From positions 1 through 64,000 of IMG/VR virus record IMGVR_UViG_3300000115_000010: 64,000 nt of DNA. The stretch is one strand, 5' to 3'. The stretch is from a virus. The translations under genes and the position numbers were made by a program. The notes under the pieces are model-generated. The model had not been told where the DNA came from, searched no databases, and saw nothing but the letters and a program-made list of their open reading frames with translations. Position 1 is the first letter of the stretch; each line of letters begins with the position of its first letter. Below are positions 1 through 64,000 of the stretch, in pieces.

Positions 1-47
1 GTAACTTTACAAAATAACAAACAAAGTAAAAAAATTATAACTTATTG

Positions 48-79
48 AAAGCGAAGGATAACCCCCCTTCGCTTTTCTC
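48..79 (+). terminator. Rho-independent terminator at the left edge
   Basis: Ten-base arms at 48-57 (AAAGCGAAGG) and 66-75 (CCTTCGCTTT) enclose an 8-nt loop and are followed by a T-rich tail. It would end a transcript entering from the left and insulates the promoter that begins at 80. The first 47 bases show no gene. Confidence 0.75.
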
Positions 80-108
80 TTGACATCAATACGTCTTGGT
101 GCTATTGT
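80..108 (+). promoter_or_regulatory. Sigma70-like early promoter with operator-like spacer
   Basis: TTGACA at 80-85, a 17-nt spacer and an extended -10 (TGC-TATTGT, 103-108). The spacer contains TCAATACGTCTTGGT, a relative in opposite orientation of the CCAA-N-ACGT-N-TTGG inverted repeat found in the promoters at 11081, 11368, 11959 and 12295. It drives the small-gene cluster from 140. Confidence 0.7.
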
Positions 109-139
109 GAAGATAAGTTAAACAAAGCGAGGTGCCAAA

Positions 140-283
140 ATGTATACAGTAGAATATGGATACTATAACTACCCAAAAAAGATACGCACTTTCAAAACAT
201 ATGAAAGCGCCAAAAAGTTTTTTTACTACATCGGAAAACAAAACGGTGTGAAAAAAGCAGAACTCACAGTACCAGGATCATAA
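140..283 (+). CDS. Small basic, Tyr/Lys-rich early protein (47 aa)
   Basis: The 47-codon frame starts at ATG 140, 32 nt after the -10 box at 103-108, behind GAGGTG. The product is rich in Tyr, Phe and Lys (YTVEYGYYNYPKK at the start). It ends 2 nt before the next start, so the two are probably cotranscribed. I do not recognise a family. Its position right behind a strong early promoter fits a small host-takeover protein, but that is inference. Confidence 0.6.
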   Translation: MYTVEYGYYNYPKKIRTFKTYESAKKFFYYIGKQNGVKKAELTVPGS

Positions 284-285
284 TA

Positions 286-561
286 ATGGAAGACATCATG
301 CCAATTCAAGAACTCAAAGAACTTTTGAGTAATGAAATCGTAACTGTAACATTTACAAAACTTAATGGTGAAGAGCGTACTATGCCCTGTACATTAATGG
401 AAACTTATTTGCCTGAAGCAAAAAAAGAAGATCCATTAACACAGAAGAAAATTAGAACTCTTAATGAAAACGTACAAGTTGTATGGGCTTTAGAGAGTAA
501 TGGCTTTCGTAGTTTTCGTTATGACCGTGTAACTAAAATTGAGGTTAAAAATGACTCGTAA
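286..561 (+). CDS. SH3-like beta-barrel protein (WYL_2/DUF2693-like)
   Basis: This 91-aa protein has a pattern I associate with the phage Sm/SH3-like barrel family WYL_2: VTFTKLNGEERTMPCTL near residues 20-37 and a C-terminal block with GFRSFRYDRVTKIEV. Such proteins are common in T4-like phages and are of unknown role. It overlaps the following membrane-protein gene by 11 nt. An in-frame ATG at 301 is an alternative start. Family assignment is by eye. Confidence 0.7.
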   Translation: MEDIMPIQELKELLSNEIVTVTFTKLNGEERTMPCTLMETYLPEAKKEDPLTQKKIRTLNENVQVVWALESNGFRSFRYDRVTKIEVKNDS

Positions 562-700
562 TGAAATAATAGATGATGCCATTGGTGTTATGTTGCTTGC
601 TGTATTTGCTTTTGGGTGGATGGATACTCTTTGGATTTTTGGTGTGGAAAATAGTCAACAATACACTTGGTGGAATTTAATTCAGTATTTTGCCAATTAA
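551..700 (+). CDS. Small membrane protein (49 aa)
   Basis: It starts at ATG 551 inside the end of the upstream gene. One hydrophobic stretch of about 20 residues (AIGVMLLAVFAFGWMDTLWIF) is followed by an aromatic tail, which suggests a single-pass inner-membrane protein. Function unknown. It ends 4 nt before the next promoter. Confidence 0.55.
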   Translation: MTRNEIIDDAIGVMLLAVFAFGWMDTLWIFGVENSQQYTWWNLIQYFAN

Positions 701-704
701 TACA

Positions 705-733
705 TTGACAAACTATTGTAATAGTAGTATAAC
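705..733 (+). promoter_or_regulatory. Sigma70-like early promoter
   Basis: TTGACA at 705-710, 17-nt spacer, TATAAC at 728-733. The spacer holds ACTATTGTAATAGT, two 6-nt inverted arms around GT. This is a different palindrome from the CCAA...TTGG promoters but in the same place, which suggests a second operator class. Confidence 0.7.
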
Positions 734-769
734 GTATGAATAAAGTTAAGTAGATCAGGAGATAATAAA

Positions 770-961
770 ATGAGTGCTACAAAAAATTGGATGATGGCAG
801 TAGAAGAAACTTTTTGGGACTGTGTTAACGATATTATGAAGCAATCTTCAACTTTAAATGAGGCTATTGAAAGATCAGTTTCATTAGGTAAACCAATGGT
901 TCCACATATTAGCGAATCTCAGATTGACGAAGCAGTTTCAGAAATGTATACACATGGATGA
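770..961 (+). CDS. Hypothetical early protein (63 aa)
   Basis: ATG 770 follows a good ribosome binding site (AGGAG, 757-761) and lies 36 nt after the -10 of the promoter at 705. The product is acidic and probably helical (MSATKNWMMAVEETFWDCV at the start). No recognisable domain. It is followed by a run of short, tightly spaced genes. Confidence 0.6.
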   Translation: MSATKNWMMAVEETFWDCVNDIMKQSSTLNEAIERSVSLGKPMVPHISESQIDEAVSEMYTHG

Positions 962-1001
962 GAACCAAATGTTAGAAACACTTAAACAGGAGTACCTAGG
1001 T

Positions 1002-1196
1002 ATGAAGTTTGTAGTTGAATTTAAAAAGCATATGACAACTGGCATTTTGCAAGGTCTTATTTTCGATGAAAAGATGAACTTTGTAGACTGGAGCGATGCT
1101 TGTGATTGGGCAAGTAAAGTTACTGCCAGTGCAAAAGTACCGTTTAATATTCTTGAAATGCATAACCCTTTAACTGGTGAAATGGAGACATTTTAA
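1002..1196 (+). CDS. Small conserved-type phage protein (64 aa)
   Basis: I chose ATG 1002 because AGGAG ends 9 nt upstream. ATG 954, which overlaps the previous stop, is an alternative adding 16 residues. The product begins MKFVVEFKKHMTTGILQGL, resembling small T4-like phage proteins that open with an F/Y-x-x-x-x-T-x-G-x-L-x-G-L pattern. Function unknown. Its stop overlaps the next start (TAATG). Confidence 0.6.
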   Translation: MKFVVEFKKHMTTGILQGLIFDEKMNFVDWSDACDWASKVTASAKVPFNILEMHNPLTGEMETF

Positions 1197-1354
1197 TGAA
1201 CGATCTATTAGAAGATATCGCAGTAATGGAAAGCGTACTTATTGCAATGGCAGAAGGTGCTAGTGATGAACGCCGAATGGCACTTGGTTATATGGAAAAC
1301 TTAGTTGCTAAAAAACAATTAATAGTAGAGGAATTTGAGAAACAAGCAGAATAA
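1196..1354 (+). CDS. Small helical acidic protein (52 aa)
   Basis: The start overlaps the upstream stop by 1 nt (TAATG), implying translational coupling. The 52-residue product reads as one or two amphipathic helices rich in Glu, Ala and Met. No family recognised. Codon use matches the neighbours. Confidence 0.55.
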   Translation: MNDLLEDIAVMESVLIAMAEGASDERRMALGYMENLVAKKQLIVEEFEKQAE

Positions 1355-1384
1355 TTAATACTACAAAAAGGAGCAGGTAATATT

Positions 1385-1594
1385 TTGAGTAATAAAGAGG
1401 TTGATTTTGAAGATGCAATGTCGGATGATGACTATGGTATTATTATTAGTAGAACTGGAGAGCTAAAAGGTCTATTTGTTCCAAAAATTATCAATAATAA
1501 TGAAAACGTGCCAGATAGTATTGTTGCAATCATTACTGACATTTTTGGATTAGAACTTGATGGAAATGAAGAAAATAATATAACAATACACTGA
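1385..1594 (+). CDS. Hypothetical acidic protein (69 aa, TTG start)
   Basis: The start is TTG at 1385, preceded by AAGGAG about 11 nt upstream; no ATG sits at a suitable place. The product is strongly acidic (FEDAMSDDDYG) with a hydrophobic centre (VAIITDIFGLELDG). No domain recognised. Confidence 0.55.
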   Translation: MSNKEVDFEDAMSDDDYGIIISRTGELKGLFVPKIINNNENVPDSIVAIITDIFGLELDGNEENNITIH

Positions 1595-1603
1595 GGAGTT
1601 TAA

Positions 1604-1849
1604 ATGACAATACCTAATGCTTTTGAAGTAACTAATGATCGTCGGGAAGCAACAAGGCTCGCTGAGTTTATCGCGAACCTAACTTATTCGACTGGAGAAG
1701 ATTATAAACTAGCAAACACGTTGAGTGAAATTTCACGAAATTTACAATCATTTAATGAAATATTTGGATATAGATGGAATGATTTTAGTCAGGAACATCA
1801 ACGTATTATAGTTCAATGCAAAAAATTAATGGAAAAAGAAGTGAAATAA
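1604..1849 (+). CDS. Hypothetical protein (81 aa)
   Basis: ATG 1604 follows GAGGAG with good spacing. The product is mainly helical (REATRLAEFIANLTY, then LANTLSEISRNLQSF). No recognisable family. It lies between two other unknown small genes with gaps of 9 and 1 nt. Confidence 0.6.
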   Translation: MTIPNAFEVTNDRREATRLAEFIANLTYSTGEDYKLANTLSEISRNLQSFNEIFGYRWNDFSQEHQRIIVQCKKLMEKEVK

Positions 1850-1850
1850 A

Positions 1851-2027
1851 ATGGGAAGATTTAGTGTAACTGATGAAGATCAGAAATTAATTGACGAGTA
1901 TTTAAAAAAAGGTGGCGAGGTAACAGTTTGTAAGAAATTTGCTCGTACAGAAGAAGAAGACATTCGTTATCTATGGAAAAAGAAAGCATTCAATCCTCCA
2001 AAAAAAGTTGACACTGATGACAAATAG
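1851..2027 (+). CDS. Small basic HTH-like protein (58 aa)
   Basis: The 58-codon frame starts 1 nt after the previous stop. The product is Lys/Glu-rich, with a helix-turn-helix-like layout (DEDQKLIDEYLKKGGEVTVC, then ARTEEEDIRYLWKKK), reminiscent of short homeodomain-like DNA-binding folds. That reading is tentative. Confidence 0.5.
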   Translation: MGRFSVTDEDQKLIDEYLKKGGEVTVCKKFARTEEEDIRYLWKKKAFNPPKKVDTDDK

Positions 2028-2066
2028 TGTTAGATATATTATGAATTAGAAATAAAGGATGAAGAA

Positions 2067-2651
2067 ATGAAATTTAGAAAAGATATAATTTTAACTGATG
2101 TAGATGGTGTCTTACTTGATTGGGAAAGTAAATTTACTGAATGGATGGAAACCAAAGGGTTTCGACCAGAACCTGAGCAATATAGTTATGAAATGAACCT
2201 TCGTTTTGGTTTAAAAAAACCACACGTTAAAGAGCTAATACGTCAGTTCAATGAAAGTGCCTGGATTGGATTCTTACAACCATTACGTGATTCAGTAGAC
2301 GGGGTTCGTGTATTACACCAAGAAAAAAAATGGAGGTTCGGCGCTATTACAAGTTTATCCGAAGATCCATTTGCTACACAGTTACGTAAAAATAATTTAG
2401 AACTAATTTTCGGAGAAGACACGTTTGACTTTGTAAAATGTATCGATACTGGTGCAGATAAAGACAATGAGCTTTTGCCATATAAAGACAGTGGTCTTTA
2501 TTGGCTAGAAGATAAGCCTGAAAATGCACTACTAGGTGCAGACCTAGGATTAAACACAATTCTAATGCGGCATAAACATAACGCAAATTTTTATGATGAA
2601 CGTATCAAAGTTGTGGACAATTGGACTCAAATTGTTAATACTATAACTTAG
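2067..2651 (+). CDS. HAD-superfamily phosphatase
   Basis: The 194-aa protein starts with a hydrophobic strand ending in TDVDGVLLDW (about residues 10-19), the DxDGV motif I whose first Asp is the nucleophile of HAD phosphatases. A Ser/Thr motif follows (AITSLSED) and a C-terminal acidic motif (LEDKPENA). Substrate cannot be read; phage HADs include deoxynucleotide and sugar phosphatases. It meets phoH tail to tail with a 4-nt overlap at 2648-2651. Confidence 0.75.
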   Translation: MKFRKDIILTDVDGVLLDWESKFTEWMETKGFRPEPEQYSYEMNLRFGLKKPHVKELIRQFNESAWIGFLQPLRDSVDGVRVLHQEKKWRFGAITSLSEDPFATQLRKNNLELIFGEDTFDFVKCIDTGADKDNELLPYKDSGLYWLEDKPENALLGADLGLNTILMRHKHNANFYDERIKVVDNWTQIVNTIT

Positions 2652-3370
2652 TTATTTTCACCGTAAATATTCAGTATGTCTATCACAGCGGGGTGTCTTT
2701 CGACATCCCGTTTTGTAAAATGCACATGTCCTATAGACGCAGGAGAATGTGATCTATATCTTTCTAAAAAGTCTTTTAAACCATTATTTGTAAATCCTCT
2801 ATCATGTTGAGCAAGGTCACCTGTCACAACAACCTTTGATCCAACACCGATACGAGTTAATAACATTTTAGTTTGTTCTTGAGTTGCGTTTTGCATTTCG
2901 TCTGCAACAATCCAAGATTTTTTAAATGTTCGTCCTCGCATATATGCTAATGGGGAAATTTCAATGTCTTTGTTTTCTAACATTGCTGCTATCTGTTTGA
3001 TAGTATAAAATTCCTCAAGGAAATCAAATATTGGTCGTGTCCAAGGCGCCATCTTGGCGTTTAAATCACCGGGTAAGAATCCATGTTGTTCGTCAACACT
3101 TACAGCGGGCCGTGTAACAACGATTTTGTCTACACTTCCTGCCTCCATTTGTTTAATTCCCATTTGGACAGCCATCATGGTTTTGCCTGTACCCGCAGGT
3201 CCAGTTGCAAAGCATATATGTTTATGGGTGTCTTCTAGGATATCAAGATATTCTTCTTGATTTAAATTACGAGGTAGGATTTGTAGTTTGGTTTTTTTAG
3301 AACGCTCTAGTTCTGATACCATATCGTTAAACGATCCTTTTTGTTTTGTTTGTCTTGCTCTTTTAGCCAT
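2648..3370 (-). CDS. phoH: PhoH-like ATPase
   Basis: This is the only confident minus-strand gene. The 240-aa product has a Walker A motif FATGPAGTGKT (about residues 54-64), the PhoH-specific VTRPAVS and GFLPGDL segments, a Walker B-like IVADEMQN and VVVTGDLAQHD. PhoH proteins are RecA-fold ATPases of uncertain role, thought to act in RNA metabolism and phosphate stress, and are frequent in marine phages. A GGAG site lies upstream of the start on the minus strand. I see no convincing promoter in 3371-3471. Confidence 0.9.
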   Translation of the reverse strand: MAKRARQTKQKGSFNDMVSELERSKKTKLQILPRNLNQEEYLDILEDTHKHICFATGPAGTGKTMMAVQMGIKQMEAGSVDKIVVTRPAVSVDEQHGFLPGDLNAKMAPWTRPIFDFLEEFYTIKQIAAMLENKDIEISPLAYMRGRTFKKSWIVADEMQNATQEQTKMLLTRIGVGSKVVVTGDLAQHDRGFTNNGLKDFLERYRSHSPASIGHVHFTKRDVERHPAVIDILNIYGENN

Positions 3371-3442
3371 TTGTAGAACTCCATTGTTGAGTTAGTCTTT
3401 GTCGAGTCCAATGTGTCCACACTATTACTTATTACCAAACTG

Positions 3443-3449
3443 CTAAATA
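3443..3449 (+). promoter_or_regulatory. T4-type late promoter (CTAAATA)
   Basis: CTAAATA lies 22 nt before ATG 3472. T4-like late promoters are just a TATAAATA-type -10 read by gp55 with the gp45 clamp as activator. The same core recurs before other late-looking genes in this window. Confidence 0.5.
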
Positions 3450-3471
3450 ACTGTATAAAAGAGATGTAAAA

Positions 3472-4017
3472 ATGCGTGAAATTGAAGAATTAAAACAAAC
3501 ATTAGACCAACTAGTCGATTCTAGTAGCGATTTAAATATCCTATTAGAGTTTGAAGAAGTATTGGATAATCTAAACATATATGCATATAAGAATTGGGAG
3601 TATGGAGAAGTACTTGCTGGTCCTGACATTAGTAAGTATTGGATTACTTGTTCATTGATGTGGCCGCGAAATCTTATGCCAGATCCAGATGGTGCATTAC
3701 GATTAACTAAACACGGTGCAAGAGTATCTTTTAAGAAAGACACTCTTATTGAACCAATTAAGATTGTAACACAAGCCGATTTAGAGATTGCGCCTGACAC
3801 AGACGGAAAAAGCAGAGCAAAAAAGAAAAACACTCCAATTTGGATAGTAAATGTTGAAATGCCACGACAGTTTGTTGATGAATTTGAAAGCAGTAAGATT
3901 ACTATTAACGGAACAGACATTGATTTAAGTGAAGTTGATGGAGCATATGATAGTGATCAAGATCTTGATTTAACACCAGAAAAATCAGATGTATTAGACA
4001 ATATTGGAGAACAATAA
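3472..4017 (+). CDS. Unassigned late phage protein (181 aa)
   Basis: The product starts with a helical acidic region (EELKQTLDQLVDSSSDL), has a central aromatic beta-like part (KNWEYGEVLAGPDISKYW) and an acidic tail. Behind a late promoter and coupled by TAATG to another unknown protein, it is probably virion-related or a morphogenesis factor. I recognise no family. Confidence 0.6.
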   Translation: MREIEELKQTLDQLVDSSSDLNILLEFEEVLDNLNIYAYKNWEYGEVLAGPDISKYWITCSLMWPRNLMPDPDGALRLTKHGARVSFKKDTLIEPIKIVTQADLEIAPDTDGKSRAKKKNTPIWIVNVEMPRQFVDEFESSKITINGTDIDLSEVDGAYDSDQDLDLTPEKSDVLDNIGEQ

Positions 4018-4490
4018 TGAGTGTAAAATTTAATGAAATGGCAAACCTAGTTAATCCAACAATTAGTATTGATCAATATAAGCCTAAAATTGGCGAAGCT
4101 AGTGAAACAGTTGTAGTAGCATTTGAAGTTGACTCAGAACAACCAGCAAGTGATTTAGCAAATTTATTAGAAACTGATGTTGTTGAAATGTTAGATGTGG
4201 ATGTTTCCCAAGGTCCAAATAAGGATGGCAAGCATCTTGTATTTGTTGAATTTGCTAGAGATAATAGATTACACAGTAATATCTTAGATATTATGCATGC
4301 TGTATCGAGTGCAACTGGTATATCAGAATGGCAGTTTGATGGATACAAATCTGAAGCATCTTCACAATTAGATGAAGACAATCTGTCTTCTTTGGTACTT
4401 GACAATCCGCAAGATTATGTGTTAAAGTATGCAGACAAGATGGAAGAATCTTCAGAATTATTAAGGCTAAAAACCTTATCTGGAATTTAA
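4017..4490 (+). CDS. Unassigned late phage protein (157 aa)
   Basis: It overlaps the previous stop by 1 nt (TAATG). The product is acidic, with an alternating strand/helix pattern (VVVAFEVDSEQPASDLANLL, KHLVFVEFARDNRLHSNIL) that would suit a small ferredoxin-like fold. No catalytic motif. Probably works with the preceding protein. Function unknown. Confidence 0.6.
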   Translation: MSVKFNEMANLVNPTISIDQYKPKIGEASETVVVAFEVDSEQPASDLANLLETDVVEMLDVDVSQGPNKDGKHLVFVEFARDNRLHSNILDIMHAVSSATGISEWQFDGYKSEASSQLDEDNLSSLVLDNPQDYVLKYADKMEESSELLRLKTLSGI

Positions 4491-4506
4491 AAATCGAGGT
4501 ATAATA

Positions 4507-4968
4507 ATGGGAGCAAAATTAGCAGGTGTTATGTTTATAATACTGATTGCCGCAAGTGGTGTCGGTTACTGGTACTATAATGACACCCAGCAACGTATTG
4601 CAATCTTAAATGAAAATAATGCTAAACTAAACGTAGCAATAAATTTAAATGAAGAAACTATAACTTCTTTGGAATCAGATTACAGAAGAGTTAATGAAGA
4701 ACTAACAACTATTAATCAACAATTTGCTAATGTTCGGAAACAAAATAATAGATTAAATGAAAAACTTGCAACGATTGATCTTGGACTAGCGGCAGTTAAT
4801 AATCCCGATGGGATTGGCAGAGCAGTCAATAGAGGTACAGAAAATGCAGGAAGATGTTTCGAATTATTAAGTGGTGCTGATTTAAATGAAAAGGAAAAGG
4901 GAGCCACCAATGGCATACAATTTAACAAAGAGTGTCCTTGGCTTTGGCCTGGTAATGACACTCCTTAG
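4507..4968 (+). CDS. Inner-membrane spanin (Rz-like)
   Basis: One N-terminal transmembrane segment (about residues 7-24, VMFIILIAASGVGYWYY) is followed by a long coiled coil with heptad-like spacing (about residues 28-95), ending in a Pro/Trp tail. That is the usual form of an i-spanin, which spans the periplasm and helps fuse inner and outer membranes at lysis. The next gene encodes a lipoprotein overlapping by 59 nt in another frame, as in lambda Rz/Rz1. The call rests on architecture, not on sequence match. Confidence 0.65.
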   Translation: MGAKLAGVMFIILIAASGVGYWYYNDTQQRIAILNENNAKLNVAINLNEETITSLESDYRRVNEELTTINQQFANVRKQNNRLNEKLATIDLGLAAVNNPDGIGRAVNRGTENAGRCFELLSGADLNEKEKGATNGIQFNKECPWLWPGNDTP

Positions 4969-5299
4969 TGGGTGCAGTAGTTTACCAAGCACCTTAAATG
5001 TATCAACAAAACCAGTTACAAAGCCAATATTGGTATTGCCTGATGTTGACGAAGTATCAATGCGCCGCATTGAATGGATTGTTATTAATGAAGAAAATGT
5101 AGATGATGAGTTAGCTAAACTTAAAGAAAAAAACATTCCAACTGGTTTGTATGCATTAACTGGTCAAGGTTATGAAAATTTAGGTCTGAACTTTAGTGAC
5201 ATACGTGCTCTAGTACAACAACAGCAAGCAATTATTGTAGCATATAAAAATTATTATATTGAAGCAGAAGAAACTCTAGACAACTCAGTAGCAAAGTAA
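4910..5299 (+). CDS. Outer-membrane lipoprotein (o-spanin, Rz1-like)
   Basis: I place the start at ATG 4910, behind GGGAG, inside the upstream spanin gene; an in-frame ATG at 4886 would add 8 charged residues and spoil the signal peptide. The product opens with a lipoprotein signal (SVLGFGLVMTLLSGCSS) with Cys about residue 21 as the lipidation site. At 129 aa it is long for an Rz1-like protein and contains a Glu-rich helical region. Overlap with a coiled-coil membrane protein supports an o-spanin role. It couples to dnaJ by TAATG. Confidence 0.65.
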   Translation: MAYNLTKSVLGFGLVMTLLSGCSSLPSTLNVSTKPVTKPILVLPDVDEVSMRRIEWIVINEENVDDELAKLKEKNIPTGLYALTGQGYENLGLNFSDIRALVQQQQAIIVAYKNYYIEAEETLDNSVAK

Positions 5300-6150
5300 T
5301 GTCAACAAAACCATATAAAAATTCAGATCCATATGATCTATTAGGTGTTGACAAAACTGCTACTGATAGTGATATTAAAAGTGCGTATAGAAAATTAGCA
5401 AAAAAATGGCATCCTGATACTCCTAATGGAGATGCTAAAAAGTTTAATGAAGTAAATACTGCATATGAATCAATTAAAGATGTCAATGCTAGGTTCCAAC
5501 AAGAACAACAACAGCATACATCTAACCCACATAATTGGCAACATAAAGCAGAGTCTAATCCATTCAATAATCCCAACACTCCTCCTGGATTTGATAGTAT
5601 GTTTGATAGTATGTTTGGAAGACAGCAAAAATACCACCAACGTAATCAGGATGTAGAAATAACTGCACATGTAACATTAGAAGAAGTATTAAACGGATCT
5701 CAAAAAAACTTAAATATAAATCTTATGAATGGTAATTTTAGAACTGTTACTATACACATTCCACGTGGTGTACATGAAGGATCTAAGATAAGATACAATA
5801 GTATGGGTGATGATTCCGTTCCTGGACCACCTGGTAATTTAATAGTAACTTATCGATTAAAAAAACATAATAGGTTTTGGACAGATGGTTACAATTTAAA
5901 TGAAAAAATTAATATAAGTTTAAAAACTGCATTATTTGGTGGTGACATCCCTATTAGCGGAATAGACGGAAGTCAATTTAAATTAAATATAAAGGCGGGT
6001 ACTAGCCCAAATACAAAACTTAGAATACCACAACATGGGTTACCACAACCCAATCAACCAAATGGTGATTTAATATTACATATTGATGTTTCTATACCAC
6101 CATTAACAGTCGACAATTTAAATACCCCAATTGGGGAATTATTAAAATAA
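5299..6150 (+). CDS. DnaJ/CbpA-type J-domain co-chaperone
   Basis: The 283-aa protein has an N-terminal J domain (about residues 9-62) starting DPYDLLGVDKTATDSDIK, with the HPD signature in KKWHPDTP. A linker rich in Gln, Asn and Gly follows, then a CbpA/DnaJ-type C-terminal substrate-binding region (about residues 118-275, with VTLEEVLNGSQK and IHIPRGVHEGSKIR). There is no zinc-finger region, so it is CbpA-like. It should recruit host DnaK. The neighbouring ClpA makes this a phage protein-quality-control module. Confidence 0.88.
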   Translation: MSTKPYKNSDPYDLLGVDKTATDSDIKSAYRKLAKKWHPDTPNGDAKKFNEVNTAYESIKDVNARFQQEQQQHTSNPHNWQHKAESNPFNNPNTPPGFDSMFDSMFGRQQKYHQRNQDVEITAHVTLEEVLNGSQKNLNINLMNGNFRTVTIHIPRGVHEGSKIRYNSMGDDSVPGPPGNLIVTYRLKKHNRFWTDGYNLNEKINISLKTALFGGDIPISGIDGSQFKLNIKAGTSPNTKLRIPQHGLPQPNQPNGDLILHIDVSIPPLTVDNLNTPIGELLK

Positions 6151-6169
6151 AGTAATAGGAGTAAGTTTA

Positions 6170-8416
6170 TTGTCTAATGAAGATAAGATTGAAAAAATCG
6201 TAAACAAGACATTTATGTTGAGTAAAGATTACCGTCACCACTATGTAACTATTGAGCATTTACTAGCTATTATTCTTGATTTAGACGAAGTGAAGGATAT
6301 TGTTTCTGATTTTAGTGTAGATCCATCTGATATAAGCAGAGAAGTATACGATCATTTAGCAGATTCAGTTGATAGTTATCCAGATGCTACAGAACAAGAA
6401 CCCAAAAAGACTGTCATGTTGGAGCGTGTATTTCACAGAGCATTTACGCAAGCATTGTTCAATGGCCGTAATAACTTAGACCCCAGAGATTTACTGATTA
6501 GTATTTTATCAGAGCAACAAACGCCAAGTGCTTTTATTTTACAAAAATACGGTATTGACAGAGATGCAGTTAGTAACTATCTTCAGGATATTAATCGTAT
6601 TCGAGATCAAAATATTAATCAAGATTCATCTTCACCAACCATTACTAAAGCTGACAAAATATTACGTAAATTTTGTGAAAATTTAAATGAATCAGCAGCT
6701 AGTGGTAAGATAGATGCTATTGTTGGCAGAGAAGAAGAATTAGCTGAAACAGTACAAACTCTTGCTCGTCGTAAAAAGAATAATGTTGTTCTTGTCGGCG
6801 ACAGTGGTGTTGGAAAAACTGCTATTGCTGAAGGACTTGCTTATTTGATTAATGAAGGAAACGTTCCTGAGCTAATACAAGGACATATTGTTTATAGTTT
6901 AGATTTGAGTGCATTATTAGCTGGTACTAAATTTAGAGGAGACTTTGAAGAGCGACTTAAAGAAGTATTGGATGTATTAGAAAAAAGAGACGATGCTATT
7001 TTGTTCATTGATGAAATACATATGATTATGGGAGCAGGTAATAGTGGATCCGGTGCAATGGATGTTGCTAATATGCTAAAACCAGCACTGCAAAAAGGAA
7101 AGCTAAGATGTCTTGGCAGTACAACATATGATGAATACCGCCAACATTTTGAAAAAGACAAAGCACTTGCAAGAAGATTTCACAAAGTAGACGTACCTGA
7201 GCCAAGTGTAGCAGATGCAAAGCGTATAATTAATAACAGCATATATCCATATGAAGCACACCACGAGATTGCATTTACTAAGAACGCACTTGATGGTGCA
7301 GTAGACTTAACTGCACAATATTGGCATAATAAATTTCTTCCAGATAAAGCATTTGATGTAATTGATAGTGCGGCAGCTCGTCAACGGTTACTTCCCAAAG
7401 ACGACCGTAAGAGTATTATTGACTTAGATGAAATTAGATTTGAGGTTGCCAAACTAACAAGGATACCAGTTGACCAATTAGTATTAACCAAAGATAGTGA
7501 GTACAAAAAAGAAAAGCCTGTAGACATTGAAAAGCAATTAAATCTTAAAGTGTTTGGCCAATCAGAAGCTATCACTAAGTTAGCTGATAGTATTTACATT
7601 GCGAAAGCAGGTCTTAAAGCAGAAGATAAACCAATTGGTAGTTACTTGTTTAGTGGACCAACGGGTGTTGGTAAAACAGAAACAGCAAAGCAGCTCAGTA
7701 ATACCATGGGAATGGAATTATTACGTTTTGATATGAGTGAATATCAAGAAAGACATACAGTATCAAAACTTATCGGCAGTCCTCCAGGCTACGTTGGATT
7801 TAGTGAAGGCGGTTCAGGTAGTGGTCTGTTAATTAATAAACTAGAAGAAAATCCAAATAGTATTTTACTATTGGATGAGATTGAAAAGGCTCATCCAGAC
7901 GTTAGTAACGTATTGTTACAACTAATGGATAATGGAATGGTTACATCAAGTGACGGCAAAACAGTCAGTGCTAGAAATTGTATTATTATACTTACAAGTA
8001 ATTTAGGTGCTGCTGATAGCGAAAAGAACTTAATTGGCTTTGGTGCTGGAAAAAATGAGTCAGCAGCAGGTGAGGCAGTTAAAAGTTTCTTTAGTCCAGA
8101 GTTTAGAAATAGACTTGATGCAATTGTGCAATTTAAAAAATTAGACAGAACATTGATGAAAAATGTTACAGTTAAGTTTATTACTGAACTAGAAGCAATG
8201 TTAACTCCACGGGAGATTGTACTATTATATGATGATAAAGTAATTGAATGGCTAACTGACAATGGATTCAGTGAAACAATGGGCGCAAGGCCGATGGCAC
8301 GTGTCATTAATCAACAAATTAAAAAACCACTTGCGAAAGAATTACTATTCGGTGGTGATATCAAAACAGTAACACTGGAAATATTAGATGGCAGTATTAA
8401 CATTACAACAAATTAA
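6170..8416 (+). CDS. clpA: ClpA-type AAA+ unfoldase
   Basis: The 748-aa protein starts at TTG 6170 behind AGGAG. It has a Clp N domain (residues 1-150), a first AAA+ module with Walker A GDSGVGKT near residue 210, and a second with SGPTGVGKTE near 497. A LIGFGAG segment near 621 matches the IGL/IGF loop by which ClpA/ClpX dock on ClpP, so it could work with the host ClpP; no clpP is in the window. There is no ClpB-type middle domain. A phage ClpA could redirect host proteolysis or help capsid maturation (inference). Confidence 0.9.
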   Translation: MSNEDKIEKIVNKTFMLSKDYRHHYVTIEHLLAIILDLDEVKDIVSDFSVDPSDISREVYDHLADSVDSYPDATEQEPKKTVMLERVFHRAFTQALFNGRNNLDPRDLLISILSEQQTPSAFILQKYGIDRDAVSNYLQDINRIRDQNINQDSSSPTITKADKILRKFCENLNESAASGKIDAIVGREEELAETVQTLARRKKNNVVLVGDSGVGKTAIAEGLAYLINEGNVPELIQGHIVYSLDLSALLAGTKFRGDFEERLKEVLDVLEKRDDAILFIDEIHMIMGAGNSGSGAMDVANMLKPALQKGKLRCLGSTTYDEYRQHFEKDKALARRFHKVDVPEPSVADAKRIINNSIYPYEAHHEIAFTKNALDGAVDLTAQYWHNKFLPDKAFDVIDSAAARQRLLPKDDRKSIIDLDEIRFEVAKLTRIPVDQLVLTKDSEYKKEKPVDIEKQLNLKVFGQSEAITKLADSIYIAKAGLKAEDKPIGSYLFSGPTGVGKTETAKQLSNTMGMELLRFDMSEYQERHTVSKLIGSPPGYVGFSEGGSGSGLLINKLEENPNSILLLDEIEKAHPDVSNVLLQLMDNGMVTSSDGKTVSARNCIIILTSNLGAADSEKNLIGFGAGKNESAAGEAVKSFFSPEFRNRLDAIVQFKKLDRTLMKNVTVKFITELEAMLTPREIVLLYDDKVIEWLTDNGFSETMGARPMARVINQQIKKPLAKELLFGGDIKTVTLEILDGSINITTN

Positions 8417-9068
8417 AAATTTACCAGAATTTACCTATGCTACTGGAATATATTATAAAAAGTTTCCTTGGCGTATTCAGTTTTGGCAACCAGAGTTCTT
8501 TAGACGTGGATTTTATAAAGATCTAGAGCATGAGAATGCATGGAGAACTTGTATGATACGTAATATGGACATCAACTCACTTTTAAAAAATCAATTAGGA
8601 TATGAACGTTGGAAGGTTAGGCGAGACAGAAAGTTTTTTGTATATCTGACTGAACATAATTTAATATCTAAATTAGTAGATCGTTGGGGTGAAGATATAT
8701 TACAAATACAAGGGCCTATTAACCAAAAACATCAAGAGCTTATGATTGATAATTTAGACTTGGTAACAAAAAAAGAACTTTGGTATAATAAATTTAGATA
8801 TAAGGTTAGCTTTACTAGATATGGTAGACAAACACTCGACATACTGTCTGAAATTTTTGAGTTTGTTGATGAGACATTTGACGCAAATAATTATCAGATG
8901 AATCATATTATGAAGCGGTCTATTAGGCACATATACACACACAAAGATCCTTATACTAGCACTGGTACTATATTTTTAAAAGAATATGATGATGTTGCCA
9001 CATTGCATCTGATGTTTAAGAAATACATCACATCAACCAAAAAATGTGTTCTAATAAATGAACTGTAA
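8388..9068 (+). CDS. Unassigned phage protein (226 aa)
   Basis: ATG 8388 lies inside the end of clpA (29-nt overlap). The product is basic and rich in aromatic residues (YYKKFPWRIQFWQPEFF early), with DNA-binding-like charge (RWKVRRDRKFF) but no motif I can name. A TAAATA late promoter lies at its very end for the following genes. Function unknown. Confidence 0.6.
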   Translation: MAVLTLQQIKNLPEFTYATGIYYKKFPWRIQFWQPEFFRRGFYKDLEHENAWRTCMIRNMDINSLLKNQLGYERWKVRRDRKFFVYLTEHNLISKLVDRWGEDILQIQGPINQKHQELMIDNLDLVTKKELWYNKFRYKVSFTRYGRQTLDILSEIFEFVDETFDANNYQMNHIMKRSIRHIYTHKDPYTSTGTIFLKEYDDVATLHLMFKKYITSTKKCVLINEL

Positions 9069-9075
9069 TAAATAC
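9068..9075 (+). promoter_or_regulatory. T4-type late promoter (ATAAATAC)
   Basis: ATAAATAC overlaps the end of the previous gene and lies 24 nt before ATG 9100, with a TAGGA ribosome binding site between. Spacing matches the other late promoters here. Confidence 0.55.
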
Positions 9076-9099
9076 ATATAACTAATAGGATATTGTGCT

Positions 9100-9270
9100 A
9101 TGGCAAAGATGAATGAAGATATGGTCGTTATTAAAGTAAGCGAACTAATTCGAGATGATCAATCAGCATCAGAGATACTTAACGGAGAAATAATCTCCAC
9201 TATAGAAGAAGCAGTACAAGCTCTAGTCGGCGCTGGTAAATTAGTGGAGATTATTAAAGATGAAAGCTAA
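9100..9270 (+). CDS. Small late protein (56 aa)
   Basis: The 56-codon frame starts 24 nt after a late promoter and overlaps the next gene by 11 nt. The product is acidic and helical (IISTIEEAVQALVGAGKLVE). No family recognised. The late setting suggests a virion or assembly role. Confidence 0.55.
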   Translation: MAKMNEDMVVIKVSELIRDDQSASEILNGEIISTIEEAVQALVGAGKLVEIIKDES

Positions 9271-9586
9271 AGAATTTACAATTAACGTACCAATTAATAT
9301 TAAGATTAATGGTGACGGCGATCCTGAAATTGATATGGGACAAAATGATGATGGTTATGAAAAGTCTGATGGACTTGACCCAGATCCATTAATGGTTCCA
9401 CCATTACAGCAAAACTTAGAACTTAAAAAAGCTGCATTAGGTAAAGATAGTGAAGCAATTGATAAAATTACATCTGATGATATCCCATCAGATGAACAAG
9501 AACAAATTGATAATGACAGTATGGATAATTTTCGCAAGGCGTTGGGTTTAGTACAGGATGGTGGCAACGGCGCAGAGGTGGAATAA
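9260..9586 (+). CDS. Acidic late protein (108 aa)
   Basis: ATG 9260 lies inside the previous gene. The product is very acidic, with MKAKEFTINVPINIKINGDG at the start and a helical, disordered-looking remainder. Its low complexity suggests an assembly or scaffold-like protein, which is a guess. The stop abuts the start of the fibre-like gene. Confidence 0.55.
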   Translation: MKAKEFTINVPINIKINGDGDPEIDMGQNDDGYEKSDGLDPDPLMVPPLQQNLELKKAALGKDSEAIDKITSDDIPSDEQEQIDNDSMDNFRKALGLVQDGGNGAEVE

Positions 9587-10252
9587 ATGTCTGTTCAAAA
9601 ATTAGTTACTAGTCTTAATAAAAAACTTGATGGTCCTGATTATGTAGGCGAAAAGAATAGACTATTTTTTGATCTTGCAACTAGATCATTTAGACTCAGT
9701 GACGGCGTGACACCAGGCGGTATAGTATTACAAGGCGGTGGTGGCGGAGGCGGCGGTGGTTTAACTGGTATTACTGATTTTGCAACTAGCAGTGTTGTTG
9801 AGCTTACTGATACTCAAATAACAATTACAGGTGCTACACTATTAGAATCTGACGAGACTATTGATCCTGTTACAAAATATGAATATGTGTTATACGGAAC
9901 AACAGTTAATAACACAGTAACAGAACTTTATAGAGATTCATTTAATAATAAAATTATCTTAGATAATAATACAACTTATTTTTATGAAATTGATGTAATA
10001 GGCAGAGGTAATGCAGGAACTAATCATGCCGCCATACAATTTACTGGTGCAATCAATGTTTCCAATAGTGGCATTATGAGTAAAATTAATGAACAAAAAA
10101 CTACCATTTCATCTGGGCCAGGATTTGATTTAGATGCTATAATTGGACTAACCTCCAATGATAAATCACTAAATGTATCTGGTAGTGGGAGACCATCTAC
10201 TACGGTTAGATGGACAGCACTTGTAAAATTAATTGAAGTCAAACAGATTTAA
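9587..10252 (+). CDS. Tail-fibre or virion-surface protein with poly-Gly linker
   Basis: The 221-aa product has an N-terminal segment, LFFDLATRSFRLSDGVTPGG (about residues 22-41), like the short phage fibre/tropism N-terminal module that reads L-x-F/Y-x-x-x-x-x-x-L-R-I-G-D-G. A run of nine glycines follows at about 48-57, then a beta-rich region heavy in Thr, Asn and Ile. The layout of module, flexible linker and beta domain fits a small fibre or adhesin. Its target is unknown. Confidence 0.6.
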   Translation: MSVQKLVTSLNKKLDGPDYVGEKNRLFFDLATRSFRLSDGVTPGGIVLQGGGGGGGGGLTGITDFATSSVVELTDTQITITGATLLESDETIDPVTKYEYVLYGTTVNNTVTELYRDSFNNKIILDNNTTYFYEIDVIGRGNAGTNHAAIQFTGAINVSNSGIMSKINEQKTTISSGPGFDLDAIIGLTSNDKSLNVSGSGRPSTTVRWTALVKLIEVKQI

Positions 10253-10265
10253 ACACATAGAATAG

Positions 10266-10276
10266 ATAAATAAATA
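10266..10276 (+). promoter_or_regulatory. Tandem late promoter-like ATAAATAAATA
   Basis: Two overlapping TAAATA boxes lie 47 nt before ATG 10323. The gene behind is short and has the compositional look of an abundant virion protein, so strong late transcription is plausible. Confidence 0.45.
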
Positions 10277-10322
10277 TATAGGTACACAATATAGTGTAAT
10301 AAATTTTTAGAGGAGACCAGAA

Positions 10323-10577
10323 ATGGCTTTAACAACAAACGCAGCAACCAAAGCAGGCAACGGCTTAGGTTCAGTAACACAAATCGTTTCAGCAGCACCA
10401 GCAGATCAAGCGGCATTAGATGCATTTGAAAAAGCAGTAGGCGCAGCAGGACACAGCATTGCAGGTGTAGACGGCGCACACGGCGGAACAATGCACTTTG
10501 CAATCCAAGGTGGCGGTGCAGTAGCTAACCCAACAGGCGCAGAAGCAACAGCAATTGTTGCAACATTTGAAGACTAA
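10323..10577 (+). CDS. Small Ala/Gly-rich probable virion protein (84 aa)
   Basis: The gene has its own late promoter, a strong GAGGAG site and its own terminator, so it is monocistronic. The product is 84 residues and rich in Ala, Gly and Val (SAAPADQAALDAFEKAVGAA). Codon choice is more GC-rich and uniform than in neighbours, as expected for high expression. Possibly a decoration or other abundant virion protein; no family recognised. Confidence 0.65.
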   Translation: MALTTNAATKAGNGLGSVTQIVSAAPADQAALDAFEKAVGAAGHSIAGVDGAHGGTMHFAIQGGGAVANPTGAEATAIVATFED

Positions 10578-10597
10578 GTTTTAGTAATACTAAAATA

Positions 10598-10625
10598 AAA
10601 GCAGTGTTTCGGCACTGCTTTTTTT
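10598..10625 (+). terminator. Rho-independent terminator with TTCG loop
   Basis: Nine-base arms AAAGCAGTG (10598-10606) and CACTGCTTT (10613-10621) around a TTTCGG loop, followed by T residues to 10625. It ends the small virion-protein transcript. Confidence 0.85.
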
Positions 10626-10629
10626 ATGA

Positions 10630-10637
10630 CTAAATAC
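10630..10637 (+). promoter_or_regulatory. T4-type late promoter (CTAAATAC)
   Basis: CTAAATAC lies 5 nt after the terminator tail and 24 nt before ATG 10662, the same spacing as at 9068, 18474 and 28246. Confidence 0.6.
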
Positions 10638-10661
10638 AAGTAGAGTATATAGGAGATTAAA

Positions 10662-11009
10662 ATGGTAGCAAGAGCAACAAACAATTTAAATGCATTTGGC
10701 CACACAAATGGAATTGCCGAAGATGTAGAAATGTTTACAATTGATGGTGGTGCAACACTAGCCAACGAAACTAATCCAGGTGAAGCTATGGACGCAATTA
10801 CAAGATGTATTGAAGAATTTTCAAATATTATTGCAGTAGGAGTAGAAGATACTGCTGGTGCATTTCGTATTATGTTACATGGTGGTAAATGGACAGCGGT
10901 GTCATTACAGGCAGCATTAAGGGTATTAGGACCAACAGCAAACGGACTAAACGTTGGATCAAATAATTATGACTTGTCAGGTGCAACAGTAGTCGATTTT
11001 GAATTCTAA
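10662..11009 (+). CDS. Probable virion protein (115 aa)
   Basis: A single-gene unit between a late promoter and a terminator, preceded by AGGAG. The 115-aa product is rich in Ala, Asn, Thr and Gly, and alternates short strands and helices (DAITRCIEEFSNIIAVGVED). Its N-terminal half shares the Ala/Gly flavour of the 84-aa protein upstream, but I see no alignable similarity. Function unknown, probably structural. Confidence 0.6.
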   Translation: MVARATNNLNAFGHTNGIAEDVEMFTIDGGATLANETNPGEAMDAITRCIEEFSNIIAVGVEDTAGAFRIMLHGGKWTAVSLQAALRVLGPTANGLNVGSNNYDLSGATVVDFEF

Positions 11010-11033
11010 ATTATAAAGAATATCCCCAGAAGA

Positions 11034-11059
11034 AGGCGCATTTCGATGCGTCTTTTTTT
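11034..11059 (+). terminator. Rho-independent terminator with UUCG tetraloop
   Basis: An 8-bp stem (11034-11041 with 11046-11053, one G-T pair) is closed by a TTCG tetraloop and followed by seven T residues. It separates the late unit from the early promoter at 11081. Confidence 0.85.
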
Positions 11060-11080
11060 ATGATTTCTTATAATTAAGTG

Positions 11081-11109
11081 TTGACACCAAGACGTATTGG
11101 TGCTATATG
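11081..11109 (+). promoter_or_regulatory. Early promoter with CCAAGACGTATTGG operator, copy 1
   Basis: TTGACA (11081-11086), a 17-nt spacer CCAAGACGTATTGGTGC and TATATG (11104-11109) with the extended -10 TGC. The inverted repeat CCAA-N-ACGT-N-TTGG fills the spacer, so a bound repressor would exclude RNA polymerase. Copy 2 at 11368 is identical from -35 through about 20 nt past -10. Confidence 0.8.
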
Positions 11110-11147
11110 TAGTACATAGAAAACAACAATGTAGAGGGATTACTACT

Positions 11148-11354
11148 ATGTCAGAAGTACGTTTCAAACGTTTTGTACTAGTTTGGGAAGGCGCTAACTA
11201 TTGTGCTGCTAGCGAATATACTCCAGATGAATATCATCAAGCATTCGACAAACAAGAACGCACTCAACTGCTAGCAGGATATGAAGTTGATCAGTGTGTA
11301 GACTTAGAAGCGTTCTATCATCGCAAATCAAAAGAAGACTTTATGGGGCTATAG
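11148..11354 (+). CDS. Small early protein (68 aa)
   Basis: I chose ATG 11148; the frame stays open upstream but runs through the promoter. The product starts MSEVRFKRFVLVWEGANY and is acidic and aromatic at the end. It is the only gene between operator-promoter copies 1 and 2. No family recognised; a small host-acting protein is plausible from context. Confidence 0.6.
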   Translation: MSEVRFKRFVLVWEGANYCAASEYTPDEYHQAFDKQERTQLLAGYEVDQCVDLEAFYHRKSKEDFMGL

Positions 11355-11367
11355 TTTAAATAAGGGG

Positions 11368-11396
11368 TTGACACCAAGACGTATTGGTGCTATATG
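11368..11396 (+). promoter_or_regulatory. Early promoter with CCAAGACGTATTGG operator, copy 2
   Basis: TTGACA (11368-11373), a 17-nt spacer identical to copy 1 and TATATG (11391-11396). The leader just downstream also matches copy 1 (GTAGTACATAGAAAACAACA), which points to a recent duplication of the promoter cassette. Confidence 0.8.
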
Positions 11397-11430
11397 TAGT
11401 ACATAGAAAACAACATAACAAAGAAGGAAG

Positions 11431-11748
11431 ATGAAAATGCAAACTCAGTTATCAACAGCAGAAACCGGATTTGGAATTTGGAACCGTTATGTTAATAAGT
11501 CAGGCTCTAATAAATCAATACGTTTTAGCTTTGAGCGTGAAACTCAAAACGGTGAGTGGGCATATGATCTTCCAATTTGGAATATCAAATATACAGAAGA
11601 TGGCTTTCATTATACTACAGTTGGTTGTGTTACAGCGTTTCCAGGAGATGGTGTACAAGCTACTATAAGAGGTTATGACACTGTTAAAGGTAAGATCCGT
11701 TTACAGTGTTTGAAGATGCAGTTGAAGCCGCCGCAGATTTTGATTTAG
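11431..11748 (+). CDS. Small early protein with probable frameshifted C-terminus (105 aa as read)
   Basis: The N-terminal part (to about residue 88) looks like a normal protein, with GFGIWNRYVNKSGSNKSIRF near the start. After AAG at 11692-11694 this frame gives an unconvincing basic tail to 11748. The -1 frame reads an acidic helical tail (DPFTVFEDAVEAAADFDLEE, then Glu-rich) and stops at 11781-11783, directly against ATG 11784. One missing A in GGTAAAGAT would explain it. Natural frameshift, decay or assembly error cannot be separated here. Confidence 0.5.
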   Translation: MKMQTQLSTAETGFGIWNRYVNKSGSNKSIRFSFERETQNGEWAYDLPIWNIKYTEDGFHYTTVGCVTAFPGDGVQATIRGYDTVKGKIRLQCLKMQLKPPQILI

Positions 11749-11783
11749 AAGAGTTTTATAGAGCAGAAGAAGAGGAGATATAA

Positions 11784-11954
11784 ATGCAACTTAAAGGTGC
11801 AACCACTGTTTTAAATAAACAATGTGAATTTTTAGGAATGAACTTTGATCAACTGATTGAGTTTATCGAACGTGCTCCATTGGCACAAACTGAAACAACT
11901 ATCCGAGCTTACAAAGTGTACAAGCGAAACACAGGAAGTATGCACAATGAATAA
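11784..11954 (+). CDS. Small early protein (56 aa)
   Basis: Starts directly after the stop of the -1 frame of the preceding gene (TAAATG), behind GAGGAG, which supports that longer frame being the ancestral one. The product has a helical centre (FDQLIEFIERAPLAQTETTI) and a basic tail. Function unknown. Confidence 0.55.
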   Translation: MQLKGATTVLNKQCEFLGMNFDQLIEFIERAPLAQTETTIRAYKVYKRNTGSMHNE

Positions 11955-11958
11955 GACG

Positions 11959-11987
11959 TTGACACCAAGACGTATTGGTGTTATAAC
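11959..11987 (+). promoter_or_regulatory. Early promoter with CCAAGACGTATTGG operator, copy 3
   Basis: TTGACA (11959-11964), a 17-nt spacer differing from copies 1 and 2 only at its last base (T for C), and TATAAC (11982-11987). Confidence 0.8.
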
Positions 11988-12021
11988 AGTTATAGAGAAA
12001 CAGTACAGCTAGGAGGCTTAC

Positions 12022-12291
12022 ATGGCATACTTCACTCACACCGTAGATCCAGTTGGAGCATTTGTTGAAAAAGAATACGGCAACGTATTTGAATACAGTG
12101 TTAACAATGATCCTATTAGTTTCTGCGAAGACTTCCCACACAAGATATGGGTAAATGATGTTATAGGTCAAGGCTACCGTTATGGTGTAGTCAAGAAGAC
12201 TGTTGCGTATGTGTGTACTGACGAAGATGAGTTTGGTCTTCCTGTGCTAGAGAAATGGTACTTGAAAAAGAACAATGAATATATAAATTAA
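12022..12291 (+). CDS. Small early protein (89 aa)
   Basis: Monocistronic between operator-promoter copies 3 and 4, with a strong AGGAGG site. The product is rich in aromatic and acidic residues (GAFVEKEYGNVFEYSVNND) with an SH3-like middle (GYRYGVVKKTVAYV). No family recognised. Its regulation is likely shared with the neighbouring single-gene units. Confidence 0.6.
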   Translation: MAYFTHTVDPVGAFVEKEYGNVFEYSVNNDPISFCEDFPHKIWVNDVIGQGYRYGVVKKTVAYVCTDEDEFGLPVLEKWYLKKNNEYIN

Positions 12292-12294
12292 TGG

Positions 12295-12323
12295 TTGACA
12301 CCAAGACGTATTGGTGCTATGGT
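12295..12323 (+). promoter_or_regulatory. Early promoter with CCAAGACGTATTGG operator, copy 4
   Basis: TTGACA (12295-12300), the 17-nt operator spacer identical to copies 1 and 2, and TATGGT (12318-12323). The -10 is weaker than in the other copies. It starts 3 nt after the previous stop codon. Confidence 0.8.
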
Positions 12324-12355
12324 ATGTGTATAAGTTAAACAAAAAGGAACACACA

Positions 12356-12685
12356 ATGAGCTATATGATCGATAAATTCAATAACGGTGAAGTTAAAATG
12401 CAAAACGGCGCCGCAGGTTGGTTGTTTGATAGTGGTGAGTTTCGTCCGCTTATGGCAGATGCAATGGCAGAGCTTTTAGAAGCAGGACTTGTAGATATAC
12501 AAACAGTTGAAACAACCGCAGTAGCTCGTGAAGCTAGCTTGAAAGTAGTTTTTGCAGAATACAGAACAGCACAAGCAAATCGCAGTCCAGAACAAATTGC
12601 AGAAGAACGTATGATGGCAGCTGGTGCAATGGGGCCAGGTGTTGATATGGTAAATATATTCACAGGTGAAACTTACACTACATAA
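12356..12685 (+). CDS. Early protein with C-terminal acidic helix (109 aa)
   Basis: I chose ATG 12356 behind AAGGA, since the open frame upstream lies in the promoter. The product has a short N-terminal region (FNNGEVKMQNGAAGWLFDSG) and a long Ala/Glu-rich helix. Unknown function. It begins a five-gene run up to the RyR-domain gene with no further promoter seen. Confidence 0.6.
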   Translation: MSYMIDKFNNGEVKMQNGAAGWLFDSGEFRPLMADAMAELLEAGLVDIQTVETTAVAREASLKVVFAEYRTAQANRSPEQIAEERMMAAGAMGPGVDMVNIFTGETYTT

Positions 12686-12696
12686 GGATTAATAAG

Positions 12697-12960
12697 ATGA
12701 AACGTAATTATAGAACAGCATTCAATGCACTGAAGAAAATGGGTGTGCCAGTAATCGAAGGCGGTTATAATGGCGAAGATACATTTCGTATTAGCGGTGA
12801 AGATAACGATACAGTTGTTTGGGCCGACTACTATGGTGAGTACATGAATGAGCCAGAATACTTGTTTGGTGTTAAGCGTGAAATTAATGATGTGCTGGAT
12901 ACATGTGGATTGTTTGCAGAGTGGATTAATCCAGGTGTGTTAGGTGTGTGCGAAGCATAA
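12697..12960 (+). CDS. Hypothetical acidic protein (87 aa)
   Basis: The product begins MKRNYRTAFNALKKMGVPV and then turns acidic (DNDTVVWADYYGEY). The alternating pattern suggests a small alpha/beta fold. No family recognised. It lies in the operon behind operator-promoter copy 4. Confidence 0.6.
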   Translation: MKRNYRTAFNALKKMGVPVIEGGYNGEDTFRISGEDNDTVVWADYYGEYMNEPEYLFGVKREINDVLDTCGLFAEWINPGVLGVCEA

Positions 12961-12986
12961 ATATTGTTAATACAAAGGATAATGTT

Positions 12987-13229
12987 ATGAACGAATTAGA
13001 TTTATTAAAACGCAATGCTGGTATCTCAGAAGATTCGCAAATGATTCAAGTTAGAGTAATAAACAGTGGATTCGGATCTGATCGAGGTATGATGGATGCA
13101 CAGATTATTAGTCAAGAATTAGACCATAGAATGATGCCCATTCTCAAAGTTAGAATTAAAGATGTTAATATGGGTGACCCTGTTGTTGCGGATTTCCGTG
13201 ACGGTGGATGGGTTGTGGATATGGACTAA
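12987..13229 (+). CDS. Hypothetical protein (80 aa)
   Basis: I chose ATG 12987 behind AAAGGA; an upstream ATG at 12948 lies inside the previous gene without a ribosome site. The product has LKRNAGISEDSQMIQVRVIN near the start and a basic beta-like centre. Unknown function. It abuts the RyR-domain gene with no gap. Confidence 0.55.
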   Translation: MNELDLLKRNAGISEDSQMIQVRVINSGFGSDRGMMDAQIISQELDHRMMPILKVRIKDVNMGDPVVADFRDGGWVVDMD

Positions 13230-13787
13230 ATGCAAGATTTTTATATACTACAAAGAACAGATAAGCCACTTAATGCTGAAGTAATTCAGCGTTGGTACTT
13301 AACTGTTGACATGCTTGCACCAGAAGATGTTATTATGAGTGATGACGAAACTAATAGTTTTGTTATGGCTACACAAGATGATTCGTATTTGTACTTAATA
13401 CCGCTAGTAAGACATCTTACTGCTAACGAAGCAGAAGTAATTGTTGAAGGGTATATGAGAATTGCAGATCATGATTTTCAAATAGAATCAAGTAACGTAT
13501 ATCGTGTGAATGCAGACTTTGGTCATCCTTTTGATTATGACATTGATTTAGACGAAGGTGCTCGTAGTATATTAGAAGATACATATTCAAGACAGCAACA
13601 TAATGCTTGGATACAAGACAAGCAACACAAAGGCTGGCGCTACGGGTTAAATTTAAGTATGCAAGAAAAAACTCATCCAGCAATGCGTCCCTGGGACGAT
13701 TTACCAGAGTCTTACAGAAAACAGCCAAGTGCAGATAATAAACAACTAGTTGATTTTTATGCCAGTAATGTAAGCAAATTTAAATAA
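13230..13787 (+). CDS. RyR-domain protein
   Basis: The C-terminal half (about residues 115-175) matches the ryanodine-receptor (RyR) repeat: HNAWIQDKQHKGWRYG, then KTHPAMRPWDDLPESYR. The family pattern is H-x-x-W, GW-x-YG, K-x-HP-x-x-x-P/W-x-x-L. RyR domains occur in bacteria and phages as well as in calcium channels; a nucleotide-type ligand has been proposed. The N-terminal 110 residues are acidic and unassigned. It closes the early block; a late promoter follows 10 nt on. Confidence 0.75.
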   Translation: MQDFYILQRTDKPLNAEVIQRWYLTVDMLAPEDVIMSDDETNSFVMATQDDSYLYLIPLVRHLTANEAEVIVEGYMRIADHDFQIESSNVYRVNADFGHPFDYDIDLDEGARSILEDTYSRQQHNAWIQDKQHKGWRYGLNLSMQEKTHPAMRPWDDLPESYRKQPSADNKQLVDFYASNVSKFK

Positions 13788-13796
13788 CAATCTCCA

Positions 13797-13804
13797 CTAA
13801 ATAC
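13797..13804 (+). promoter_or_regulatory. T4-type late promoter (CTAAATAC)
   Basis: CTAAATAC lies 92 nt before ATG 13897. The long leader between them contains a small hairpin (GCTGT-ACCC-ACAGC) and two copies of AGGACTT. The leader shows no gene. Confidence 0.5.
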
Positions 13805-13896
13805 CTATGTCCAATAGTACTCATGAGAGGACTTATGCTGTACCCACAGCGTAGCGACTAGAACTCGCATAGGACTTCTTTTTAAGGAGAAAACAA

Positions 13897-14289
13897 ATGG
13901 GAAGACCACTACAGAAGAAGAATTTCGGTCCGCGAGCAGACGCTGCGGAAGCAGATGGCGCAGGCCAATGGGCACCAGCCGCATACACTGACTCACTATA
14001 TGGCGATGCCCATATAGTCAATCAAAAAGGTGCAAAGCGTTTTACAGTAGCAACTACTGGTCAACCAAACCAAGTATGTACACTAGTAGCAAGAATACCA
14101 AATGCGACTGGCGAAGTATCTATTAAAGTTAGAGATAGTGCTACACAAACTTACTTTGTAAGTAAGATTTCAGGTAGAACTTGCACACTTGTAGCAGATA
14201 CAGGAACACAGTTTTCAGATGGACAAAAAGTGCCTTGGAACCGTACCGGCGCTGTGGCCAACAAATCAGTTGTTATAGCTTTAGCATAA
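13897..14289 (+). CDS. Probable virion structural protein (130 aa)
   Basis: Starts MGRPLQKKNFGPRADA, an N-terminus of a kind I associate with small phage virion proteins (M-G-R-P-L-x-K-K). The rest is Thr/Val/Gly-rich and beta-like, with no catalytic motif. Late promoter upstream and strong terminator downstream make it a single-gene unit, again typical of an abundant virion component. Confidence 0.65.
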   Translation: MGRPLQKKNFGPRADAAEADGAGQWAPAAYTDSLYGDAHIVNQKGAKRFTVATTGQPNQVCTLVARIPNATGEVSIKVRDSATQTYFVSKISGRTCTLVADTGTQFSDGQKVPWNRTGAVANKSVVIALA

Positions 14290-14307
14290 TAAAATTATAA
14301 AACTCTT

Positions 14308-14354
14308 CCCTTAGTAAACACATAAATACTTTAAAGTTTACTAAGGGTTTTTTT
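14308..14354 (+). terminator. Rho-independent terminator with long stem
   Basis: Perfect 12-bp arms CCCTTAGTAAAC (14308-14319) and GTTTACTAAGGG (14336-14347), a 16-nt loop, then seven T residues. The loop contains ATAAATAC, a late-promoter-like box, which may be chance. Confidence 0.85.
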
Positions 14355-14377
14355 ATGGAAGATCCAAACTAATGAGA

Positions 14378-14385
14378 ATAAATAC
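14378..14385 (+). promoter_or_regulatory. T4-type late promoter (ATAAATAC)
   Basis: ATAAATAC lies 18 nt before ATG 14404 and would start the block of tagged late genes that runs to about 17.3 kb. Confidence 0.55.
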
Positions 14386-14403
14386 ATTTGATAGGAAGTT
14401 AAT

Positions 14404-15006
14404 ATGGATAACATGAGAAATTTAATTAATTTAGTAGAGGGACGTCTTGAAGGCAATCCAGAAGTTAGTTACACAGATAGCGAAGGTGCATCTGCTACCA
14501 AAGTTGTAGCACAATTAAACAGTTATAAAAGTGGCGTGTATACTAAGTTAGCTATGAAATTAACAAGGCTAGAAGAAATTAAACAAGAAGCTAAAGAACT
14601 AACTGCTGAAATTAAGCAACAATCAAGAGAAAATGTTGCAGATTTATTTGATGCAGAAGATGCAGCAAGTACGAGAGTTGTAGATACATTACAATTTATT
14701 TTTACTATGACTAAAGATCCAAAAGCAACTGAAAGTCCACAATATAAAAAGATACTAGAAACACTCGAAAAACAATTTACACCAGAATTAACAGAAGTAT
14801 ATACTAGATTAAAATCAGAAATGGTTACAGTAACACAAAAAGCACCAGCCTTAAAAGTTGCAAAAAAAGAAGAATCAATACAAGAAATGTTAAATTTACG
14901 TGAGGGCATTGCTTCTATGTTTACTAAAATTAAAAATGCAGTTATGAGATGGGGACAAAAATATGACGCCAAACTTGATGCATTAAAGGCACAAGTAGGG
15001 ATGTAA
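14404..15006 (+). CDS. Helical probable internal virion or scaffold protein (200 aa)
   Basis: The N-terminus MDNMRNLINLVEGRLEG contains a (L/I)-x-E-G site like those cut by T4 gp21 prohead protease. The rest is almost all helix with coiled-coil spacing (LTRLEEIKQEAKELTAEIKQ). Another E-G site (NLREG) lies near residue 165. This fits an internal or scaffold-core protein processed in the prohead. The function is inferred from the tag and from seven more neighbours with similar N-termini. Confidence 0.6.
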   Translation: MDNMRNLINLVEGRLEGNPEVSYTDSEGASATKVVAQLNSYKSGVYTKLAMKLTRLEEIKQEAKELTAEIKQQSRENVADLFDAEDAASTRVVDTLQFIFTMTKDPKATESPQYKKILETLEKQFTPELTEVYTRLKSEMVTVTQKAPALKVAKKEESIQEMLNLREGIASMFTKIKNAVMRWGQKYDAKLDALKAQVGM

Positions 15007-15008
15007 TA

Positions 15009-15383
15009 ATGAAAATTAATGAAGTGATACAAATAGTAGAAGAAGTTACGCTAGAAGATGATCAAGACTTCCATGAAGAATATGGCTATCTAGCATACAG
15101 CATTGATGAAAGTGATTTGTTCGAAGCAGAGTATCAAGGACGTAAAGTTAAACTAAACAAGCCAATGCGTGGCGATGTTAAAAAGTTTAAAGTATATGTT
15201 AAGAATAAAAAAGGCAATGTTATCAAAGTTAACTTTGGACACGGTGGTACTAGTGCCAAACGTCCAACAATGCGTATACGCAAAAGCAATCCAAAAGCAC
15301 GTAAGAGTTTTAGAGCAAGACATAATTGTGATAACCCAGGCCCAAAGACTAAGGCACGTTACTGGTCATGTAGAAAGTGGTGA
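15009..15383 (+). CDS. Basic, Cys-containing tagged late protein (124 aa)
   Basis: Starts MKINEVIQIVEEV, a capsid-targeting-like N-terminus. The C-terminal part is very basic (GRKVKLNKPMRGDVKKFKV, then MRIRKSNPKARKSF) and ends CDNPGPKTKARYWSCRKW with two Cys and Trp residues. I associate this C-terminal module with several myophage head-related proteins, sometimes as the tail of a larger protein. It may bind packaged DNA. Overlap with the next frame is minimal. Confidence 0.6.
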   Translation: MKINEVIQIVEEVTLEDDQDFHEEYGYLAYSIDESDLFEAEYQGRKVKLNKPMRGDVKKFKVYVKNKKGNVIKVNFGHGGTSAKRPTMRIRKSNPKARKSFRARHNCDNPGPKTKARYWSCRKW

Positions 15384-15384
15384 T

Positions 15385-16458
15385 ATGAAAGCTGAAGATT
15401 TAAGGTTACCTGCAGCCGCGGCAGGATTAAGAACAGGTACTTCATTTAAAAAAGGTGCTAAAGCGAGTGGACCAGTGAGTCAAGCTACTTACAATCGTGA
15501 AATGGGAGCTTTAGCAAGAAGTAAAACAGCCGTAAAACCAACAAAACAGATTCCAATGCCAGGGCGTGGTGTAAATGAACTTAAAATAGTTAAGCCTAAT
15601 CCTAAGGATACCAAAGGTATTAAACGTAGTGATATGCCACAAGTGTCCAAAAAAGATTATCCAGAATTTTTTGAATACTTAAAATCTAACGGTGCTACTT
15701 TTGAGATGCAAAGAGATATTCCTGCTAACACATTCAAATCAACACAGGGTGAATTTAGCGATGCTGGTGTTGAGCGATCAATGACTAAACTACTCAAAGG
15801 TGCAAAAAAGAAACCAATTATAGTTAGTCAAGACAACTATATTATTGACGGACATCACAGATGGTTAGTTGCTATGAACTTAGGCAACAGTACAGTTGAC
15901 ACAATAAAGATAAGCATGGATGCAGATGAGTTACTAGCACTAGTAAAAGCATTTAACAAAACAAGTTACAAAGACATTTACAGTGAAAAAATAGATAAAT
16001 TTAATAAAGACGAACCAAACAAAAGTACAGTAGCAGTACCAGGTTACGGTACTATGAACATTGATAGTTTGATGAAAAATGTAATCGATCAAACAACACA
16101 AATGTTAACTCAGATGAAACAAGGCACTCAGGGTTTTCGTAATGCAAATTATGCACTTAACAGTAATAAGGTGTTAGCAGCTAAAGTTGGAGCATTAGTA
16201 CAAGCATTAGATGACCTACAATCAATTCGTAGTAAAGGCGGATCAAATAGTAGAAATATACAGCAAGAAGCAGAAAGCGATAATGAATTGCCAGTTGATG
16301 AAAATGCTATTATGTCTAAAATACAAGAATTTGAGAGCCAAGAATATGTTACACCAGAAGACGCTGACTTTATGAGAAGAGCTGTACAAAGTTTAACATC
16401 TGGTAGACAAACAATTAATCCACGAGCTATACTACAGTTATTAACACTGGTATCATGA
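15385..16458 (+). CDS. ParB/sulfiredoxin-like domain protein (357 aa)
   Basis: ATG 15385 is chosen because it follows the previous stop; the frame stays open upstream through the previous gene. Near residues 140-165 lies IIVSQDNYIIDGHHRWLVAM, matching the ParB-N/Srx fold motif (P-I-x-V-x-x-x-x-x-I-x-D-G-H-x-R), which in this superfamily can be a CTPase, nuclease or sulfiredoxin. The N-terminus lacks the tag. The C-terminal helical part has IQEFESQE. It overlaps the ART-like gene by ATGA. Confidence 0.65.
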   Translation: MKAEDLRLPAAAAGLRTGTSFKKGAKASGPVSQATYNREMGALARSKTAVKPTKQIPMPGRGVNELKIVKPNPKDTKGIKRSDMPQVSKKDYPEFFEYLKSNGATFEMQRDIPANTFKSTQGEFSDAGVERSMTKLLKGAKKKPIIVSQDNYIIDGHHRWLVAMNLGNSTVDTIKISMDADELLALVKAFNKTSYKDIYSEKIDKFNKDEPNKSTVAVPGYGTMNIDSLMKNVIDQTTQMLTQMKQGTQGFRNANYALNSNKVLAAKVGALVQALDDLQSIRSKGGSNSRNIQQEAESDNELPVDENAIMSKIQEFESQEYVTPEDADFMRRAVQSLTSGRQTINPRAILQLLTLVS

Positions 16459-17303
16459 AAGCATTTGAAATCATAAATGAACGTGTTCAACAACGTACAC
16501 AGATTATGTATCATGGTACTAGCACTAACTTAATACCTAGTATTAAGTCTAACGGATTATTAGCAACACCACCAAAGAAAACATATGATAAAGACACGTA
16601 TGGTGCAAGTACTGCGAGTATGGGTGGTGTATATGTTGCTAGTGAGAAAGGCTTTGCATTAGAAGTTGCTCGTGAAGCAGTTGGCACACATGGTGGCGAA
16701 AAGGCACTAGTTACAATACAATATGTAAAAGGTTCAGGAGATCTTGACGAGGATGAAATAGTTGCTAGTATTAGTGATGCTGCCCAGCAAATAATGAGAA
16801 AACTATCTGCTAACGCACCTAATAAAAGACCAGATATCATACCAAGTGGAATGAAGTTTAAAGATGAGACGCCTGATCGTTATTCTGGAATGAGCTATCC
16901 AGATCAAGGATGGGCTGCTGATTGGATGGTTAGTAATATAGATAAATCTGCAACTCAAATTGCTACACGAACAATAGAAATACTACAGAAAAAATCCAAC
17001 CCAAGTAAGCAAGCTATTTCTATAGTAAAACAAATGGCAACTAAATTATTACAGTCAGCTAGTAAAGTTGAAGACGCATATGGCAGATCAAGAGCCATCG
17101 GATTTGATGCGTATGATACTTTTAGAGAAAATATGGAAGATTTATTATCAGTATTAATGCAGCAAGTTAATCCTGATACTGCTAATAAGAGTGCAGAATC
17201 AAGACGTATTAATAGAGATGTAAAGTTTAAAGGTAAAACAAGAATACTACAAATTGAATCTCCTGTTGGCAATATTGTATATAAAGATGCAAATTTTAAT
17301 TGA
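16455..17303 (+). CDS. ADP-ribosyltransferase-like tagged protein (282 aa)
   Basis: The N-terminal tag MKAFEIINERVQQ is followed at about residues 18-55 by MYHGTSTNLIPSIKSNGLLA and GGVYVASEKGFALEVAR. The H-G-T strand, a -I-x-x-x-G-L- helix end and a Y-V-A-S strand are the layout of the H-Y class of ADP-ribosyltransferases (Tpt1/PARP-like). The final acidic residue cannot be placed by eye. T4 Alt is a packaged ADP-ribosyltransferase with a comparable N-terminal signal, so a virion-delivered host modifier is plausible. Confidence 0.55.
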   Translation: MKAFEIINERVQQRTQIMYHGTSTNLIPSIKSNGLLATPPKKTYDKDTYGASTASMGGVYVASEKGFALEVAREAVGTHGGEKALVTIQYVKGSGDLDEDEIVASISDAAQQIMRKLSANAPNKRPDIIPSGMKFKDETPDRYSGMSYPDQGWAADWMVSNIDKSATQIATRTIEILQKKSNPSKQAISIVKQMATKLLQSASKVEDAYGRSRAIGFDAYDTFRENMEDLLSVLMQQVNPDTANKSAESRRINRDVKFKGKTRILQIESPVGNIVYKDANFN

Positions 17304-17328
17304 CAGTTAATACTCGATAGTATACAAC
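17300..17328 (+). promoter_or_regulatory. Possible promoter before the CCA-adding enzyme
   Basis: TTGACA at 17300-17305 overlaps the previous stop; a 17-nt spacer leads to TACAAC, a poor -10. The spacer holds the inverted repeat ATACT-CGAT-AGTAT, placed like the palindromes of the other early promoters. The -10 is weak, so this is tentative. Confidence 0.35.
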
Positions 17329-17358
17329 ATAGTAGTACATATAATCTAGGTAATCAAA

Positions 17359-18477
17359 ATGGAAATGAAAATAACCAAAGAACTGAAACAACTAGATAAA
17401 ATGTTTACTAAGTCTGGCTACGACATACGAGTTGTAGGTGGTGCAGTAAGAGATCTTGCATTAGGTAAAGATCCAAAAGATATAGACCTTGCAACAAACG
17501 CAACCCCCACAGAAATGCAAAAAATGTTTGACAGCTCAGGCGTTAAGCATATACCGTCAGGCATTGAACATGGCACTATAACTGCCATAATCAACGGCGA
17601 GGAGTTTGAAATAACCACACTAAGAGCAGACGTGGAAACAGACGGTAGACATGCAGAAGTAGAGTTTGTACGTAGTTGGAAAGAAGATGCTAAACGCAGA
17701 GACTTAACGTACAATGCAATGAGCATGGATTTTGATGGTAAACTATATGATTACTTTGGTGGTATGGATGACTTACAAAACAAAGTAAGCCGTTTTGTCG
17801 GTGATCCTGCAGCACGTATACAAGAAGATTATTTGCGTATATTAAGGTATTTCCGTTTCCAAGGAAGAATGGATACGCCAAAGTTTGAAAAAGATACAAT
17901 GAAATCTATAGCAGATAATGTTTCTGGACTAAAGCAGTTGAGTGTTGAACGTGTTTGGATGGAAATGAGCAAGATACTTAGTGGTGGAAATATACAGCAA
18001 GTACTTAGTGCTATGTCACATACTGGTGTAACTAATTCTTTAAATTTACAAGTGCAAAATATAGATAAAGTACAAGATGGCGGAGATCCTATTATAAATC
18101 TTGCTAGAATAACTAACGATGAATCAGTAGGCAAGCGTTGGAAGATGAGCAATGATGAAAAATCAAAGCTAGGGTTCCTAATACAAAACAAAGGGCAAAC
18201 ACACGATAAAAAGTGGTTTACTGATCAAATGGCAGACGGATTTAATAGAGATTTGTTGGATGCACTTGCTAGGTTTAATCATCAAGACGATATGATACAG
18301 CATGTTAAATCATTCAAAGCACCTAAGTTTCCAGTTACTGGAAATGACTTGATGAAACTAGGACATGCACGTGGTCCTGGTATAGGAAAAACGTTGCAGT
18401 CAATGAGAGATCAATGGAAAAAAGGTAACTTTGATTTAAGTAAAGACGATTTGCTAAAGAGTGTAAGTAAAGAATAA
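17359..18477 (+). CDS. cca: CCA tRNA nucleotidyltransferase / poly(A) polymerase family
   Basis: A 372-aa class II nucleotidyltransferase. The head has VVGGAVRDLALG (about residues 23-34) and the metal-binding DIDLATNATP (about 40-49); RRDLTYNAM near 114 and EDYLRILRYFRF near 155 are the next family motifs. The product would repair or add the 3'-CCA of tRNAs, or poly(A)-tail RNA; the two cannot be separated by eye. The phage tRNA at 58297 already encodes CCA, so repair or host tRNAs are likely substrates. Its place in the tagged late block is odd. Confidence 0.85.
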   Translation: MEMKITKELKQLDKMFTKSGYDIRVVGGAVRDLALGKDPKDIDLATNATPTEMQKMFDSSGVKHIPSGIEHGTITAIINGEEFEITTLRADVETDGRHAEVEFVRSWKEDAKRRDLTYNAMSMDFDGKLYDYFGGMDDLQNKVSRFVGDPAARIQEDYLRILRYFRFQGRMDTPKFEKDTMKSIADNVSGLKQLSVERVWMEMSKILSGGNIQQVLSAMSHTGVTNSLNLQVQNIDKVQDGGDPIINLARITNDESVGKRWKMSNDEKSKLGFLIQNKGQTHDKKWFTDQMADGFNRDLLDALARFNHQDDMIQHVKSFKAPKFPVTGNDLMKLGHARGPGIGKTLQSMRDQWKKGNFDLSKDDLLKSVSKE

Positions 18478-18481
18478 ATAC
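18474..18481 (+). promoter_or_regulatory. T4-type late promoter (ATAAATAC)
   Basis: ATAAATAC overlaps the end of the CCA-enzyme gene, 24 nt before ATG 18506. Confidence 0.55.
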
Positions 18482-18505
18482 ACTTAGTAAATAAAGGCCC
18501 TTTAC

Positions 18506-19960
18506 ATGAGACTTAATGAATTAACAGAAGCATTAGATAATCCATATCCATACACCTGGTACGAGCGTAGTAATGATACATGGACTGCATATGCAGAATT
18601 GAATTCAGAACGTTCATCTGATGGAAGAGATGACGAAGACGCAACACTTAGAATAATAGCTGACAGAGTTTCAGGCGGTGATGACTGGGACGATGATGAG
18701 CGTGTGGTTCCTACCATTTGGGAACTTAGCTTTATGACTGGTTATAAAACTCACAAGACCGGTGCAGGTGATCAATTTAGAATTTTTGCTACAGTGGTTG
18801 CCGCATTTACTGATTGGTGGAAACAAATGGGATCAAAAGTAAATGATATTGACGAACTTGAATTTACCGCAGATAAAGCAAAAGATGGTAAAAGCAGAGC
18901 AGTACTATATGCTAGATTTGCTAAAAAGTTTGCACAAATGACTGGCTTTAATTTAGAAACTAAGCAAGATAGTTATCAGGATGTCTTTACGTTTGTAAAT
19001 CCACAAAGTAGTTTTGCTGAGGATTCAGTTACTGAAGAGGTAAGTCTTCCAGAAGATATCTTTCATATGAAAAACAGATTGCTAAAAGTTAAAAAAATAA
19101 CTGATGCAATGGGTAATCGTCCAATAATGTTTAGAAGTTTTGTATATGACGCAGATCGTATTGGAAAAATTATTAAAAAGGTAACTAATGATAGTGGCAG
19201 AAAAATAAAAACTGGAAGCAATCAAAAACAACAAGAAGTCTTACAAAAACTTGGTGTCAACAATCCAACATTTGCAAACCTTGCAGCAGGAAAGCATGCA
19301 GATGTTCGCAGAACCTCACTTGAGGATCATGGGGTAGCTGGATTGCAAAACATTTTTATCCCAATAAGCAACGAAATATATTACAGTGATGCAGTTGAAG
19401 ACTTGGGCATGGGTCGCTCAACAGGTGGAGATAATATTTCATTGCAAAGTGACTTTGATGTAGATAAAGCAGTAGCCAGTTATAAAAAAGGGTGGCCACC
19501 TGCTGGATTTGATAACGAAATAATTGTAGATACTGATAAGTATTATCTTCTAAACTTGCAGTCTTTTTTATTAGAACTAACAAGTCCTGATATTAAAGAT
19601 CAGATTAAACGTTTAAAAAGAGAATATGATAAGTCATATTCTAGCAATGCATCAAAAAATCAGGTCGATGATATTTTAAAAGATCTGTTTAAAACAAAAA
19701 TAATGACATATAGTAATATATCACGCTGGATCGAAAGTGTTGCTATTCCTTTTGTAGATATGCTTGGAGCCAGTAGTGTACAAGAAAACTTTGCTGACGG
19801 TAAAGTAAAAGGCAAAAGTAGACCAGGGCGTGTAAAACGTAGTGGTGCTAGTTGTAACGGTAGCGTAACAGAACTAAGAGCCAAAGCAAAAAAAGCCAGC
19901 GGTGAAAAAGCAAAAATGTATCACTGGTGCGCCAACATGAAGGCTGGTAAGAAGAAATGA
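18506..19960 (+). CDS. Large tagged late protein, probable internal virion protein (484 aa)
   Basis: Starts MRLNELTEALDN, with an L-T-E|A site that fits the gp21-type cleavage rule. The middle has no motif I can name. The last about 55 residues are basic with paired Cys/Trp (GKSRPGRVKRSGASCNG and KMYHWCANMKAGKKK), a small C-terminal module that I associate with other large phages. The combination suggests a DNA-associated protein packed in the head. It overlaps the next gene by ATGA. Confidence 0.6.
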   Translation: MRLNELTEALDNPYPYTWYERSNDTWTAYAELNSERSSDGRDDEDATLRIIADRVSGGDDWDDDERVVPTIWELSFMTGYKTHKTGAGDQFRIFATVVAAFTDWWKQMGSKVNDIDELEFTADKAKDGKSRAVLYARFAKKFAQMTGFNLETKQDSYQDVFTFVNPQSSFAEDSVTEEVSLPEDIFHMKNRLLKVKKITDAMGNRPIMFRSFVYDADRIGKIIKKVTNDSGRKIKTGSNQKQQEVLQKLGVNNPTFANLAAGKHADVRRTSLEDHGVAGLQNIFIPISNEIYYSDAVEDLGMGRSTGGDNISLQSDFDVDKAVASYKKGWPPAGFDNEIIVDTDKYYLLNLQSFLLELTSPDIKDQIKRLKREYDKSYSSNASKNQVDDILKDLFKTKIMTYSNISRWIESVAIPFVDMLGASSVQENFADGKVKGKSRPGRVKRSGASCNGSVTELRAKAKKASGEKAKMYHWCANMKAGKKK

Positions 19961-20145
19961 GATTTCGAGAACTAGCTGAAGATGGAAAAATTGTTCCAGG
20001 GGTAAATACTACAGTTGATGTACAACCTGGCGAAACTGAAAGACAAGCAAAGAAATTGTTTCCTATGAATAAAGACGGAAAGCCCAAGCCATTGGGTGTA
20101 AAAGGTGCTACGCCTCATCAAGCATTTAACTTGGGACTAGATTAA
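19957..20145 (+). CDS. Short tagged late protein (62 aa)
   Basis: Starts MRFRELAEDGK, again an L-A-E|D site. The remainder (IVPGVNTTVDVQPGETERQA) is short, mostly polar and probably disordered. Couples to both neighbours by stop/start overlaps. If cut at the tag, a 54-residue peptide would remain in the head. Function unknown. Confidence 0.6.
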   Translation: MRFRELAEDGKIVPGVNTTVDVQPGETERQAKKLFPMNKDGKPKPLGVKGATPHQAFNLGLD

Positions 20146-21008
20146 TGAAGATTAATGAAATTTTTGAAAATATGAGTTATACTGGTACTGCATTGAAAAA
20201 AGCAGAGCGTAAAAAGGGTATACAGCCAGGAACACCAGACTGGTTTAAACATTGGTTTGAGCTGCCTTATATGAAAGAAGATGTGTCACAAGGACAATTA
20301 AATGCTTTAGAAAAAATTGTTGATAAAGTATTTGCTCGTGTTGGTATTGATGTAGAATTTACACGTCACTTTTTAGATAGAGTAAATGATGAACGTAACG
20401 GAGAGCCTATTAGTATACAAGAGTTGGGAAGATTATTTGCTAAAGAATATAAGCAATGGGGTAAACCAATTGCAGCAATGGGACCAGACCAAGCACTAAT
20501 GAAAGATTTAGAAAGTGATATTAATGTACCATTTGTATTAGAAATTAATCCACGTACTAAAATGCTTGACTTAGTTGCCAAAAGTGTTATGCGTAAGAAA
20601 GATTTCAGAACAAGCAACAAGGTATTTGCTGTTGAAGACTTTGGTAATATACCTAATTTAGTAGATTTAATCTTACTTGCTGTTGCATTAAAGACAACAG
20701 TAGCTGGTGTTAAAATATTATTTAAAACTGCACAAGGATATAAAAAATTACTTCGTGCAGCAGATTCAGTTGGTGTTAAACTAGCAAACAAAATACAAAG
20801 AGAAGATACTAAAGATGAAATGATGGCTAGAATGCTAGCCAATCAAAAGAATCGTTTTTGGGATGCCGCAGTAGAAGCATTGCACCGATTAGTAACATCA
20901 CAGACAGGGCGCCAAAGTTTAGGCGGGTATGCATTTGATATTTCTCGCAGTTTTAAAGATATGGATTCTAAAGAACTAATATCTGCATATAAACAAAAAT
21001 ATTCATAG
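20145..21008 (+). CDS. Tagged late protein with HFLDR motif (287 aa)
   Basis: Starts MKINEIFENMS, the clearest copy of the tag. A central region has VEFTRHFLDRVNDERNG, then ISIQELGRLFAKEY and VMRKKDFRTSNKVFAV. This H-F-x-x-R...R pattern resembles small RNase-like toxin folds seen as C-terminal domains in phage proteins, but the match is weak. Downstream is a hydrophobic stretch (LVDLILLAVALKTTVAG). A packaged nuclease-like effector is possible; confidence is low for function. Confidence 0.55.
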   Translation: MKINEIFENMSYTGTALKKAERKKGIQPGTPDWFKHWFELPYMKEDVSQGQLNALEKIVDKVFARVGIDVEFTRHFLDRVNDERNGEPISIQELGRLFAKEYKQWGKPIAAMGPDQALMKDLESDINVPFVLEINPRTKMLDLVAKSVMRKKDFRTSNKVFAVEDFGNIPNLVDLILLAVALKTTVAGVKILFKTAQGYKKLLRAADSVGVKLANKIQREDTKDEMMARMLANQKNRFWDAAVEALHRLVTSQTGRQSLGGYAFDISRSFKDMDSKELISAYKQKYS

Positions 21009-21053
21009 ACTTATAAAAAAACACATGTTACAATAATTAAAAATGGAGTTACT

Positions 21054-21959
21054 ATGAAAATAGCTATATTACTCAGTGGGCAAGCTAGATATCTTGAACA
21101 GAGTGCTGAATGGTGGAAAAAAGTATTTCCTAAGATAGCTGGATCACATATAGAGGTTGATTTTTTCTGTCATTTTTGGGAAGAACCGGGAAGAGACTTA
21201 TATGAAGAATGTCAACGCCTATTTAACCCAGTTAAATGTTTTATACAGACTTATGATGATGTTTTTTATCCACATATGTATGCTATTCAAAATCTAAATA
21301 AAAAATATGATAAGCATACGGAACTAGTACCTAACGATGTTAGGTCTACTTTATTATTTACAGGAAGTGAACTTAGTAAATATGCATATAATTTTCATGC
21401 GATGTTTTTAAGTGCATCTGCAATAGGAAAAATGTGTGGAGAGTTGACTGAATATGACTTTGTTATTAAAACAAGAAGTGATACAGTGTTTAATCCAATG
21501 CCCGAACATCATTGGATGAATTTATTACACAATATGAGAAAAGATATATACAACAATATTATATTTTCTCCTTGGATGCGTTTACATAACGGAAGCGGCT
21601 ATTTTGGTGATTTGGCATTTATTTCTGCTCCATCTACTATGTATAGATATTTAAAAAACTTAGACGATAATCTTATTAATGTGTGTACCAAATATAAATT
21701 TCTGTTTGGTGAAAGATTAATAGAATCTAGCTCTCCAATTGCCCATTGGATGTGGCATAGATTAAGTATGGAATCTAAGGTTGATTGGCTTGCAATTAGT
21801 GTAGTTTGGCCTACACCATTTAATGCAGCATTAATAAGGAATAACGAACCAATTACTAATTTTGATTTTGATACTATGCTAGAAAAGTATAAAAATGAAG
21901 AGGATTCGAGACATGCGGAAATGCATAAAAAAGATCTTATTAAACCAAGGTCAACTTAG
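21054..21959 (+). CDS. Glycosyltransferase-like protein (301 aa)
   Basis: Starts MKIAILLSGQARYL and has YDFVIKTRSDTVFNP near residues 136-150, where R-x-D is the acidic nucleotide-sugar motif seen in WavE/GT-A-like enzymes. About 300 residues is normal. No membrane segment. It stands alone between two tagged genes, with a 45-nt gap before it and no tag of its own. It probably glycosylates a virion or host component; the 308-aa protein at 56401 may be a distant relative. Confidence 0.55.
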   Translation: MKIAILLSGQARYLEQSAEWWKKVFPKIAGSHIEVDFFCHFWEEPGRDLYEECQRLFNPVKCFIQTYDDVFYPHMYAIQNLNKKYDKHTELVPNDVRSTLLFTGSELSKYAYNFHAMFLSASAIGKMCGELTEYDFVIKTRSDTVFNPMPEHHWMNLLHNMRKDIYNNIIFSPWMRLHNGSGYFGDLAFISAPSTMYRYLKNLDDNLINVCTKYKFLFGERLIESSSPIAHWMWHRLSMESKVDWLAISVVWPTPFNAALIRNNEPITNFDFDTMLEKYKNEEDSRHAEMHKKDLIKPRST

Positions 21960-21983
21960 CGGACAATTAGTATAAATAACTAT

Positions 21984-22178
21984 ATGAAAGTCTGGGAAGT
22001 CATAAAAGAAGATACTACTTCTGGCGTATTTGCCAGTGTTGCTATGCCACTGTTTACAGGAAAAAAAGGCAAAGCACATCACAAGGCTGCACGAAAAGCA
22101 GTAGGATTAGAAGACACAGGAAAAAACAAACCTGTTGTTCCAGGCTATCCAAATAACATGATTCGGAGAGTCAAATGA
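21984..22178 (+). CDS. Short tagged late protein (64 aa)
   Basis: Starts MKVWEVIKEDTTSG, with a V-I-K-E|D site. The rest is basic (GKKGKAHHKAARKAVG), suitable for DNA contact inside a head. A TATAAATA box ends only 5 nt before this ATG, too close to serve it normally, so either the true start is later or the box is chance. Overlaps the next gene by ATGA. Confidence 0.55.
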   Translation: MKVWEVIKEDTTSGVFASVAMPLFTGKKGKAHHKAARKAVGLEDTGKNKPVVPGYPNNMIRRVK

Positions 22179-22642
22179 GACTAAACACATTAAACACAAA
22201 TAAAGCGCCTAAAGCAGTACCAATGGTTGTCAAAGAAAATGCTGGGTATGCAGTTAAAGATATAAATGGTATTACAAGGAAACTATTTGACGATATTGAT
22301 ATTGCAAATCATTATATGAAACGTCACAATAAAGAACTTAGAGAAGGTGTCGAGCCAGTTGTATACATGAGTGAAATTATGGAAGGTGTTCTTGATAGCA
22401 CTGACGATGATGGATGGATGGCAAAAGGACAACTATATCAACTTAGTAAGTATAGTGTAGAGTTACACGGAATGATTCAAGACACGGATAATTTAGAGCC
22501 TTGGGTACAAGCAAAAATTACTAAAGCAGCAGATTATATTAGTGCAGTTAAACATTATATGGAATATCTAGTAATTAATGATCAACAATCTGACGCACCA
22601 GTAGTAATAGATGACCTTCCTGACGACGAATTTGAAATGTAA
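22175..22642 (+). CDS. Late protein with conserved helical domain (155 aa)
   Basis: The N-terminus MRLNTLNTNKAP lacks the Glu of the tag. The C-terminal half (about residues 75-135) has DDDGWMAKGQLYQLSKYS and LEPWVQAKITKAADY. I associate this W-M-A-x-x-Q-L...L-x-x-W-V-Q-x-K-I-T pattern with virion-related proteins of marine myophages. Function unknown. Its stop abuts the proline-rich gene. Confidence 0.6.
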   Translation: MRLNTLNTNKAPKAVPMVVKENAGYAVKDINGITRKLFDDIDIANHYMKRHNKELREGVEPVVYMSEIMEGVLDSTDDDGWMAKGQLYQLSKYSVELHGMIQDTDNLEPWVQAKITKAADYISAVKHYMEYLVINDQQSDAPVVIDDLPDDEFEM

Positions 22643-24480
22643 TGCGTTTTACGGAGTTCACTGATCTAACTGAAGGCCTCCCTGCTTTTAATCAAGGCGG
22701 GGTGTTTGGATCTGGGTTAGATCCACAGCAATTCCAACAACGTACTGGTGTTTCTCCAGCTAATGCATCAAACACAGTTAAGAATATAGTTAAATTATCT
22801 CCAGGATTTAAAAGTCCGCAGATGAAAAATGCACTACAGGGTTATTTTTTAGAAAACCCCAAATCACTCCAAGCAGCTAATCAGAATTTTAACCCACAAG
22901 GACAACCAAAATCAAGCGTAAAGCCTGGATTATTCAGAGGGTTGCTAGGTAAAGCATTTGGTGCTATTGGATTAATATTGACTCCTAGTGCTGCAAACCA
23001 GGGCGAAGACCAAGCAGTAAGACAAATGGAATCTGTTTGGAATTTTACAAGATATTTGTTAAAAAATGCACCCAAGGAATACATTAAGTTTTATGATGAT
23101 GAATGGGCTGCATTAACCCCAGAAGAAAAAAAAACAAACGCACAATGGAACCCAAAAGAGACTGACGAATATAAGCAAGCTCAAGAAATAGTACGTATGT
23201 TAGACAAAAAACCTGCTACTGACTTTGCACCTGCTGAACCTTCTCCAAAGGAAGTTAGTCCAGATGTTGAGCCAGATTGGTGGCCGGAGGATTTACCTTT
23301 TAATCCAGAGACATTACCAAGTAATAATCCTGAAGCAGAACCGTTTACACAACCAGATATTCCTACTACACCAAGTAAGCCAAGTAGTCCTGAGCCAGAT
23401 GATGCTCCAGAACCAATAGTTAATCCTAAGGGTCCTAACATAGACCCAACTACTCCAGAGCAACCAAACACTCCAAAGATAGATCCAAATACTAATCCTA
23501 AATCGGATCCAATTACACAACCAGATATTCCTACTACACCAAGTAAGCCAAGTAGTCCTGAGCCAGATGATGCTCCAGAAATTGAACCAAAGACACCGGG
23601 TCCTGATATAGACCCAACTGCACCAGCCCCACTAAAAGTTCCTGATCCACTAAAAGTTCCTGATCCACTAAAAGTTCCTGATCCACTTTCAGTACCTGAT
23701 CCACTAAAAGTTCCGGATCCACTTCCAGTACCTGATCCAGATACAGCACCAAATATACAACCACCATCTCCAGGACCTGAATTGGATCCTAACGCACCAT
23801 CACAGCCTCAGACACCAACAGTGCCTGACAATGCGCCAATTGTACTTCCTAGAATTTCGCCAGATGATGCTCCGCAATTTGATCCAACCCCAATGCCTGT
23901 TATTCCTCTACCGGATCCATCACCAGTACCTAGTACAACTCCAGCAGATCCAGCAGCACCACCTAAGCCACAACCCAAACCAGAGCCTGGGCCTAATATA
24001 AATCCGCTGGCACCTTCTCAACCAAACACTCCAAAGATAGATCCAAATACTAATCCTAAATCGGATCCAATTACACAACCAGATATTCCTACTACGCCAG
24101 CTCAACCGGAAGCTCCTAAACCAGATGATGCACCAGCAACTCAGCCTGCACCAAAGCCAGCACCTAAGCCAGCACCGAAACCTAAGCCAGCACCCAAAGT
24201 TGCACCTACACCTAAGCCAGCACCCAAAGTTGCACCTACACCTAAGCCAGCACCGAAACCAAAACCCAAGCCTGCACCCAAAGTTGCACCTACACCTAAG
24301 GTACAACCAATACCTAAAACTGGTGGGGGAAGAGGTGGTAGGCCACCACGTATAAGACCACGTAAAAGAATCGGGTTACCTCCATTTAGTGCAAAGGGTG
24401 ATAACAAAAAATGGGTACCATTTGATTTTGTAAACGTAAGAGATCCGTTAGATCTTGGCAGAGCGGCAAGACGTAGCTAA
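22642..24480 (+). CDS. Proline-rich tagged low-complexity protein (612 aa)
   Basis: Starts MRFTEFTDLTEGLPAF, with an L-T-E|G site. Residues about 20-190 look globular and partly hydrophobic (GLLGKAFGAIGLILTPSAA). Residues about 195-560 are Pro/Asp/Thr repeats, including six tandem PDPLKV-like units, then a Lys/Pro/Ala region (KPAPKPAPK). A basic segment (GGRGGRPPRIRPRKR) and the end V-R-D-P-L-D-L-G-R-A-A-R-R-S follow. The extended acidic-then-basic chain suggests a virion protein spanning a distance or packed with DNA. The end motif recurs in the next protein. Confidence 0.65.
   Translation: MRFTEFTDLTEGLPAFNQGGVFGSGLDPQQFQQRTGVSPANASNTVKNIVKLSPGFKSPQMKNALQGYFLENPKSLQAANQNFNPQGQPKSSVKPGLFRGLLGKAFGAIGLILTPSAANQGEDQAVRQMESVWNFTRYLLKNAPKEYIKFYDDEWAALTPEEKKTNAQWNPKETDEYKQAQEIVRMLDKKPATDFAPAEPSPKEVSPDVEPDWWPEDLPFNPETLPSNNPEAEPFTQPDIPTTPSKPSSPEPDDAPEPIVNPKGPNIDPTTPEQPNTPKIDPNTNPKSDPITQPDIPTTPSKPSSPEPDDAPEIEPKTPGPDIDPTAPAPLKVPDPLKVPDPLKVPDPLSVPDPLKVPDPLPVPDPDTAPNIQPPSPGPELDPNAPSQPQTPTVPDNAPIVLPRISPDDAPQFDPTPMPVIPLPDPSPVPSTTPADPAAPPKPQPKPEPGPNINPLAPSQPNTPKIDPNTNPKSDPITQPDIPTTPAQPEAPKPDDAPATQPAPKPAPKPAPKPKPAPKVAPTPKPAPKVAPTPKPAPKPKPKPAPKVAPTPKVQPIPKTGGGRGGRPPRIRPRKRIGLPPFSAKGDNKKWVPFDFVNVRDPLDLGRAARRS
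23348..24310 (+). repeat. In-frame repeat region of the proline-rich gene
   Basis: Six tandem 18-nt units occupy 23629-23736 (first CCACTAAAAGTTCCTGAT), encoding PLKVPD-like hexapeptides. A roughly 60-nt block is repeated at about 23348 and 23518, another of about 70 nt at about 23463 and 24022, and a 30-nt Lys/Pro/Ala-coding unit recurs at 24181-24300. All repeats keep frame. They are prone to length change by recombination. Confidence 0.85.
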
Positions 24481-24483
24481 ATA
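24477..24483 (+). promoter_or_regulatory. T4-type late promoter (CTAAATA)
   Basis: CTAAATA overlaps the stop of the proline-rich gene, 19 nt before ATG 24503, with AAGGA as ribosome site between. Confidence 0.5.
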
Positions 24484-24502
24484 ATACTGTTAAGGATGTA
24501 CC

Positions 24503-26227
24503 ATGGATAGTTTAACAGAAGCACAAATAATAGAAGCACAAGTACAAGAAATAATAGATGAAGCAGAACAACTCAATGAGTTCTTGCCACTAATACCATT
24601 GGCTATTTGGGCAGGTGGTGCTGCATGGACAGCCTACGATGTTTATCGTACTGCAAAACAATACAAAGCAGGTGAAATTACCAAAGGTGAAGTTGCTAAA
24701 CGAGTTGGTACTGATGTTGCATTAAGTATCGCTGGAGGAGCAATAGCCAAGGGTTTAATTAAAGGTGGAAAAGCTGGTTACGGCGTAATTAAAAAAGTAG
24801 TTGACAAAAGTAAAGAAAAGTTCGATGTAGTTGATCGAGCAAATAAAAGAGGGCGTACTACTAAGGATATAACAATTGGTGGTCAAAAAATAGTTGATCC
24901 TACTAAAGTAACTACAGCACGTGGTGCTGATGGTAAGATGAGAGCATTAACCAAAGCAGAGAAAAAAGCATTAGCAAGGGCTAGTGATACTAGAAGTACT
25001 GCCGCAAAAGCAATTGATGCGGTTTCTGCACCAGTTAAGGCGGTTACTGGGTTGGGTAAAGGTGGACTTGACAAAAAAATGGGCACTGCTACAAGTAATG
25101 TTGTTAAAAAAATTACTGACCCCTTAATGAAAAAGAAAAATATTCCTACAGTAGCAATAGATCCTTTAACCAAAAAGTTTAAAAAATTAGATGGACCAAT
25201 TGATGACAGAACTAGATTAGCTAAAGTTATTGACGCACCAAAAGCTGGACTGGATGCTCTAAGAAAAGTAGATGACTTTATTGGTGATATACCTGGCAAC
25301 ATTGCAAGAAAAACTATAGACACAGTAACACAAAATCCAATTGCTAAAGCAGAAAAAGCTAGACGTAAAGCAGCTAAACAAATTAGAGCGGCAGATGCAG
25401 TCGCAGCAAGAGCCGCTAAAGAAATTGATAAGCAAATGCAGCAAGCAAAAGACTTGCGTAAACGTGATGCAACACAACGTATTAGATCTGCTGATGCGGA
25501 TGCGGCAGATGCCGCTAAAAAAGCAGCAAAGAGTGCAGATGAATTTAAACGTAATGCAGCTCAACGTAATGCTAGTGCCGCAATGCGTAATGCAGATAAC
25601 ATCGCAGTTAAGCAAGCAACTAGGCAAGCGGCAGACCAAAAAGCAAATACCGCCAAAAGAAGTGCATCAGCAGCAATACGTAAAGCAGATAAAATTGCTA
25701 CAGACAGAGCATCTGATGTAGCCGCATTTAAACGTAATGCAGCTCAAAGAACAGCTTCAACTAGGATGCGTAGTGCAGATAAAATTGCTACTAGACGAGC
25801 TGATGATCTAGCAGTAAATGATAAAAGAAGAGCGGCAGCAGCCACAATTAGAAAAGCAGACTCAGATGCAATTAAAAAAGCAAAAGAGATAGAAATTGCT
25901 GCTAAAAAGAAACGAGCAGATGCTGTGGCAGCAAGAGCTGCTAAAAAAGCAGATGCAGAAGCACGTATTAAGAAAGCTGATGCCGCCGCAGCGAAGAGAT
26001 TAGGCAAAAAGACAGATGCTGGTGAAATCGCTGCAAGAGTAGCTGCAAGACGTGCATCCAGAAAAGTTGATGGTAAGACAAAAATGGCCAAGCGTGTAGG
26101 AAGAAGAGTTGACAAATTAATTCCAGGCGGTAAATCTGGTGGTGGCGCTCCAGCAGCTTCATGGCAGTCATTTTCGCCAGTCGCAGTAAATGATCCACTA
26201 AATTTGTCAAGAGCTAATAAAGGGTAA
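24503..26227 (+). CDS. Large Ala/Lys-rich membrane-active tagged protein (574 aa)
   Basis: The N-terminus has several cuttable sites (MDSLTEAQIIEAQVQEII). Residues about 32-90 contain two hydrophobic segments (LPLIPLAIWAGGAAWTAY; VALSIAGGAIAKGLIKGG). From about 280 to 525 a long charged helix repeats A-x-x-I/R-x-A-D (for example SASAAIRKADKIA). The end reads F-S-P-V-A-V-N-D-P-L-N-L-S-R-A-N-K-G, sharing DPL-x-L-x-R-A with the previous protein. Membrane segments plus long helix suggest an internal or ejection protein; that is inference. Confidence 0.6.
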   Translation: MDSLTEAQIIEAQVQEIIDEAEQLNEFLPLIPLAIWAGGAAWTAYDVYRTAKQYKAGEITKGEVAKRVGTDVALSIAGGAIAKGLIKGGKAGYGVIKKVVDKSKEKFDVVDRANKRGRTTKDITIGGQKIVDPTKVTTARGADGKMRALTKAEKKALARASDTRSTAAKAIDAVSAPVKAVTGLGKGGLDKKMGTATSNVVKKITDPLMKKKNIPTVAIDPLTKKFKKLDGPIDDRTRLAKVIDAPKAGLDALRKVDDFIGDIPGNIARKTIDTVTQNPIAKAEKARRKAAKQIRAADAVAARAAKEIDKQMQQAKDLRKRDATQRIRSADADAADAAKKAAKSADEFKRNAAQRNASAAMRNADNIAVKQATRQAADQKANTAKRSASAAIRKADKIATDRASDVAAFKRNAAQRTASTRMRSADKIATRRADDLAVNDKRRAAAATIRKADSDAIKKAKEIEIAAKKKRADAVAARAAKKADAEARIKKADAAAAKRLGKKTDAGEIAARVAARRASRKVDGKTKMAKRVGRRVDKLIPGGKSGGGAPAASWQSFSPVAVNDPLNLSRANKG

Positions 26228-26231
26228 TAAG

Positions 26232-27647
26232 ATGAAAAAAGATGCAAATAGTATACTAAAAAATATATTTGATAAAGCCGCCAATGCGGTTAATGAAGGT
26301 TACAAAGTACTTCCTCCAATGGATGCCAAGTACCAACCACGTGATGGTTTAGAAGGCCCGTTTACAACATTAAGTGGAAAAGTAGTATACTATGATCCAG
26401 GCGAGGGGGCATATTACGACCCAGATACTGATTTTTATATTTCATACGATGAGTACCAAGAACTAGATAAAGATTATAGTGGTATGAAAACCGAAGGTGT
26501 TGAAACAGATTATGAAAATGAGATTGATCAAATTATTGATGAGATAAAAGAGTTAGGAATAACAGACGTAGATGAAATCGCCAGTGTTGTTGGAAACTTT
26601 ATTGATAATGAAGATGACGCAGCGGAAGTATACGTAACTGTGTTAGACTTTTTGGGACTTGCAGAATCAATTAGCGAAGGTGCAATGGATGATGAGATTG
26701 CCGCATACTACAGGCAGTTAAAACTTCCAAATATGAAATCTTGGAGAAAATTAACAAAAAATGAAAATCTTGGAGGATCTCCATTTAGAGCATCCGCTGC
26801 TAATGCTGAAGATTATGGCATGTTTAGTCAAGATGGTAATTATGAAGTTCAAGAGATTGTCGACGATGCATGTGGAATGGTTAAAAGTGGTGAAGCTGAT
26901 ATTATGAAGGCAGTCGATGCAGCAATGCGAATGCTTACAGATCTAAGTGAAATGGGCGGTCACGAAGAAGCAGAAGACACCGCAGTACGTGATAGTGTTA
27001 CACGAGCTATTTGGAATCGTTGTGATAATGACGATACTAACGAAGGGCATAGTCCACATAAAAAAGGTACAAAGAAATACAAAGCACACATGGCGGCAAT
27101 GCATGCTGAAGATAAAAAGAAAATGGTTAAGGATCCAAAAACAGGTAAGATGGTTCCAAGTTATGCAATAGACGGCAAAGGTGATAATGATCTTAAAGAG
27201 AAGGTATCAATTTCCCAAGTTAAAGAAAGTATCAATACTAAGTCCACAGACAAGAATCGCATAGTAGCGGATTATATTGGCGGATACTTAAATGGAAACC
27301 TTACTGAATCACAAGTTAAAGATGAAATTAAACATGTAGTAAGTCAAATACGCGAATCTGTTGATGCTAACGTAATATACACTAACATGCGTAAAACTAA
27401 TATACAAGAATCTCTTGATAAAAAATTAATGGTAAGAGAAAGTATTGCACAACTCCAAAAAATTGTATCAGACAAGCAAATGATGCCAGTTAAATTTACT
27501 GACGGCAGTATGAAAATTGATATGACTACAGCAAATATAGTTCTAGATGCATACAAAAAAGTTAAGCCTGAAAATCAACAAAAAATAGAAAAAATGATGG
27601 AAACAAAATACGGGTTTAAGCGTTTATTAGATATCATCTATAAATAA
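26232..27647 (+). CDS. Late protein with HSPHKKGTKKY module (471 aa)
   Basis: The N-terminal helix ends in AANAVNEG, a V-N-E|G site like the tag of its neighbours. A beta-like acidic region follows (VVYYDPGEGAYYDPDTDFY). Near residue 275 is GHSPHKKGTKKYKAHMAAM, a basic module I associate with other T4-like phages. The last about 90 residues are helical. It probably belongs to the head core or internal-protein set. Its stop overlaps the next start by 1 nt. Confidence 0.6.
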   Translation: MKKDANSILKNIFDKAANAVNEGYKVLPPMDAKYQPRDGLEGPFTTLSGKVVYYDPGEGAYYDPDTDFYISYDEYQELDKDYSGMKTEGVETDYENEIDQIIDEIKELGITDVDEIASVVGNFIDNEDDAAEVYVTVLDFLGLAESISEGAMDDEIAAYYRQLKLPNMKSWRKLTKNENLGGSPFRASAANAEDYGMFSQDGNYEVQEIVDDACGMVKSGEADIMKAVDAAMRMLTDLSEMGGHEEAEDTAVRDSVTRAIWNRCDNDDTNEGHSPHKKGTKKYKAHMAAMHAEDKKKMVKDPKTGKMVPSYAIDGKGDNDLKEKVSISQVKESINTKSTDKNRIVADYIGGYLNGNLTESQVKDEIKHVVSQIRESVDANVIYTNMRKTNIQESLDKKLMVRESIAQLQKIVSDKQMMPVKFTDGSMKIDMTTANIVLDAYKKVKPENQQKIEKMMETKYGFKRLLDIIYK

Positions 27648-28249
27648 TGATTGCTGACAGTACTGAAGATTTTGTATGGGCGAGTATTGACCCAGATGAT
27701 ATCTGGGTCATGGATAAACTAATACTGTCAAGAAAATTAGGGTACGTTTGTGGTCCAGTTGGGCTTGATGTTCCGATACCAGGATATTATATTGTGCGAC
27801 CATGTGTTAACATGTTAGGTCTAGGGTTAGGGACACGGCGGGTATGGATAGAAAAAGAAACTATGCATTTGCCATTAGGATACTTTTGGTGTGAATTCTT
27901 TGAGGGCAGACACCTTAGTGTAGATTATAACTATGGATTACAGCGGTTATGTGTTGAAGGATTTAAACCATTAGATACATTTACTAAATGGAGCGAATGG
28001 AAACGTACTACAGACTATGTAACCCGTCCTAATATATTACTTGACTTATTAAAAAGATACGAATGGATTAATTGTGAATTTATTGGCGGTAATCTTATTG
28101 AAGTTCATCTAAGACACAACGAAGATTTTGACGGCGGTATTAATCATTTTATTCCAGTATGGGAGGGACAAGACACTACCCCACCAAATGGATATCAATA
28201 TAAAGATTATCCAGACGCACATGGACGTATAGGAGCGTTTATAAAATAA
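27647..28249 (+). CDS. Unassigned phage protein (200 aa)
   Basis: Rich in aromatic residues, with WVMDKLILSRKLGYVCGP (about residues 20-37), YYIVRPCVNMLGLGLGTRR and a Trp-rich middle. The D-K-L-x-L-S-R-K-L-G-Y...Y-I-V-R-P pattern faintly recalls ATP-grasp chains, but I cannot find the metal-binding residues. Function unknown. It is tail-coupled to the tagged block and precedes a late promoter. Confidence 0.55.
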   Translation: MIADSTEDFVWASIDPDDIWVMDKLILSRKLGYVCGPVGLDVPIPGYYIVRPCVNMLGLGLGTRRVWIEKETMHLPLGYFWCEFFEGRHLSVDYNYGLQRLCVEGFKPLDTFTKWSEWKRTTDYVTRPNILLDLLKRYEWINCEFIGGNLIEVHLRHNEDFDGGINHFIPVWEGQDTTPPNGYQYKDYPDAHGRIGAFIK

Positions 28250-28253
28250 ATAC
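28246..28253 (+). promoter_or_regulatory. T4-type late promoter (ATAAATAC)
   Basis: ATAAATAC overlaps the previous stop, 23 nt before ATG 28277 of the endolysin, fitting late expression of lysis genes. Confidence 0.55.
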
Positions 28254-28276
28254 ATTTAGTATAAAAAGGAAAAACT

Positions 28277-29131
28277 ATGAGTAAATTTACATTTGACTTT
28301 AAAGGAAGATATGTAGCAGACATCTTACATCTTGGTAAAGATGACGCTATGGAATGGTTAGGCGCAATGCAAGATGTATTGCCTAAATATGACATTAATA
28401 CTCCAGAAAGAGTTGCTGGATTTATGGCTCAAACTGGGCATGAATCCAATGGATATAAGGTACTTACTGAAAACTTAAACTACAGTGCAAAAGCACTCGA
28501 TGCTATATTTGGCAAATATTTTAAACGAGCTGGGAGAGATGCAAATGAATATCATAGACAGCCTGAAAAAATTGCGAACGTTATTTACGCAAACAGAATG
28601 GACAACGGTGATACCAATTCCGGTGATGGCTGGAGATTTAGGGGCGGTGGCATACTGCAACTTACAGGTAGAAGCAATTATACAAGATTTGGAGAATCAG
28701 TTGGAATGAGTGCTGAAGAAGCAACTGACTATGTACGCACAAAAGAAGGTGCTCTTGAGAGTGCATGTTGGTTCTGGAAAACAAACAACTTAAACAAATA
28801 CTGTGATAATAATGATATCACAACATTGTCTAAGCGTGTTAATGGTGGTACAATTGGTCTTGAAGATCGTATTAAACATTGGAATCATGCAATGGAATTG
28901 TTTACTGGAGTAGCAGCACCACACGTAGAAGAGAAGCTAGACATTAAACTTATTAAAAAAGGCAGTAAGGGATCGCTTGTTAAAGCAATGCAAGAAGTGC
29001 TTGGACTTGATGCTGATGGCGACTTTGGCCCAGGCACAGAACGTGCGGTCAAATCTTGGCAAGCTGAAAATGGACTAACACCTGATGGCATTGTAGGACC
29101 AAAAACACTAGCTAAGATGGGTATTGAATAA
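28277..29131 (+). CDS. GH19 chitinase-like endolysin with peptidoglycan-binding domain
   Basis: The 284-aa protein has a GH19 catalytic region (about residues 40-205): AGFMAQTGHESNGYKVLTEN with the likely catalytic Glu, then GWRFRGGGILQLTGRSNY. A PG_binding_1 domain forms the end (about 220-284), with GSKGSLVKAMQEVLG, DGDFGPGTERAVKSWQ and GLTPDGIVGPKT. GH19 endolysins cleave peptidoglycan. There is no signal peptide, so it needs a holin; the small membrane protein that follows is a candidate. Confidence 0.9.
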   Translation: MSKFTFDFKGRYVADILHLGKDDAMEWLGAMQDVLPKYDINTPERVAGFMAQTGHESNGYKVLTENLNYSAKALDAIFGKYFKRAGRDANEYHRQPEKIANVIYANRMDNGDTNSGDGWRFRGGGILQLTGRSNYTRFGESVGMSAEEATDYVRTKEGALESACWFWKTNNLNKYCDNNDITTLSKRVNGGTIGLEDRIKHWNHAMELFTGVAAPHVEEKLDIKLIKKGSKGSLVKAMQEVLGLDADGDFGPGTERAVKSWQAENGLTPDGIVGPKTLAKMGIE

Positions 29132-29325
29132 TGGCAGCAAACGATGATGATCAAGGAAAGTTGGAAATTGCTGTAAGAGTACTAGGTAATGAATTAGTTG
29201 CTCTAAAAATGGTAGTAGATGATTTTAAAATGAAATGGTTAGTAATAGGCGTATTAACTATTGTATCATTATTTTGGGCTGCTAGTAAATTTGGACCAGC
29301 GTTAATGGGAACATTTGGATCATGA
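29131..29325 (+). CDS. Small membrane protein, holin candidate (64 aa)
   Basis: Overlaps the endolysin stop by 1 nt. An acidic N-terminus and helix precede one transmembrane segment (about residues 36-52, WLVIGVLTIVSLFWAAS). Single-pass small proteins next to an endolysin are often holins or lysis regulators. The link is positional only. Confidence 0.55.
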   Translation: MAANDDDQGKLEIAVRVLGNELVALKMVVDDFKMKWLVIGVLTIVSLFWAASKFGPALMGTFGS

Positions 29326-29516
29326 TAAGCAAACAGTGTAAAGCACATTTAGATGATGTTGGAGAAACAGGATTACAACATATGGCAGTGGCATTAAAAT
29401 CAGCAGTTAAATTACAACTATTGGTTCCTGCACTAATTATTCACAGCATTGCACCTAGGTGCTTTACACATACAGCAACTAATGTGATGAAAGATATTTT
29501 GGAGAAAAGAAAATGA
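29322..29516 (+). CDS. DUF6356-like small protein (64 aa)
   Basis: The pattern H-L-D-D-V-G-E-T-G-L-Q-H followed by a hydrophobic helix (LQLLVPALIIHSIAPRCF) resembles a small phage/bacterial family with H-P-x-x-V-G-E-x-Y-x-x-H and I-H-A-x-x-P. It probably contacts the membrane. Role unknown. Overlaps both neighbours by ATGA. Confidence 0.6.
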   Translation: MISKQCKAHLDDVGETGLQHMAVALKSAVKLQLLVPALIIHSIAPRCFTHTATNVMKDILEKRK

Positions 29517-29671
29517 ATTGGATAAAAGAACGTATCAGTGAACGCACCACATGGGACGGTGGCGTGATGATCGCAATGGGGCTGATTGCATTGTTTGCAA
29601 CTAGTTTTATTAAACTTGCGGCAGTTGCAGCAATTGCATATGGCGCATGGACTATTTGGAAAGCAGAATAA
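29513..29671 (+). CDS. Small membrane protein (52 aa)
   Basis: Starts MNWIKERISERTTWDGG, with a hydrophobic segment of about 20 residues (VMIAMGLIALFATSFIKLAA) and a short Trp-rich tail. I associate this type with T4-like marine phages. Probably inner-membrane, perhaps lysis-related by position. ATGA overlap with the gene before. Confidence 0.55.
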   Translation: MNWIKERISERTTWDGGVMIAMGLIALFATSFIKLAAVAAIAYGAWTIWKAE

Positions 29672-29672
29672 T

Positions 29673-29972
29673 ATGTGGGATATGATCGAACGCATGGCTA
29701 GCGATAGGCTTTGGATTTACACTGCACTTGCTGGTAGTGTGTTCGGTGCAATTTTCATTGCATATATGAGTACTACACGTATAGGACTTTGGTTTTATGC
29801 TAAAGTAGATCATAGTATGGACTATTTGGTTGCTCGATACGGCTGGACTTGGCTTGAGCAACCAGAAGATGCATGGCGTAAAAAGTACCCACGTATTACA
29901 AAAAAAATAGATGAACTAGAAACTCGTATTGAAGAACTAGAGAGAAAAGACAGCCAATATCATAATTATTAA
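29673..29972 (+). CDS. Membrane-anchored coiled-coil protein (99 aa)
   Basis: I chose ATG 29673, just after the previous stop. One transmembrane segment (about residues 14-33, WIYTALAGSVFGAIFIAYMS) is followed by WTWLEQPEDAWRKKYPR and a final coiled coil (KKIDELETRIEELERKD). The layout resembles the i-spanin at 4507, but no lipoprotein partner overlaps here. It closes the lysis-linked block. Confidence 0.6.
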   Translation: MWDMIERMASDRLWIYTALAGSVFGAIFIAYMSTTRIGLWFYAKVDHSMDYLVARYGWTWLEQPEDAWRKKYPRITKKIDELETRIEELERKDSQYHNY

Positions 29973-29973
29973 C

Positions 29974-30003
29974 TTGACATTTCTATTGTAAACCTGCTAT
30001 ACT
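29974..30003 (+). promoter_or_regulatory. Early promoter before the replication block
   Basis: TTGACA at 29974-29979, an 18-nt spacer and an extended -10 (TGC-TATACT, 29998-30003). It starts 2 nt after the previous stop and drives the dsbA-like, FNR and polymerase genes. Confidence 0.7.
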
Positions 30004-30036
30004 GTAGTAAGATTACAATATAAACAAGGAGCAAAT

Positions 30037-30297
30037 ATGCCTACACGATCATTTAGTAGTTCAGAAATTACAAAACTAAAGCAATTAATGAGCGAAGGAA
30101 TTCAAGTAACTAGTGAAGTTGATGCATTAAAAGAAGGTCTTAAAGATACAGTTAAGGCTATTGCTGAAGAAATGGATATGAAACCAGCACTACTTAATAA
30201 AGCAATCCGAATTGCTTATAAAAATGAGTTTGCTCAAACACAGGATAACTTTAGTCAAGTTGAAGAAATTTTAGCGGCTGTAGGTAGAGACAATTAA
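30037..30297 (+). CDS. DsbA-like late-transcription DNA-binding protein (86 aa)
   Basis: A helical 86-aa protein (FSSSEITKLKQLMSEGIQVT, then DTVKAIAEEMDMKPALLNKA) whose size, layout and position match T4 DsbA, a double-stranded DNA-binding protein that acts at late promoters. Preceded by AGGAG and coupled to the FNR gene by TAATG. The call is by pattern, not by alignment. Confidence 0.6.
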   Translation: MPTRSFSSSEITKLKQLMSEGIQVTSEVDALKEGLKDTVKAIAEEMDMKPALLNKAIRIAYKNEFAQTQDNFSQVEEILAAVGRDN

Positions 30298-30995
30298 TGC
30301 TCGACTTAAAAGTTATTGAAGTAGAACATTACACAGACAAATTATTTAGAATACAAACAGAAAGACCCCGTAGTTTTAGATTTACTGCGGGGGAGTTTGT
30401 TATGATAGGTTTAGAAGATGCACCTAATAGGGCATACAGTATTACTAGTGGTCCATATGATGACTACATTGAGTTCTACAGTATCAAAGTACAAGAAGGT
30501 CCACTTACTAGTAAATTACAACATGTTAAAGTAGGTGATACTATTCGTGTAGGAGAGAAGCCAACAGGTACACTTATACTTGCTAACTTAGAACTAGGTG
30601 GACACCTAGTAATGATGGCAAGTGGTACTGGTATTGCTCCGTTTATTAGTTTACTACGTGAACCAGAAACATACGACTTATTTGAGAACATTACAGTAAC
30701 ATGGACCACTAGGCTACATGCTGAACAGGACTGTTACCGAGACTTCTTGAATGAGATGCCAATTGAATACATCAGCACAGTTACACAAGAGCCAGCTGAA
30801 CTACAAGGACGTATTCAAAAGTTTATGGCGGATGGTACAGTACAGATTGACAATCCTGCTGAACAGCGTATAATGTTATGTGGAAGTGTGGCATTTAATA
30901 ATGATTTGAAAGAACACTTTAACAGTCTCGGATTTAATGAGGGAAACAAACGCACACAAGGTACGTTTGTACAAGAAAGGGCGTTTGTTAGTTAA
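30297..30995 (+). CDS. Ferredoxin/flavodoxin-NADP+ reductase
   Basis: A 232-aa FNR-fold protein. FAD-binding motif RAYSITSGP (about residues 44-52), the pyrophosphate loop region GPLTSKL, and the NADP-binding MASGTGIAPFISLLRE (about 103-118); the end has MLCGSVAFNNDLKEHF. It moves electrons between NADPH and ferredoxin or flavodoxin. In this phage it could feed the radical-SAM QueE or the oxygenases, though no ferredoxin gene is seen here. Overlaps polB by TAATG. Confidence 0.85.
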   Translation: MLDLKVIEVEHYTDKLFRIQTERPRSFRFTAGEFVMIGLEDAPNRAYSITSGPYDDYIEFYSIKVQEGPLTSKLQHVKVGDTIRVGEKPTGTLILANLELGGHLVMMASGTGIAPFISLLREPETYDLFENITVTWTTRLHAEQDCYRDFLNEMPIEYISTVTQEPAELQGRIQKFMADGTVQIDNPAEQRIMLCGSVAFNNDLKEHFNSLGFNEGNKRTQGTFVQERAFVS

Positions 30996-33676
30996 TGTAT
31001 GTAGATGCACATTTTGATCGTAACAAAGATATTATCTATGTTGCTGAACGTATTAATGGCCATAGAGAGTATCGAGAGTACCCGCCAAGCTATATGTTTT
31101 ATTATAAAGACCAACGTGGGAAATATGAAAGTATTTTCGGAGACAAACTCTCACGGTATTCAACTACAAATGGCAAGGCATTTAAAAAAGAAAAGAAAAT
31201 GTATGGTGGACAAACATTATTTGAAAGTGATGTTAATCAAGTTTTCAAATGTTTGGAAAACAACTACTTGGGGAAAGAACCTCCTAAACTAAACACTGCA
31301 TTTTTTGATATTGAAGTTGACTTTGACAAAGATGTAGGATTTGCACCGCCAGAAGATCCGTTTAATCCTGTTACTGCTATTGCTGTTAACTTAAATTGGA
31401 TTGGCAAGACAATATGTATTGCTTGTAAGCCTGATACACTCACTAAAGAAGATGCACAAGAAATTTGTGATAGATTTCCTGACACACTTCTTATGGATAC
31501 AGAAGAAGAACTGCTTCGAACATTTTTAGAGTTAATTGAAGACGCAGACGTAATGAGTGGATGGAATAGTGAAGGATTTGATATTCCATATTTGGTAAAC
31601 CGCATTACACGTATACTTGGAAAAGATTACACACGTAAATTTTGCTTGTGGGATCAACTACCAAAGCGCAGAGAGTTTGAAAAATATGGCAAGGCACAAG
31701 AAACATATGATACAATTGGTCGATTGCATTTGGATTATATGCAACTATATCAGAAGTACACATATCATGAAATGCATAGTTATGCACTAGACGCAATTGG
31801 CGAATATGAGCTCAATGAGCGTAAGATTGCATATTCAGGCACATTAGATGCGTTGTATAATAATGACTTTGAAACTTTTATTGACTACAACCGTCAAGAT
31901 GTGGAATTGTTAGTTAAACTAGATGCAAAGTTGCAGTTTATTGACTTAGCAAATGTTATTGCACATGATAACACAGTACTAATACAAACCACAATGGGCG
32001 CAGTTGCAGTTACTGACCAAGCTATTATTAATGAAGCACATCGCAATGGACTTATTGTTCCAGATAAACAACATGATAAAGTACAAAAGCATTATCCACA
32101 AACAACACAAGCCGCTGGTGCATACGTTGCAACACCAGTTAGAGGACGGCATGAATGGATTGGTAGTATGGATTTAAACAGTCTGTATCCAAGTATTTTA
32201 CGTGGACTTAACTTGAGTACTGAAACAATTGTAGGACAAGTTAGACATACATTAACTGTACCACTATTGCAGGAGTATAAATGGGAAGCTGCTAGAGCAT
32301 GGGAAGGCAAATTTGCCGCACCAGAGTATGAACTAGTAATGGCAAAAGATACCGAAACTCAGCTATGGATTGACTTTGAAAATGGCGAAGAGCTAATGGC
32401 CACTGGTGCAGAGATATATCAAATTATCTTTGAAAGTGGTCAGCCTTGGGTTATATCAAGTAATGCTACTATTATCAAACAAGATAAAAAAGGTATTATT
32501 CCCGGATTGCTAGAGCGTTGGTATGCTGAACGTAAAGTACTGCAAAAGAATGCCAAAGAAGCACAAGGTGTTGATCCTGAGAAATTTACATACTGGGATA
32601 AAAGGCAGTTAGTTAAGAAGATTAACTTAAATAGTTTATACGGTGCGTTACTTAACCCTGGTAGTAGATTCAATGATCCACGCATGGGACAATCAACAAC
32701 ATTAACAGGGCGTACTATTGCTAGACATATGGGAGCAAAAGTAAATGAACTATTTACAGGAGAGTATGACCATGTCGGGGCCAGCATTATATATGGAGAT
32801 ACTGATAGTATCTATTTTAGTGCGTATCCTATATTCAAGGAACAGATAGAAAACGGTGAGTTTGAATGGGACAAAGACAAAGTTAGTGAACTATATGATA
32901 CAGTATGTGAGCAAGCTAATGTAACTTTTCCTGGTTATATGGCAGACGCACATAATGTACAAGACCGTGAGCAGGGAAAAATTATTGCCGCTGCTCGAGA
33001 AATGTGTGCATTATCAGGTATCTTTATCAAGAAGAAACGCTATGCAATCCTAGTATATGACAACGAAGGGTTTAGAGAAGATTATGATGATAAACCTGGT
33101 AAAATTAAAGCCATGGGATTGGACTTAAAACGTAGCGATACTCCTCCATTTATGCAAGATTTTTTGAGTGAACTACTTTTAAAAACACTTACTGGTGTCC
33201 CTAATGAAGAACTTATTGAAAGAATTGTTGAATTCAGACGTGAGTTTAGAGACAAGCCAGCATGGGAGATTGGCACACCTAAGCGTGTTAATAAGCTCAC
33301 ATATTATAATAATTTAGAGTGGGATAAAAAAGGCAGCTACAAAGGTAAAGCAAACATGCCAGGGCATGTTCGTGCCGCAATTAACTATAATCGTCTACGT
33401 GATATCAATAGTGATAAGTTTAGCTTAGATATTATTGATGGTATGAAAACTATTGTATGTAAATTAAAACCAAACCCAATGGGATTTACTAGTATCGGTT
33501 ATCCTACAGATGAAGGCAGAATTCCAGATTGGTTTAAGGAATTACCATTTGATACTGATCTTATGGAGGAGACTATTATTACTAAAAAAATAGAAAACTT
33601 ACTAGGAGTAATAGATATTGACTTATCTAAAGCAGAGGACAAAACTACATTTGAGAGTTTGTTTGATTTTGGATGA
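30995..33676 (+). CDS. 43: Family-B replicative DNA polymerase (gp43-like)
   Basis: The 893-aa protein holds all proofreading and polymerase motifs: Exo I FFDIEVDFD (about residue 104), Exo II SGWNSEGFDIPY, Exo III YNRQDVELL, Pol motif A MDLNSLYPSI (about 391), B KKINLNSLYGAL (about 541) and C IYGDTDSIY (about 601). The length matches T4 gp43 (898 aa). The C-terminus (TTFESLFDFG) resembles a clamp-binding peptide. It is the replicative enzyme, working with the clamp at 33906. Overlaps Smr by ATGA. Confidence 0.95.
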   Translation: MYVDAHFDRNKDIIYVAERINGHREYREYPPSYMFYYKDQRGKYESIFGDKLSRYSTTNGKAFKKEKKMYGGQTLFESDVNQVFKCLENNYLGKEPPKLNTAFFDIEVDFDKDVGFAPPEDPFNPVTAIAVNLNWIGKTICIACKPDTLTKEDAQEICDRFPDTLLMDTEEELLRTFLELIEDADVMSGWNSEGFDIPYLVNRITRILGKDYTRKFCLWDQLPKRREFEKYGKAQETYDTIGRLHLDYMQLYQKYTYHEMHSYALDAIGEYELNERKIAYSGTLDALYNNDFETFIDYNRQDVELLVKLDAKLQFIDLANVIAHDNTVLIQTTMGAVAVTDQAIINEAHRNGLIVPDKQHDKVQKHYPQTTQAAGAYVATPVRGRHEWIGSMDLNSLYPSILRGLNLSTETIVGQVRHTLTVPLLQEYKWEAARAWEGKFAAPEYELVMAKDTETQLWIDFENGEELMATGAEIYQIIFESGQPWVISSNATIIKQDKKGIIPGLLERWYAERKVLQKNAKEAQGVDPEKFTYWDKRQLVKKINLNSLYGALLNPGSRFNDPRMGQSTTLTGRTIARHMGAKVNELFTGEYDHVGASIIYGDTDSIYFSAYPIFKEQIENGEFEWDKDKVSELYDTVCEQANVTFPGYMADAHNVQDREQGKIIAAAREMCALSGIFIKKKRYAILVYDNEGFREDYDDKPGKIKAMGLDLKRSDTPPFMQDFLSELLLKTLTGVPNEELIERIVEFRREFRDKPAWEIGTPKRVNKLTYYNNLEWDKKGSYKGKANMPGHVRAAINYNRLRDINSDKFSLDIIDGMKTIVCKLKPNPMGFTSIGYPTDEGRIPDWFKELPFDTDLMEETIITKKIENLLGVIDIDLSKAEDKTTFESLFDFG

Positions 33677-33903
33677 AACTAGATTTACATGGAAAACATA
33701 TTCATGAAGCATGGAAATGTGTTGACAGATTCATTAATGACTGCTATTATGGTAATATTAAAAGATGTGAAATTATCTGCGGTCAAGGTGCTATTAGGAC
33801 TGAAATTGAAACCTGGTTGCATCTAAATAAGCATGTAAAAGAATACAGATTTAATAGTCGCACACAAGGCAGCTATAACATAATACTAACAAAAAGGAAA
33901 TAA
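33673..33903 (+). CDS. Stand-alone Smr-domain protein
   Basis: At 76 aa this is a single Smr domain: LDLHGKHIHEAWKCVDRFI at the start, IICGQGAIRTEIETWL in the middle (I-x-G-x-G) and a basic end. Smr domains are nucleases or nucleic-acid binders, known as the MutS2 tail and in ribosome rescue factors. Its overlap with the polymerase gene suggests a role in replication, recombination or mRNA handling. Confidence 0.8.
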   Translation: MKLDLHGKHIHEAWKCVDRFINDCYYGNIKRCEIICGQGAIRTEIETWLHLNKHVKEYRFNSRTQGSYNIILTKRK

Positions 33904-33905
33904 GT

Positions 33906-34625
33906 ATGAGAGATTATCTTCTCGATATTGTAAAACATACACGAAGTGTAGGCAACATTGATGCAGTTAAAGTTACTGACGGATTAGTTGTCGAAGCAAA
34001 AGACGACGATAATAAGGTAATTGTGAAAGCAACTTATAAGTCAGCCCCAACAGAATTAAACGGTGTACTAGGGCTACCTAACTTGGATAAACTAAACATT
34101 ATCCTTAATATTCCTGAGTACACAGAAAATGCAAAAATTAGTGTTGAAAATCGTGAACGCAATGGAGAAAGCACACCATTTAGTTTGAAGTTTGAAAATG
34201 CAGGTGGCGACTTTAAAAATGACTTCCGCTTTATGAGTAAGGAACTAGTTACCCAACGTATTCCAGAAGTAAGATTTAAAGGTGCTAATTGGGATGTAGA
34301 GTTTGAACCACATAGTGCAAGCGTACAACGGTTTAAATTCCAAAGCCAAGCAAATAGTGAAGAAAGTGTGTTTATTGCAAAAACTGAAGGCACCAATCTA
34401 AAGTTTTATTTTGGCGATGATAGTGGACATACTGGAAACTTAGTATTTCAGGCAGACATATCTGGATCACTAAAACAAAGCTGGAAATATCCAGTTGCAG
34501 AGGTATTAAACGTATTAAATATCAATGGTGACATTACTATGCGGTTTAGTGATAGTGGGGCACTTAAAATTGATGTAGACAATGGCATGGCCATTTATGA
34601 ATACATCTTTCCGGCACAAAGTTAA
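33906..34625 (+). CDS. 45: Sliding clamp (gp45-like)
   Basis: A 239-aa protein of duplicated strand/helix pattern (LDIVKHTRSVGNIDAVKVTD; ITMRFSDSGALKIDVDNG) ending in YEYIFPAQS. Size (T4 gp45 is 228 aa), position behind the polymerase and the beta-rich repeat agree with the PCNA-like trimeric clamp. It would tether the polymerase and, in T4-like phages, activate late promoters of the TAAATA type. Overlaps the next gene by TAATG. Confidence 0.75.
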   Translation: MRDYLLDIVKHTRSVGNIDAVKVTDGLVVEAKDDDNKVIVKATYKSAPTELNGVLGLPNLDKLNIILNIPEYTENAKISVENRERNGESTPFSLKFENAGGDFKNDFRFMSKELVTQRIPEVRFKGANWDVEFEPHSASVQRFKFQSQANSEESVFIAKTEGTNLKFYFGDDSGHTGNLVFQADISGSLKQSWKYPVAEVLNVLNINGDITMRFSDSGALKIDVDNGMAIYEYIFPAQS

Positions 34626-35062
34626 TGATAGTTGGGTTCACATGTAGTGTATTTGACCTGCTACATGCAGGTCATATTGCAATGCTACGTGAAGCTAAAG
34701 ATCATGTTGATTACTTAATAGTTGGGTTACAAACTGACCCAACTATTGATAGACCAGACGAAAAGAATAAACCAGTACAGAGTTTAGTAGAAAGATACGC
34801 ACAATTAGCAGCTACTAAATATGTTGATGAAATAATACCTTATCAAACTGAACAGGACTTAACTGACATACTTGAAATGTATCATATTGATATTCGAATC
34901 CTTGGAGAAGAATATCGAGAAAAAGATTTTACTGGAAAAGAAGTTTGTCGCAAAAGAGAAATCGAACTATATTTTAACAAACGAGATCATAGGTTTAGTA
35001 CTAGTGATCTTAGGAAGAGAGTGGAAAATGTACCCTGCCAAAAAAGAAGCTCACCTAAATAA
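34625..35062 (+). CDS. Glycerol-3-phosphate cytidylyltransferase-like nucleotidyltransferase
   Basis: A 145-aa TagD-like cytidylyltransferase: FDLLHAGHIAMLREAK (about residues 10-25) carries the H-x-G-H nucleotide-binding motif, and HRFSTSDLRKR near 128 is the family's S-T-S/T-x-L-x-x-R segment. It would form a CDP-linked alcohol or sugar phosphate. The last 11 codons overlap the next gene in another frame. It is related to the N-terminal domain at 37655. Confidence 0.8.
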   Translation: MIVGFTCSVFDLLHAGHIAMLREAKDHVDYLIVGLQTDPTIDRPDEKNKPVQSLVERYAQLAATKYVDEIIPYQTEQDLTDILEMYHIDIRILGEEYREKDFTGKEVCRKREIELYFNKRDHRFSTSDLRKRVENVPCQKRSSPK

Positions 35063-35216
35063 ACTACGTGAACAACATAAAGATCTTGACATTAGGATCC
35101 AAAAGTTATATAATACAACTAATAGTGAACGTACCTTGAAAACCCTTAAAATTGAGAAATTAGATCTCAAAGATAAAATTACCGAATTGGAGAATAGAAA
35201 TGGTAAAAAAAATTAG
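35028..35216 (+). CDS. DUF465/YdcH-like coiled-coil protein (62 aa)
   Basis: ATG 35028, behind GGAAGAGAG, lies inside the previous gene. The product follows the YdcH pattern of hairpin helices: HLNKLREQHKDLDIRIQKL then LKTLKIEKLDLKDKITELE (x-E-H-x-x-L-D-x-x-I ... L-K-x-x-K-L-x-L-K-D). YdcH proteins are small and of unknown role in proteobacteria. Presence here suggests capture from the host. Confidence 0.65.
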   Translation: MYPAKKEAHLNKLREQHKDLDIRIQKLYNTTNSERTLKTLKIEKLDLKDKITELENRNGKKN

Positions 35217-35370
35217 AGTTATTGAACCAGATATTGAAAATACTGGAGATGCAGAAAATATGACAGAGCTAGCAAAATCTATGGATTGGAAGCTATGGGA
35301 AATCTTGCAAATTATGCAGAGATTAGAAAAGAAAATTGGGGCTGATGGTTTAGTTCTCAACGATGACTGA
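35200..35370 (+). CDS. Small helical protein (56 aa)
   Basis: Starts inside the previous gene and overlaps the next by 8 nt. It has an acidic start (IEPDIENTGDAENM) and an amphipathic helix (WKLWEILQIMQRLEKKIG). No family recognised. Full overlap on both sides and good codon use support a real gene. Confidence 0.5.
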   Translation: MVKKIRVIEPDIENTGDAENMTELAKSMDWKLWEILQIMQRLEKKIGADGLVLNDD

Positions 35371-35809
35371 TAATTATGAACCCTACGAAGCATATATGCG
35401 ACGGAGATCAAGAGAAGAGGATGCAAAAATGAATAATGCTAAACGTAGTATTTGGGTAACTTTCACTAAAGAAGGTATCCATAAGTATCCAGCAGCATTA
35501 GACGATCCTGCACTAGCAACAGGAGATGAGTATGATGTAAGTTTCTTAGGATACCCACATCGACATACTTTTCACTTTAAAGTACAAATACAAGTAACAC
35601 ACAACGATAGAGACATTGAATTTATTCAGTTCAAACGTTGGTTAGAGAATCTTTATAAAGAAGACATTCTCGAACTAGATTATAAGTCATGTGAAATGAT
35701 TGCGGATGACTTATATCTACACATCAACAGCAAATACCCCGGCCGGTTTGTTGTCATTGATGTCGCCGAAGATGGCGAAAACGGCTGTCAAATTGTTTAT
35801 CCAGCATAA
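35363..35809 (+). CDS. QueD/PTPS-like protein lacking the catalytic Cys (148 aa)
   Basis: Segments align by eye in order with 6-carboxytetrahydropterin synthase: FTKEGIHKYPAA (first zinc His), PHRHTFHFKV (H-x-H zinc pair, normally HGH), DRDIEFIQFKRWLEN (the W/I-x-D-F-x-x-L-K strand), CEMIADDLYLHI and EDGENGCQIVY (the final Glu). The usual nucleophilic Cys before H-x-H and the L-D-H-x-x-L His are not visible (L-D-Y-K-S instead). It is a divergent T-fold enzyme, likely with changed chemistry. FolE, QueE and a TGT-like gene in the same genome support a deazapurine role. Confidence 0.6.
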   Translation: MTDNYEPYEAYMRRRSREEDAKMNNAKRSIWVTFTKEGIHKYPAALDDPALATGDEYDVSFLGYPHRHTFHFKVQIQVTHNDRDIEFIQFKRWLENLYKEDILELDYKSCEMIADDLYLHINSKYPGRFVVIDVAEDGENGCQIVYPA

Positions 35810-35818
35810 AGGAATATA

Positions 35819-36142
35819 GTGGTGAATAATGTAGGTACAGATATTCGCGACCTTCGTCAAGGTCGTGTGAGTATTAATGATATCAAGTTTGACTTGATTA
35901 AGATTATCGAACCACATGATGGGTGGTTAGCAACAAATGAAGGAAGTGACAAACTTGTAAGTCGTCTGTTTACTCGTTATTTGAGTGACTTAAGATACGC
36001 TAGTTTAGTAAATGACTTTAATATTAGAAGTGCTATACGTAATAATGCAATTACATATGATGTTTCTGTTAAAATGAGTCAAGAACGTAGTGATAAGAAA
36101 CTCAAAATTCATGTGGGTGTATATCAGAAACGAGTAAAGTAA
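35819..36142 (+). CDS. Conserved-type small phage protein, paralogue of the gene at 40811 (107 aa)
   Basis: Starts at GTG 35819 or 35822 behind AAAGGA. The product shares with the protein at 40811 the blocks SINDIK-[FW]-DLIKIIEP, AITYDVS-[VI]-K and KLKIHVG-x-YQ, with similarity over most of its length. The duplicates flank the TGT-like and FolE genes. Role unknown, probably a small alpha/beta protein. Overlaps the TGT-like gene by TAATG. Confidence 0.6.
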   Translation: MVNNVGTDIRDLRQGRVSINDIKFDLIKIIEPHDGWLATNEGSDKLVSRLFTRYLSDLRYASLVNDFNIRSAIRNNAITYDVSVKMSQERSDKKLKIHVGVYQKRVK

Positions 36143-37653
36143 TGACAGCGACCCGTATTAACTTAACAGAACGTAATAAGGACTATGCAGTATTTTTGCC
36201 TAGTATTAGTACATTTTATAATAATTATATTGCTAAACAACAAGTAACCGGTGGACAGCACATTTTGCCAGACCGCATGCCAGATGGTTTTGAAACTGGC
36301 ATGGAAGGCATGAACTTTCTCAATGAGAAGGATGCTTACTATAGTTACAAGTGGGGGTTATACTCCGCAGGACATGCCCAACTTAATTTAAGCAAAGCTA
36401 ATGATTCAGATGCAATGGTACAAGGACGTGATCGTGACAAAACGTTTATGCTCTGTGACAGTGGCGGGTTTCAGATTATTAAAGGTGTTATCCAGTGTGA
36501 CTGGGATAACTTTAAAACTGATGACAGTTTACGTCAGAAGATCTTAAACTGGTTGGAACACACGGGTGACTACAGTATGATCCTGGATATTCCAACACTG
36601 GCGGCGGATCCTACATTTAGTGGTCGTACTGGTATTACTAGTTTTAATCAGTGCTTAGAGTTTACAGACTTTAATGTAAACTGGTTTAAAAAGAATCGCA
36701 AATATCAAACAAAATACTTGAATGTTATGCAGGGACGTAATTGGGCTGAAGCAGAACACTGGTATGAAACTATGAAGCATCATGATTTGGAAGGCTTTGC
36801 GTTTGGTGGTAGTGCTAAAAACGATATTAATATTGTATTGCGTACACTTATTAAGATGCGTGATGATCAGCAACTAGAACGTGGTAAACGTGATGTGCTA
36901 CACTACTTGGGTATTGGTAGATTGGAATGGGCAACAGCCTATACAGCAATCCAACGTGCATTGCGTGAGCATGTAAACGAAGATGTTCAAGTAATGTTTG
37001 ACTGTGCATCGCCTTTCTTAGCAACAGCAAATGGTACAATGTATACCCAACATGTACATAAAAATGACCGCTTTGGTTATGTTATGGATAAAGCAATGGA
37101 CAATAAAGCACTAAGCGGTAGTAAGTTGGCATTTCCCTTTGGTAGTCCAATTGGCGAAAGACTTAACTTAGGTGACATTTGTCATTATGCACCTGGCATG
37201 CTGAATAAAATTGGCAAAGAAGGAAAAACTAGTTGGGATAGTTTTACATACATGCTGTTAATGTCACATAATGTATACAGTCATATTGAAAGTGTACAAC
37301 GTGCAAACGCACTTACTGATATGGTAAACACAACAGTAAGTACAGACTACAGACAGTGGCGTAAGCTAAAAGCGACCAGTAAAGATGAAGTGTTTAGTCC
37401 GTATGTACCACGTAATATTGTTTATATGACGCAATTTATTGATCAATTGTTCCGTAGTGAAACGCCAATGCAAATGTTAGACGAAGCGGAGTCTATGCTT
37501 GCTAACTTTAGTGGACAGAAACTACAAACATCAAGTGCTGGAAGTTTTAGTAACTTGTTTGAAGTTGACGATGTGGTTTCAGAAGAATTAAATGAAATGA
37601 CAGCTGAACAAGAAGCTGAGGCTGAAAACTTCTTAGAAACATTGGAGGTATAA
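36142..37653 (+). CDS. dpdA: TGT-superfamily base-exchange enzyme, DpdA-like (503 aa)
   Basis: tRNA-guanine transglycosylase motifs appear in order: MLCDSGGFQII with the general Asp at about 106, LNVMQGRN near 193 (TGT: V-Q-G), GFAFGGSA near 218, LGIGRLEWA near 256, and MFDCASPFLATANGTMY with the nucleophilic Asp at about 287. The usual C-x-C-x-x-C zinc cluster is not obvious. About 500 aa without a PUA domain fits phage DpdA, which swaps guanine for a 7-deazaguanine in DNA. Action on tRNA with U33-G34-U35, as in the tRNA at 58297, is the alternative. Confidence 0.75.
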   Translation: MTATRINLTERNKDYAVFLPSISTFYNNYIAKQQVTGGQHILPDRMPDGFETGMEGMNFLNEKDAYYSYKWGLYSAGHAQLNLSKANDSDAMVQGRDRDKTFMLCDSGGFQIIKGVIQCDWDNFKTDDSLRQKILNWLEHTGDYSMILDIPTLAADPTFSGRTGITSFNQCLEFTDFNVNWFKKNRKYQTKYLNVMQGRNWAEAEHWYETMKHHDLEGFAFGGSAKNDINIVLRTLIKMRDDQQLERGKRDVLHYLGIGRLEWATAYTAIQRALREHVNEDVQVMFDCASPFLATANGTMYTQHVHKNDRFGYVMDKAMDNKALSGSKLAFPFGSPIGERLNLGDICHYAPGMLNKIGKEGKTSWDSFTYMLLMSHNVYSHIESVQRANALTDMVNTTVSTDYRQWRKLKATSKDEVFSPYVPRNIVYMTQFIDQLFRSETPMQMLDEAESMLANFSGQKLQTSSAGSFSNLFEVDDVVSEELNEMTAEQEAEAENFLETLEV

Positions 37654-37654
37654 A

Positions 37655-38422
37655 ATGCGTGATATTGTTTTAGTAACTGGTGGATTTGATCCGTTACACT
37701 CAGGACATATTGCTTATTTTAAAGCAGCTCGGGAACTAGGTGATATCTTAGTTGTCGGGCTGAATAGCGACAGTTGGCTTACCCGTAAAAAAGGTAGACC
37801 ATTTATGTCTTGGAATGAACGTAGTAGTATTATTGGCGAACTTGAGTGTGTTGATGAGGTTATTGGATTTAACGATGATGATGGCACCGCTGTTGATGCA
37901 ATTTCAGAAATGATTTCAGAATATCCGAATGATAATATTATATTTGCCAATGGCGGAGACCGTAAAAAAGGCACAACACCAGAACTAGAATTTGCTAAAC
38001 AATTCGATAACGTTACATTTGAGTTTGGTGTTGGTGGTGAAGATAAAAAGAACTCTAGTAGTTGGATACTAAAAGACTGGAGCCAACCTACTACAAAAAG
38101 AGCATGGGGTACTTATACAGTACTTCACAACGGCCCAGGCTGGGCAGTAAAAGAACTAGCATTTGGTACTGAAACTCCACTAAGTGATCAACGACATTTT
38201 ATTCGTAGTGAACATTGGCATGTAGTTGAAGGTGTTATACAAATGGATTTAGAGTTTGACAATGGCGAAAAATCTAGTACAATATATACATCAGGCGAAA
38301 GTATTGACATTCCTGTTTTAACTTGGCACAAAGCAACTAACATTGGTAGCACAACAGCAAAAGTTATTGAAGTTTGGATGGGAGATAAATTAACAGAAGA
38401 TGATATTGAAAGAAGAGATTAA
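37655..38422 (+). CDS. Cytidylyltransferase-cupin fusion (255 aa)
   Basis: The N-terminal half (residues 1-140) is an HIGH-type nucleotidyltransferase: VTGGFDPLHSGHIAYFKAA, then LNSDSWLTRKKGRPFMSW, as in HldE/TagD. The C-terminal half (about 148-255) is a cupin like the isomerase part of ManC: RAWGTYTVLHNGPGW and FIRSEHWHVVEGVIQMDLEF with metal His residues. Such a fusion suggests two steps in making a nucleotide-sugar. Overlaps the next gene by TAATG. Substrate not readable. Confidence 0.75.
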   Translation: MRDIVLVTGGFDPLHSGHIAYFKAARELGDILVVGLNSDSWLTRKKGRPFMSWNERSSIIGELECVDEVIGFNDDDGTAVDAISEMISEYPNDNIIFANGGDRKKGTTPELEFAKQFDNVTFEFGVGGEDKKNSSSWILKDWSQPTTKRAWGTYTVLHNGPGWAVKELAFGTETPLSDQRHFIRSEHWHVVEGVIQMDLEFDNGEKSSTIYTSGESIDIPVLTWHKATNIGSTTAKVIEVWMGDKLTEDDIERRD

Positions 38423-38994
38423 TGACTACAGTACAGATTTTTCCCATTAGTGTATATGATGGTGAAATTAGCGAAGCTACTCATACTGCAACTGTAGACA
38501 AATTAAAAAATGTTCAATGGGATTATCCGGTTGAACATTCTTCAGAAGCACATAAGATGAATATATCCGATAATGGAACTGCAAATTTTCAATCTGACGT
38601 TATATCACAATTTGAATTAACAGAATTTGCCGATGAACTTATAAAACATATGGAAGAATATTCAAAAAGCATTGGAGGATATGTCGGAGACTTTACAAGA
38701 AGTTCTTGGATAACAAGATATGAAAAAGGTGATTATGCTCAACAGCATTCACATGGATCTGCAAGCATATCAGTAGCTTATTACATTGCTAGTAACGGCG
38801 AAGATGGAGATTTTTATTTTGCTAGTCCTAGCCAACAAAGGTTTACAGCCAATACATCACACTTACCAAATATGGTAAGAATATCTCCACAAGAACGCAA
38901 GCTATTATTATTTCCAAGTTGGCTAGAACACGGTGTGTTTAAAAATAAAACCGACAATATTAGGAAATGTTTATCAGCTAATATATATTTTTAA
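38422..38994 (+). CDS. 2-oxoglutarate/Fe(II) oxygenase, prolyl-hydroxylase type (190 aa)
   Basis: Starts with V-Q-I-F-P-I-S-V-Y-D. The iron site reads QQHSHGSASISVAYYI (first His) and LLFPSWLEHGVFKN (second His), followed by R-K near residue 182 for 2-oxoglutarate. This matches the small phage oxygenase group common in cyanophages and pelagiphages; targets are unknown. A related protein is at 47385. It lies in an operon with sugar-modification genes. Confidence 0.75.
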   Translation: MTTVQIFPISVYDGEISEATHTATVDKLKNVQWDYPVEHSSEAHKMNISDNGTANFQSDVISQFELTEFADELIKHMEEYSKSIGGYVGDFTRSSWITRYEKGDYAQQHSHGSASISVAYYIASNGEDGDFYFASPSQQRFTANTSHLPNMVRISPQERKLLLFPSWLEHGVFKNKTDNIRKCLSANIYF

Positions 38995-39016
38995 TGAAAA
39001 CAATTTGGATTACACA

Positions 39017-40078
39017 ATGAACACAATTTGGATTATACCAATTGAGCCTATTGACCAGCGTTATACTAAACAATGGTACGATAACATTCCACTTACACTA
39101 AAAGCAAAAATTGCAGAACGTGAACTTAATTATTTTGTACAAACTATTGATGGTGAAGATTTTAAACCTGATGTGAGAACTGAAGGTGCCTTTCTTGACT
39201 TTGGTGCAACTAATGTATACAAAGCAACACAAGCGGCAGAAGTAAGTCGTATGTTTAGCAATGGCAAAGTTAAAGCAGGTGACAAATTTCTGATAACTGA
39301 TGCTTGGAACTTTATCATCACTCCAATCAAATACATGAGTGACCTATTAGATATTCCAGTAGAGATACATAGTATTTGGCATGCTGGTGCATATGATCCT
39401 ACAGACATACTTGGCTATAAAATGAGTAAGCCATGGCCTTCACATGTTGAAAAAAGTTGGTATTATAGTAGTGATTATAATTACTTTGCAACAAATTTCC
39501 ACAAAAATATGTTTTTACGCAACTTGGATATTCCAGTAGAAGATCATGGAAGAGCAATACGTAGTGGGCAACCACACGAGCTTATTGTTGACAGTTTAGT
39601 ACAGTATCAAAATACACCAAAGAGTGATAAAATTATGTGGCCACATAGGTGGAATGATGATAAGCAACCGGATATTGCATTAGCATTAGCACAAGATTTT
39701 GATATGGTTATTACACAAAAAATGAACCTTGACAAATCACAGTACTATGCTAAAATGGGAGAAAGTAAATTAATTTTTAGTTGTGCATTACATGAAAACT
39801 TAGGTATCAGTGTTATGGAAGCAGTACTAACTGGTGCTATTCCTATTGTGCCAGATCGTGCAAGCTATAGTGAGATGTATTTGCCAGAATTTAAGTACCC
39901 ATCTGAATGGACTGCAAGTTTTGAATCATATAAACAACACAAGGATTCACTAGTAGGATTTATAAAAGAAAAACTAATCATGTTTGACAAATACCAAGAC
40001 GTATTGGTTAAGCAACGTAACATTCTTATTGAAAATTATCTAAATAGCAGTGTTATGATAAACAACATACTGCAATAA
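39017..40078 (+). CDS. Glycosyltransferase, GT-B type (353 aa)
   Basis: I chose ATG 39017; the open frame before it has no ribosome site and overlaps the oxygenase. The C-terminal half has IMWPHRWNDDKQPDIALAL and LHENLGISVMEAVLTGAIP, the donor-binding E-x7-E-type region of GT-B enzymes (E-A-x-x-x-G-x-x-P), and PDRASYSEMY. No membrane segment. It probably glycosylates phage DNA, protein or a surface. A CCAAGACGTATTGG operator-like site lies in its coding end at 39993. Confidence 0.65.
   Translation: MNTIWIIPIEPIDQRYTKQWYDNIPLTLKAKIAERELNYFVQTIDGEDFKPDVRTEGAFLDFGATNVYKATQAAEVSRMFSNGKVKAGDKFLITDAWNFIITPIKYMSDLLDIPVEIHSIWHAGAYDPTDILGYKMSKPWPSHVEKSWYYSSDYNYFATNFHKNMFLRNLDIPVEDHGRAIRSGQPHELIVDSLVQYQNTPKSDKIMWPHRWNDDKQPDIALALAQDFDMVITQKMNLDKSQYYAKMGESKLIFSCALHENLGISVMEAVLTGAIPIVPDRASYSEMYLPEFKYPSEWTASFESYKQHKDSLVGFIKEKLIMFDKYQDVLVKQRNILIENYLNSSVMINNILQ
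39984..40008 (+). other. Intragenic operator-like sequence
   Basis: TTGACA (39984-39989) is followed after 3 nt by ACCAAGACGTATTGGT (39993-40008), identical to the core of the four early operators at 11.1-12.3 kb. The register differs by 4 nt and no -10 box is placed correctly, so it is not a matching promoter. It encodes K-Y-Q-D-V-L-V in the glycosyltransferase. Confidence 0.4.
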
Positions 40079-40094
40079 AAAGGAACATAGTATA

Positions 40095-40784
40095 ATGACA
40101 AAGACTTCCGATTTGATTAAGCAACGACTTAAAGATCAAAACATTAGACATTGGGCTGGTGACAACATTAGCTCAGTATTAGAAGATGGCGATAAACAAA
40201 AACTTATTGATGAGGCGACAACTAGTTTTGAAAATGTATTGGACTCATTAATTATTGACAGGGACAATGACCCAAATAGTCATGGAACTGCCAAGCGTCT
40301 TGCTAAGATGTATTTTAATGAATTAATGAGTGGACGGTATGAGCCAGCACCCAGTGCAACAGCATTTCCAAATGATAGTGCTGAACGTTATGAAGGTATG
40401 CTAGTTGTACGTAGTGAATTAAGAAGCATGTGTTCACATCATCATCAGCCAGTAGCAGGAGTTGCATATATTGGCATTATCGCCTCTAATAAATTAATTG
40501 GACTAAGTAAGTATACAAGAATTGCACAGTGGTGTGCAAGACGTGGAACTTTACAAGAAGAGTTGGCAACCGACATTGCTCGAGAAATTATGAAAGCAAC
40601 AGAAAGTGAAAATGTAGGGGTCTACATTCAGGCTACCCATGGCTGTTGTGAAAATCGAGGTATTATGGCACATAGTAGTTTAACACAAACTACAGTACTT
40701 AAAGGTAGCTTCCATAATGATCCTGGATGCAAAAAAGAATTCATGGATAATATTAAACTACAACAAGAATATGCTCCAAGATAA
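40095..40784 (+). CDS. folE: GTP cyclohydrolase I
   Basis: The 229-aa protein has the FolE core: GTAKRLAKMYFNELMSG, the zinc motif MCSHHHQPVAGVAYIGII (Cys and His near residues 115-118), GLSKYTRIAQWCARR and HGCCENRGIMAHSS with the second zinc Cys. It makes dihydroneopterin triphosphate from GTP, the first step of folate and of 7-deazaguanine synthesis. With the QueD-like, QueE and TGT-like genes nearby, the latter use is more likely. Confidence 0.9.
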   Translation: MTKTSDLIKQRLKDQNIRHWAGDNISSVLEDGDKQKLIDEATTSFENVLDSLIIDRDNDPNSHGTAKRLAKMYFNELMSGRYEPAPSATAFPNDSAERYEGMLVVRSELRSMCSHHHQPVAGVAYIGIIASNKLIGLSKYTRIAQWCARRGTLQEELATDIAREIMKATESENVGVYIQATHGCCENRGIMAHSSLTQTTVLKGSFHNDPGCKKEFMDNIKLQQEYAPR

Positions 40785-40810
40785 ATGTAAACAATTAATA
40801 AGGAATAAAG

Positions 40811-41098
40811 ATGTATACCCGTTTAAGCATTAACGATATCAAATGGGATCTAATAAAGATCATTGAACCATTTGATGGTATCCTCGAAAATAAGCCACGT
40901 GGAGAAACGTCGATCCGTCGACTTTTTGAAGCGTATCTTAAAGACTTACGTTCAGATCAACAAATATCAGATTTTAACGTATATAGTAACATTCGTGACA
41001 CAGCGATTACTTACGATGTTTCTATAAAAGTGGCATCAGATAGATCGCCACGAAAACTAAAAATCCATGTTGGCACATATCAACACCCATGGATATAA
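40811..41098 (+). CDS. Paralogue of the small protein at 35819 (95 aa)
   Basis: Starts MYTRLSINDIKWDLIKIIEP and ends with KLKIHVGTYQ. It lines up over nearly the full length with the product of 35819-36142. Preceded by AAGGA. Unknown function. About 80 nt follow before the ABC importer and contain an inverted GGGTG/CACCC pair (41128-41155) but no clear promoter. Confidence 0.6.
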   Translation: MYTRLSINDIKWDLIKIIEPFDGILENKPRGETSIRRLFEAYLKDLRSDQQISDFNVYSNIRDTAITYDVSIKVASDRSPRKLKIHVGTYQHPWI

Positions 41099-41179
41099 TT
41101 TTTAAATTGCATTAGTAATTTATATAAGGGTGAAGCATTTAGTTAAAGAACACCCACTACTAACTAAGAAGGACTTAAA

Positions 41180-42106
41180 ATGAAACGATTTTTACTCGCA
41201 ATGGTAGCAATGGTATTTGCTACAGCGGCTTCTGCAAAAGAAGTTACACTACTAATGGATTGGTTTCCACAAGGTAACCAAAGTGTTTTCTGGCAAGCTA
41301 TGCTGGATAACGATAATCACGATTTGAAAATTAATATCAAGGCAGGTGGCCCTGGTGTTAAAACAGCAAATCTAGTAGCCGCAGGACAAGTTGAGTTTGG
41401 ACTTAATGGTTCAGATTCAGTAATGATGGCTAACTCAAAAGGTGCAGGACTGGTAGCAATATTTGCTAACTTGGATCATGTTCCTTATACATTAGTATTC
41501 CATCCAGATCAAGGTATTAAAACTGTACAGGATTTAGACGGCAGACGTTTTGCTGTTGTTCCTGGCATTACATATTGGAAATGGATTAAGAAAGAGTACG
41601 GCGTAAGTGCTGACGAATTCCCACTAAAAGGCGACTTGGCTCTATTTGGCAGATCACCTGAAATGTTCCAACAGGGATATTCAATCTTTCTTCCAGCAAG
41701 ACTTGAAGATAAAGGTATTGCAAACGAACAAATTAAAGTGTCAGACTTGGGCTATAAACCATATAGCACACTGTTTACTACACAAAAAATGATTGACGAA
41801 AACCCAGAACTAGTACAAGAAGTTGTAGATAGACTTAGAGCGGCTTTTGTTAAATCTCTTAACAATCCAAAACCAACTATGGATTTGATCTTAGGCAAGA
41901 GTAAAAAAGTTACCCCAGCAGTACACATGAATGCTATTAACCTTATGAAAGAAGAATTTCTTCCTAAGGACTACAGTAAACTGGGTTGCATGAAAAGTGA
42001 ACGTTGGGCAGAACTAGCAGGACAACTAAAAGAAGTTGATGTTGTACCTAGTGATTTCGATCCATCGACTAGTTTCAATCTATCCTTTATGGGCAACTGC
42101 GAGTAA
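41180..42106 (+). CDS. ABC importer substrate-binding protein, NMT1/THI5-like
   Basis: A 308-aa protein with a signal peptide (MKRFLLAMVAMVFATAASAK, cut about residue 19). It then reads VTLLMDWFPQGNQSVFWQAM, close to the W-F-P-N-x-x-H-x-G start of the NMT1/ThiY family; later AGQVEFGLNGSDSVMMANS and DLDGRRFAVVPG are family segments. NMT1-like proteins bind pyrimidine (HMP), thiamine-type, riboflavin, nitrate or sulfonate ligands. The first gene of a complete transporter operon; no lipoprotein Cys, so it is periplasmic. Confidence 0.85.
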   Translation: MKRFLLAMVAMVFATAASAKEVTLLMDWFPQGNQSVFWQAMLDNDNHDLKINIKAGGPGVKTANLVAAGQVEFGLNGSDSVMMANSKGAGLVAIFANLDHVPYTLVFHPDQGIKTVQDLDGRRFAVVPGITYWKWIKKEYGVSADEFPLKGDLALFGRSPEMFQQGYSIFLPARLEDKGIANEQIKVSDLGYKPYSTLFTTQKMIDENPELVQEVVDRLRAAFVKSLNNPKPTMDLILGKSKKVTPAVHMNAINLMKEEFLPKDYSKLGCMKSERWAELAGQLKEVDVVPSDFDPSTSFNLSFMGNCE

Positions 42107-42118
42107 GAGGTAGATACT

Positions 42119-42823
42119 GTGATTGCAATTTCCAAAGTAAGTAAACACTTTGACGAAGTTCAAGCACTAGCAGAAGTAAACTTAAATATTGCCACAGGCG
42201 AGTTCATCAGTATTGTTGGACCTTCAGGCTGTGGCAAGTCTACCCTACTTCGTGTGATTGCTGACCTAGTTGAAACAGACGGAAGTGTTACCAAACCTAG
42301 TAAAGGTGCATTTGTATTCCAAGATAGTGCATTGTTACCTTGGCGTACAGTACAACGCAATGTAGAACTGTTAATGGAACTAGATGGCACTGACAATAAA
42401 AAAGACAAAGCCCGTAAAGCATTAGAGCAAGTTGGTCTAACGGGATTTGAAAACAGTTATCCACATCAACTAAGTGGCGGTATGAAGATGCGATTAAGCC
42501 TAGCAAGAAGTTTAGTATTAGATCCACAATACATATTGCTAGATGAGCCACTGAGTGCAGTAGACGAATTAACAAGAGAAGTCCTGCAAGAAGAATTACA
42601 CAACATGTGGACCAGAGACAAGTTCACTGCTATACTTGTAACACACAACATAGCGGAGGCAGTTTATCTAAGTAATAGAGTTGTCGTCATGAGTCCACGT
42701 CCAGGTAAAATTACAGACATTGTAGATATACCATTTAAAAAACGAACACCAGACATTAGAACAAAACCACAGTTTACAAAACTGGTAAATGATATATCAG
42801 GAAAGTTAAGAACATGGAGATAA
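42119..42823 (+). CDS. ABC importer ATPase subunit
   Basis: Starts at GTG 42119 behind AGAGGTAG. The 234-aa protein has Walker A GPSGCGKST (about residues 34-42), Q-loop QDSALLPWRTVQRNV, signature LSGGMKMRLSLARS, Walker B YILLDEPLSAVD and the switch His in LVTHNIAEAV. This is the SsuB/TauB/ThiZ group of small-molecule import ATPases. All catalytic residues are present, so it should be active. Confidence 0.92.
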   Translation: MIAISKVSKHFDEVQALAEVNLNIATGEFISIVGPSGCGKSTLLRVIADLVETDGSVTKPSKGAFVFQDSALLPWRTVQRNVELLMELDGTDNKKDKARKALEQVGLTGFENSYPHQLSGGMKMRLSLARSLVLDPQYILLDEPLSAVDELTREVLQEELHNMWTRDKFTAILVTHNIAEAVYLSNRVVVMSPRPGKITDIVDIPFKKRTPDIRTKPQFTKLVNDISGKLRTWR

Positions 42824-43587
42824 AAAAGATATTACCACCTGTACTAATACTTGTACTATTTTTAGGCAGTTGGCACATAGGTGCATTAATGTATGACATG
42901 GCATTTTTATTACCTACACCTTGGACCGTAGCAAAACAATTTATTGCAGACTTCGACATTATTATGATCGGACTAGCACAAACATTTACAGCGGCTTTTT
43001 CAGGATATATTATTGCGGCACTGTTAGGTATTAGTGTAGCAACTGTAATGAGCCTAAGTAAAATACTAGAACGCAGTTTATATCCATATGCGATACTACT
43101 ACAGACAGTGCCTATTGTTGCTGTCGCACCACTAATTGTATTGTGGTTTGGATTTGAGATTAAAAGTATAATCATTATAAGTGTTATTATTGCACTATTT
43201 CCTATTATAAACAATACACTGCTAGGACTAAAAAGTACAAACACAACACTAGTTGAGATGTTTAACTATCACAAAACAAACAAATTTAGTACATTTTATA
43301 AACTTAGGTTTCCTGCCGCAATACCAAATATTTTTGCTGGTCTAAAAATTAGTGCAGGACTTAGCGTTATTGGTGCTATTGTAGGCGAGTTCATTATTGG
43401 CAGTGGTAGCGAAGAAGGCGGACTAGGAATACAAATTATCTATGCACAATCAAACTTAGAAACAGCTCTAGTTATGGCGCTTATATTAACAGCGACAGGC
43501 TTAGGCTTTGCATTTTTTATGACAATACAGACCATCGGTTGGCTGTTAATGCGTAAATGGCATGAATCAGAAATGAAAGGGAGTTAA
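42814..43587 (+). CDS. ABC importer permease subunit
   Basis: The 257-aa protein shows about six hydrophobic segments (VLILVLFLGSWHIGAL near the start; YAILLQTVPIVAVAPLIV in the middle) and the coupling helix region of SsuC/TauC-type permeases (KLRFPAAIPNIFAGLKISAG, an EAA-like loop). It overlaps the ATPase gene by 10 nt and the oxygenase starts directly after it. With the two upstream genes it forms a full importer. Confidence 0.9.
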   Translation: MEIKKILPPVLILVLFLGSWHIGALMYDMAFLLPTPWTVAKQFIADFDIIMIGLAQTFTAAFSGYIIAALLGISVATVMSLSKILERSLYPYAILLQTVPIVAVAPLIVLWFGFEIKSIIIISVIIALFPIINNTLLGLKSTNTTLVEMFNYHKTNKFSTFYKLRFPAAIPNIFAGLKISAGLSVIGAIVGEFIIGSGSEEGGLGIQIIYAQSNLETALVMALILTATGLGFAFFMTIQTIGWLLMRKWHESEMKGS

Positions 43588-44481
43588 ATGGACGGAGTAC
43601 CAGTAATTGACATCAGCAGAGATCCTGATGTTGTACATAAAGAGATAGATGAAGCTTGTAAGAAATGGGGCTTTATTGTTGTAAGTGGACATGGCATAAG
43701 CAATGATCTTATTGACGACATGTTTAGTGTCAGTAAAGACTTTTTTGACCAATCACAAGAATATAAAGATACATTCGATAGAGCAAGTATTGGTAGAGGA
43801 TACTATGCAGTAAGAGCCAAAGCACTTGCTAAAACACTTGGCATTGAAGATGCCAAACCTGATGAGAAAGAAAGTTTCACAACAGGACAAGAAGCAGTAC
43901 CAGGTGATCCGTACTATGAAACACAAGGTGCCCAAGGACACTTTGCTCCAAACATTTATCCTAATGAAGAGTTTGAAAGAGTGTATAGAGATTACGACAA
44001 AATGTGTGTTGACTTATCACAACGTATACTTGATCTAATGCATTGTCCGTTGCGTAGCGATAAACCAATTAGCACACTAATCACACATAACTATCCAAAG
44101 CAAGATGTCTCGCCTGAAGGTATCAGAGCAGGTATGCACACAGACTTTGGAACACTTACACTATTGCTTACAGAAGACAAGCCAGGCGGCTTACAAGTAA
44201 TGGGATTAGATGACGAATGGCATGATGTAAAGCCGTTGCCTTATACATTTATTGTAAACTTAGGTGACCTAATGCCACGTTGGAACCCAGAATGGCGTAG
44301 CACACTACATAGAGTTACAAACCCTCCTGTGGGAAGTGAATCAAGACGTATGAGTGTAGTATACTTTCATGCACCCAACTATGAAACAGAAGTAGATGGT
44401 ACAACATCAGGTGAACATTTAATGATGAAGTTTGGCAAAAATAAGAATGTGGAGGAAAAAAGTGACAACAATAGCTCGTAG
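43588..44481 (+). CDS. 2-oxoglutarate/Fe(II) oxygenase, isopenicillin-N-synthase-like (297 aa)
   Basis: The N-terminal VPVIDISRD and WGFIVVSGHGISNDL are the family start. The iron ligands are H and D in MHTDFGTLTLLL and H in STLHRVTNPP; RMSVVYFHAPN carries R-x-S for 2-oxoglutarate. Length is about normal (297). It directly follows the permease, so its substrate may be the imported molecule. The target is unknown; TauD-type sulfonate oxygenases are another family. Confidence 0.85.
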   Translation: MDGVPVIDISRDPDVVHKEIDEACKKWGFIVVSGHGISNDLIDDMFSVSKDFFDQSQEYKDTFDRASIGRGYYAVRAKALAKTLGIEDAKPDEKESFTTGQEAVPGDPYYETQGAQGHFAPNIYPNEEFERVYRDYDKMCVDLSQRILDLMHCPLRSDKPISTLITHNYPKQDVSPEGIRAGMHTDFGTLTLLLTEDKPGGLQVMGLDDEWHDVKPLPYTFIVNLGDLMPRWNPEWRSTLHRVTNPPVGSESRRMSVVYFHAPNYETEVDGTTSGEHLMMKFGKNKNVEEKSDNNSS

Positions 44482-45481
44482 AAAGTTAGGTCTAACCCAT
44501 TGGGATAATAAAACAGCGGGCGGGTATACACTATTTGCACCACAAACAGGAGGCGGACGTATACCACTCATTGACGATAGCGGTGAAGTAGTACACGAAT
44601 GGAACATGCCTGTTAGACCAGGCAGAGATGCAGTACTATTAGAAAACGGTAACTTGGGTTATAACGGAAGTCATAACACCAGTGTTGACCTTTATCCACC
44701 TTGGGATATTTGGCATGGTGGTCACTTTATGGAAGCTACAAAAGATAGTGAAATAGTTTGGGAATATGAAGATCCTTATGCACACCACGATGCACAATGG
44801 CTAGATGGCGGATTGTTATATGTTGCTGCCGCTGAATATAAAGACGGACGATTCAGTGACATTGTGCGTATGGTAAACCGTAAAGGTGATGTTGTATGGG
44901 AATGGTGTGCATGGGAACATATTACAGAAGAAGAGTTTCCAGTACACGAAGGTATGCCCGACAATCATTGGCCCATGATTAACGGAGTATGTCTATCTGG
45001 TCATACTATCTATTTAAGTTTGCGTAACACAAGTGGCATTATTGGAGTAGACAGAGCTACAAAAGAAGTTGTATGGAAAAAGCAGTGGCCCGATGTAGCA
45101 CAACAACATTGTCCTGTTGTTACCACAGCCGGTACAATGATTGCATTTTGTAATGGAAATATTAGGCCACCCGGGTTACATCACAGTAGGATTGTAGAAT
45201 TTGATTTAGCAACTAAAGAACAAATATGGAGTTATGTGGATGATATGCCTCCTAGTTTCTTTAGTCCTTATATGGGCAGTGTACAACGTTTATGGAATGG
45301 CAACACATTTATTTGTGAAAGTGCCTTTGGTAGATTGTTTGAAGTTACACCAGAAGGAGAAACAGTATGGGAATATGTTATCCCATGGTTTGAAGAATAC
45401 CCTGCACCACTAAACGAATTTATTACAGGAGCTCAAAACAGTTGCTTCAAAGCACATAGGTACAAAACATGGGAAATTTAG
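44462..45481 (+). CDS. Arylsulfotransferase-like beta-propeller protein (339 aa)
   Basis: I chose GTG 44462, 6 nt after GGAGG; an ATG at 44432 lies in the oxygenase gene. The product has repeated blades with Trp-rich edges (GEVVHEWNMPVRPGRDAVLL; DSEIVWEYEDPYAHHDAQWL; GDVVWEWCAWEHITEE). This is the arylsulfotransferase (ASST) pattern, also with central His residues. No signal peptide is visible, unusual for the periplasmic enzymes. Sulfate transfer is not proven. Overlaps purA by 13 nt. Confidence 0.7.
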   Translation: MTTIARRKLGLTHWDNKTAGGYTLFAPQTGGGRIPLIDDSGEVVHEWNMPVRPGRDAVLLENGNLGYNGSHNTSVDLYPPWDIWHGGHFMEATKDSEIVWEYEDPYAHHDAQWLDGGLLYVAAAEYKDGRFSDIVRMVNRKGDVVWEWCAWEHITEEEFPVHEGMPDNHWPMINGVCLSGHTIYLSLRNTSGIIGVDRATKEVVWKKQWPDVAQQHCPVVTTAGTMIAFCNGNIRPPGLHHSRIVEFDLATKEQIWSYVDDMPPSFFSPYMGSVQRLWNGNTFICESAFGRLFEVTPEGETVWEYVIPWFEEYPAPLNEFITGAQNSCFKAHRYKTWEI

Positions 45482-46674
45482 TAGTAGTAGGAACACAATG
45501 GGGCGATGAGGGTAAAGGCAAAGTAGTTGATCTACTAGCAGAACACGCTGATATTATTGTACGTTTCCAAGGCGGACACAATGCAGGACACACATTAGTA
45601 ATAGAAGATAAAGTTTTTAAACTTAGTTTACTGCCCAGCGGTATAGTAAGACAAGACAAAGTTTCAGTTATTGGTAACGGTGTTGTATTGAATCCTTGGA
45701 AACTATTAGAAGAGATTGAACTAGTACAGTCACAAGGCGTAAATATTGATCCTAGTAGATTAATGATTGCAGAAAACACTCCGCTAATTTTACCCTATCA
45801 CCAAGCATTAGATCAGTCAAGAGAAGAAGTAACTGATAAAAAAATCGGTACTACTGGCAGAGGCATCGGGCCTGCATACGAAGATAAAGCAGGAAGACGT
45901 GCAATTAAAGTAGGAGATCTTAGAGATGATGAACTACTCAAACATAGACTAGCAATAGCCGCAGAGTATCACAACTTTGACCAACAACAGTTGTTTAATC
46001 AGCTAGCACATATCAAAGAACATGTATTACAATATGTAAATGATGTACCACTTTATCTAAATCAAAAGACTGACTTAGGATTTAATATATTATTCGAAGG
46101 CGCACAAGGAAGCATGCTAGATGTAGACTTTGGCACTTATCCTTATGTAACAAGTTCAAACACACTAGCAGGCATGGCTAGTATAGGATCAGGTGTACCA
46201 CATAATAAAATACCAAATGTAATTGGTATAACAAAAGCATACACAACTAGAGTAGGTGAAGGTCCTATGACTACTGAACTGTTTGATGAAGTTGGAGAGC
46301 ATCTAGCAAATGTTGGTAAGGAAAAAGGCACAGTAACAGGCAGAGACAGAAGATGCGGCTGGTTTGACGCACCACAGGTTCGTAAGACTTGTATGTTAAA
46401 TGGTGTTACTGGCATAGCATTAATGAAAATAGACGTACTCGATAAACTCGAGACTATTAAGATTTGTACTGACGTACACAACGGAATACCAGTGTATGAA
46501 GAGCTACCTGGTTGGTGTACTAGTACAATAGGTATAACTGATTATTCAGATTTACCAAGACTTGCTCAAGAGTATATTAACCGTATTGAGCAATTAACAC
46601 AAACCGAAGTAGTTTTGATATCAACTGGACCAGAAAGAGATCAAACTATTTTATTACAAGATTCTTTCTTTTAG
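45469..46674 (+). CDS. purA: Adenylosuccinate synthetase
   Basis: A 401-aa protein with TQWGDEGKGK at residues 9-18 (catalytic Asp13), GGHNAGHTL (catalytic His41) and TTGRGIGPAYEDKAGRRA. Both residues that define IMP-to-adenylosuccinate synthesis are present, so it is PurA and not the PurZ variant that supports diaminopurine genomes, where the Asp is replaced. It is about 30 residues shorter than E. coli PurA. It boosts AMP supply for replication in an AT-rich phage. Confidence 0.92.
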   Translation: MGNLVVVGTQWGDEGKGKVVDLLAEHADIIVRFQGGHNAGHTLVIEDKVFKLSLLPSGIVRQDKVSVIGNGVVLNPWKLLEEIELVQSQGVNIDPSRLMIAENTPLILPYHQALDQSREEVTDKKIGTTGRGIGPAYEDKAGRRAIKVGDLRDDELLKHRLAIAAEYHNFDQQQLFNQLAHIKEHVLQYVNDVPLYLNQKTDLGFNILFEGAQGSMLDVDFGTYPYVTSSNTLAGMASIGSGVPHNKIPNVIGITKAYTTRVGEGPMTTELFDEVGEHLANVGKEKGTVTGRDRRCGWFDAPQVRKTCMLNGVTGIALMKIDVLDKLETIKICTDVHNGIPVYEELPGWCTSTIGITDYSDLPRLAQEYINRIEQLTQTEVVLISTGPERDQTILLQDSFF

Positions 46675-46708
46675 AGAAAGAAATAACACTAACAGGGAGA
46701 AATATATT

Positions 46709-47329
46709 ATGTTAGGATTTTTTAAAGATATTGACAGAAGCATGTTGCTAAAACTAGTAGCACTACATGTAATTGTTATCGTAGTAAGTAACGCACTAGT
46801 GAGTATTCCAGTAGAAATTTTTGGAATTAAACTTACCTGGGCTGCATTTACATTTCCGTTGGTTGTGCTAGCAACTGACTTAACAGTACGAATGTTAGGT
46901 AAAAACATTGCACGTTCAACAATTGCGGCAGCTTATCCGTTGGCAATTATTGGATCAATTTTAGTTGTAATGGCGGAGGGTGCGCCAAGTAGTGTAGCAA
47001 TGCGTATTGGTTTAGCCAGTGCAACAGCGTATGCAGTTGGCACAATGTTGGATGTATATGTATTTCAATACCTACGTGAAAACTTTTTGAAGCATTGGTG
47101 GATTGCGCCAGCGGTATCAACTGTGGCAGCAAACATTATTGACACATACACATTCTTTTGGGTTGCGTTCAACAACAGTGCAGACGAATATATGGCTGCA
47201 AACTGGGTAGAGATCGCAGGATCACAAGTTGTGATTAAGATTGCAGTAGGACTTATTATCTTCCTACCAGCATACGGTGTGCTATTACGTTACTTAAATG
47301 GTAAACTTTCAGAAGAAGACGCCGAATAA
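46709..47329 (+). CDS. YhhQ/VUT-family queuosine-precursor transporter
   Basis: The 206-aa protein has about six hydrophobic segments and the family pattern TFPLVVLATDLTVRMLG, then GTMLDVYVFQYLRENF, WWIAPAVSTVAANIIDTYTF and FLPAYGVLLRY. E. coli YhhQ imports 7-cyano-7-deazaguanine and 7-aminomethyl-7-deazaguanine. Its presence beside a TGT-like enzyme in this genome suggests that the phage can also take up the base. Last gene of the importer operon, followed by a terminator. Confidence 0.85.
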   Translation: MLGFFKDIDRSMLLKLVALHVIVIVVSNALVSIPVEIFGIKLTWAAFTFPLVVLATDLTVRMLGKNIARSTIAAAYPLAIIGSILVVMAEGAPSSVAMRIGLASATAYAVGTMLDVYVFQYLRENFLKHWWIAPAVSTVAANIIDTYTFFWVAFNNSADEYMAANWVEIAGSQVVIKIAVGLIIFLPAYGVLLRYLNGKLSEEDAE

Positions 47330-47340
47330 TACAAAATTAA

Positions 47341-47367
47341 AAACGGTGGGGATCTCCCCCACCGTTT
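47341..47367 (+). terminator. Hairpin terminator after the transporter operon
   Basis: Perfect 11-bp arms AAACGGTGGGG (47341-47351) and CCCCACCGTTT (47357-47367) with loop ATCTC. The T-run after it is short and partly inside the stem, so efficiency is uncertain. Confidence 0.7.
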
Positions 47368-47384
47368 AATATAAGGATAATATA

Positions 47385-48104
47385 ATGAAAATTAAATATG
47401 AAGACCATGATATACTTTATCCATTTGGTGAATATATTTATAGATCAAAAGTAGACGCTGATGGTCTTAAATTTATGCAAGACTTAGCTGAATCCTCAAG
47501 GGGAGGCGACGATGCTAGTAAATCTTTAGTTGGAAATATAAAAGAACAACGACATGGCATGATTAAAAATCAACAAGATGTAAATAACTTTGATAAAATT
47601 TTTCGTCCACATTTAAAAAACTATATGGATCAAATTAACAGAACGGCTAATTTTGTATTAGAAGAACCTGCTGAACGTCATAGTCATGAACAAGAAAATA
47701 CATCATTTTGGAGAATTGTCCAAGGTGATTATGAAAAACTTAGTTATTCATTAAACCAAGGACCTTGGTTTAATTATATGAAAAAATATGAATTTAATCC
47801 ATTACACAATCATCATGGAGAAATAAGTGCAATATGTATGGTAAGGGTACCTGAGGAAATTCAAAAAGAAGCAGAGAATGATGAAGATCCAAATTGGAGA
47901 GCTGGTGGAAAATTAGAGTTTGTTAGTGCAAACGGCCAATCATCACCACATAGGGTTGTTTCAAGAGAGGCTGATGTATATCTGTTTCCATCTATGCTGA
48001 GACATCAAGTTTATCCTTATAAAAGTGATGTTGAACGAATTACATGTAGTTGGAATTATTATAATATTAACTACCCATCCCTACAGGAATCATCAAATGA
48101 GTAA
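47385..48104 (+). CDS. 2-oxoglutarate/Fe(II) oxygenase-like protein (239 aa)
   Basis: It has FNPLHNHHGEISAICMVRVP (first iron His near residue 142) and YLFPSMLRHQVYPYKS (second His) followed by R for 2-oxoglutarate (VERITCSW). This is the same small oxygenase group as the protein at 38422, with a longer N-terminus. AAGGA site upstream. Possible targets are phage or host proteins; unknown. Confidence 0.7.
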   Translation: MKIKYEDHDILYPFGEYIYRSKVDADGLKFMQDLAESSRGGDDASKSLVGNIKEQRHGMIKNQQDVNNFDKIFRPHLKNYMDQINRTANFVLEEPAERHSHEQENTSFWRIVQGDYEKLSYSLNQGPWFNYMKKYEFNPLHNHHGEISAICMVRVPEEIQKEAENDEDPNWRAGGKLEFVSANGQSSPHRVVSREADVYLFPSMLRHQVYPYKSDVERITCSWNYYNINYPSLQESSNE

Positions 48105-48285
48105 TGAAATACAAGCTAGAATGTTAGAGCTATGTGAGCCAATTGAACGACAAATTATGATGTGCGATAACAGAGAAGATATCTTAATGATGGCATGCGT
48201 TATGCTAGATAAGGTTAAAGTTATGCTTGACAGTCAAATTGGTGTTAAAGGAAGACGTGAAATTATAGATGGTGCAAATAAGTAA
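48097..48285 (+). CDS. Small helical protein (62 aa)
   Basis: I chose ATG 48097 behind AGGAA, overlapping the oxygenase stop by 8 nt. The product is rich in Met and charged helices (CEPIERQIMMCDNREDILMM). No family recognised. It abuts the DHODH-like gene. Confidence 0.55.
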   Translation: MSNEIQARMLELCEPIERQIMMCDNREDILMMACVMLDKVKVMLDSQIGVKGRREIIDGANK

Positions 48286-48978
48286 ATGTATTTTATCAGT
48301 GCGCCATTTGGCAATTATTTACAGTACACAAACTTTCTAAGTGGCAAACCAATAGTCAGTGTTACTGGAACATTTACGGTGAAGCCACGTCCTGGACTAG
48401 CAAAACAAATTATAAAAACACTTAGGTATACTAGAACAGGCTGGCGCAACAAACTAGGTTTGCGTAACCCAGGAATATTTAAGGGGTTGGACAACACTGC
48501 ACCACACAATGTAATGAGTATTGCTAGTTTGGAACCAAATGATTGGCGTATACTATATGAAATAGTGCCCAAGCATCAGAATGTAGAACTTAACATAAGT
48601 TGCCCAAATGTAGATGAACATCCAGACTTAACTAAAGCATTTGCAAAAGATCAACGCTTCTGGTGCATTGTAAAAGTACCACCAACTATAACAAACAAAC
48701 AGATTGACAAAATAGTTAAACTAGGCTATAATCAAATACATGCAAGTAATACTGTTCCAACACAAAAAGGTGGACTTAGTGGTGATGTAATTGTACCACA
48801 CACTTTGAGAATACTAGAATACATAAAAAGTACACACCCTCATGTTACGGTTATTGCAGGTGGCGGAGTAAAAAATAAAGCTAGTGTTGATAGATATATT
48901 AACGCTGGTGCAGATCATATTAGTATAGGCAGTGTATGTTTTACTCCTTGGCGGATTAAAGGAATTATAAATGATTAA
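48286..48978 (+). CDS. Dihydroorotate-dehydrogenase-like flavoprotein (230 aa)
   Basis: A short TIM-barrel with the DHODH motifs: VELNISCPNVDEHPDL (N-x-S-C-P-N, about residues 102-117), CIVKVPPTITN (K-x-x-P), IHASNTVPTQKGGLSG and VIAGGGVKNKASVDRYINAG near the end for the FMN phosphate. It is about 70 residues shorter than class 1 enzymes, mainly at the N-terminus. It probably oxidises dihydroorotate or a similar ring and is coupled to a PRTase gene. Confidence 0.75.
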   Translation: MYFISAPFGNYLQYTNFLSGKPIVSVTGTFTVKPRPGLAKQIIKTLRYTRTGWRNKLGLRNPGIFKGLDNTAPHNVMSIASLEPNDWRILYEIVPKHQNVELNISCPNVDEHPDLTKAFAKDQRFWCIVKVPPTITNKQIDKIVKLGYNQIHASNTVPTQKGGLSGDVIVPHTLRILEYIKSTHPHVTVIAGGGVKNKASVDRYINAGADHISIGSVCFTPWRIKGIIND

Positions 48979-49531
48979 GAAACATTATTATAGCTGGACT
49001 GACATTGAACGTATGTGTGTAAGCATTGTTAATCAAATGTATGCTGACAACTGGCGTCCTGATTACATTGTAGGACTTACACGCGGCGGCAATGTACCTG
49101 CTACTATTATTAGTAATATGACTGGCATACGTTGTGAAGCACTTAAAGTAAGTTTGCGTGACGATGAAGTAGGTCCCGAAAGTAATCTTTGGATGTCAGA
49201 AGATGCATTTGGTTATAACGATTCTGAAAAAACTGGAATCACTGGCGCACGTTGGGATATTAAACTTCGTAAGAATATTCTTATTGTAGATGATATCAAT
49301 GATACAGGTGCAACATTCAATTGGATTATAAAAGATTGGCAAGCAAGCTGTTTTCCTGGAGAAGATAATGGTTGGAATAGTGTATGGAACAATAATGTTC
49401 GATTTGCCACATTAACAGACAATTTGGCTAGTGAATTTACAGAGCATTGTGCTTACACATGTCACGAAATTAATAAAGCAGAACAAGATGTTTGGCTAGT
49501 TTATCCTTGGGAAAACGTAGGAGAATATTAA
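48971..49531 (+). CDS. Phosphoribosyltransferase (186 aa)
   Basis: YIVGLTRGGNVPATIISN near residues 36-53 and the PRPP loop NILIVDDINDTGATFNWI near 98-115 are the type I PRTase signature (two acidic residues then D-T-G-x-T). The hood region does not show whether it uses xanthine, hypoxanthine or orotate. It overlaps the DHODH-like gene by 8 nt. The second PRTase is at 53768. Confidence 0.82.
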   Translation: MIKKHYYSWTDIERMCVSIVNQMYADNWRPDYIVGLTRGGNVPATIISNMTGIRCEALKVSLRDDEVGPESNLWMSEDAFGYNDSEKTGITGARWDIKLRKNILIVDDINDTGATFNWIIKDWQASCFPGEDNGWNSVWNNNVRFATLTDNLASEFTEHCAYTCHEINKAEQDVWLVYPWENVGEY

Positions 49532-50332
49532 ATGAGCAAATTTTTATATAGAGTTGATGGCGGACGATATGGCGGAGAATTAGCAATTGGTAAAGTAACA
49601 GCAGAATTTGTACGCTATTGGCAAGACAAAGACCAAGATGATCTAGTATCACACATTGTTGGATTGGATTGGGACGATAGTGAAGATGTTGATACTAATA
49701 GTCCAGATCCATATGAAGATATGGATTACTGGAACAACTGGTACGAATGTGACGAGTATGAACATCAAAATGGTTACTATGCTGACGGTACATTTAGTGT
49801 CCATGATGTTTCAGGCAATGACCCAGAAAGTGAAGAAGCACAGGGATGGGACGAAGATGCAGTTGAGGTAGATCCACGATATTTAATCAGCAGAGAATGT
49901 TATGCAAATAAAGAAGAGCCTGAAGACTTGGAAGGTTATACTCCTGTATTGTGTTTTCATAGTGGTGAGAAAGGCGGCTTTGGCCAATGGTTTATTGAAA
50001 CAGACGAACCGTTTGATCCTAAAAAACTAGCATACACACAAGTAGAAACAGATTTATGTGAACTAGTAGATGGCATGTACTATGATAAACAACATCTGGA
50101 AACTGTCTATGATTACATGGACTCAACTGGCAAAGGCTACTATGCATATGTAGGCTGGCTTAAAGATGAATGGCACGACACACCAGATGGTATAACTGAA
50201 GAACACTGGGAAGATGTTTGGACAGATTATGATGCTGAAATGGAAGAACTTAAACAACAAGAACGTAAAGAATACGAACAAGCAAGAGCACAAAAGATTG
50301 CTGACAATCCTGGATGGGAACCTGGACAATGA
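49532..50332 (+). CDS. Unassigned acidic protein (266 aa)
   Basis: Very acidic, Trp/Tyr-rich and without Gly-rich motifs. It starts MSKFLYRVDGGRYGGELAIG, has FHSGEKGGFGQWFIETDEPF in the middle and a charged coiled C-terminus. I recognise it only as a type of large acidic protein met in marine phages. Function unknown; nucleic-acid mimicry or inhibition of host proteins is possible but speculative. Confidence 0.55.
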   Translation: MSKFLYRVDGGRYGGELAIGKVTAEFVRYWQDKDQDDLVSHIVGLDWDDSEDVDTNSPDPYEDMDYWNNWYECDEYEHQNGYYADGTFSVHDVSGNDPESEEAQGWDEDAVEVDPRYLISRECYANKEEPEDLEGYTPVLCFHSGEKGGFGQWFIETDEPFDPKKLAYTQVETDLCELVDGMYYDKQHLETVYDYMDSTGKGYYAYVGWLKDEWHDTPDGITEEHWEDVWTDYDAEMEELKQQERKEYEQARAQKIADNPGWEPGQ

Positions 50333-50454
50333 TAACAGAAACAATTATAAACAACAGTGGTATTATCATAGGTAATTTACTGTTCTGGCCTATCTATATA
50401 TGGGTATGTACTATACCATATCGTATGTTACAAATGGGTATAGACAATGCATAA
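50329..50454 (+). CDS. Small membrane protein (41 aa)
   Basis: ATGATAAC overlaps the previous stop (ATGA). One hydrophobic segment (IIIGNLLFWPIYIWVCTI) fills most of it. Overlaps the next gene by 8 nt. A plausible micropeptide; function unknown. Confidence 0.45.
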   Translation: MITETIINNSGIIIGNLLFWPIYIWVCTIPYRMLQMGIDNA

Positions 50455-50632
50455 ACAAACAGGCACAAACAGTTGGACAATCGAAGTCCAAGAAAACGGA
50501 AAAACAAAAGAGCTATTCATTGAGTTTCCGCCGGATGCACTTAGTCAAGTTGGATGGGATGTAGGTGATACATTGATTTGGGAAGAATTAGATCATGGTG
50601 GCTGGAGTATAAAAAAATGCGAGTCAGAATAG
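50447..50632 (+). CDS. AbrB-like swapped-hairpin protein (61 aa)
   Basis: NSWTIEVQENGKTKELFIEF then LSQVGWDVGDTLIWEELDHG and GWSIKK resemble the beta-rich AbrB/MazE-type DNA-binding fold (I-x-F/L-P-x-x-x-L-x-x-x-x-W-x-x-G-D-x-L). Small phage proteins with this pattern are of unknown role. Coupled to both neighbours by overlaps. Confidence 0.55.
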   Translation: MHKQTGTNSWTIEVQENGKTKELFIEFPPDALSQVGWDVGDTLIWEELDHGGWSIKKCESE

Positions 50633-50979
50633 GACCGTACAGAAAGAATCGTGCCACCAGAGTTGAAATAGAACCGCACGACACATGGAGTATGGATCAT
50701 ACACTTGCTATGATTATTCATCCTATGCTAGTACAACTAAAAGCAACAGCACATGGGTATCCTAGCGGTCTTACTGAAGAACGTTGGAACGAAATACTAG
50801 ATGAAATGATCTGGGCATTTGGTCACAAGTCAAAAGAAATAGATGCTGGCGACATGTGTGCTGATAAATGTTCAAACTTTGGTGATCCAGTATGCAAGGC
50901 TTGCATCAACGAAACACAAGAACGCCTTACAAATGCATTTATACTGTTTGGCAAATACTACGAAAACTTATGGGACTAA
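50617..50979 (+). CDS. Unassigned phage protein with Cys cluster (120 aa)
   Basis: I chose ATG 50617, inside the previous gene's end. It has DHTLAMIIHPMLVQLKATAH and WNEILDEMIWAFGHKSKE, then MCADKCSNFGDPVCKACI, four Cys that could bind a metal. The D-H-T-L-A-x-I-I-x-P-x-L-x-Q-L-K pattern recurs in T4-like marine phages as I remember it. Function unknown. Confidence 0.6.
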   Translation: MRVRIGPYRKNRATRVEIEPHDTWSMDHTLAMIIHPMLVQLKATAHGYPSGLTEERWNEILDEMIWAFGHKSKEIDAGDMCADKCSNFGDPVCKACINETQERLTNAFILFGKYYENLWD

Positions 50980-50989
50980 TAAAAGTAGT

Positions 50990-51018
50990 TTGACAGACTA
51001 ATAAAAAAGTAATATAAT
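50990..51018 (+). promoter_or_regulatory. Strong sigma70-like promoter before queE
   Basis: TTGACA (50990-50995), a 17-nt A-rich spacer and a consensus TATAAT (51013-51018), 30 nt before ATG 51049. It lacks the palindromic spacer and is the best sigma70 promoter in the window, driving queE through sufT-like and PRTase genes. Confidence 0.8.
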
Positions 51019-51048
51019 ATTAGAAAATACAATCTTATAGGAAAATTT

Positions 51049-51945
51049 ATGAAGTTAAGATATAGCGAAGCATTCTACAGTGTACAAGGCGAAGGCAAGT
51101 TTGTAGGAGTACCTAGTGTATTCCTGCGTACATTTGGTTGTAACTTTCGTTGCATGAACTTTGGACTTGATAGAAGCGAGCCAATGCGTGACGTAAAACA
51201 AAAACAAGGTGTAATACATAACGAAGAAGTACAAGGTCTATTAGACAATAAAGTACATGAAACTACAGAAGTATTTACAGACTTGCCCATTATACACACA
51301 GGCTGTGATACATATGCAAGTATCTATCCAGAGTTTAAACACTTTAACAAGCAAGCTACAGTTGACGAAGTTGTAGAGCATTTAATTAGTTTACTGCCAG
51401 AAGGCAAGTGGACTTGTGATAACGGTCAAGACATACATTTGATAATGACCGGAGGTGAACCGTTGTTGGCGTGGCAACGACTGTACATAGAATTATTTGA
51501 ACATCCACGTATGCAGGATCTAAAAAATGTTACATTTGAAACAAATACTACACAATTTCTCAAAGACGATCTCTTTGACTATCTCAACAACAACGACAGA
51601 ATTACTGTCACATGGTCATGTTCCCCGAAACTTAGTGTTAGTGGAGAACCTTGGGATACTGCTATTAAACCTAAAGTTGCTCATGAGTATAGTCTTGTGG
51701 ACGGCAGTGACTTGTATCTCAAGTTTGTTGTCGCTGATCGTATGGACATTGAAGAAGCTGAGCGAGCTGTTGAAGAATATCGTGCTGAAGGTTTGGAATG
51801 CCCTGTGTACCTTATGCCATTGGGTGGTAGGTCTGAAGAGTACAATCTTAACGTCCAAGAAGTTGCAAACATCTGCATGGAAAAAGGGTGGCGTTTTACC
51901 CCAAGACTTCACATTTCACTCTTCGGAAATGCGTGGGGCACTTAA
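51049..51945 (+). CDS. queE: 7-carboxy-7-deazaguanine synthase (radical SAM)
   Basis: The 298-aa protein starts SEAFYSVQGEGKFVGVPSVF (QueE: F-x-S-x-Q-G-E-G-x-x-x-G-x-P). The Fe-S motif begins TFGCNFRC (Cys31, Cys35), but the third Cys appears only in TGCDTYAS (Cys86), where canonical QueE reads W-C-D-T; about 48 residues are inserted within C-x3-C-x2-C. MTGGEPLL follows as the SAM-binding GGEP. It turns carboxytetrahydropterin into CDG. Confidence 0.85.
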   Translation: MKLRYSEAFYSVQGEGKFVGVPSVFLRTFGCNFRCMNFGLDRSEPMRDVKQKQGVIHNEEVQGLLDNKVHETTEVFTDLPIIHTGCDTYASIYPEFKHFNKQATVDEVVEHLISLLPEGKWTCDNGQDIHLIMTGGEPLLAWQRLYIELFEHPRMQDLKNVTFETNTTQFLKDDLFDYLNNNDRITVTWSCSPKLSVSGEPWDTAIKPKVAHEYSLVDGSDLYLKFVVADRMDIEEAERAVEEYRAEGLECPVYLMPLGGRSEEYNLNVQEVANICMEKGWRFTPRLHISLFGNAWGT

Positions 51946-52027
51946 TAAAAAATATAAAAATAAGCAACACGAACGAGCTATGAAGGCACCCATTAATGAA
52001 GATAAAATTAGAAAGGCTGGATTATGA
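51929..52027 (+). CDS. Possible basic micropeptide (32 aa)
   Basis: ATG 51929 overlaps the queE end; the frame gives a 32-residue basic peptide (MRGALNKKYKNKQHERAMKA) and ends with ATGA into the next gene. It fills the only gap between queE and the NTF2-like gene. The ribosome site (CGGAA) is weak, so this is tentative. Confidence 0.35.
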   Translation: MRGALNKKYKNKQHERAMKAPINEDKIRKAGL

Positions 52028-52371
52028 ATTTACATAGTATTACTAAAAAATATCTTTCTTCTTGGAATACAAGAGATAAATCTACGCTCCAAAGTATATT
52101 TGCAGAAGATATTACACTACAAGATTGGAATGTTAAAGTACATGGCAGAGAAAACGTAATTAATGCTAATGCTGATATTTGGGAAAATGTACCAGATATA
52201 CATGTATTGTTAATGCATATTGGTGTTTGTGAAAAACTAAAAAAATCATATGCAGAAATTACTGTTGTAAGTCAAAAAGAAAATTTACACATAAAGGTAA
52301 TTGATGTTATTTCTTTTGACAAAAACAATAAAATTATCAAGGTAGATGCATTCCACCAGGAGTCAACATAA
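52024..52371 (+). CDS. NTF2/SnoaL-like protein (115 aa)
   Basis: It has the cone-fold pattern of SnoaL-like proteins: ITKKYLSSWNTRDKSTLQSI, FAEDITLQDW, GRENVINANADIWENVP and a last strand ISFDKNNKIIKVDAFHQ. Members bind small hydrophobic ligands or isomerise them. Substrate unknown. It overlaps upstream by ATGA and abuts metK. Confidence 0.7.
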   Translation: MNLHSITKKYLSSWNTRDKSTLQSIFAEDITLQDWNVKVHGRENVINANADIWENVPDIHVLLMHIGVCEKLKKSYAEITVVSQKENLHIKVIDVISFDKNNKIIKVDAFHQEST

Positions 52372-53463
52372 ATGAACAACTATATCTTTACAAGCGAAAG
52401 CGTTAGTGATGGACACCCAGATAAAATAGCAGATCAAATCAGTGATGCACTAGTAGATGCCGGACTAACCAATGGCGACGAAACAACTCGTGTAGCTATT
52501 GAAACACTTGTAACCACTAATCATGTAACGTTAGCGGGCGAAGTAAAAAACTTTAACGTAAGCAAAGACAAGGTAAAACAAATCGTTCGTGACAAAGTTC
52601 GTGAGATTGGGTATGAACAAGAAGGATTTCATTGGGATAACTTGCGTATCTATAATGAGATTCACTCACAAAGTGGAGACATTGGCTTAGGCACAGATGA
52701 CTTTGGTGCAGGTGATCAAGGACTTATGTTTGGATATGCATGTAATCATACAGACAGTATGATGCCAGCACCTATCCATTACAGTCACGAGATTCTAAAG
52801 AACTTGAAAAGCAAACGTGGTGCTATACTAGGTCCAGATGCCAAGAGTCAAGTAAGCGTAGAGTACTATGGTGCCAGACGTGATGGTGTAATCAAGCGTG
52901 TGGACCAAGTTGTGATAAGTACACAACATACACAAGGCAATGTGGAAGAAGCAAGGCATTTGTGTAAACTTTCAGCAATGGAAGAACTTGGAGATTTAGT
53001 AGATGACAACACTATATGGCATCTTAATCCTACAGGTAATTTTGTTATTGGTGGTCCTGACGGTGATGCTGGTGTCACAGGAAGAAAGATTATCGTGGAC
53101 ACTTATGGCGGTTTCGCTCCTCATGGTGGCGGTGCTTTTAGTGGTAAGGATCCTACTAAAGTCGACCGCTCTGCAGCCTATGTGGCTCGTTGGCTTGCTA
53201 AAAATGTTGTAGCAGATAATATGGCGGACTGGTGTAATATCCAATTAAGTTATGCTATTGGTGTTAAAAAACCCACCAGCATTTATGTTGATAGTAACGG
53301 ACACAATGCTAGTATTGCCAAGTTTATCGAACGTGAAATTGATCTAACACCCAAAGGAATTATTGATAGATTTGATTTGTTTAACTTTACTAAGTACAGT
53401 GAAAATTGTGTATATGGACACTTTGGAAATAAAGATGTACCTTGGGAGAAAATTGGGTGGTAA
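52372..53463 (+). CDS. metK: S-adenosylmethionine synthetase
   Basis: A 363-aa MetK: FTSESVSDGHPDKIADQISD (residues about 6-25, with the catalytic GHPDK), GAGDQGLMFGYACNHTD, the P-loop-like GGGAFSGKDPTKVDRSAAY and a conserved C-terminal domain. Slightly shorter than the about 384-aa bacterial form but with all active-site motifs. It supplies SAM, needed by QueE and the methyltransferase at 58459. Transcribed with queE from the strong promoter at 50990. Confidence 0.93.
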   Translation: MNNYIFTSESVSDGHPDKIADQISDALVDAGLTNGDETTRVAIETLVTTNHVTLAGEVKNFNVSKDKVKQIVRDKVREIGYEQEGFHWDNLRIYNEIHSQSGDIGLGTDDFGAGDQGLMFGYACNHTDSMMPAPIHYSHEILKNLKSKRGAILGPDAKSQVSVEYYGARRDGVIKRVDQVVISTQHTQGNVEEARHLCKLSAMEELGDLVDDNTIWHLNPTGNFVIGGPDGDAGVTGRKIIVDTYGGFAPHGGGAFSGKDPTKVDRSAAYVARWLAKNVVADNMADWCNIQLSYAIGVKKPTSIYVDSNGHNASIAKFIEREIDLTPKGIIDRFDLFNFTKYSENCVYGHFGNKDVPWEKIGW

Positions 53464-53768
53464 AGAAAATAATAACTGAAGAAATAGTCAGAGAAGCATT
53501 ACTAAACGTATATGATCCAGAAGTTAGTCTTAGTGTACAAGAGCTAGGATTAATTTATGAAGTAAAAATTAACGGACAAGAAGTTTACATTAAGCATACA
53601 TTGACAAGTATGATGTGTCCGTTTGCAGATGAAATTTGTCAAGGTATTGAAGAAGCAGTTGGTGAAATTTCAGGTGTTGAATCAGTTAAAAGAGAACTAG
53701 TATTTGAACCACCATTTAGTATAGAAATGGTACCAGAAGATACACGAATGATGATGGGATGGTATTAA
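53457..53768 (+). CDS. SufT/MIP18-family Fe-S assembly protein
   Basis: I chose GTG 53457, 8 nt after GGGAG; a TTG at 53442 is possible. The 103-aa protein has LLNVYDPEVSLSVQELGLIY (the N-V-x-D-P-E-x-x-x-x-x-x-L-G-L-I-Y signature), IKHTLTSMMCPFADEIC with the reactive Cys, and FEPPFSIEMVPEDTRMMMGW. The family (SufT, PaaD, MIP18) helps mature Fe-S proteins. QueE or the host may be the client. Confidence 0.82.
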   Translation: MVKKIITEEIVREALLNVYDPEVSLSVQELGLIYEVKINGQEVYIKHTLTSMMCPFADEICQGIEEAVGEISGVESVKRELVFEPPFSIEMVPEDTRMMMGWY

Positions 53769-54169
53769 TGCCGTATTATACAACTGCAAACTTATTTGAA
53801 GTAGGTGACTTTATTAGTCACGCAGGAAACAAACTAGCATGGAAAATTGAGTGCGATGCTATACGCCCAGAGTGGTGGGACGGACTAGCACGTATGATCA
53901 TGGACTATCAAACAGAGCCTTTTAGTAAAGTAGTTGGTATTCCACGTGGCGGGTTGCCACTACAGTATGCAATGGAAAAATATGTAACACCTGGTGATCA
54001 TCCTTGGATGGTTGTAGATGATGTGTACACTACAGGCACAAGTTTTAGGGAGTTTTGCACAAGTAATCAAACAATGTTTGCATACAAGTGGTGTATTTTT
54101 GCACGTAAACCTATCGAAGGCGATGAGCCACATGACGTGAGAGCGTTGTTTACTATGCCCACTAAATAG
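53768..54169 (+). CDS. Phosphoribosyltransferase-like protein (133 aa)
   Basis: I chose ATG 53768, overlapping the previous stop (TAATG). It has VVGIPRGGLPLQYAM near residue 56 and the PRPP loop WMVVDDVYTTGTSFREF near 80-96. The protein is short, about two-thirds of a typical PRTase, and could be an orotate- or purine-type enzyme. With the DHODH-like gene it hints at pyrimidine synthesis, which is inference. Confidence 0.75.
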   Translation: MPYYTTANLFEVGDFISHAGNKLAWKIECDAIRPEWWDGLARMIMDYQTEPFSKVVGIPRGGLPLQYAMEKYVTPGDHPWMVVDDVYTTGTSFREFCTSNQTMFAYKWCIFARKPIEGDEPHDVRALFTMPTK

Positions 54170-54186
54170 ATTTAGAGAAAGTAAAT

Positions 54187-54456
54187 ATGTTAGACAAACT
54201 CAAGAATATTTTTAATAAAAGTAAAGAAGTAGAAACTAAAGAAAATGCCAAAGGTCCGTGGGTCAAGGTAGTAGAGGTACACTTCGATAAAGACAACCCC
54301 ACACAAGGTTATTTTGAATTAGACTGGAACGAAGATTTCGTTGGTCTACTAGGTGAGGCTGGCTATGCTGGTGAGACACCTGAACAAATTGTTGACCTAT
54401 GGTTTAATGATTTATGTCGTAGTGTAGCAGCAGATGCTGCTGGAGAAGATTTATGA
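54187..54456 (+). CDS. Small acidic phage protein (89 aa)
   Basis: It has a basic start (MLDKLKNIFNKSKEVE), then WVKVVEVHFDKDNPTQGYFE and LDWNEDFVGLLGEAGY. I associate the pattern W-N-x-x-F-V-x-x-L...G-Y-x-G with small T4-like phage proteins. Function unknown. Overlaps the next gene by ATGA. Confidence 0.55.
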   Translation: MLDKLKNIFNKSKEVETKENAKGPWVKVVEVHFDKDNPTQGYFELDWNEDFVGLLGEAGYAGETPEQIVDLWFNDLCRSVAADAAGEDL

Positions 54457-54677
54457 ATGAACAACCTAAATTAATACTACTTACTGATATAATCGAACAA
54501 AAAGTTCGCAAAGAGAAAGAACTAAAATTTTACGAAAAAGAATTAGAAAAGCTACAAAGTAAAATGTATTGGCTTAGGCGTGAGATCGGATTGAATGAAA
54601 CTATCATTGATATCATTAAAAACGATGCTGTATTAGATATTAAGGACAATATGGAAAAACGTATGATCGAAGAATGA
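54453..54677 (+). CDS. Coiled-coil protein (74 aa)
   Basis: One long charged coiled coil (VRKEKELKFYEKELEKLQSK) followed by a second helix. No domain. Overlaps both neighbours by ATGA. Function unknown. Confidence 0.55.
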   Translation: MNEQPKLILLTDIIEQKVRKEKELKFYEKELEKLQSKMYWLRREIGLNETIIDIIKNDAVLDIKDNMEKRMIEE

Positions 54678-54871
54678 AAAACGCAGAATCGCAACGTATT
54701 CAAGATAGCGAAGAACGTAGACAAGCTATGAAAAAAGAACGCCGGCAGCAAGAAGGCGAAATTATTCATCAAATTAAACAACCTAAAAAAATGTACAAAG
54801 GTCGTAGTTTTAGTGGAATTGAAACTTCTTCAGGTACAGTTAATCGTGGGAAGGATTGGTACTCAAAATGA
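54674..54871 (+). CDS. Charged small protein (65 aa)
   Basis: Very charged helix (RIQDSEERRQAMKKERRQQE) then a Lys/Gly/Ser tail (KMYKGRSFSGIETSSGTVNR). Probably disordered or nucleic-acid-binding. No family. About 33 nt follow before the next gene, in which a 16-codon frame (54868-54918) is too short to call. Confidence 0.5.
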   Translation: MKNAESQRIQDSEERRQAMKKERRQQEGEIIHQIKQPKKMYKGRSFSGIETSSGTVNRGKDWYSK

Positions 54872-54904
54872 GTATTATATGGGATAGACTAATCGAGTGC
54901 AAAG

Positions 54905-55600
54905 ATGAAAAACATTAAAGACGTGCTGTTTATAGTACAAGCAAGGACTAATAGTCAACGTGTACCTGCAAAAATGACAAGAGAATTTGCAGGTACTTGT
55001 CTATTTGAGATATTCATTAATAAGATTAAACAAACCAATATACCAATGGAAAACTTTTACGCAAGTGTTTGCGATCAAGAACTTATTGATATATGTAACA
55101 AACATGAAGTTAACATATTTAATCGCAGTTTAGCGTCACGCAACAGCGAAAATGATTTAGTACAAATGTACGAATGGTGGGACAAATTTCCACAATACAA
55201 GTATGTTGTATTATTCAATCCATGTTTGCCATTCTTAAGCGTAAATACTATAAATCAGTTTGTAGATCAATATGTTAGTAGTGAGCACGATGGCCTTTTT
55301 GGTGTTATGTCTAAAAAGCAATACTATTGGAACACCCAAGGTGAAATGATCACACCCTGGCCAGCTGGTGTAACTATTATGAACACCAAAGTAGTAGAAC
55401 CTACACTTGAAGCTGCACATGCATTATACGCTGGAAGACTTGATCTAATTGGCCAAGAGCGTTGGATGGGTGACTTTACAAAAAACAATCCTGCACTATT
55501 TGAAATGAAAGAGTTCGAATGCCTTGATATTGATTACGAATGGCAATTCGAAGTATATACAACTTATTGGGAAAAACATTATGGTAAAAACAATAGCTGA
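54905..55600 (+). CDS. CMP-sugar synthetase-like nucleotidyltransferase (231 aa)
   Basis: It begins IKDVLFIVQARTNSQRVPAK, the nucleotide-binding loop of CMP-NeuAc/CMP-KDO synthetases (A-R-x-x-S-x-R-x-P-x-K), and has FNPCLPFLSVNTINQFVDQY later. 231 residues is the normal length. It overlaps the NeuB-like gene by 20 nt, the classic NeuA/NeuB pairing. The sugar could be a sialic- or legionaminic-like acid. Confidence 0.75.
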   Translation: MKNIKDVLFIVQARTNSQRVPAKMTREFAGTCLFEIFINKIKQTNIPMENFYASVCDQELIDICNKHEVNIFNRSLASRNSENDLVQMYEWWDKFPQYKYVVLFNPCLPFLSVNTINQFVDQYVSSEHDGLFGVMSKKQYYWNTQGEMITPWPAGVTIMNTKVVEPTLEAAHALYAGRLDLIGQERWMGDFTKNNPALFEMKEFECLDIDYEWQFEVYTTYWEKHYGKNNS

Positions 55601-56390
55601 AATTGGCATCAATCACAACGGTGATTTAGGGTTATGCAAAGAAATGATCACACTCGCAAAAAAAGCAGGTGCTGATTATGTAAAATTTCAAAAGCGTGAT
55701 CCGAATGTTTGTGTACCAGAAGATCAAAAGTCTAAATTAAGAGATACTCCTTGGGGAGAAATGACATACCTTGAGTACAAGCATCGTATTGAGTTCAATG
55801 ACGAGTTTTATGAAATTGATCAACATTGTAAAGAAGTAGGAATCAATTGGTTTGTAAGTGTATGGGATACAAATAGTATTCAGTTTATGGCTAATAATTT
55901 TGATACTAGTATAGTAAAAGTACCAAGTGCAAAAGCCACAGACACTGAAATTTTAAATATGTGCAATGCCATATATGGTACAGTAATAGTGAGTACTGGT
56001 ATGTGTACACTGGAAGAAATTGAACAAATTGTTAGATATGTAGACAAGAATAAACTTGTACTAATGCACACTGTAAGTACATATCCAGCAAAGACGGCGG
56101 ATCTACACATTGACACAATTGATTACTTAAAACGTTATCAGGTTCCTGTTGGATATAGTGGACATGAGTTGGGTAAATTTATTTCAGCTGCACTTGCTCT
56201 AAAGGATATTGACTGGCTAGAGCGTCATTTTACTAGTGACAAAACACTGTGGGGGACTGATCAAAGTTGTAGCTTAGAAACACACGAACTTAAAGAGCTC
56301 ATAGGAAATATGCAGATGCTCGAGAAGGCACGTGGTACTAGAGTTGGTGTATTAGAATGTGAAATCCCGATACTAGAGAAACTAAGGTAA
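55581..56390 (+). CDS. NeuB-like sialic/nonulosonic acid synthase (269 aa)
   Basis: I chose ATG 55581, in the end of the NeuA-like gene. Motifs: IAEIGINHNGDLGLCKEMI (residues 5-23), AGADYVKFQKRDP, KVPSAKATDTEILNM, STGMCTLEEIEQIV and VPVGYSGHELGKFISAALAL. These are NeuB catalytic-barrel motifs; the antifreeze-like C-terminal domain is absent (269 against about 345 residues). It would condense PEP with a hexosamine. Confidence 0.82.
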   Translation: MVKTIAEIGINHNGDLGLCKEMITLAKKAGADYVKFQKRDPNVCVPEDQKSKLRDTPWGEMTYLEYKHRIEFNDEFYEIDQHCKEVGINWFVSVWDTNSIQFMANNFDTSIVKVPSAKATDTEILNMCNAIYGTVIVSTGMCTLEEIEQIVRYVDKNKLVLMHTVSTYPAKTADLHIDTIDYLKRYQVPVGYSGHELGKFISAALALKDIDWLERHFTSDKTLWGTDQSCSLETHELKELIGNMQMLEKARGTRVGVLECEIPILEKLR

Positions 56391-56400
56391 TTTAGTATAA

Positions 56401-57327
56401 ATGCATTTAAATAGAGATCTGGCAATTTTAATTCCAGGATTAACTTACGGTGGTAGTAAAAGTTCTGAATTTTTATCACATTGTGAACAAATCACAAATC
56501 AACTAAACAAAGGTAACATTAATGATGTTACTTTTTATATTAGTACGTGGGATCATAAAAATAATAATACACATGATTTAATAACTGCAATTGAAAATTT
56601 TGGTTTTAAGTATAAATTAGATATAGAAACTTATCAAACATTTGATCAAATCATACATGAAATAATATATGAAGATATGCCAGAGTTTGGAAAGCTCTGG
56701 GACAAATGGCTACACGAAGATTTACTCAAAGCTTCACAATGTTCAGCAGTTGACTACAAGCGTAGACATCTATCGATATACTATAAATTTTATAAAGTGT
56801 TTTATATGACACAACACGAACACCTAATTGTTAGGACCAAATCAAACAACGGAGTCAATCTACCAATACTAGATCTATTAGATTCTCTAGAAGAAACATT
56901 AGAATGGAATCAAACAAACAATAAGTTTAAACAACCTAGTAATTTCAATAAAGAATTAGGAAACGCAAATGAACTTATTAAATATGATAACTGGATATCA
57001 TGTAACATTGATGGAGTGAGTAACAATGGTCTTGTAAAAGTCAATGAAAATGGAATATTTGGATTAAGACCTGTTTTTGAACACAGAATATTTAACTATA
57101 ATTCACCTAAGGAATTTATACTTAATGGTATAGCGTCTATATACTATCAGCAGTTCTTGGATAATTTTACAGCATCACAATTAAATAAAAATTTGTCAAT
57201 GCCGCCTATAGCTAGTGGTAGTTTAGTGTGGGGTCAATATTTTACTAGCAAACGTATACAGATACATCCAGTCTGGGCGTCTGCAAATCCGTTCTCTAAA
57301 GATGGACAGGTTCATAAAATGTACTAA
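56401..57327 (+). CDS. Unassigned, possibly glycosyltransferase-like protein (308 aa)
   Basis: It starts with a strand LAILIPGLTYGGSKSSEF, has DVTFYISTWDHKNNN and a later HEHLIVRTKSNNGVNLPI. The order of strands and the R-x-K/x-S-N stretch recall the 301-aa glycosyltransferase-like protein at 21054 (R-S-D), but acidic metal ligands are not evident. Its place after NeuA/NeuB-like genes supports sugar transfer. Confidence 0.45.
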   Translation: MHLNRDLAILIPGLTYGGSKSSEFLSHCEQITNQLNKGNINDVTFYISTWDHKNNNTHDLITAIENFGFKYKLDIETYQTFDQIIHEIIYEDMPEFGKLWDKWLHEDLLKASQCSAVDYKRRHLSIYYKFYKVFYMTQHEHLIVRTKSNNGVNLPILDLLDSLEETLEWNQTNNKFKQPSNFNKELGNANELIKYDNWISCNIDGVSNNGLVKVNENGIFGLRPVFEHRIFNYNSPKEFILNGIASIYYQQFLDNFTASQLNKNLSMPPIASGSLVWGQYFTSKRIQIHPVWASANPFSKDGQVHKMY

Positions 57328-57356
57328 AATGATAAATAAATAGATGGAAAAATAAA

Positions 57357-57386
57357 GCTCAATTTTTTTTGAGCCAATTTTTTTTA
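57357..57386 (+). terminator. T-rich terminator hairpin
   Basis: GCTCAA (57357-57362), six T, TTGAGC (57369-57374), then CAA and eight T. The block AATTTTTTTT(gagcc) is nearly repeated as AATTTTTTTT(aggct). It ends the sugar operon. The 89 nt from 57328 to 57416 hold also a TAAATA box (57332-57338) and no gene. Confidence 0.65.
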
Positions 57387-57416
57387 GGCTGAATTAACTA
57401 AAAAGGAAAAAGATAA

Positions 57417-58289
57417 ATGACGCAACTCATAAACCCACGAAAATTTACACAAACAGTTGGCCTTTTAAGGTCATTTTTTTTGGACAAAGGATTCTTGGAA
57501 GTCCACACCCAAAACAGACTAAGCATACTTGCCGCATGTGAAGATCCATTCAATGTAGCAACGTACAATTACGCAGGCAACACTTGGCCACTACCCCAAA
57601 CAGGCCAGATGTGGTTAGAACATGAATTATTAAGTAGCCCCGATAGTAAGGGGTTTTTTTGTGTCTCCACTTCCTATAGACAAGAGCCAAATGCTATACC
57701 AGGCAGACACGATATTATCTTCCCAATGTTTGAATTTGAAATGCCAGGCAGTGTAGATGATCTCAAAGCAATGGAAATTGAACTGTGTGAATACTTAGGC
57801 TTTGATGCACTAACAGAAAAAACATACAGAGAATGGCAACAGCATTGGGGTGTAAGTGCAGACACCGAAATGGATGACAGTCACGAAAAAGCTATGGAAA
57901 TGAACTTTGGTAGTTGTTTGATTACTGACTTTCCAGAACTAACATCACCTTTCTGGAACATGGCACGTAATGATGATGGCGAAACTGCCAAGAAGATGGA
58001 TGTTATACTAGGTGGTATGGAAACTATAGGCTCAGCAGAACGTAGTTGTGATGTTGATATGATGCGTGATACATTCCATAGTATTGTAGACGGAGAGTAC
58101 GCAGAGTTGTTATTTAAACTATTCGGTAAAGAACGTGTAGAAGCAGAACTAGAAGAGTTCCTCAAGTTTGACTTCTTCCAAAGAGTAGGCGGCGGAATTG
58201 GTATTACACGTATGATACCTGCACTAGAAAAAATAAATGCACTGAGTGAGCCAATGGGTATGATTCAACCCATGCTTCGTTCAGCATAA
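57417..58289 (+). CDS. Asparaginyl-tRNA-synthetase-core / archaeal-type asparagine synthetase-like enzyme (290 aa)
   Basis: A class II aminoacyl-tRNA-synthetase catalytic core without an N-terminal anticodon-binding domain. Motif 2: CVSTSYRQEPNAIPGRHDII (about residues 82-101; ATP-binding Arg and R-H), followed by MFEFEMPG. Motif 3: RVGGGIGITRM near 257-266. Archaeal asparagine synthetases of about 290 aa are such AsnRS relatives, making Asn from Asp and ammonia by adenylation. Here the gene ends 7 nt before a tRNA with an Asn anticodon. Synthesis of Asn, tRNA charging, or another amidation are all open. Confidence 0.75.
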   Translation: MTQLINPRKFTQTVGLLRSFFLDKGFLEVHTQNRLSILAACEDPFNVATYNYAGNTWPLPQTGQMWLEHELLSSPDSKGFFCVSTSYRQEPNAIPGRHDIIFPMFEFEMPGSVDDLKAMEIELCEYLGFDALTEKTYREWQQHWGVSADTEMDDSHEKAMEMNFGSCLITDFPELTSPFWNMARNDDGETAKKMDVILGGMETIGSAERSCDVDMMRDTFHSIVDGEYAELLFKLFGKERVEAELEEFLKFDFFQRVGGGIGITRMIPALEKINALSEPMGMIQPMLRSA

Positions 58290-58296
58290 AGTTTAT

Positions 58297-58397
58297 TCCA
58301 GGGTGGAGAAATTGGTAGACTCGCACGACTGTTTATCGTGTGATAGATGTTCCGCAAAATATTTATCGTGTAGGTTCGAGTCCTACCCCTGGAGCCA
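58297..58397 (+). tRNA. tRNA-Asn (GUU) with 29-nt variable region
   Basis: Acceptor TCCAGGG/CCCTGGA (58297-58303, 58387-58393), D arm GAG/CTC, anticodon stem CACGA/TCGTG with loop CTGTTTA and anticodon GTT at 58331-58333, T arm GTAGG/CCTAC with TTCGAGT, discriminator G and encoded CCA. Acceptor ends, G73 and anticodon match Asn. The variable region (58341-58369) is 29 nt and can form a 10-bp helix (GATAGATGTT/AATATTTATC with G-T pairs), as in class II tRNAs; normal tRNA-Asn has 5 nt. Base 37 is T, not a purine. Confidence 0.85.
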
Positions 58398-58403
58398 ATA
58401 AAA

Positions 58404-58448
58404 TATGACCTACAGATCATAAAACTATAATATGGTCTATAGGTCATA
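58404..58448 (+). terminator. 18-bp hairpin after the tRNA
   Basis: TATGACCTACAGATCATA (58404-58421) and TATGGTCTATAGGTCATA (58431-58448) pair at 16 of 18 positions around a 9-nt loop. There is no T-run, so it may be an RNA-processing site for the 3' end of the tRNA or a protein-binding site instead of a true terminator. Confidence 0.5.
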
Positions 58449-58458
58449 AATATGTGTA

Positions 58459-59055
58459 ATGAATTACATTGAAAAATTAGAACAATCAGATATATTTCGT
58501 TATATAAAAGACAAAAAAGTACTAGAAATTGGTACTGCAGAAGGTTACTATTGGAATCTTTACAAAAAATATAATCCTTTAAATATAACCGGATTAGATC
58601 CAGATGATAGATGGAGTCTGACAGATGGTGTAAAAAGAGAGAATATAATAAAATACGGCTGGGAAAAATATTTGCCAGTAACTGGCTATGACGTTATTAT
58701 TGCATATGGTGTAATATACAAGTTAAGCAGTCCATTACATTTTTTAGAAACATTAGTCAGGTCTGAGCCACAAGTTATAATGATCGAACAAGTAGATCGT
58801 TGGGGCCAACCAGGTATTTCAAAATATCAGTCTATTAGAGATGGACGACGGGGAGATATTATCTATAGTGATAGGTATAATAGTAAAATTCATATGCATG
58901 CACCGGAAGATTTAATTGTAAAAGCAATGAATAATATGAATTATGAATTAGTTCAAAAAGAAGTTATCAGGGCAACTGATGATGATGAGTTTTGGATGAT
59001 TAGAGGCAAAAAAAGCACAAAACAATTTACATTTTTAAATAAAAATAATATATAA
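58459..59055 (+). CDS. Class I SAM-dependent methyltransferase-like protein (198 aa)
   Basis: SAM-binding motif KKVLEIGTAEGYYWNLYKKY (about residues 19-38), ITGLDPDDRW as the second strand acid, and YDVIIAYGVIYKLSSPLHFL as motif IV/post-I. The C-terminal part is basic and irregular. Substrate unknown: a tRNA/DNA base, small molecule or sugar are all possible. No strong ribosome site is seen before ATG 58459. Confidence 0.65.
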   Translation: MNYIEKLEQSDIFRYIKDKKVLEIGTAEGYYWNLYKKYNPLNITGLDPDDRWSLTDGVKRENIIKYGWEKYLPVTGYDVIIAYGVIYKLSSPLHFLETLVRSEPQVIMIEQVDRWGQPGISKYQSIRDGRRGDIIYSDRYNSKIHMHAPEDLIVKAMNNMNYELVQKEVIRATDDDEFWMIRGKKSTKQFTFLNKNNI

Positions 59056-59073
59056 AAACACTGGAAACAAAAC

Positions 59074-59102
59074 TTGACAATACCCTCGATTGTTGCTATT
59101 AT
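59074..59102 (+). promoter_or_regulatory. Early promoter inside an inverted repeat
   Basis: TTGACA (59074-59079), 17-nt spacer, extended -10 TGC-TATTAT (59097-59102). ACCCTCGATTG (59082-59092) and CAATTGAGGGT (59114-59124) are inverted at 10 of 11 positions around the -10 and start site, a likely operator or looping site. Confidence 0.75.
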
Positions 59103-59129
59103 AGGTAGATAAACAATTGAGGGTTATTC

Positions 59130-60110
59130 ATGACATATATTCTAGTAGACACAGCAAACATGTTTTTTCGTGCAAGGCATGTAGTACGTGGAGATGATAT
59201 TGATACCAAAATTGGTATGGCATATCACATTATGTTTGCAAGTATTTTAAAAGCATATAGAGACTTTAACGGCAGTCATGTTGTATTCTGTTTAGAAGGA
59301 CGCAGTTGGCGTAAAGACTTTTATGAGCCTTACAAAGCTAATCGCAAAGTAGCTCGTGATGCACTTACTCCTAAGGAAGAGGAAGAAGATAAGGCATATT
59401 GGGAAGCATTTGACAATCTTAAAGAGTTTATGGAAACTCGAACAAATTGCACAGTACTGCAACACAAACAATGTGAAGCTGATGACTTTATTGCACGTTG
59501 GATACAGAATCATCCTGATGATGAACATGTTATTATTAGTAGCGATAGTGACTTTTATCAGTTACTCACAGACAAAGTAACACAGTACAATGGAATTAGT
59601 AATCAGCATATTAAAATAGATGGTATTGTAAACGACAAAGGCAAGCCTGTAATTGACAAGAAAACTAAAGAGCAAAAACAAATTGGTGATCCTAGTTGGT
59701 TGCTGTTTGAAAAGTGTATGAGAGGCGATAGCAGTGATAACGTGTTTAGTGCTTTTCCAGGTGTTCGTAAAAAAGGTACAAAAAACAAAGTTGGTCTACT
59801 TGAGGCATTTGCTGATAAAGATGCAAAAGGCTTTGACTGGAACAATATGATGCTACAACGTTGGGTGGATCATAATGGTGATGAACATCGAGTACTAGAT
59901 GATTATCTACGCAATGTAACACTAGTCGATCTCACACAACAGCCTGATGATATTAAAGTAGCATTGGATGATGTCATTACTTCACAAGTACAAGCTACTC
60001 CAGTTAGTGGTGTAGGTATTCATTTTATGCGGTTTTGTGGAACATATGATTTACAACGTATCAGCGATAACTCTCAAGCACATGCAGAATATTTAAATGC
60101 AGCCTACTGA
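59130..60110 (+). CDS. rnh: 5'-3' exonuclease / RNase H (T4 Rnh-like)
   Basis: A 326-aa flap-nuclease (FEN/PIN-like) protein: YILVDTANMFFRARHVV at the start, VVFCLEGRSWRKDFYEPYKA (the K/R-rich arch region), QCEADDFIARWI and VIISSDSDFYQLL with the metal-binding acids, then GDSSDNVFSAFPGVRKKG as the H3TH DNA-binding loop. T4 Rnh removes RNA primers from the lagging strand. The C-terminus overlaps the next gene by 14 nt. Confidence 0.9.
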   Translation: MTYILVDTANMFFRARHVVRGDDIDTKIGMAYHIMFASILKAYRDFNGSHVVFCLEGRSWRKDFYEPYKANRKVARDALTPKEEEEDKAYWEAFDNLKEFMETRTNCTVLQHKQCEADDFIARWIQNHPDDEHVIISSDSDFYQLLTDKVTQYNGISNQHIKIDGIVNDKGKPVIDKKTKEQKQIGDPSWLLFEKCMRGDSSDNVFSAFPGVRKKGTKNKVGLLEAFADKDAKGFDWNNMMLQRWVDHNGDEHRVLDDYLRNVTLVDLTQQPDDIKVALDDVITSQVQATPVSGVGIHFMRFCGTYDLQRISDNSQAHAEYLNAAY

Positions 60111-60606
60111 TACGTATAAATATAATGCGAAGAGTGTTATAGAAGATAGTTTCTGGATTGTAGAAAATCGTGGTAATCGAGTTGGAACAATTAGAAAAAA
60201 TTTAGATAGCTATACGTTTTATAATACTTTAGAAAAGACAGAAACGTTAGTGGATATCAAAGACTTTAATATTACAACTGTTACTACAAAGACTACAAGT
60301 AACAATCAATCAGTATTAGGGTTTCCAACTAACCAGGATATAGTGTATAACGGTCAGCTACTAGATAATGTGCCTGCTTACACAAAGACACCCAAAAGCA
60401 ACACATATTTTGTGGCTGGGTATTGGGCATTATTATTTGCTACAGGATGGAGGCCGAGCTTTTGTCCAAGACATAAAACACAGCAAGGTTACACTAGCTT
60501 AGGACCATTTAAAAACGAAGCTGACATGCATCTTGCTATAAAAAGACAAGGATCGGATTATGAAACTCTTACTAGCAGGGGCAATAGCACTACTACCAGT
60601 TATTAG
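60097..60606 (+). CDS. Unassigned phage protein (169 aa)
   Basis: It has DSFWIVENRGNRVGTIRKNL early and FVAGYWALLFATGWRPSFCP in the middle, with a Thr/Ser-rich tail. The pattern D-S-F-W-I-V-E-x-x-G-x-x-V-G-T occurs in other marine phages as I remember it. Function unknown. Overlaps the secreted protein gene by 47 nt. Confidence 0.55.
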   Translation: MQPTDTYKYNAKSVIEDSFWIVENRGNRVGTIRKNLDSYTFYNTLEKTETLVDIKDFNITTVTTKTTSNNQSVLGFPTNQDIVYNGQLLDNVPAYTKTPKSNTYFVAGYWALLFATGWRPSFCPRHKTQQGYTSLGPFKNEADMHLAIKRQGSDYETLTSRGNSTTTSY

Positions 60607-60940
60607 TGTTGCACAAGAAAACCCCAAAGCTCTAAAATCGCCAACTGCAAGAACATTTTTTGCTACACATGCATGTGACAATGTCATGACAATGACAGAT
60701 CTAGTAGTGGGAAAATACAGAGAACAACCATTATTTAAAGCAATGGGTCTGCAATTTTCTGCACAAGATGGAAAGGCATATGCTGGTAGTATGATGATGT
60801 TTGTTAATCAGGATACTGGCACATGGAGTTTGATCACACTATACCCAGACGGTACTGGATGTATGGTTGCTACTGGTAGAGAGTTTGAACCTTATAATGG
60901 ACCTAAAATTAATCCTTCTAAAAAGGAATATACTCCATAA
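60560..60940 (+). CDS. Small secreted protein (126 aa)
   Basis: A Sec signal peptide (MKLLLAGAIALLPVISVAQ, cut about residue 18). The mature part has two conserved-looking Cys residues (THACDNVMTM, GTGCMVATG) that could form a disulfide. Probably periplasmic. I know no function; superinfection exclusion is one possibility by analogy. TAATG links it to the next gene. Confidence 0.55.
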   Translation: MKLLLAGAIALLPVISVAQENPKALKSPTARTFFATHACDNVMTMTDLVVGKYREQPLFKAMGLQFSAQDGKAYAGSMMMFVNQDTGTWSLITLYPDGTGCMVATGREFEPYNGPKINPSKKEYTP

Positions 60941-61128
60941 TGTGGACATTAGTTTTTATATACTTCTATGAAATAACACCTTATGTAGAGTTAATAAGCA
61001 CCCATACCAATATGGTAGAGTGTTTCCAAGCAAGAGAAGAGTTAAGTGAATTTCATGGTATGGGAGGTGGCTATTTCAAACCAGAACAGCAAGCCATATG
61101 TATTAACATGAATGGGTCAGATATATAA
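60940..61128 (+). CDS. Small Cys-containing protein (62 aa)
   Basis: Starts with a weakly hydrophobic stretch (MWTLVFIYFYEITPYVELIS), then NMVECFQAREELSEFHGMGG and a final Cys. Possibly membrane-linked and paired with the secreted protein before it. Function unknown. Confidence 0.5.
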   Translation: MWTLVFIYFYEITPYVELISTHTNMVECFQAREELSEFHGMGGGYFKPEQQAICINMNGSDI

Positions 61129-61158
61129 TTTAAATATCACAATTATATGGTGTTTTAA

Positions 61159-61166
61159 CTAAATAC
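61159..61166 (+). promoter_or_regulatory. T4-type late promoter (CTAAATAC)
   Basis: CTAAATAC lies 32 nt before ATG 61199. The genes behind are small, and whether they are late is not otherwise known. Confidence 0.4.
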
Positions 61167-61198
61167 ATTAAAGCAGTATACAATGATGGAATTTAAAA

Positions 61199-61510
61199 AT
61201 GGCAAGACCTAAACCAAAAATATTAATGGAATTTACCGACCCTAAAAGTTATCGTAGCGAACAGATACTAGATGCAGATGCTATCTATGCAGTGTTTCAT
61301 AATAACAAACCTATTAATTTGCGTAGCTTAAATAGCTTAGTAAATTTTCCAGGACCTAAATATAAAAAAGTTAGCTTTAGTAATAGCGGCCATGCTTTCA
61401 ACTTAGCAACTCGATTAAACAAGTTATTTAAAACAGATTCATTTACAGTAGTAAAGTTACTCGAGGGACAGATAGTAATAGAGAAAGATGACAACGGAAG
61501 CCTTTTATAA
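61199..61510 (+). CDS. Conserved-type phage protein (103 aa)
   Basis: Starts MARPKPKILMEFTDPKSYRS, then AIYAVFHNNKPINLRSLNSL and YKKVSFSNSGHAFNLATRLN. I recall this combination as a common protein of T4-like marine phages with no known role. Basic overall. Overlaps the next gene by 23 nt. Confidence 0.6.
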   Translation: MARPKPKILMEFTDPKSYRSEQILDADAIYAVFHNNKPINLRSLNSLVNFPGPKYKKVSFSNSGHAFNLATRLNKLFKTDSFTVVKLLEGQIVIEKDDNGSLL

Positions 61511-61850
61511 TAGCATACTAACACATGCAAAAAATTCACATTGGGCTGACGAGAATATTTCATTACGTAATCTGTTTAAAAATTATCGTAATAATAGCGG
61601 TCTTAGTTTAACTAGGCTTGGACTTCGTATAATGCAAGATATGGGCATAGAATACGAAACATTTAAAAGTAATGATGAAATTAAATTTACTGCAAAATTT
61701 AGAATTGTCATGGACAGATATAATCAATATCCATATTACTTTACTAAGAATCAGTTAATATTATTTGGTAGTGAAGATCGTATAATGTATAAATTATATG
61801 GTAAAAATCTTGATGCATGGATCGAACATATGGAAGAACAATTGAATTAA
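61488..61850 (+). CDS. Conserved-type phage protein (120 aa)
   Basis: It has ENISLRNLFKNYRNNSGLSL and LTRLGLRIMQDMGIEYETF, with YPYYFTKNQLILFGSEDRIM later. I associate the I-S-L-R-x-L-F-x-N-Y-R...G-L-x-L-T-x-x-G pattern with a widespread myophage family of unknown role. Overlap with its upstream gene suggests a functional pair. Confidence 0.6.
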   Translation: MTTEAFYNSILTHAKNSHWADENISLRNLFKNYRNNSGLSLTRLGLRIMQDMGIEYETFKSNDEIKFTAKFRIVMDRYNQYPYYFTKNQLILFGSEDRIMYKLYGKNLDAWIEHMEEQLN

Positions 61851-61864
61851 TTTCATTTCTGCTA

Positions 61865-61893
61865 TTGACACTTGGATATATTGGTGCTATAAG
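61865..61893 (+). promoter_or_regulatory. Early promoter with variant operator spacer
   Basis: TTGACA (61865-61870), the 17-nt spacer CTTGGATATATTGGTGC and TATAAG (61888-61893). The right half ATTGGTGC matches the copies at 11-12 kb; the left half is CTTGG in place of CCAAG. Confidence 0.75.
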
Positions 61894-61922
61894 CCAAATA
61901 TACGTTAACAAGGAGAGTTGAA

Positions 61923-62342
61923 ATGGTACTTGAAGCAAAACTAGTTAATTATATTTTAGCCCAGCATGCCGAAGCAGATGCATTTGAAGCAGAAGCTCCA
62001 GGTAATTGGATGGGCCGTTTGCCATCACCACAAGATACTGCATACTGGACAGCCCGTGTCCCAACTGGAACGTTTGCAGAGTTTAATCGTATTGAACTTG
62101 AAGAGTCAGCATATTATGCAACCGCAGATGCTTACAGTAAGTCATACGCTCGTAGCTTTGATTTCTCAACTATGTCAGATGCCCAGTTGGACGCTGTTAT
62201 TACAGAAGCATGTAATGAAATGGATTACCAGCATAAAGCTGAAGAAGCTTATAAAAAAGCTGAAGAACTTAAAATGACAGAACTTGCAAATTCACTTAAC
62301 GTAGATATGAATACTCTTAACAGATGGATGGAGGCAGCATAA
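61923..62342 (+). CDS. Hypothetical early protein (139 aa)
   Basis: Behind a strong AGGAGAG. It is rich in Ala, Glu and Tyr (ILAQHAEADAFEAEAPGNWM; EEAYKKAEELKMTELANSLN), largely helical, and ends with an HTH-like stretch (SLNVDMNTLNRWMEA). No family recognised. Stop/start overlap with the next gene. Confidence 0.6.
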   Translation: MVLEAKLVNYILAQHAEADAFEAEAPGNWMGRLPSPQDTAYWTARVPTGTFAEFNRIELEESAYYATADAYSKSYARSFDFSTMSDAQLDAVITEACNEMDYQHKAEEAYKKAEELKMTELANSLNVDMNTLNRWMEAA

Positions 62343-62551
62343 TGACCGAATATGATGAAATACATGGTGGACCGTTTGATAGGGGGAGTGCAGATAGTTA
62401 TTACCGACGTCCACCAGAACCACATTATTATCCGCAAGGAACGTATACTGGACCGAGAATTGAAGAACATCAAATGACACCAGAACAAATTAAAGCATAT
62501 TGTGCTGGTTTTGATGATAATGAAGCTAACGGCATGTATAAGGAGTGGTAA
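62342..62551 (+). CDS. Conserved-type small phage protein (69 aa)
   Basis: I chose ATG 62342, which overlaps the previous stop. HGGPFDRGSADSYYRRPPEP with HYYPQGTYTG then AYCAGFDDNEANGMYKEW: a pattern (H-G-G-P-x-D-R-G-S-A-D-x-Y-Y-R-R) I recall from many large phages. Function unknown. Confidence 0.65.
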   Translation: MTEYDEIHGGPFDRGSADSYYRRPPEPHYYPQGTYTGPRIEEHQMTPEQIKAYCAGFDDNEANGMYKEW

Positions 62552-62552
62552 A

Positions 62553-62801
62553 ATGTTCGATACATTAAATTTTAAACCAGTTCGTGAAGGACATTGGCAA
62601 GCAAAGGAACAGTTTGGCAAATACCAGTTGAGTATTGTTTTACTACCTGGAAAAACTTTATATGAAGCTGCCATATTTAAAGATGGTGATTTTGTACAAT
62701 TGCCAGGTATCAACTATGATGACGATGTTATTCCAGGCTTGACAAAGAATATGGTAACTGCTATTATGCAAAAATTGGAACTTATAAAAATAGCAAGTTA
62801 A
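62553..62801 (+). CDS. Hypothetical protein (82 aa)
   Basis: I chose ATG 62553 behind AAGGAG. It has a basic beta-like start (FKPVREGHWQAKEQFGKYQL) and DDDVIPGLTKNMVTAIMQKL. No family recognised. Its stop is directly followed by the next ATG. Confidence 0.55.
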   Translation: MFDTLNFKPVREGHWQAKEQFGKYQLSIVLLPGKTLYEAAIFKDGDFVQLPGINYDDDVIPGLTKNMVTAIMQKLELIKIAS

Positions 62802-63011
62802 ATGAAACCTAAATGGGCGGCATGTGTTGGACTTAGTAGAATTGGTGACAGTCGTTGGCCATGGAAACAACAACGAACAGAATGTTGGAATGATATGGTG
62901 CGCCGTCCGTATCCATATTATTTAAGATTAGTACCAAATCGATGGATATGGTATACTATTCGTGGAGCAAAAGTCTGCTTTTGGAAAAGAAAAAGAAAGG
63001 ATATGAAATGA
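62802..63011 (+). CDS. Small basic Trp-rich protein (69 aa)
   Basis: Contains SRIGDSRWPWKQQRTECWND and a C-terminal basic run (CFWKRKRKDMK). High Trp, Arg and Lys content suggests nucleic-acid or membrane contact. No family. Overlaps the PTH2-like gene by ATGA. Confidence 0.5.
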   Translation: MKPKWAACVGLSRIGDSRWPWKQQRTECWNDMVRRPYPYYLRLVPNRWIWYTIRGAKVCFWKRKRKDMK

Positions 63012-63415
63012 CACCTGTATTATATATTTTGATGAGAACTGATTTGGGTTCAATGAATCCTGGTAAAGCTATGGCTCAAGCCAGTCATGCTAGTAATGCA
63101 TTTGTACATTCAGCAGAGCCTGGATACAATGTAGATGAAAAACTGTTTGAAGAATGGCGACAGTCAACAACACAAGGTTTTGGTACTGTGTTGGTACTTG
63201 GTGTAAATGAAGCTCAAATGAGAACCGCAGTTGATGTTGCATCCAATTGTGGCATAGATAAGTTTCCATGTGACATTATACATGATCCAACTTACCCACT
63301 ACAAGATGGCGACACCACACATTTTATTCCTGTGGACACTTGTGGTTATATATTTGGAGATAAAGATAATGTATTATTGCAATCAATATTAGGAAACTTT
63401 GAATTACACTATTGA
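63008..63415 (+). CDS. Peptidyl-tRNA hydrolase 2 (PTH2)-like protein
   Basis: I chose ATG 63008 behind AAGGATATGA. The 135-aa protein begins LYILMRTDLGSMNPGKAMAQ, then ASHASNAF, the PTH2 pattern (V-x-R-x-D-L-x-M-x-x-G-K-x-A-A-Q-x-x-H-A). Size is normal (about 120-140). PTH2 frees tRNA from peptidyl-tRNA in archaea and eukaryotes and is rare in bacteria. It joins the CCA enzyme, tRNA and TGT-like enzyme as translation genes. Confidence 0.75.
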   Translation: MTPVLYILMRTDLGSMNPGKAMAQASHASNAFVHSAEPGYNVDEKLFEEWRQSTTQGFGTVLVLGVNEAQMRTAVDVASNCGIDKFPCDIIHDPTYPLQDGDTTHFIPVDTCGYIFGDKDNVLLQSILGNFELHY

Positions 63416-63440
63416 CAACAGATTATAATGGCATTATAAG
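63412..63440 (+). promoter_or_regulatory. Sigma70-like early promoter
   Basis: TTGACA (63412-63417) overlaps the PTH2 stop; the 17-nt spacer leads to TATAAG (63435-63440). Confidence 0.7.
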
Positions 63441-63475
63441 CAAAGAGTAAGTTAACACAAACTAGGAGAAATAAA

Positions 63476-63742
63476 ATGGTAGATATGAATACAGCAATTA
63501 ATCAAGTGCGTAATATGGACTCAGATCAACTTAATGAAATGATTGCAGAAATTAAATTACGCCGAAATTACATTTCTAGTACTACTGCCCGTAGTTTAGT
63601 TAAAGGCGCAAAAGTACAATTTACAGGCCGGGGTGGTGAAGTTATAACTGGCACTGTTACTAAAGTTAATCAGAAAACTGTTGTTGTAGACGCAGGCGTG
63701 ATTAAGTGGAAAGTTACTGCAAGCATGTTAACACAAATTTAA
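63476..63742 (+). CDS. KOW/SH3-like small protein (88 aa)
   Basis: An N-terminal helix pair (SDQLNEMIAEIKLRRNYISS) precedes a beta-barrel-like end with VKGAKVQFTGRGGEVITGTV and VVVDAGVIKWKVTASML, the G-x-K-V...G-x-V-x-x-V-x-x-K-x-V-x-V layout of KOW/SH3 domains. It could bind RNA or ribosomes. Monocistronic between two promoters. Confidence 0.6.
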   Translation: MVDMNTAINQVRNMDSDQLNEMIAEIKLRRNYISSTTARSLVKGAKVQFTGRGGEVITGTVTKVNQKTVVVDAGVIKWKVTASMLTQI

Positions 63743-63749
63743 TAATATA

Positions 63750-63783
63750 GGGGCTTGACACTCAAGCCCCTATTTGCTATGAT
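63750..63783 (+). promoter_or_regulatory. Early promoter with a 9-bp inverted repeat across -35
   Basis: TTGACA (63755-63760), 17-nt spacer, extended -10 TGC-TATGAT (63778-63783). GGGGCTTGA (63750-63758) and TCAAGCCCC (63762-63770) are perfect inverted arms around CAC, covering the -35. It could be an operator, or a terminator for the preceding gene, though no T-run follows. Confidence 0.7.
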
Positions 63784-63806
63784 TACGTGTAACGAAGGAG
63801 AAAACA

Positions 63807-64000
63807 ATGTCAGACCAAAATGTAAAAAGAGACCGTGCTCGTAAATCACTTACTGCTATATCCAAAGCGGCAGAAGCCAAATATGGCGACAATGCACCTT
63901 CATACATGTCGGGCTACTTGGAAAGTGCAATGGTTGAGGCAATGCTTAAGATGTCACAAAAAGATTTTGATAATCGTCTAGCACAGTTTGCGACAGCCAC
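63807..64000 (+). CDS. Hypothetical early protein, cut by the window end
   Basis: ATG 63807 follows AAGGAG. The visible part is helical and Ala/Met-rich (SLTAISKAAEAKYGDNAPSY). The frame is open to base 64000. No family recognised. Confidence 0.55.
   Translation, partial: MSDQNVKRDRARKSLTAISKAAEAKYGDNAPSYMSGYLESAMVEAMLKMSQKDFDNRLAQFATA

Follow-up and report, generated by a model that had tools for sequence, protein, structure and literature searches.

A phage AsnRS-like catalytic core linked to a class II-armed tRNA-Asn, with cellular relatives in pyrimidine gene neighbourhoods

A gene for an AsnRS-type catalytic core (hereafter the enzyme) and a tRNA-Asn with a class II variable arm lie side by side in the window, i.e. 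the whole 64,000-nucleotide stretch of viral DNA that was analysed (positions 1 to 64,000 of IMG/VR record IMGVR_UViG_3300000115_000010). The enzyme has the pocket residues of AsnRS, and its cellular relatives are found in pyrimidine (pyr) neighbourhoods, in genomes most of which have lost PyrB. In the reading that we prefer, with a probability of about 0.45, the enzyme is an Asn-binding core that replaces PyrB and PyrC, probably by making dihydroorotate, and its phage partner is a decoding-impaired tRNA-Asn that serves as an Asn carrier. The features are listed in Table 1.

Table 1. Positions of the cassette and of the pyrimidine genes in the window
Feature	Positions	Strand	Description or evidence
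Dihydroorotate dehydrogenase-like protein (PyrD)	48286..48978	+	Pfam PF01180, E 2.7e-12
Short phosphoribosyltransferase (PyrE-like)	53759..54169	+	35–48% identity, E 1e-19 to 8e-23
Enzyme gene	57417..58289	+	290 aa, class II aminoacyl-tRNA-synthetase-like catalytic core, AsnRS-type pocket
tRNA-Asn(GUU), class II variable arm, tRNA-Leu-like body, G73	58297..58394	+	Rfam RF00005, relatives, covariation
Anticodon GUU (58331–58333), then U37 (58334)	58331..58334	+	Sequence, relatives
Variable region, 29 nt, 10-bp helix	58341..58369	+	Folding, covariation
Encoded CCA end	58395..58397	+	Sequence

AsnRS-type catalytic core without an anticodon-binding domain

The enzyme matches Pfam PF00152 (E 4e-16) and PHROG 29758 (E 4e-130), the latter annotated as of unknown function. 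Its AlphaFold (AF2) model has a mean pLDDT of 91.8, and the top fold matches of the model are AspRS/AsnRS. Both the Pfam match and the model describe a class II (D, K, N) core from which the anticodon-binding domain is absent, in agreement with the sequence-only reading of this region. The enzyme was aligned to AsnRS, AspRS and LysRS proteins taken from genomes, and the residue table from this alignment gives E42, Q64, E68, E106 and R209 as the pocket residues. The enzyme has the AsnRS-type (S/T)GQxxxE motif, E106 and R209, and the K and D of AspRS are absent; E106 is an AsnRS-type residue, at a position where the AspRS proteins in the alignment carry D. The pocket residues and the motif are invariant in phage and cellular members alike, and this AsnRS-type pocket suggests that the enzyme binds L-asparagine and ATP. 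The protein is acidic (pI 4.6, net charge −22), which is unusual among RNA-binding proteins.

The catalytic fold, class II motifs 2 and 3 and the Asn pocket are shared with AsnRS (class IIb, TIGR00457; PDB 2XGT, 1X54 and 9SH8). Unlike AsnRS, however, members of the enzyme family comprise only 267–290 aa and reach ∼33 bits where the cut-off is 343 (33.1 bits for the window enzyme; curated cut-off 342.6). Archaeal AS-AR and bacterial AsnA are likewise synthetase cores that lack an anticodon domain and have a metabolic function. An enzyme of this kind would make asparagine from Asp, ATP and NH3 for translation and pyrimidines, and the stand-alone AsnRS-like core, its weak relationship to AS-AR (E 0.002) and the link of Asn to a tRNA are what such a synthetase would predict. 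We give this idea little credence, since the enzyme is distant from AS-AR and AsnA in sequence, its profile is far nearer AsnRS (E 2e-13), it carries the AsnRS-type E106, and it is tied to the loss of PyrB, for which an asparagine synthetase would not substitute; moreover, AsnB is already present in 12 of 20 carrier genomes. Three stand-alone AsnRS-like proteins from DPANN archaea (L461, L462 and L463; 378–391 aa), with an SSQIYLE motif and scores under the AS-AR cut-off, may form a further core family that is as yet uncharacterised.

A tRNA-Asn with a class II variable arm

The stop codon of the enzyme gene lies 7 nt ahead of the 5′ end of the tRNA. The acceptor stem is UCCAGGG/CCCUGGA with discriminator G73; the 5′ part reads UCCAGGG-UG-GAG...CUC-G-CACGA-CUGUUUA-UCGUG up to the 29-nt variable region, which is followed by GUAGG-UUCGAGU-CCUAC, the 3′ strand of the acceptor stem and G73. 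ARAGORN and a whole-window Rfam scan both missed the tRNA; a search of a 301-nt stretch with relaxed filters matched the Rfam tRNA model RF00005 at 46 bits (gathering score 29), so the fold is accepted by a covariance model. The 10-bp helix of the variable region folds better than 200 of 200 shuffles. Across 45 relatives, double-sided changes were found in 20 of 30 base pairs of the tRNA, and none of 500 shuffles reached any of the covariation measures, with slid controls also far off. The three pairs at the base of the variable-arm helix show strong covariation, among the best in the tRNA. Every feature that had been read from the sequence (GUU, G73, the acceptor stem, U37, the length of the variable region and its helix) is thus borne out. 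Covariation rules out a chance fold or a misread intron. In the window tRNA, the variable arm and the 3′ arm of the anticodon stem have a 10-nt direct repeat in common; an origin by duplication was rejected, as the repeat is not retained in all relatives.

A class II arm is a feature of Leu, Ser and bacterial Tyr tRNAs and not of tRNA-Asn, which ordinarily has a variable loop of 4–5 nt and is identified by GUU and G73. The phage tRNA shares GUU, G73 and U1-A72 with ordinary tRNA-Asn(GUU) but differs from it in its class II arm of 12–38 nt, a Leu-type D arm, mostly U37 and a U33 that is sometimes lost. With tRNA-Leu it has in common the body and arm architecture, whereas the anticodon, U1-A72 and G73 in place of A73 set it apart. 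The family covariance model, when run on 20 cellular genomes, gave tRNA-Leu as the top class II matches; therefore, the tRNA body is of Leu type, and the acceptor end and anticodon are of Asn type. U1-A72 is a determinant for GatCAB amidation of Asp-tRNA-Asn (PMC9976931).

Distribution and linkage of the cassette

At least 80 viral loci were obtained in the first relative search, and three further queries led to 218 distinct proteins, mostly from phages, with eleven loci from genome assemblies. A GUU tRNA is located just downstream of the gene in at least 175 of the 218, usually after a gap of 4–14 nt; this is a lower bound, because members with a T-stem bulge or unusual arms were missed by the script. 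The sequence-only reading of a pair would have failed if relatives had carried the enzyme and an ordinary tRNA-Asn apart; in related phages the two are linked, with arms of at least 12 nt. GUU and G73 are present in all 175 paired tRNAs and U1-A72 in 174, and the variable region measures 12–38 nt in every one of them, with no loop of 4–5 nt. CCA is encoded in 94 of the 175 and is absent from the cyanophage-type members. In the closest relatives of the window (L001–L004 and L007) the same tRNA has a bulged T stem, perhaps a sign of early decay. Variable regions of roughly 38–40 nt, read by eye, occur in L311, L312 and L317, and unusually short ones in L307 and L318, with the 5′ end of the tRNA within the last codons of the gene.

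The cassette is present in Prochlorococcus phages P-SSM2, P-SSM5 and P-SSM7. The annotated tRNA-Asn of P-SSM2 (L082, NC_006883.2; 164094–164179) seems misplaced: ARAGORN puts it at locus positions 4813–4900 (approximately 162082–162169 of the record), directly behind the enzyme gene. The cyanophage enzyme gene is listed merely as 'tRNA ligase' (PMC3037559). The immediate neighbours in 152 loci fall into 78 upstream and 73 downstream clusters, many of them unrelated, so the enzyme gene and the tRNA travel as a unit. In a tree of 286 enzymes, all paired members are located in the viral part, outside nearly all cellular sequences; this part consists of two subclades (support 0.999 and 0.996), the union of which is weakly supported. 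Some 25 enzymes of the phage clade have no linked tRNA, which is therefore not strictly needed.

The sequence-only reading had also proposed a cognate synthetase–tRNA pair in which the enzyme reads the extra arm. Linkage to a class II-armed tRNA-Asn holds, but recognition of the arm is not supported. Enzymes that are 94–97% identical are found beside arms of 13 nt and of 29 nt, unrelated in sequence, so the enzyme does not appear to read the arm closely; recognition of arm sequence or arm length was rejected. In addition, cellular enzymes with the same motifs and 52–60% identity occur in genomes that have no such tRNA.

Anticodon loop and decoding

Position 37 is a pyrimidine in 158 of the 175 relatives (U in 157, C in one) and A in 17, and position 33 is U in 157 and another base in 18. 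Ordinary phage tRNAs of the same loci, by comparison, have a pyrimidine at position 37 in 0 of 69 cases and U33 in all 69. The window tRNA has U33, but combines it with U37. U33 and t6A37 matter for the decoding of the weak AAY codons, and loops with U37 or without U33 should read these codons poorly. On the other hand, an invariant GUU is also what decoding would demand, and U33 is retained in most of the tRNAs (157 of the 175); both count against a non-decoding role.

One explanation that retains decoding is that the tRNA resists defences, is charged by host enzymes and replaces host tRNA-Asn in translation, with the adjoining metabolic enzyme belonging to a shared early-infection supply. 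The full host identity set in combination with an abnormal loop would fit, and phage tRNAs that evade tRNA-targeting defences have been published (PMC10264068, PMC11555353). The tRNAs of PMC10264068 have loop changes in common with those described here, but the latter are also tied to one metabolic enzyme, and their body has switched class. We regard the replacement tRNA as improbable, because it leaves unexplained both the class II body and the near-exclusive adjacency of precisely this gene pair in dozens of gene neighbourhoods that are unrelated to one another. Escape from anticodon nucleases, as put forward in the sequence-only reading, is compatible with U37 and the loss of U33, yet it leaves the pyrimidine link described below unaccounted for.

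By analogy with GluQ-RS, the core might instead place Asn on a modified base of the GUU anticodon loop and not on the 3′ end. This would suit an enzyme without an anticodon domain, the invariant GUU and the queuosine-related genes of the window (QueE-like and Vut_1). The known TGT requires U33-G34-U35. As U33 is lost in 18 of the 175 tRNAs and the pyrimidine link would again be unaccounted for, we consider such a reaction very improbable.

Cellular relatives and the loss of PyrB

A genome scan identified 133 relatives of the enzyme, many of them in real chromosomes, with 52–60% identity and no adjacent tRNA. The carriers include an Aureispira isolate, Pasteurella atlantica (complete genome), Patescibacteria and Midichloriaceae. 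No class II tRNA-Asn was found by pattern search in 20 carrier genomes or by covariance model in two of them (G003 and G004), where all class II matches were Leu, Ser or Tyr. Canonical AsnRS is encoded in 13 of the 20 genomes alongside the enzyme, AsnB in 12 and GatB in 11. The three most frequent families among 120 neighbouring proteins are dihydroorotate (DHO) dehydrogenase (pyrD, 10), OMP decarboxylase (pyrF, 10) and a PyrE-like phosphoribosyltransferase (PRT; 9).

PyrB is above cut-off in 2 of the 20 carriers (G003 and G009, which thus have both proteins) and in 14 of 14 controls, although some carriers are draft MAGs, so its absence may in part reflect incompleteness, and Patescibacteria often have no pyrimidine synthesis anyway. 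The baseline for Bacteroidota is 144 of 148 genomes with PyrB above cut-off, as compared with one of six Bacteroidota carriers (Fisher p ∼1e-8, uncorrected for kinship); one carrier, G001, is the only one of the 148 without any PyrB match. PyrF is present in 17 of the 20 carriers, and PyrC (TIGR00857) is above cut-off in one and below it in six more. In P. atlantica (G002, NZ_CP074346.1, L127), the genome of which has no PyrB, a second pyrF and a short PRT lie behind the enzyme gene, suggesting a horizontally acquired pyrimidine cassette.

The pyrimidine link of the enzyme family is well supported. Neighbourhoods and PyrB loss point to a pyrimidine-pathway enzyme and not to a translation synthetase; the simplest reading of these genomes is that the cellular enzymes stand in for PyrB, and they probably replace PyrC as well. 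This bears on the explanation that we rank second, and hold to be unlikely, namely that enzyme and tRNA form a private AsnRS:tRNA-Asn pair used in translation. The core would aminoacylate its partner tRNA by way of the acceptor end (U1-A72, G73); host AsnRS and AspRS would be kept off by the class II body, and the odd loop would aid escape from tRNA-cutting defences. The tight and long-lived linkage, the AsnRS-type pocket, the invariant GUU and G73 and the near-invariant U1-A72 would all agree with such a pair, and there are known phage tRNAs whose loops resist nucleases (PMC10264068). However, homologs with the same motifs exist in cells without such a tRNA, the enzyme fails to track the length or sequence of the arm, the protein is very acidic, U37 and the lost U33 impair decoding, and neither the pyr neighbourhood nor the loss of PyrB would be expected.

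Pyrimidine genes in the phage

The window PRT is homologous to the PRT located beside the enzyme in Midichloriaceae, P. atlantica and a Rhodospirillaceae MAG, and has no match in named phage records. The dihydroorotate dehydrogenase (DHODH) of the window matches cellular pyrD from beside the enzyme (tblastn E 6e-27). In 155 phage loci with flanks of up to 10 kb, the same PRT family was found within 10 kb of the enzyme in 21 and not seen in the other 134, and PyrF was found near the enzyme in five; neither occurred in 80 control loci around gp23 (cyanophage query). The presence of DHODH and of the same PRT in the window, together with the enrichment of PRT and PyrF near the phage enzyme, argues that the phage enzyme very likely shares the pyrimidine role of the cellular members.

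The window also contains an Rfam freshwater-2 RNA (cis-regulatory; 13817–13899, 71.7 bits) that ends at an ATG, an adenylosuccinate synthetase (45469–46674), a Vut_1 (queuosine-precursor-type) transporter (46709–47329), a xanthine-PRT-like protein (48971–49531) whose gene overlaps that of DHODH, a QueE-like radical SAM protein (51049–51945) and a SAM synthetase (52372–53463). Just upstream of the cassette (54905–57327), genes for a CMP-sugar transferase-like protein (CTP_transf_3), a NeuB family synthase and an unknown 308-aa protein form a phage nonulosonic-acid module.

Proposed role of the enzyme and its tRNA

The reaction, the charging of the tRNA and the hand-over from tRNA to enzyme are the parts of the preferred reading that we infer. 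PyrB appears to be dispensable where an Asn-binding, ATP-using core is present, and both ring nitrogens are already contained in Asn; for these reasons, dihydroorotate is the likeliest product, from Asn, CO2 and ATP. The α-amino nitrogen of Asn would become N1, the side-chain amide nitrogen N3, and one CO2 would supply C2, after which PyrD, the PyrE-like transferase and PyrF would convert dihydroorotate to UMP. Ring closure by dethiobiotin synthetase is comparable chemistry.

Since the bacterial relatives seem to replace the first pyrimidine steps, the tRNA may be a metabolic carrier of Asn and not a normal decoder. The phage enzyme would have been joined long ago to a tRNA derived from tRNA-Leu, with the Asn identity set (GUU, G73 and U1-A72) and a decoding-impaired loop. 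A host route would charge this tRNA with Asn, either AsnRS or AspRS with GatCAB, for which U1-A72 is an amidation determinant. Where a host makes Asn on tRNA and by no other route, the tRNA could then act as a private carrier or source of Asn for the enzyme; the S. elongatus (Synechococcus) control genome has GatB and no AsnB. For small-molecule synthesis fed by an aminoacyl-tRNA, the Glu-tRNA-dependent C5 pathway of tetrapyrroles would be a precedent, with the difference that Asn and pyrimidines are concerned here, as a proposal only, and we know of no case in which an aminoacyl-tRNA feeds pyrimidine synthesis. The support is entirely computational and is limited by the use of draft genomes and of related, non-independent sequences. 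The strongest form of the proposal, a new Asn-based pyrimidine route that replaces PyrB and PyrC and in which a class II tRNA-Asn that does not decode is dedicated to carrying Asn in phages, is doubtful. Literature searches of open-licence papers returned no description of the enzyme–tRNA pair or of the enzyme's pyrimidine link.

In summary, a class II-armed tRNA-Asn breaks the textbook division of tRNAs, and it does so in hundreds of marine phages, including cultured Prochlorococcus phages. The enzyme family is a concrete candidate for the missing first pyrimidine steps in bacteria without PyrB. If the tRNA does feed the enzyme, metabolism would be using aminoacyl-tRNA in a new way, and there would be a new reason for phages to carry tRNAs.
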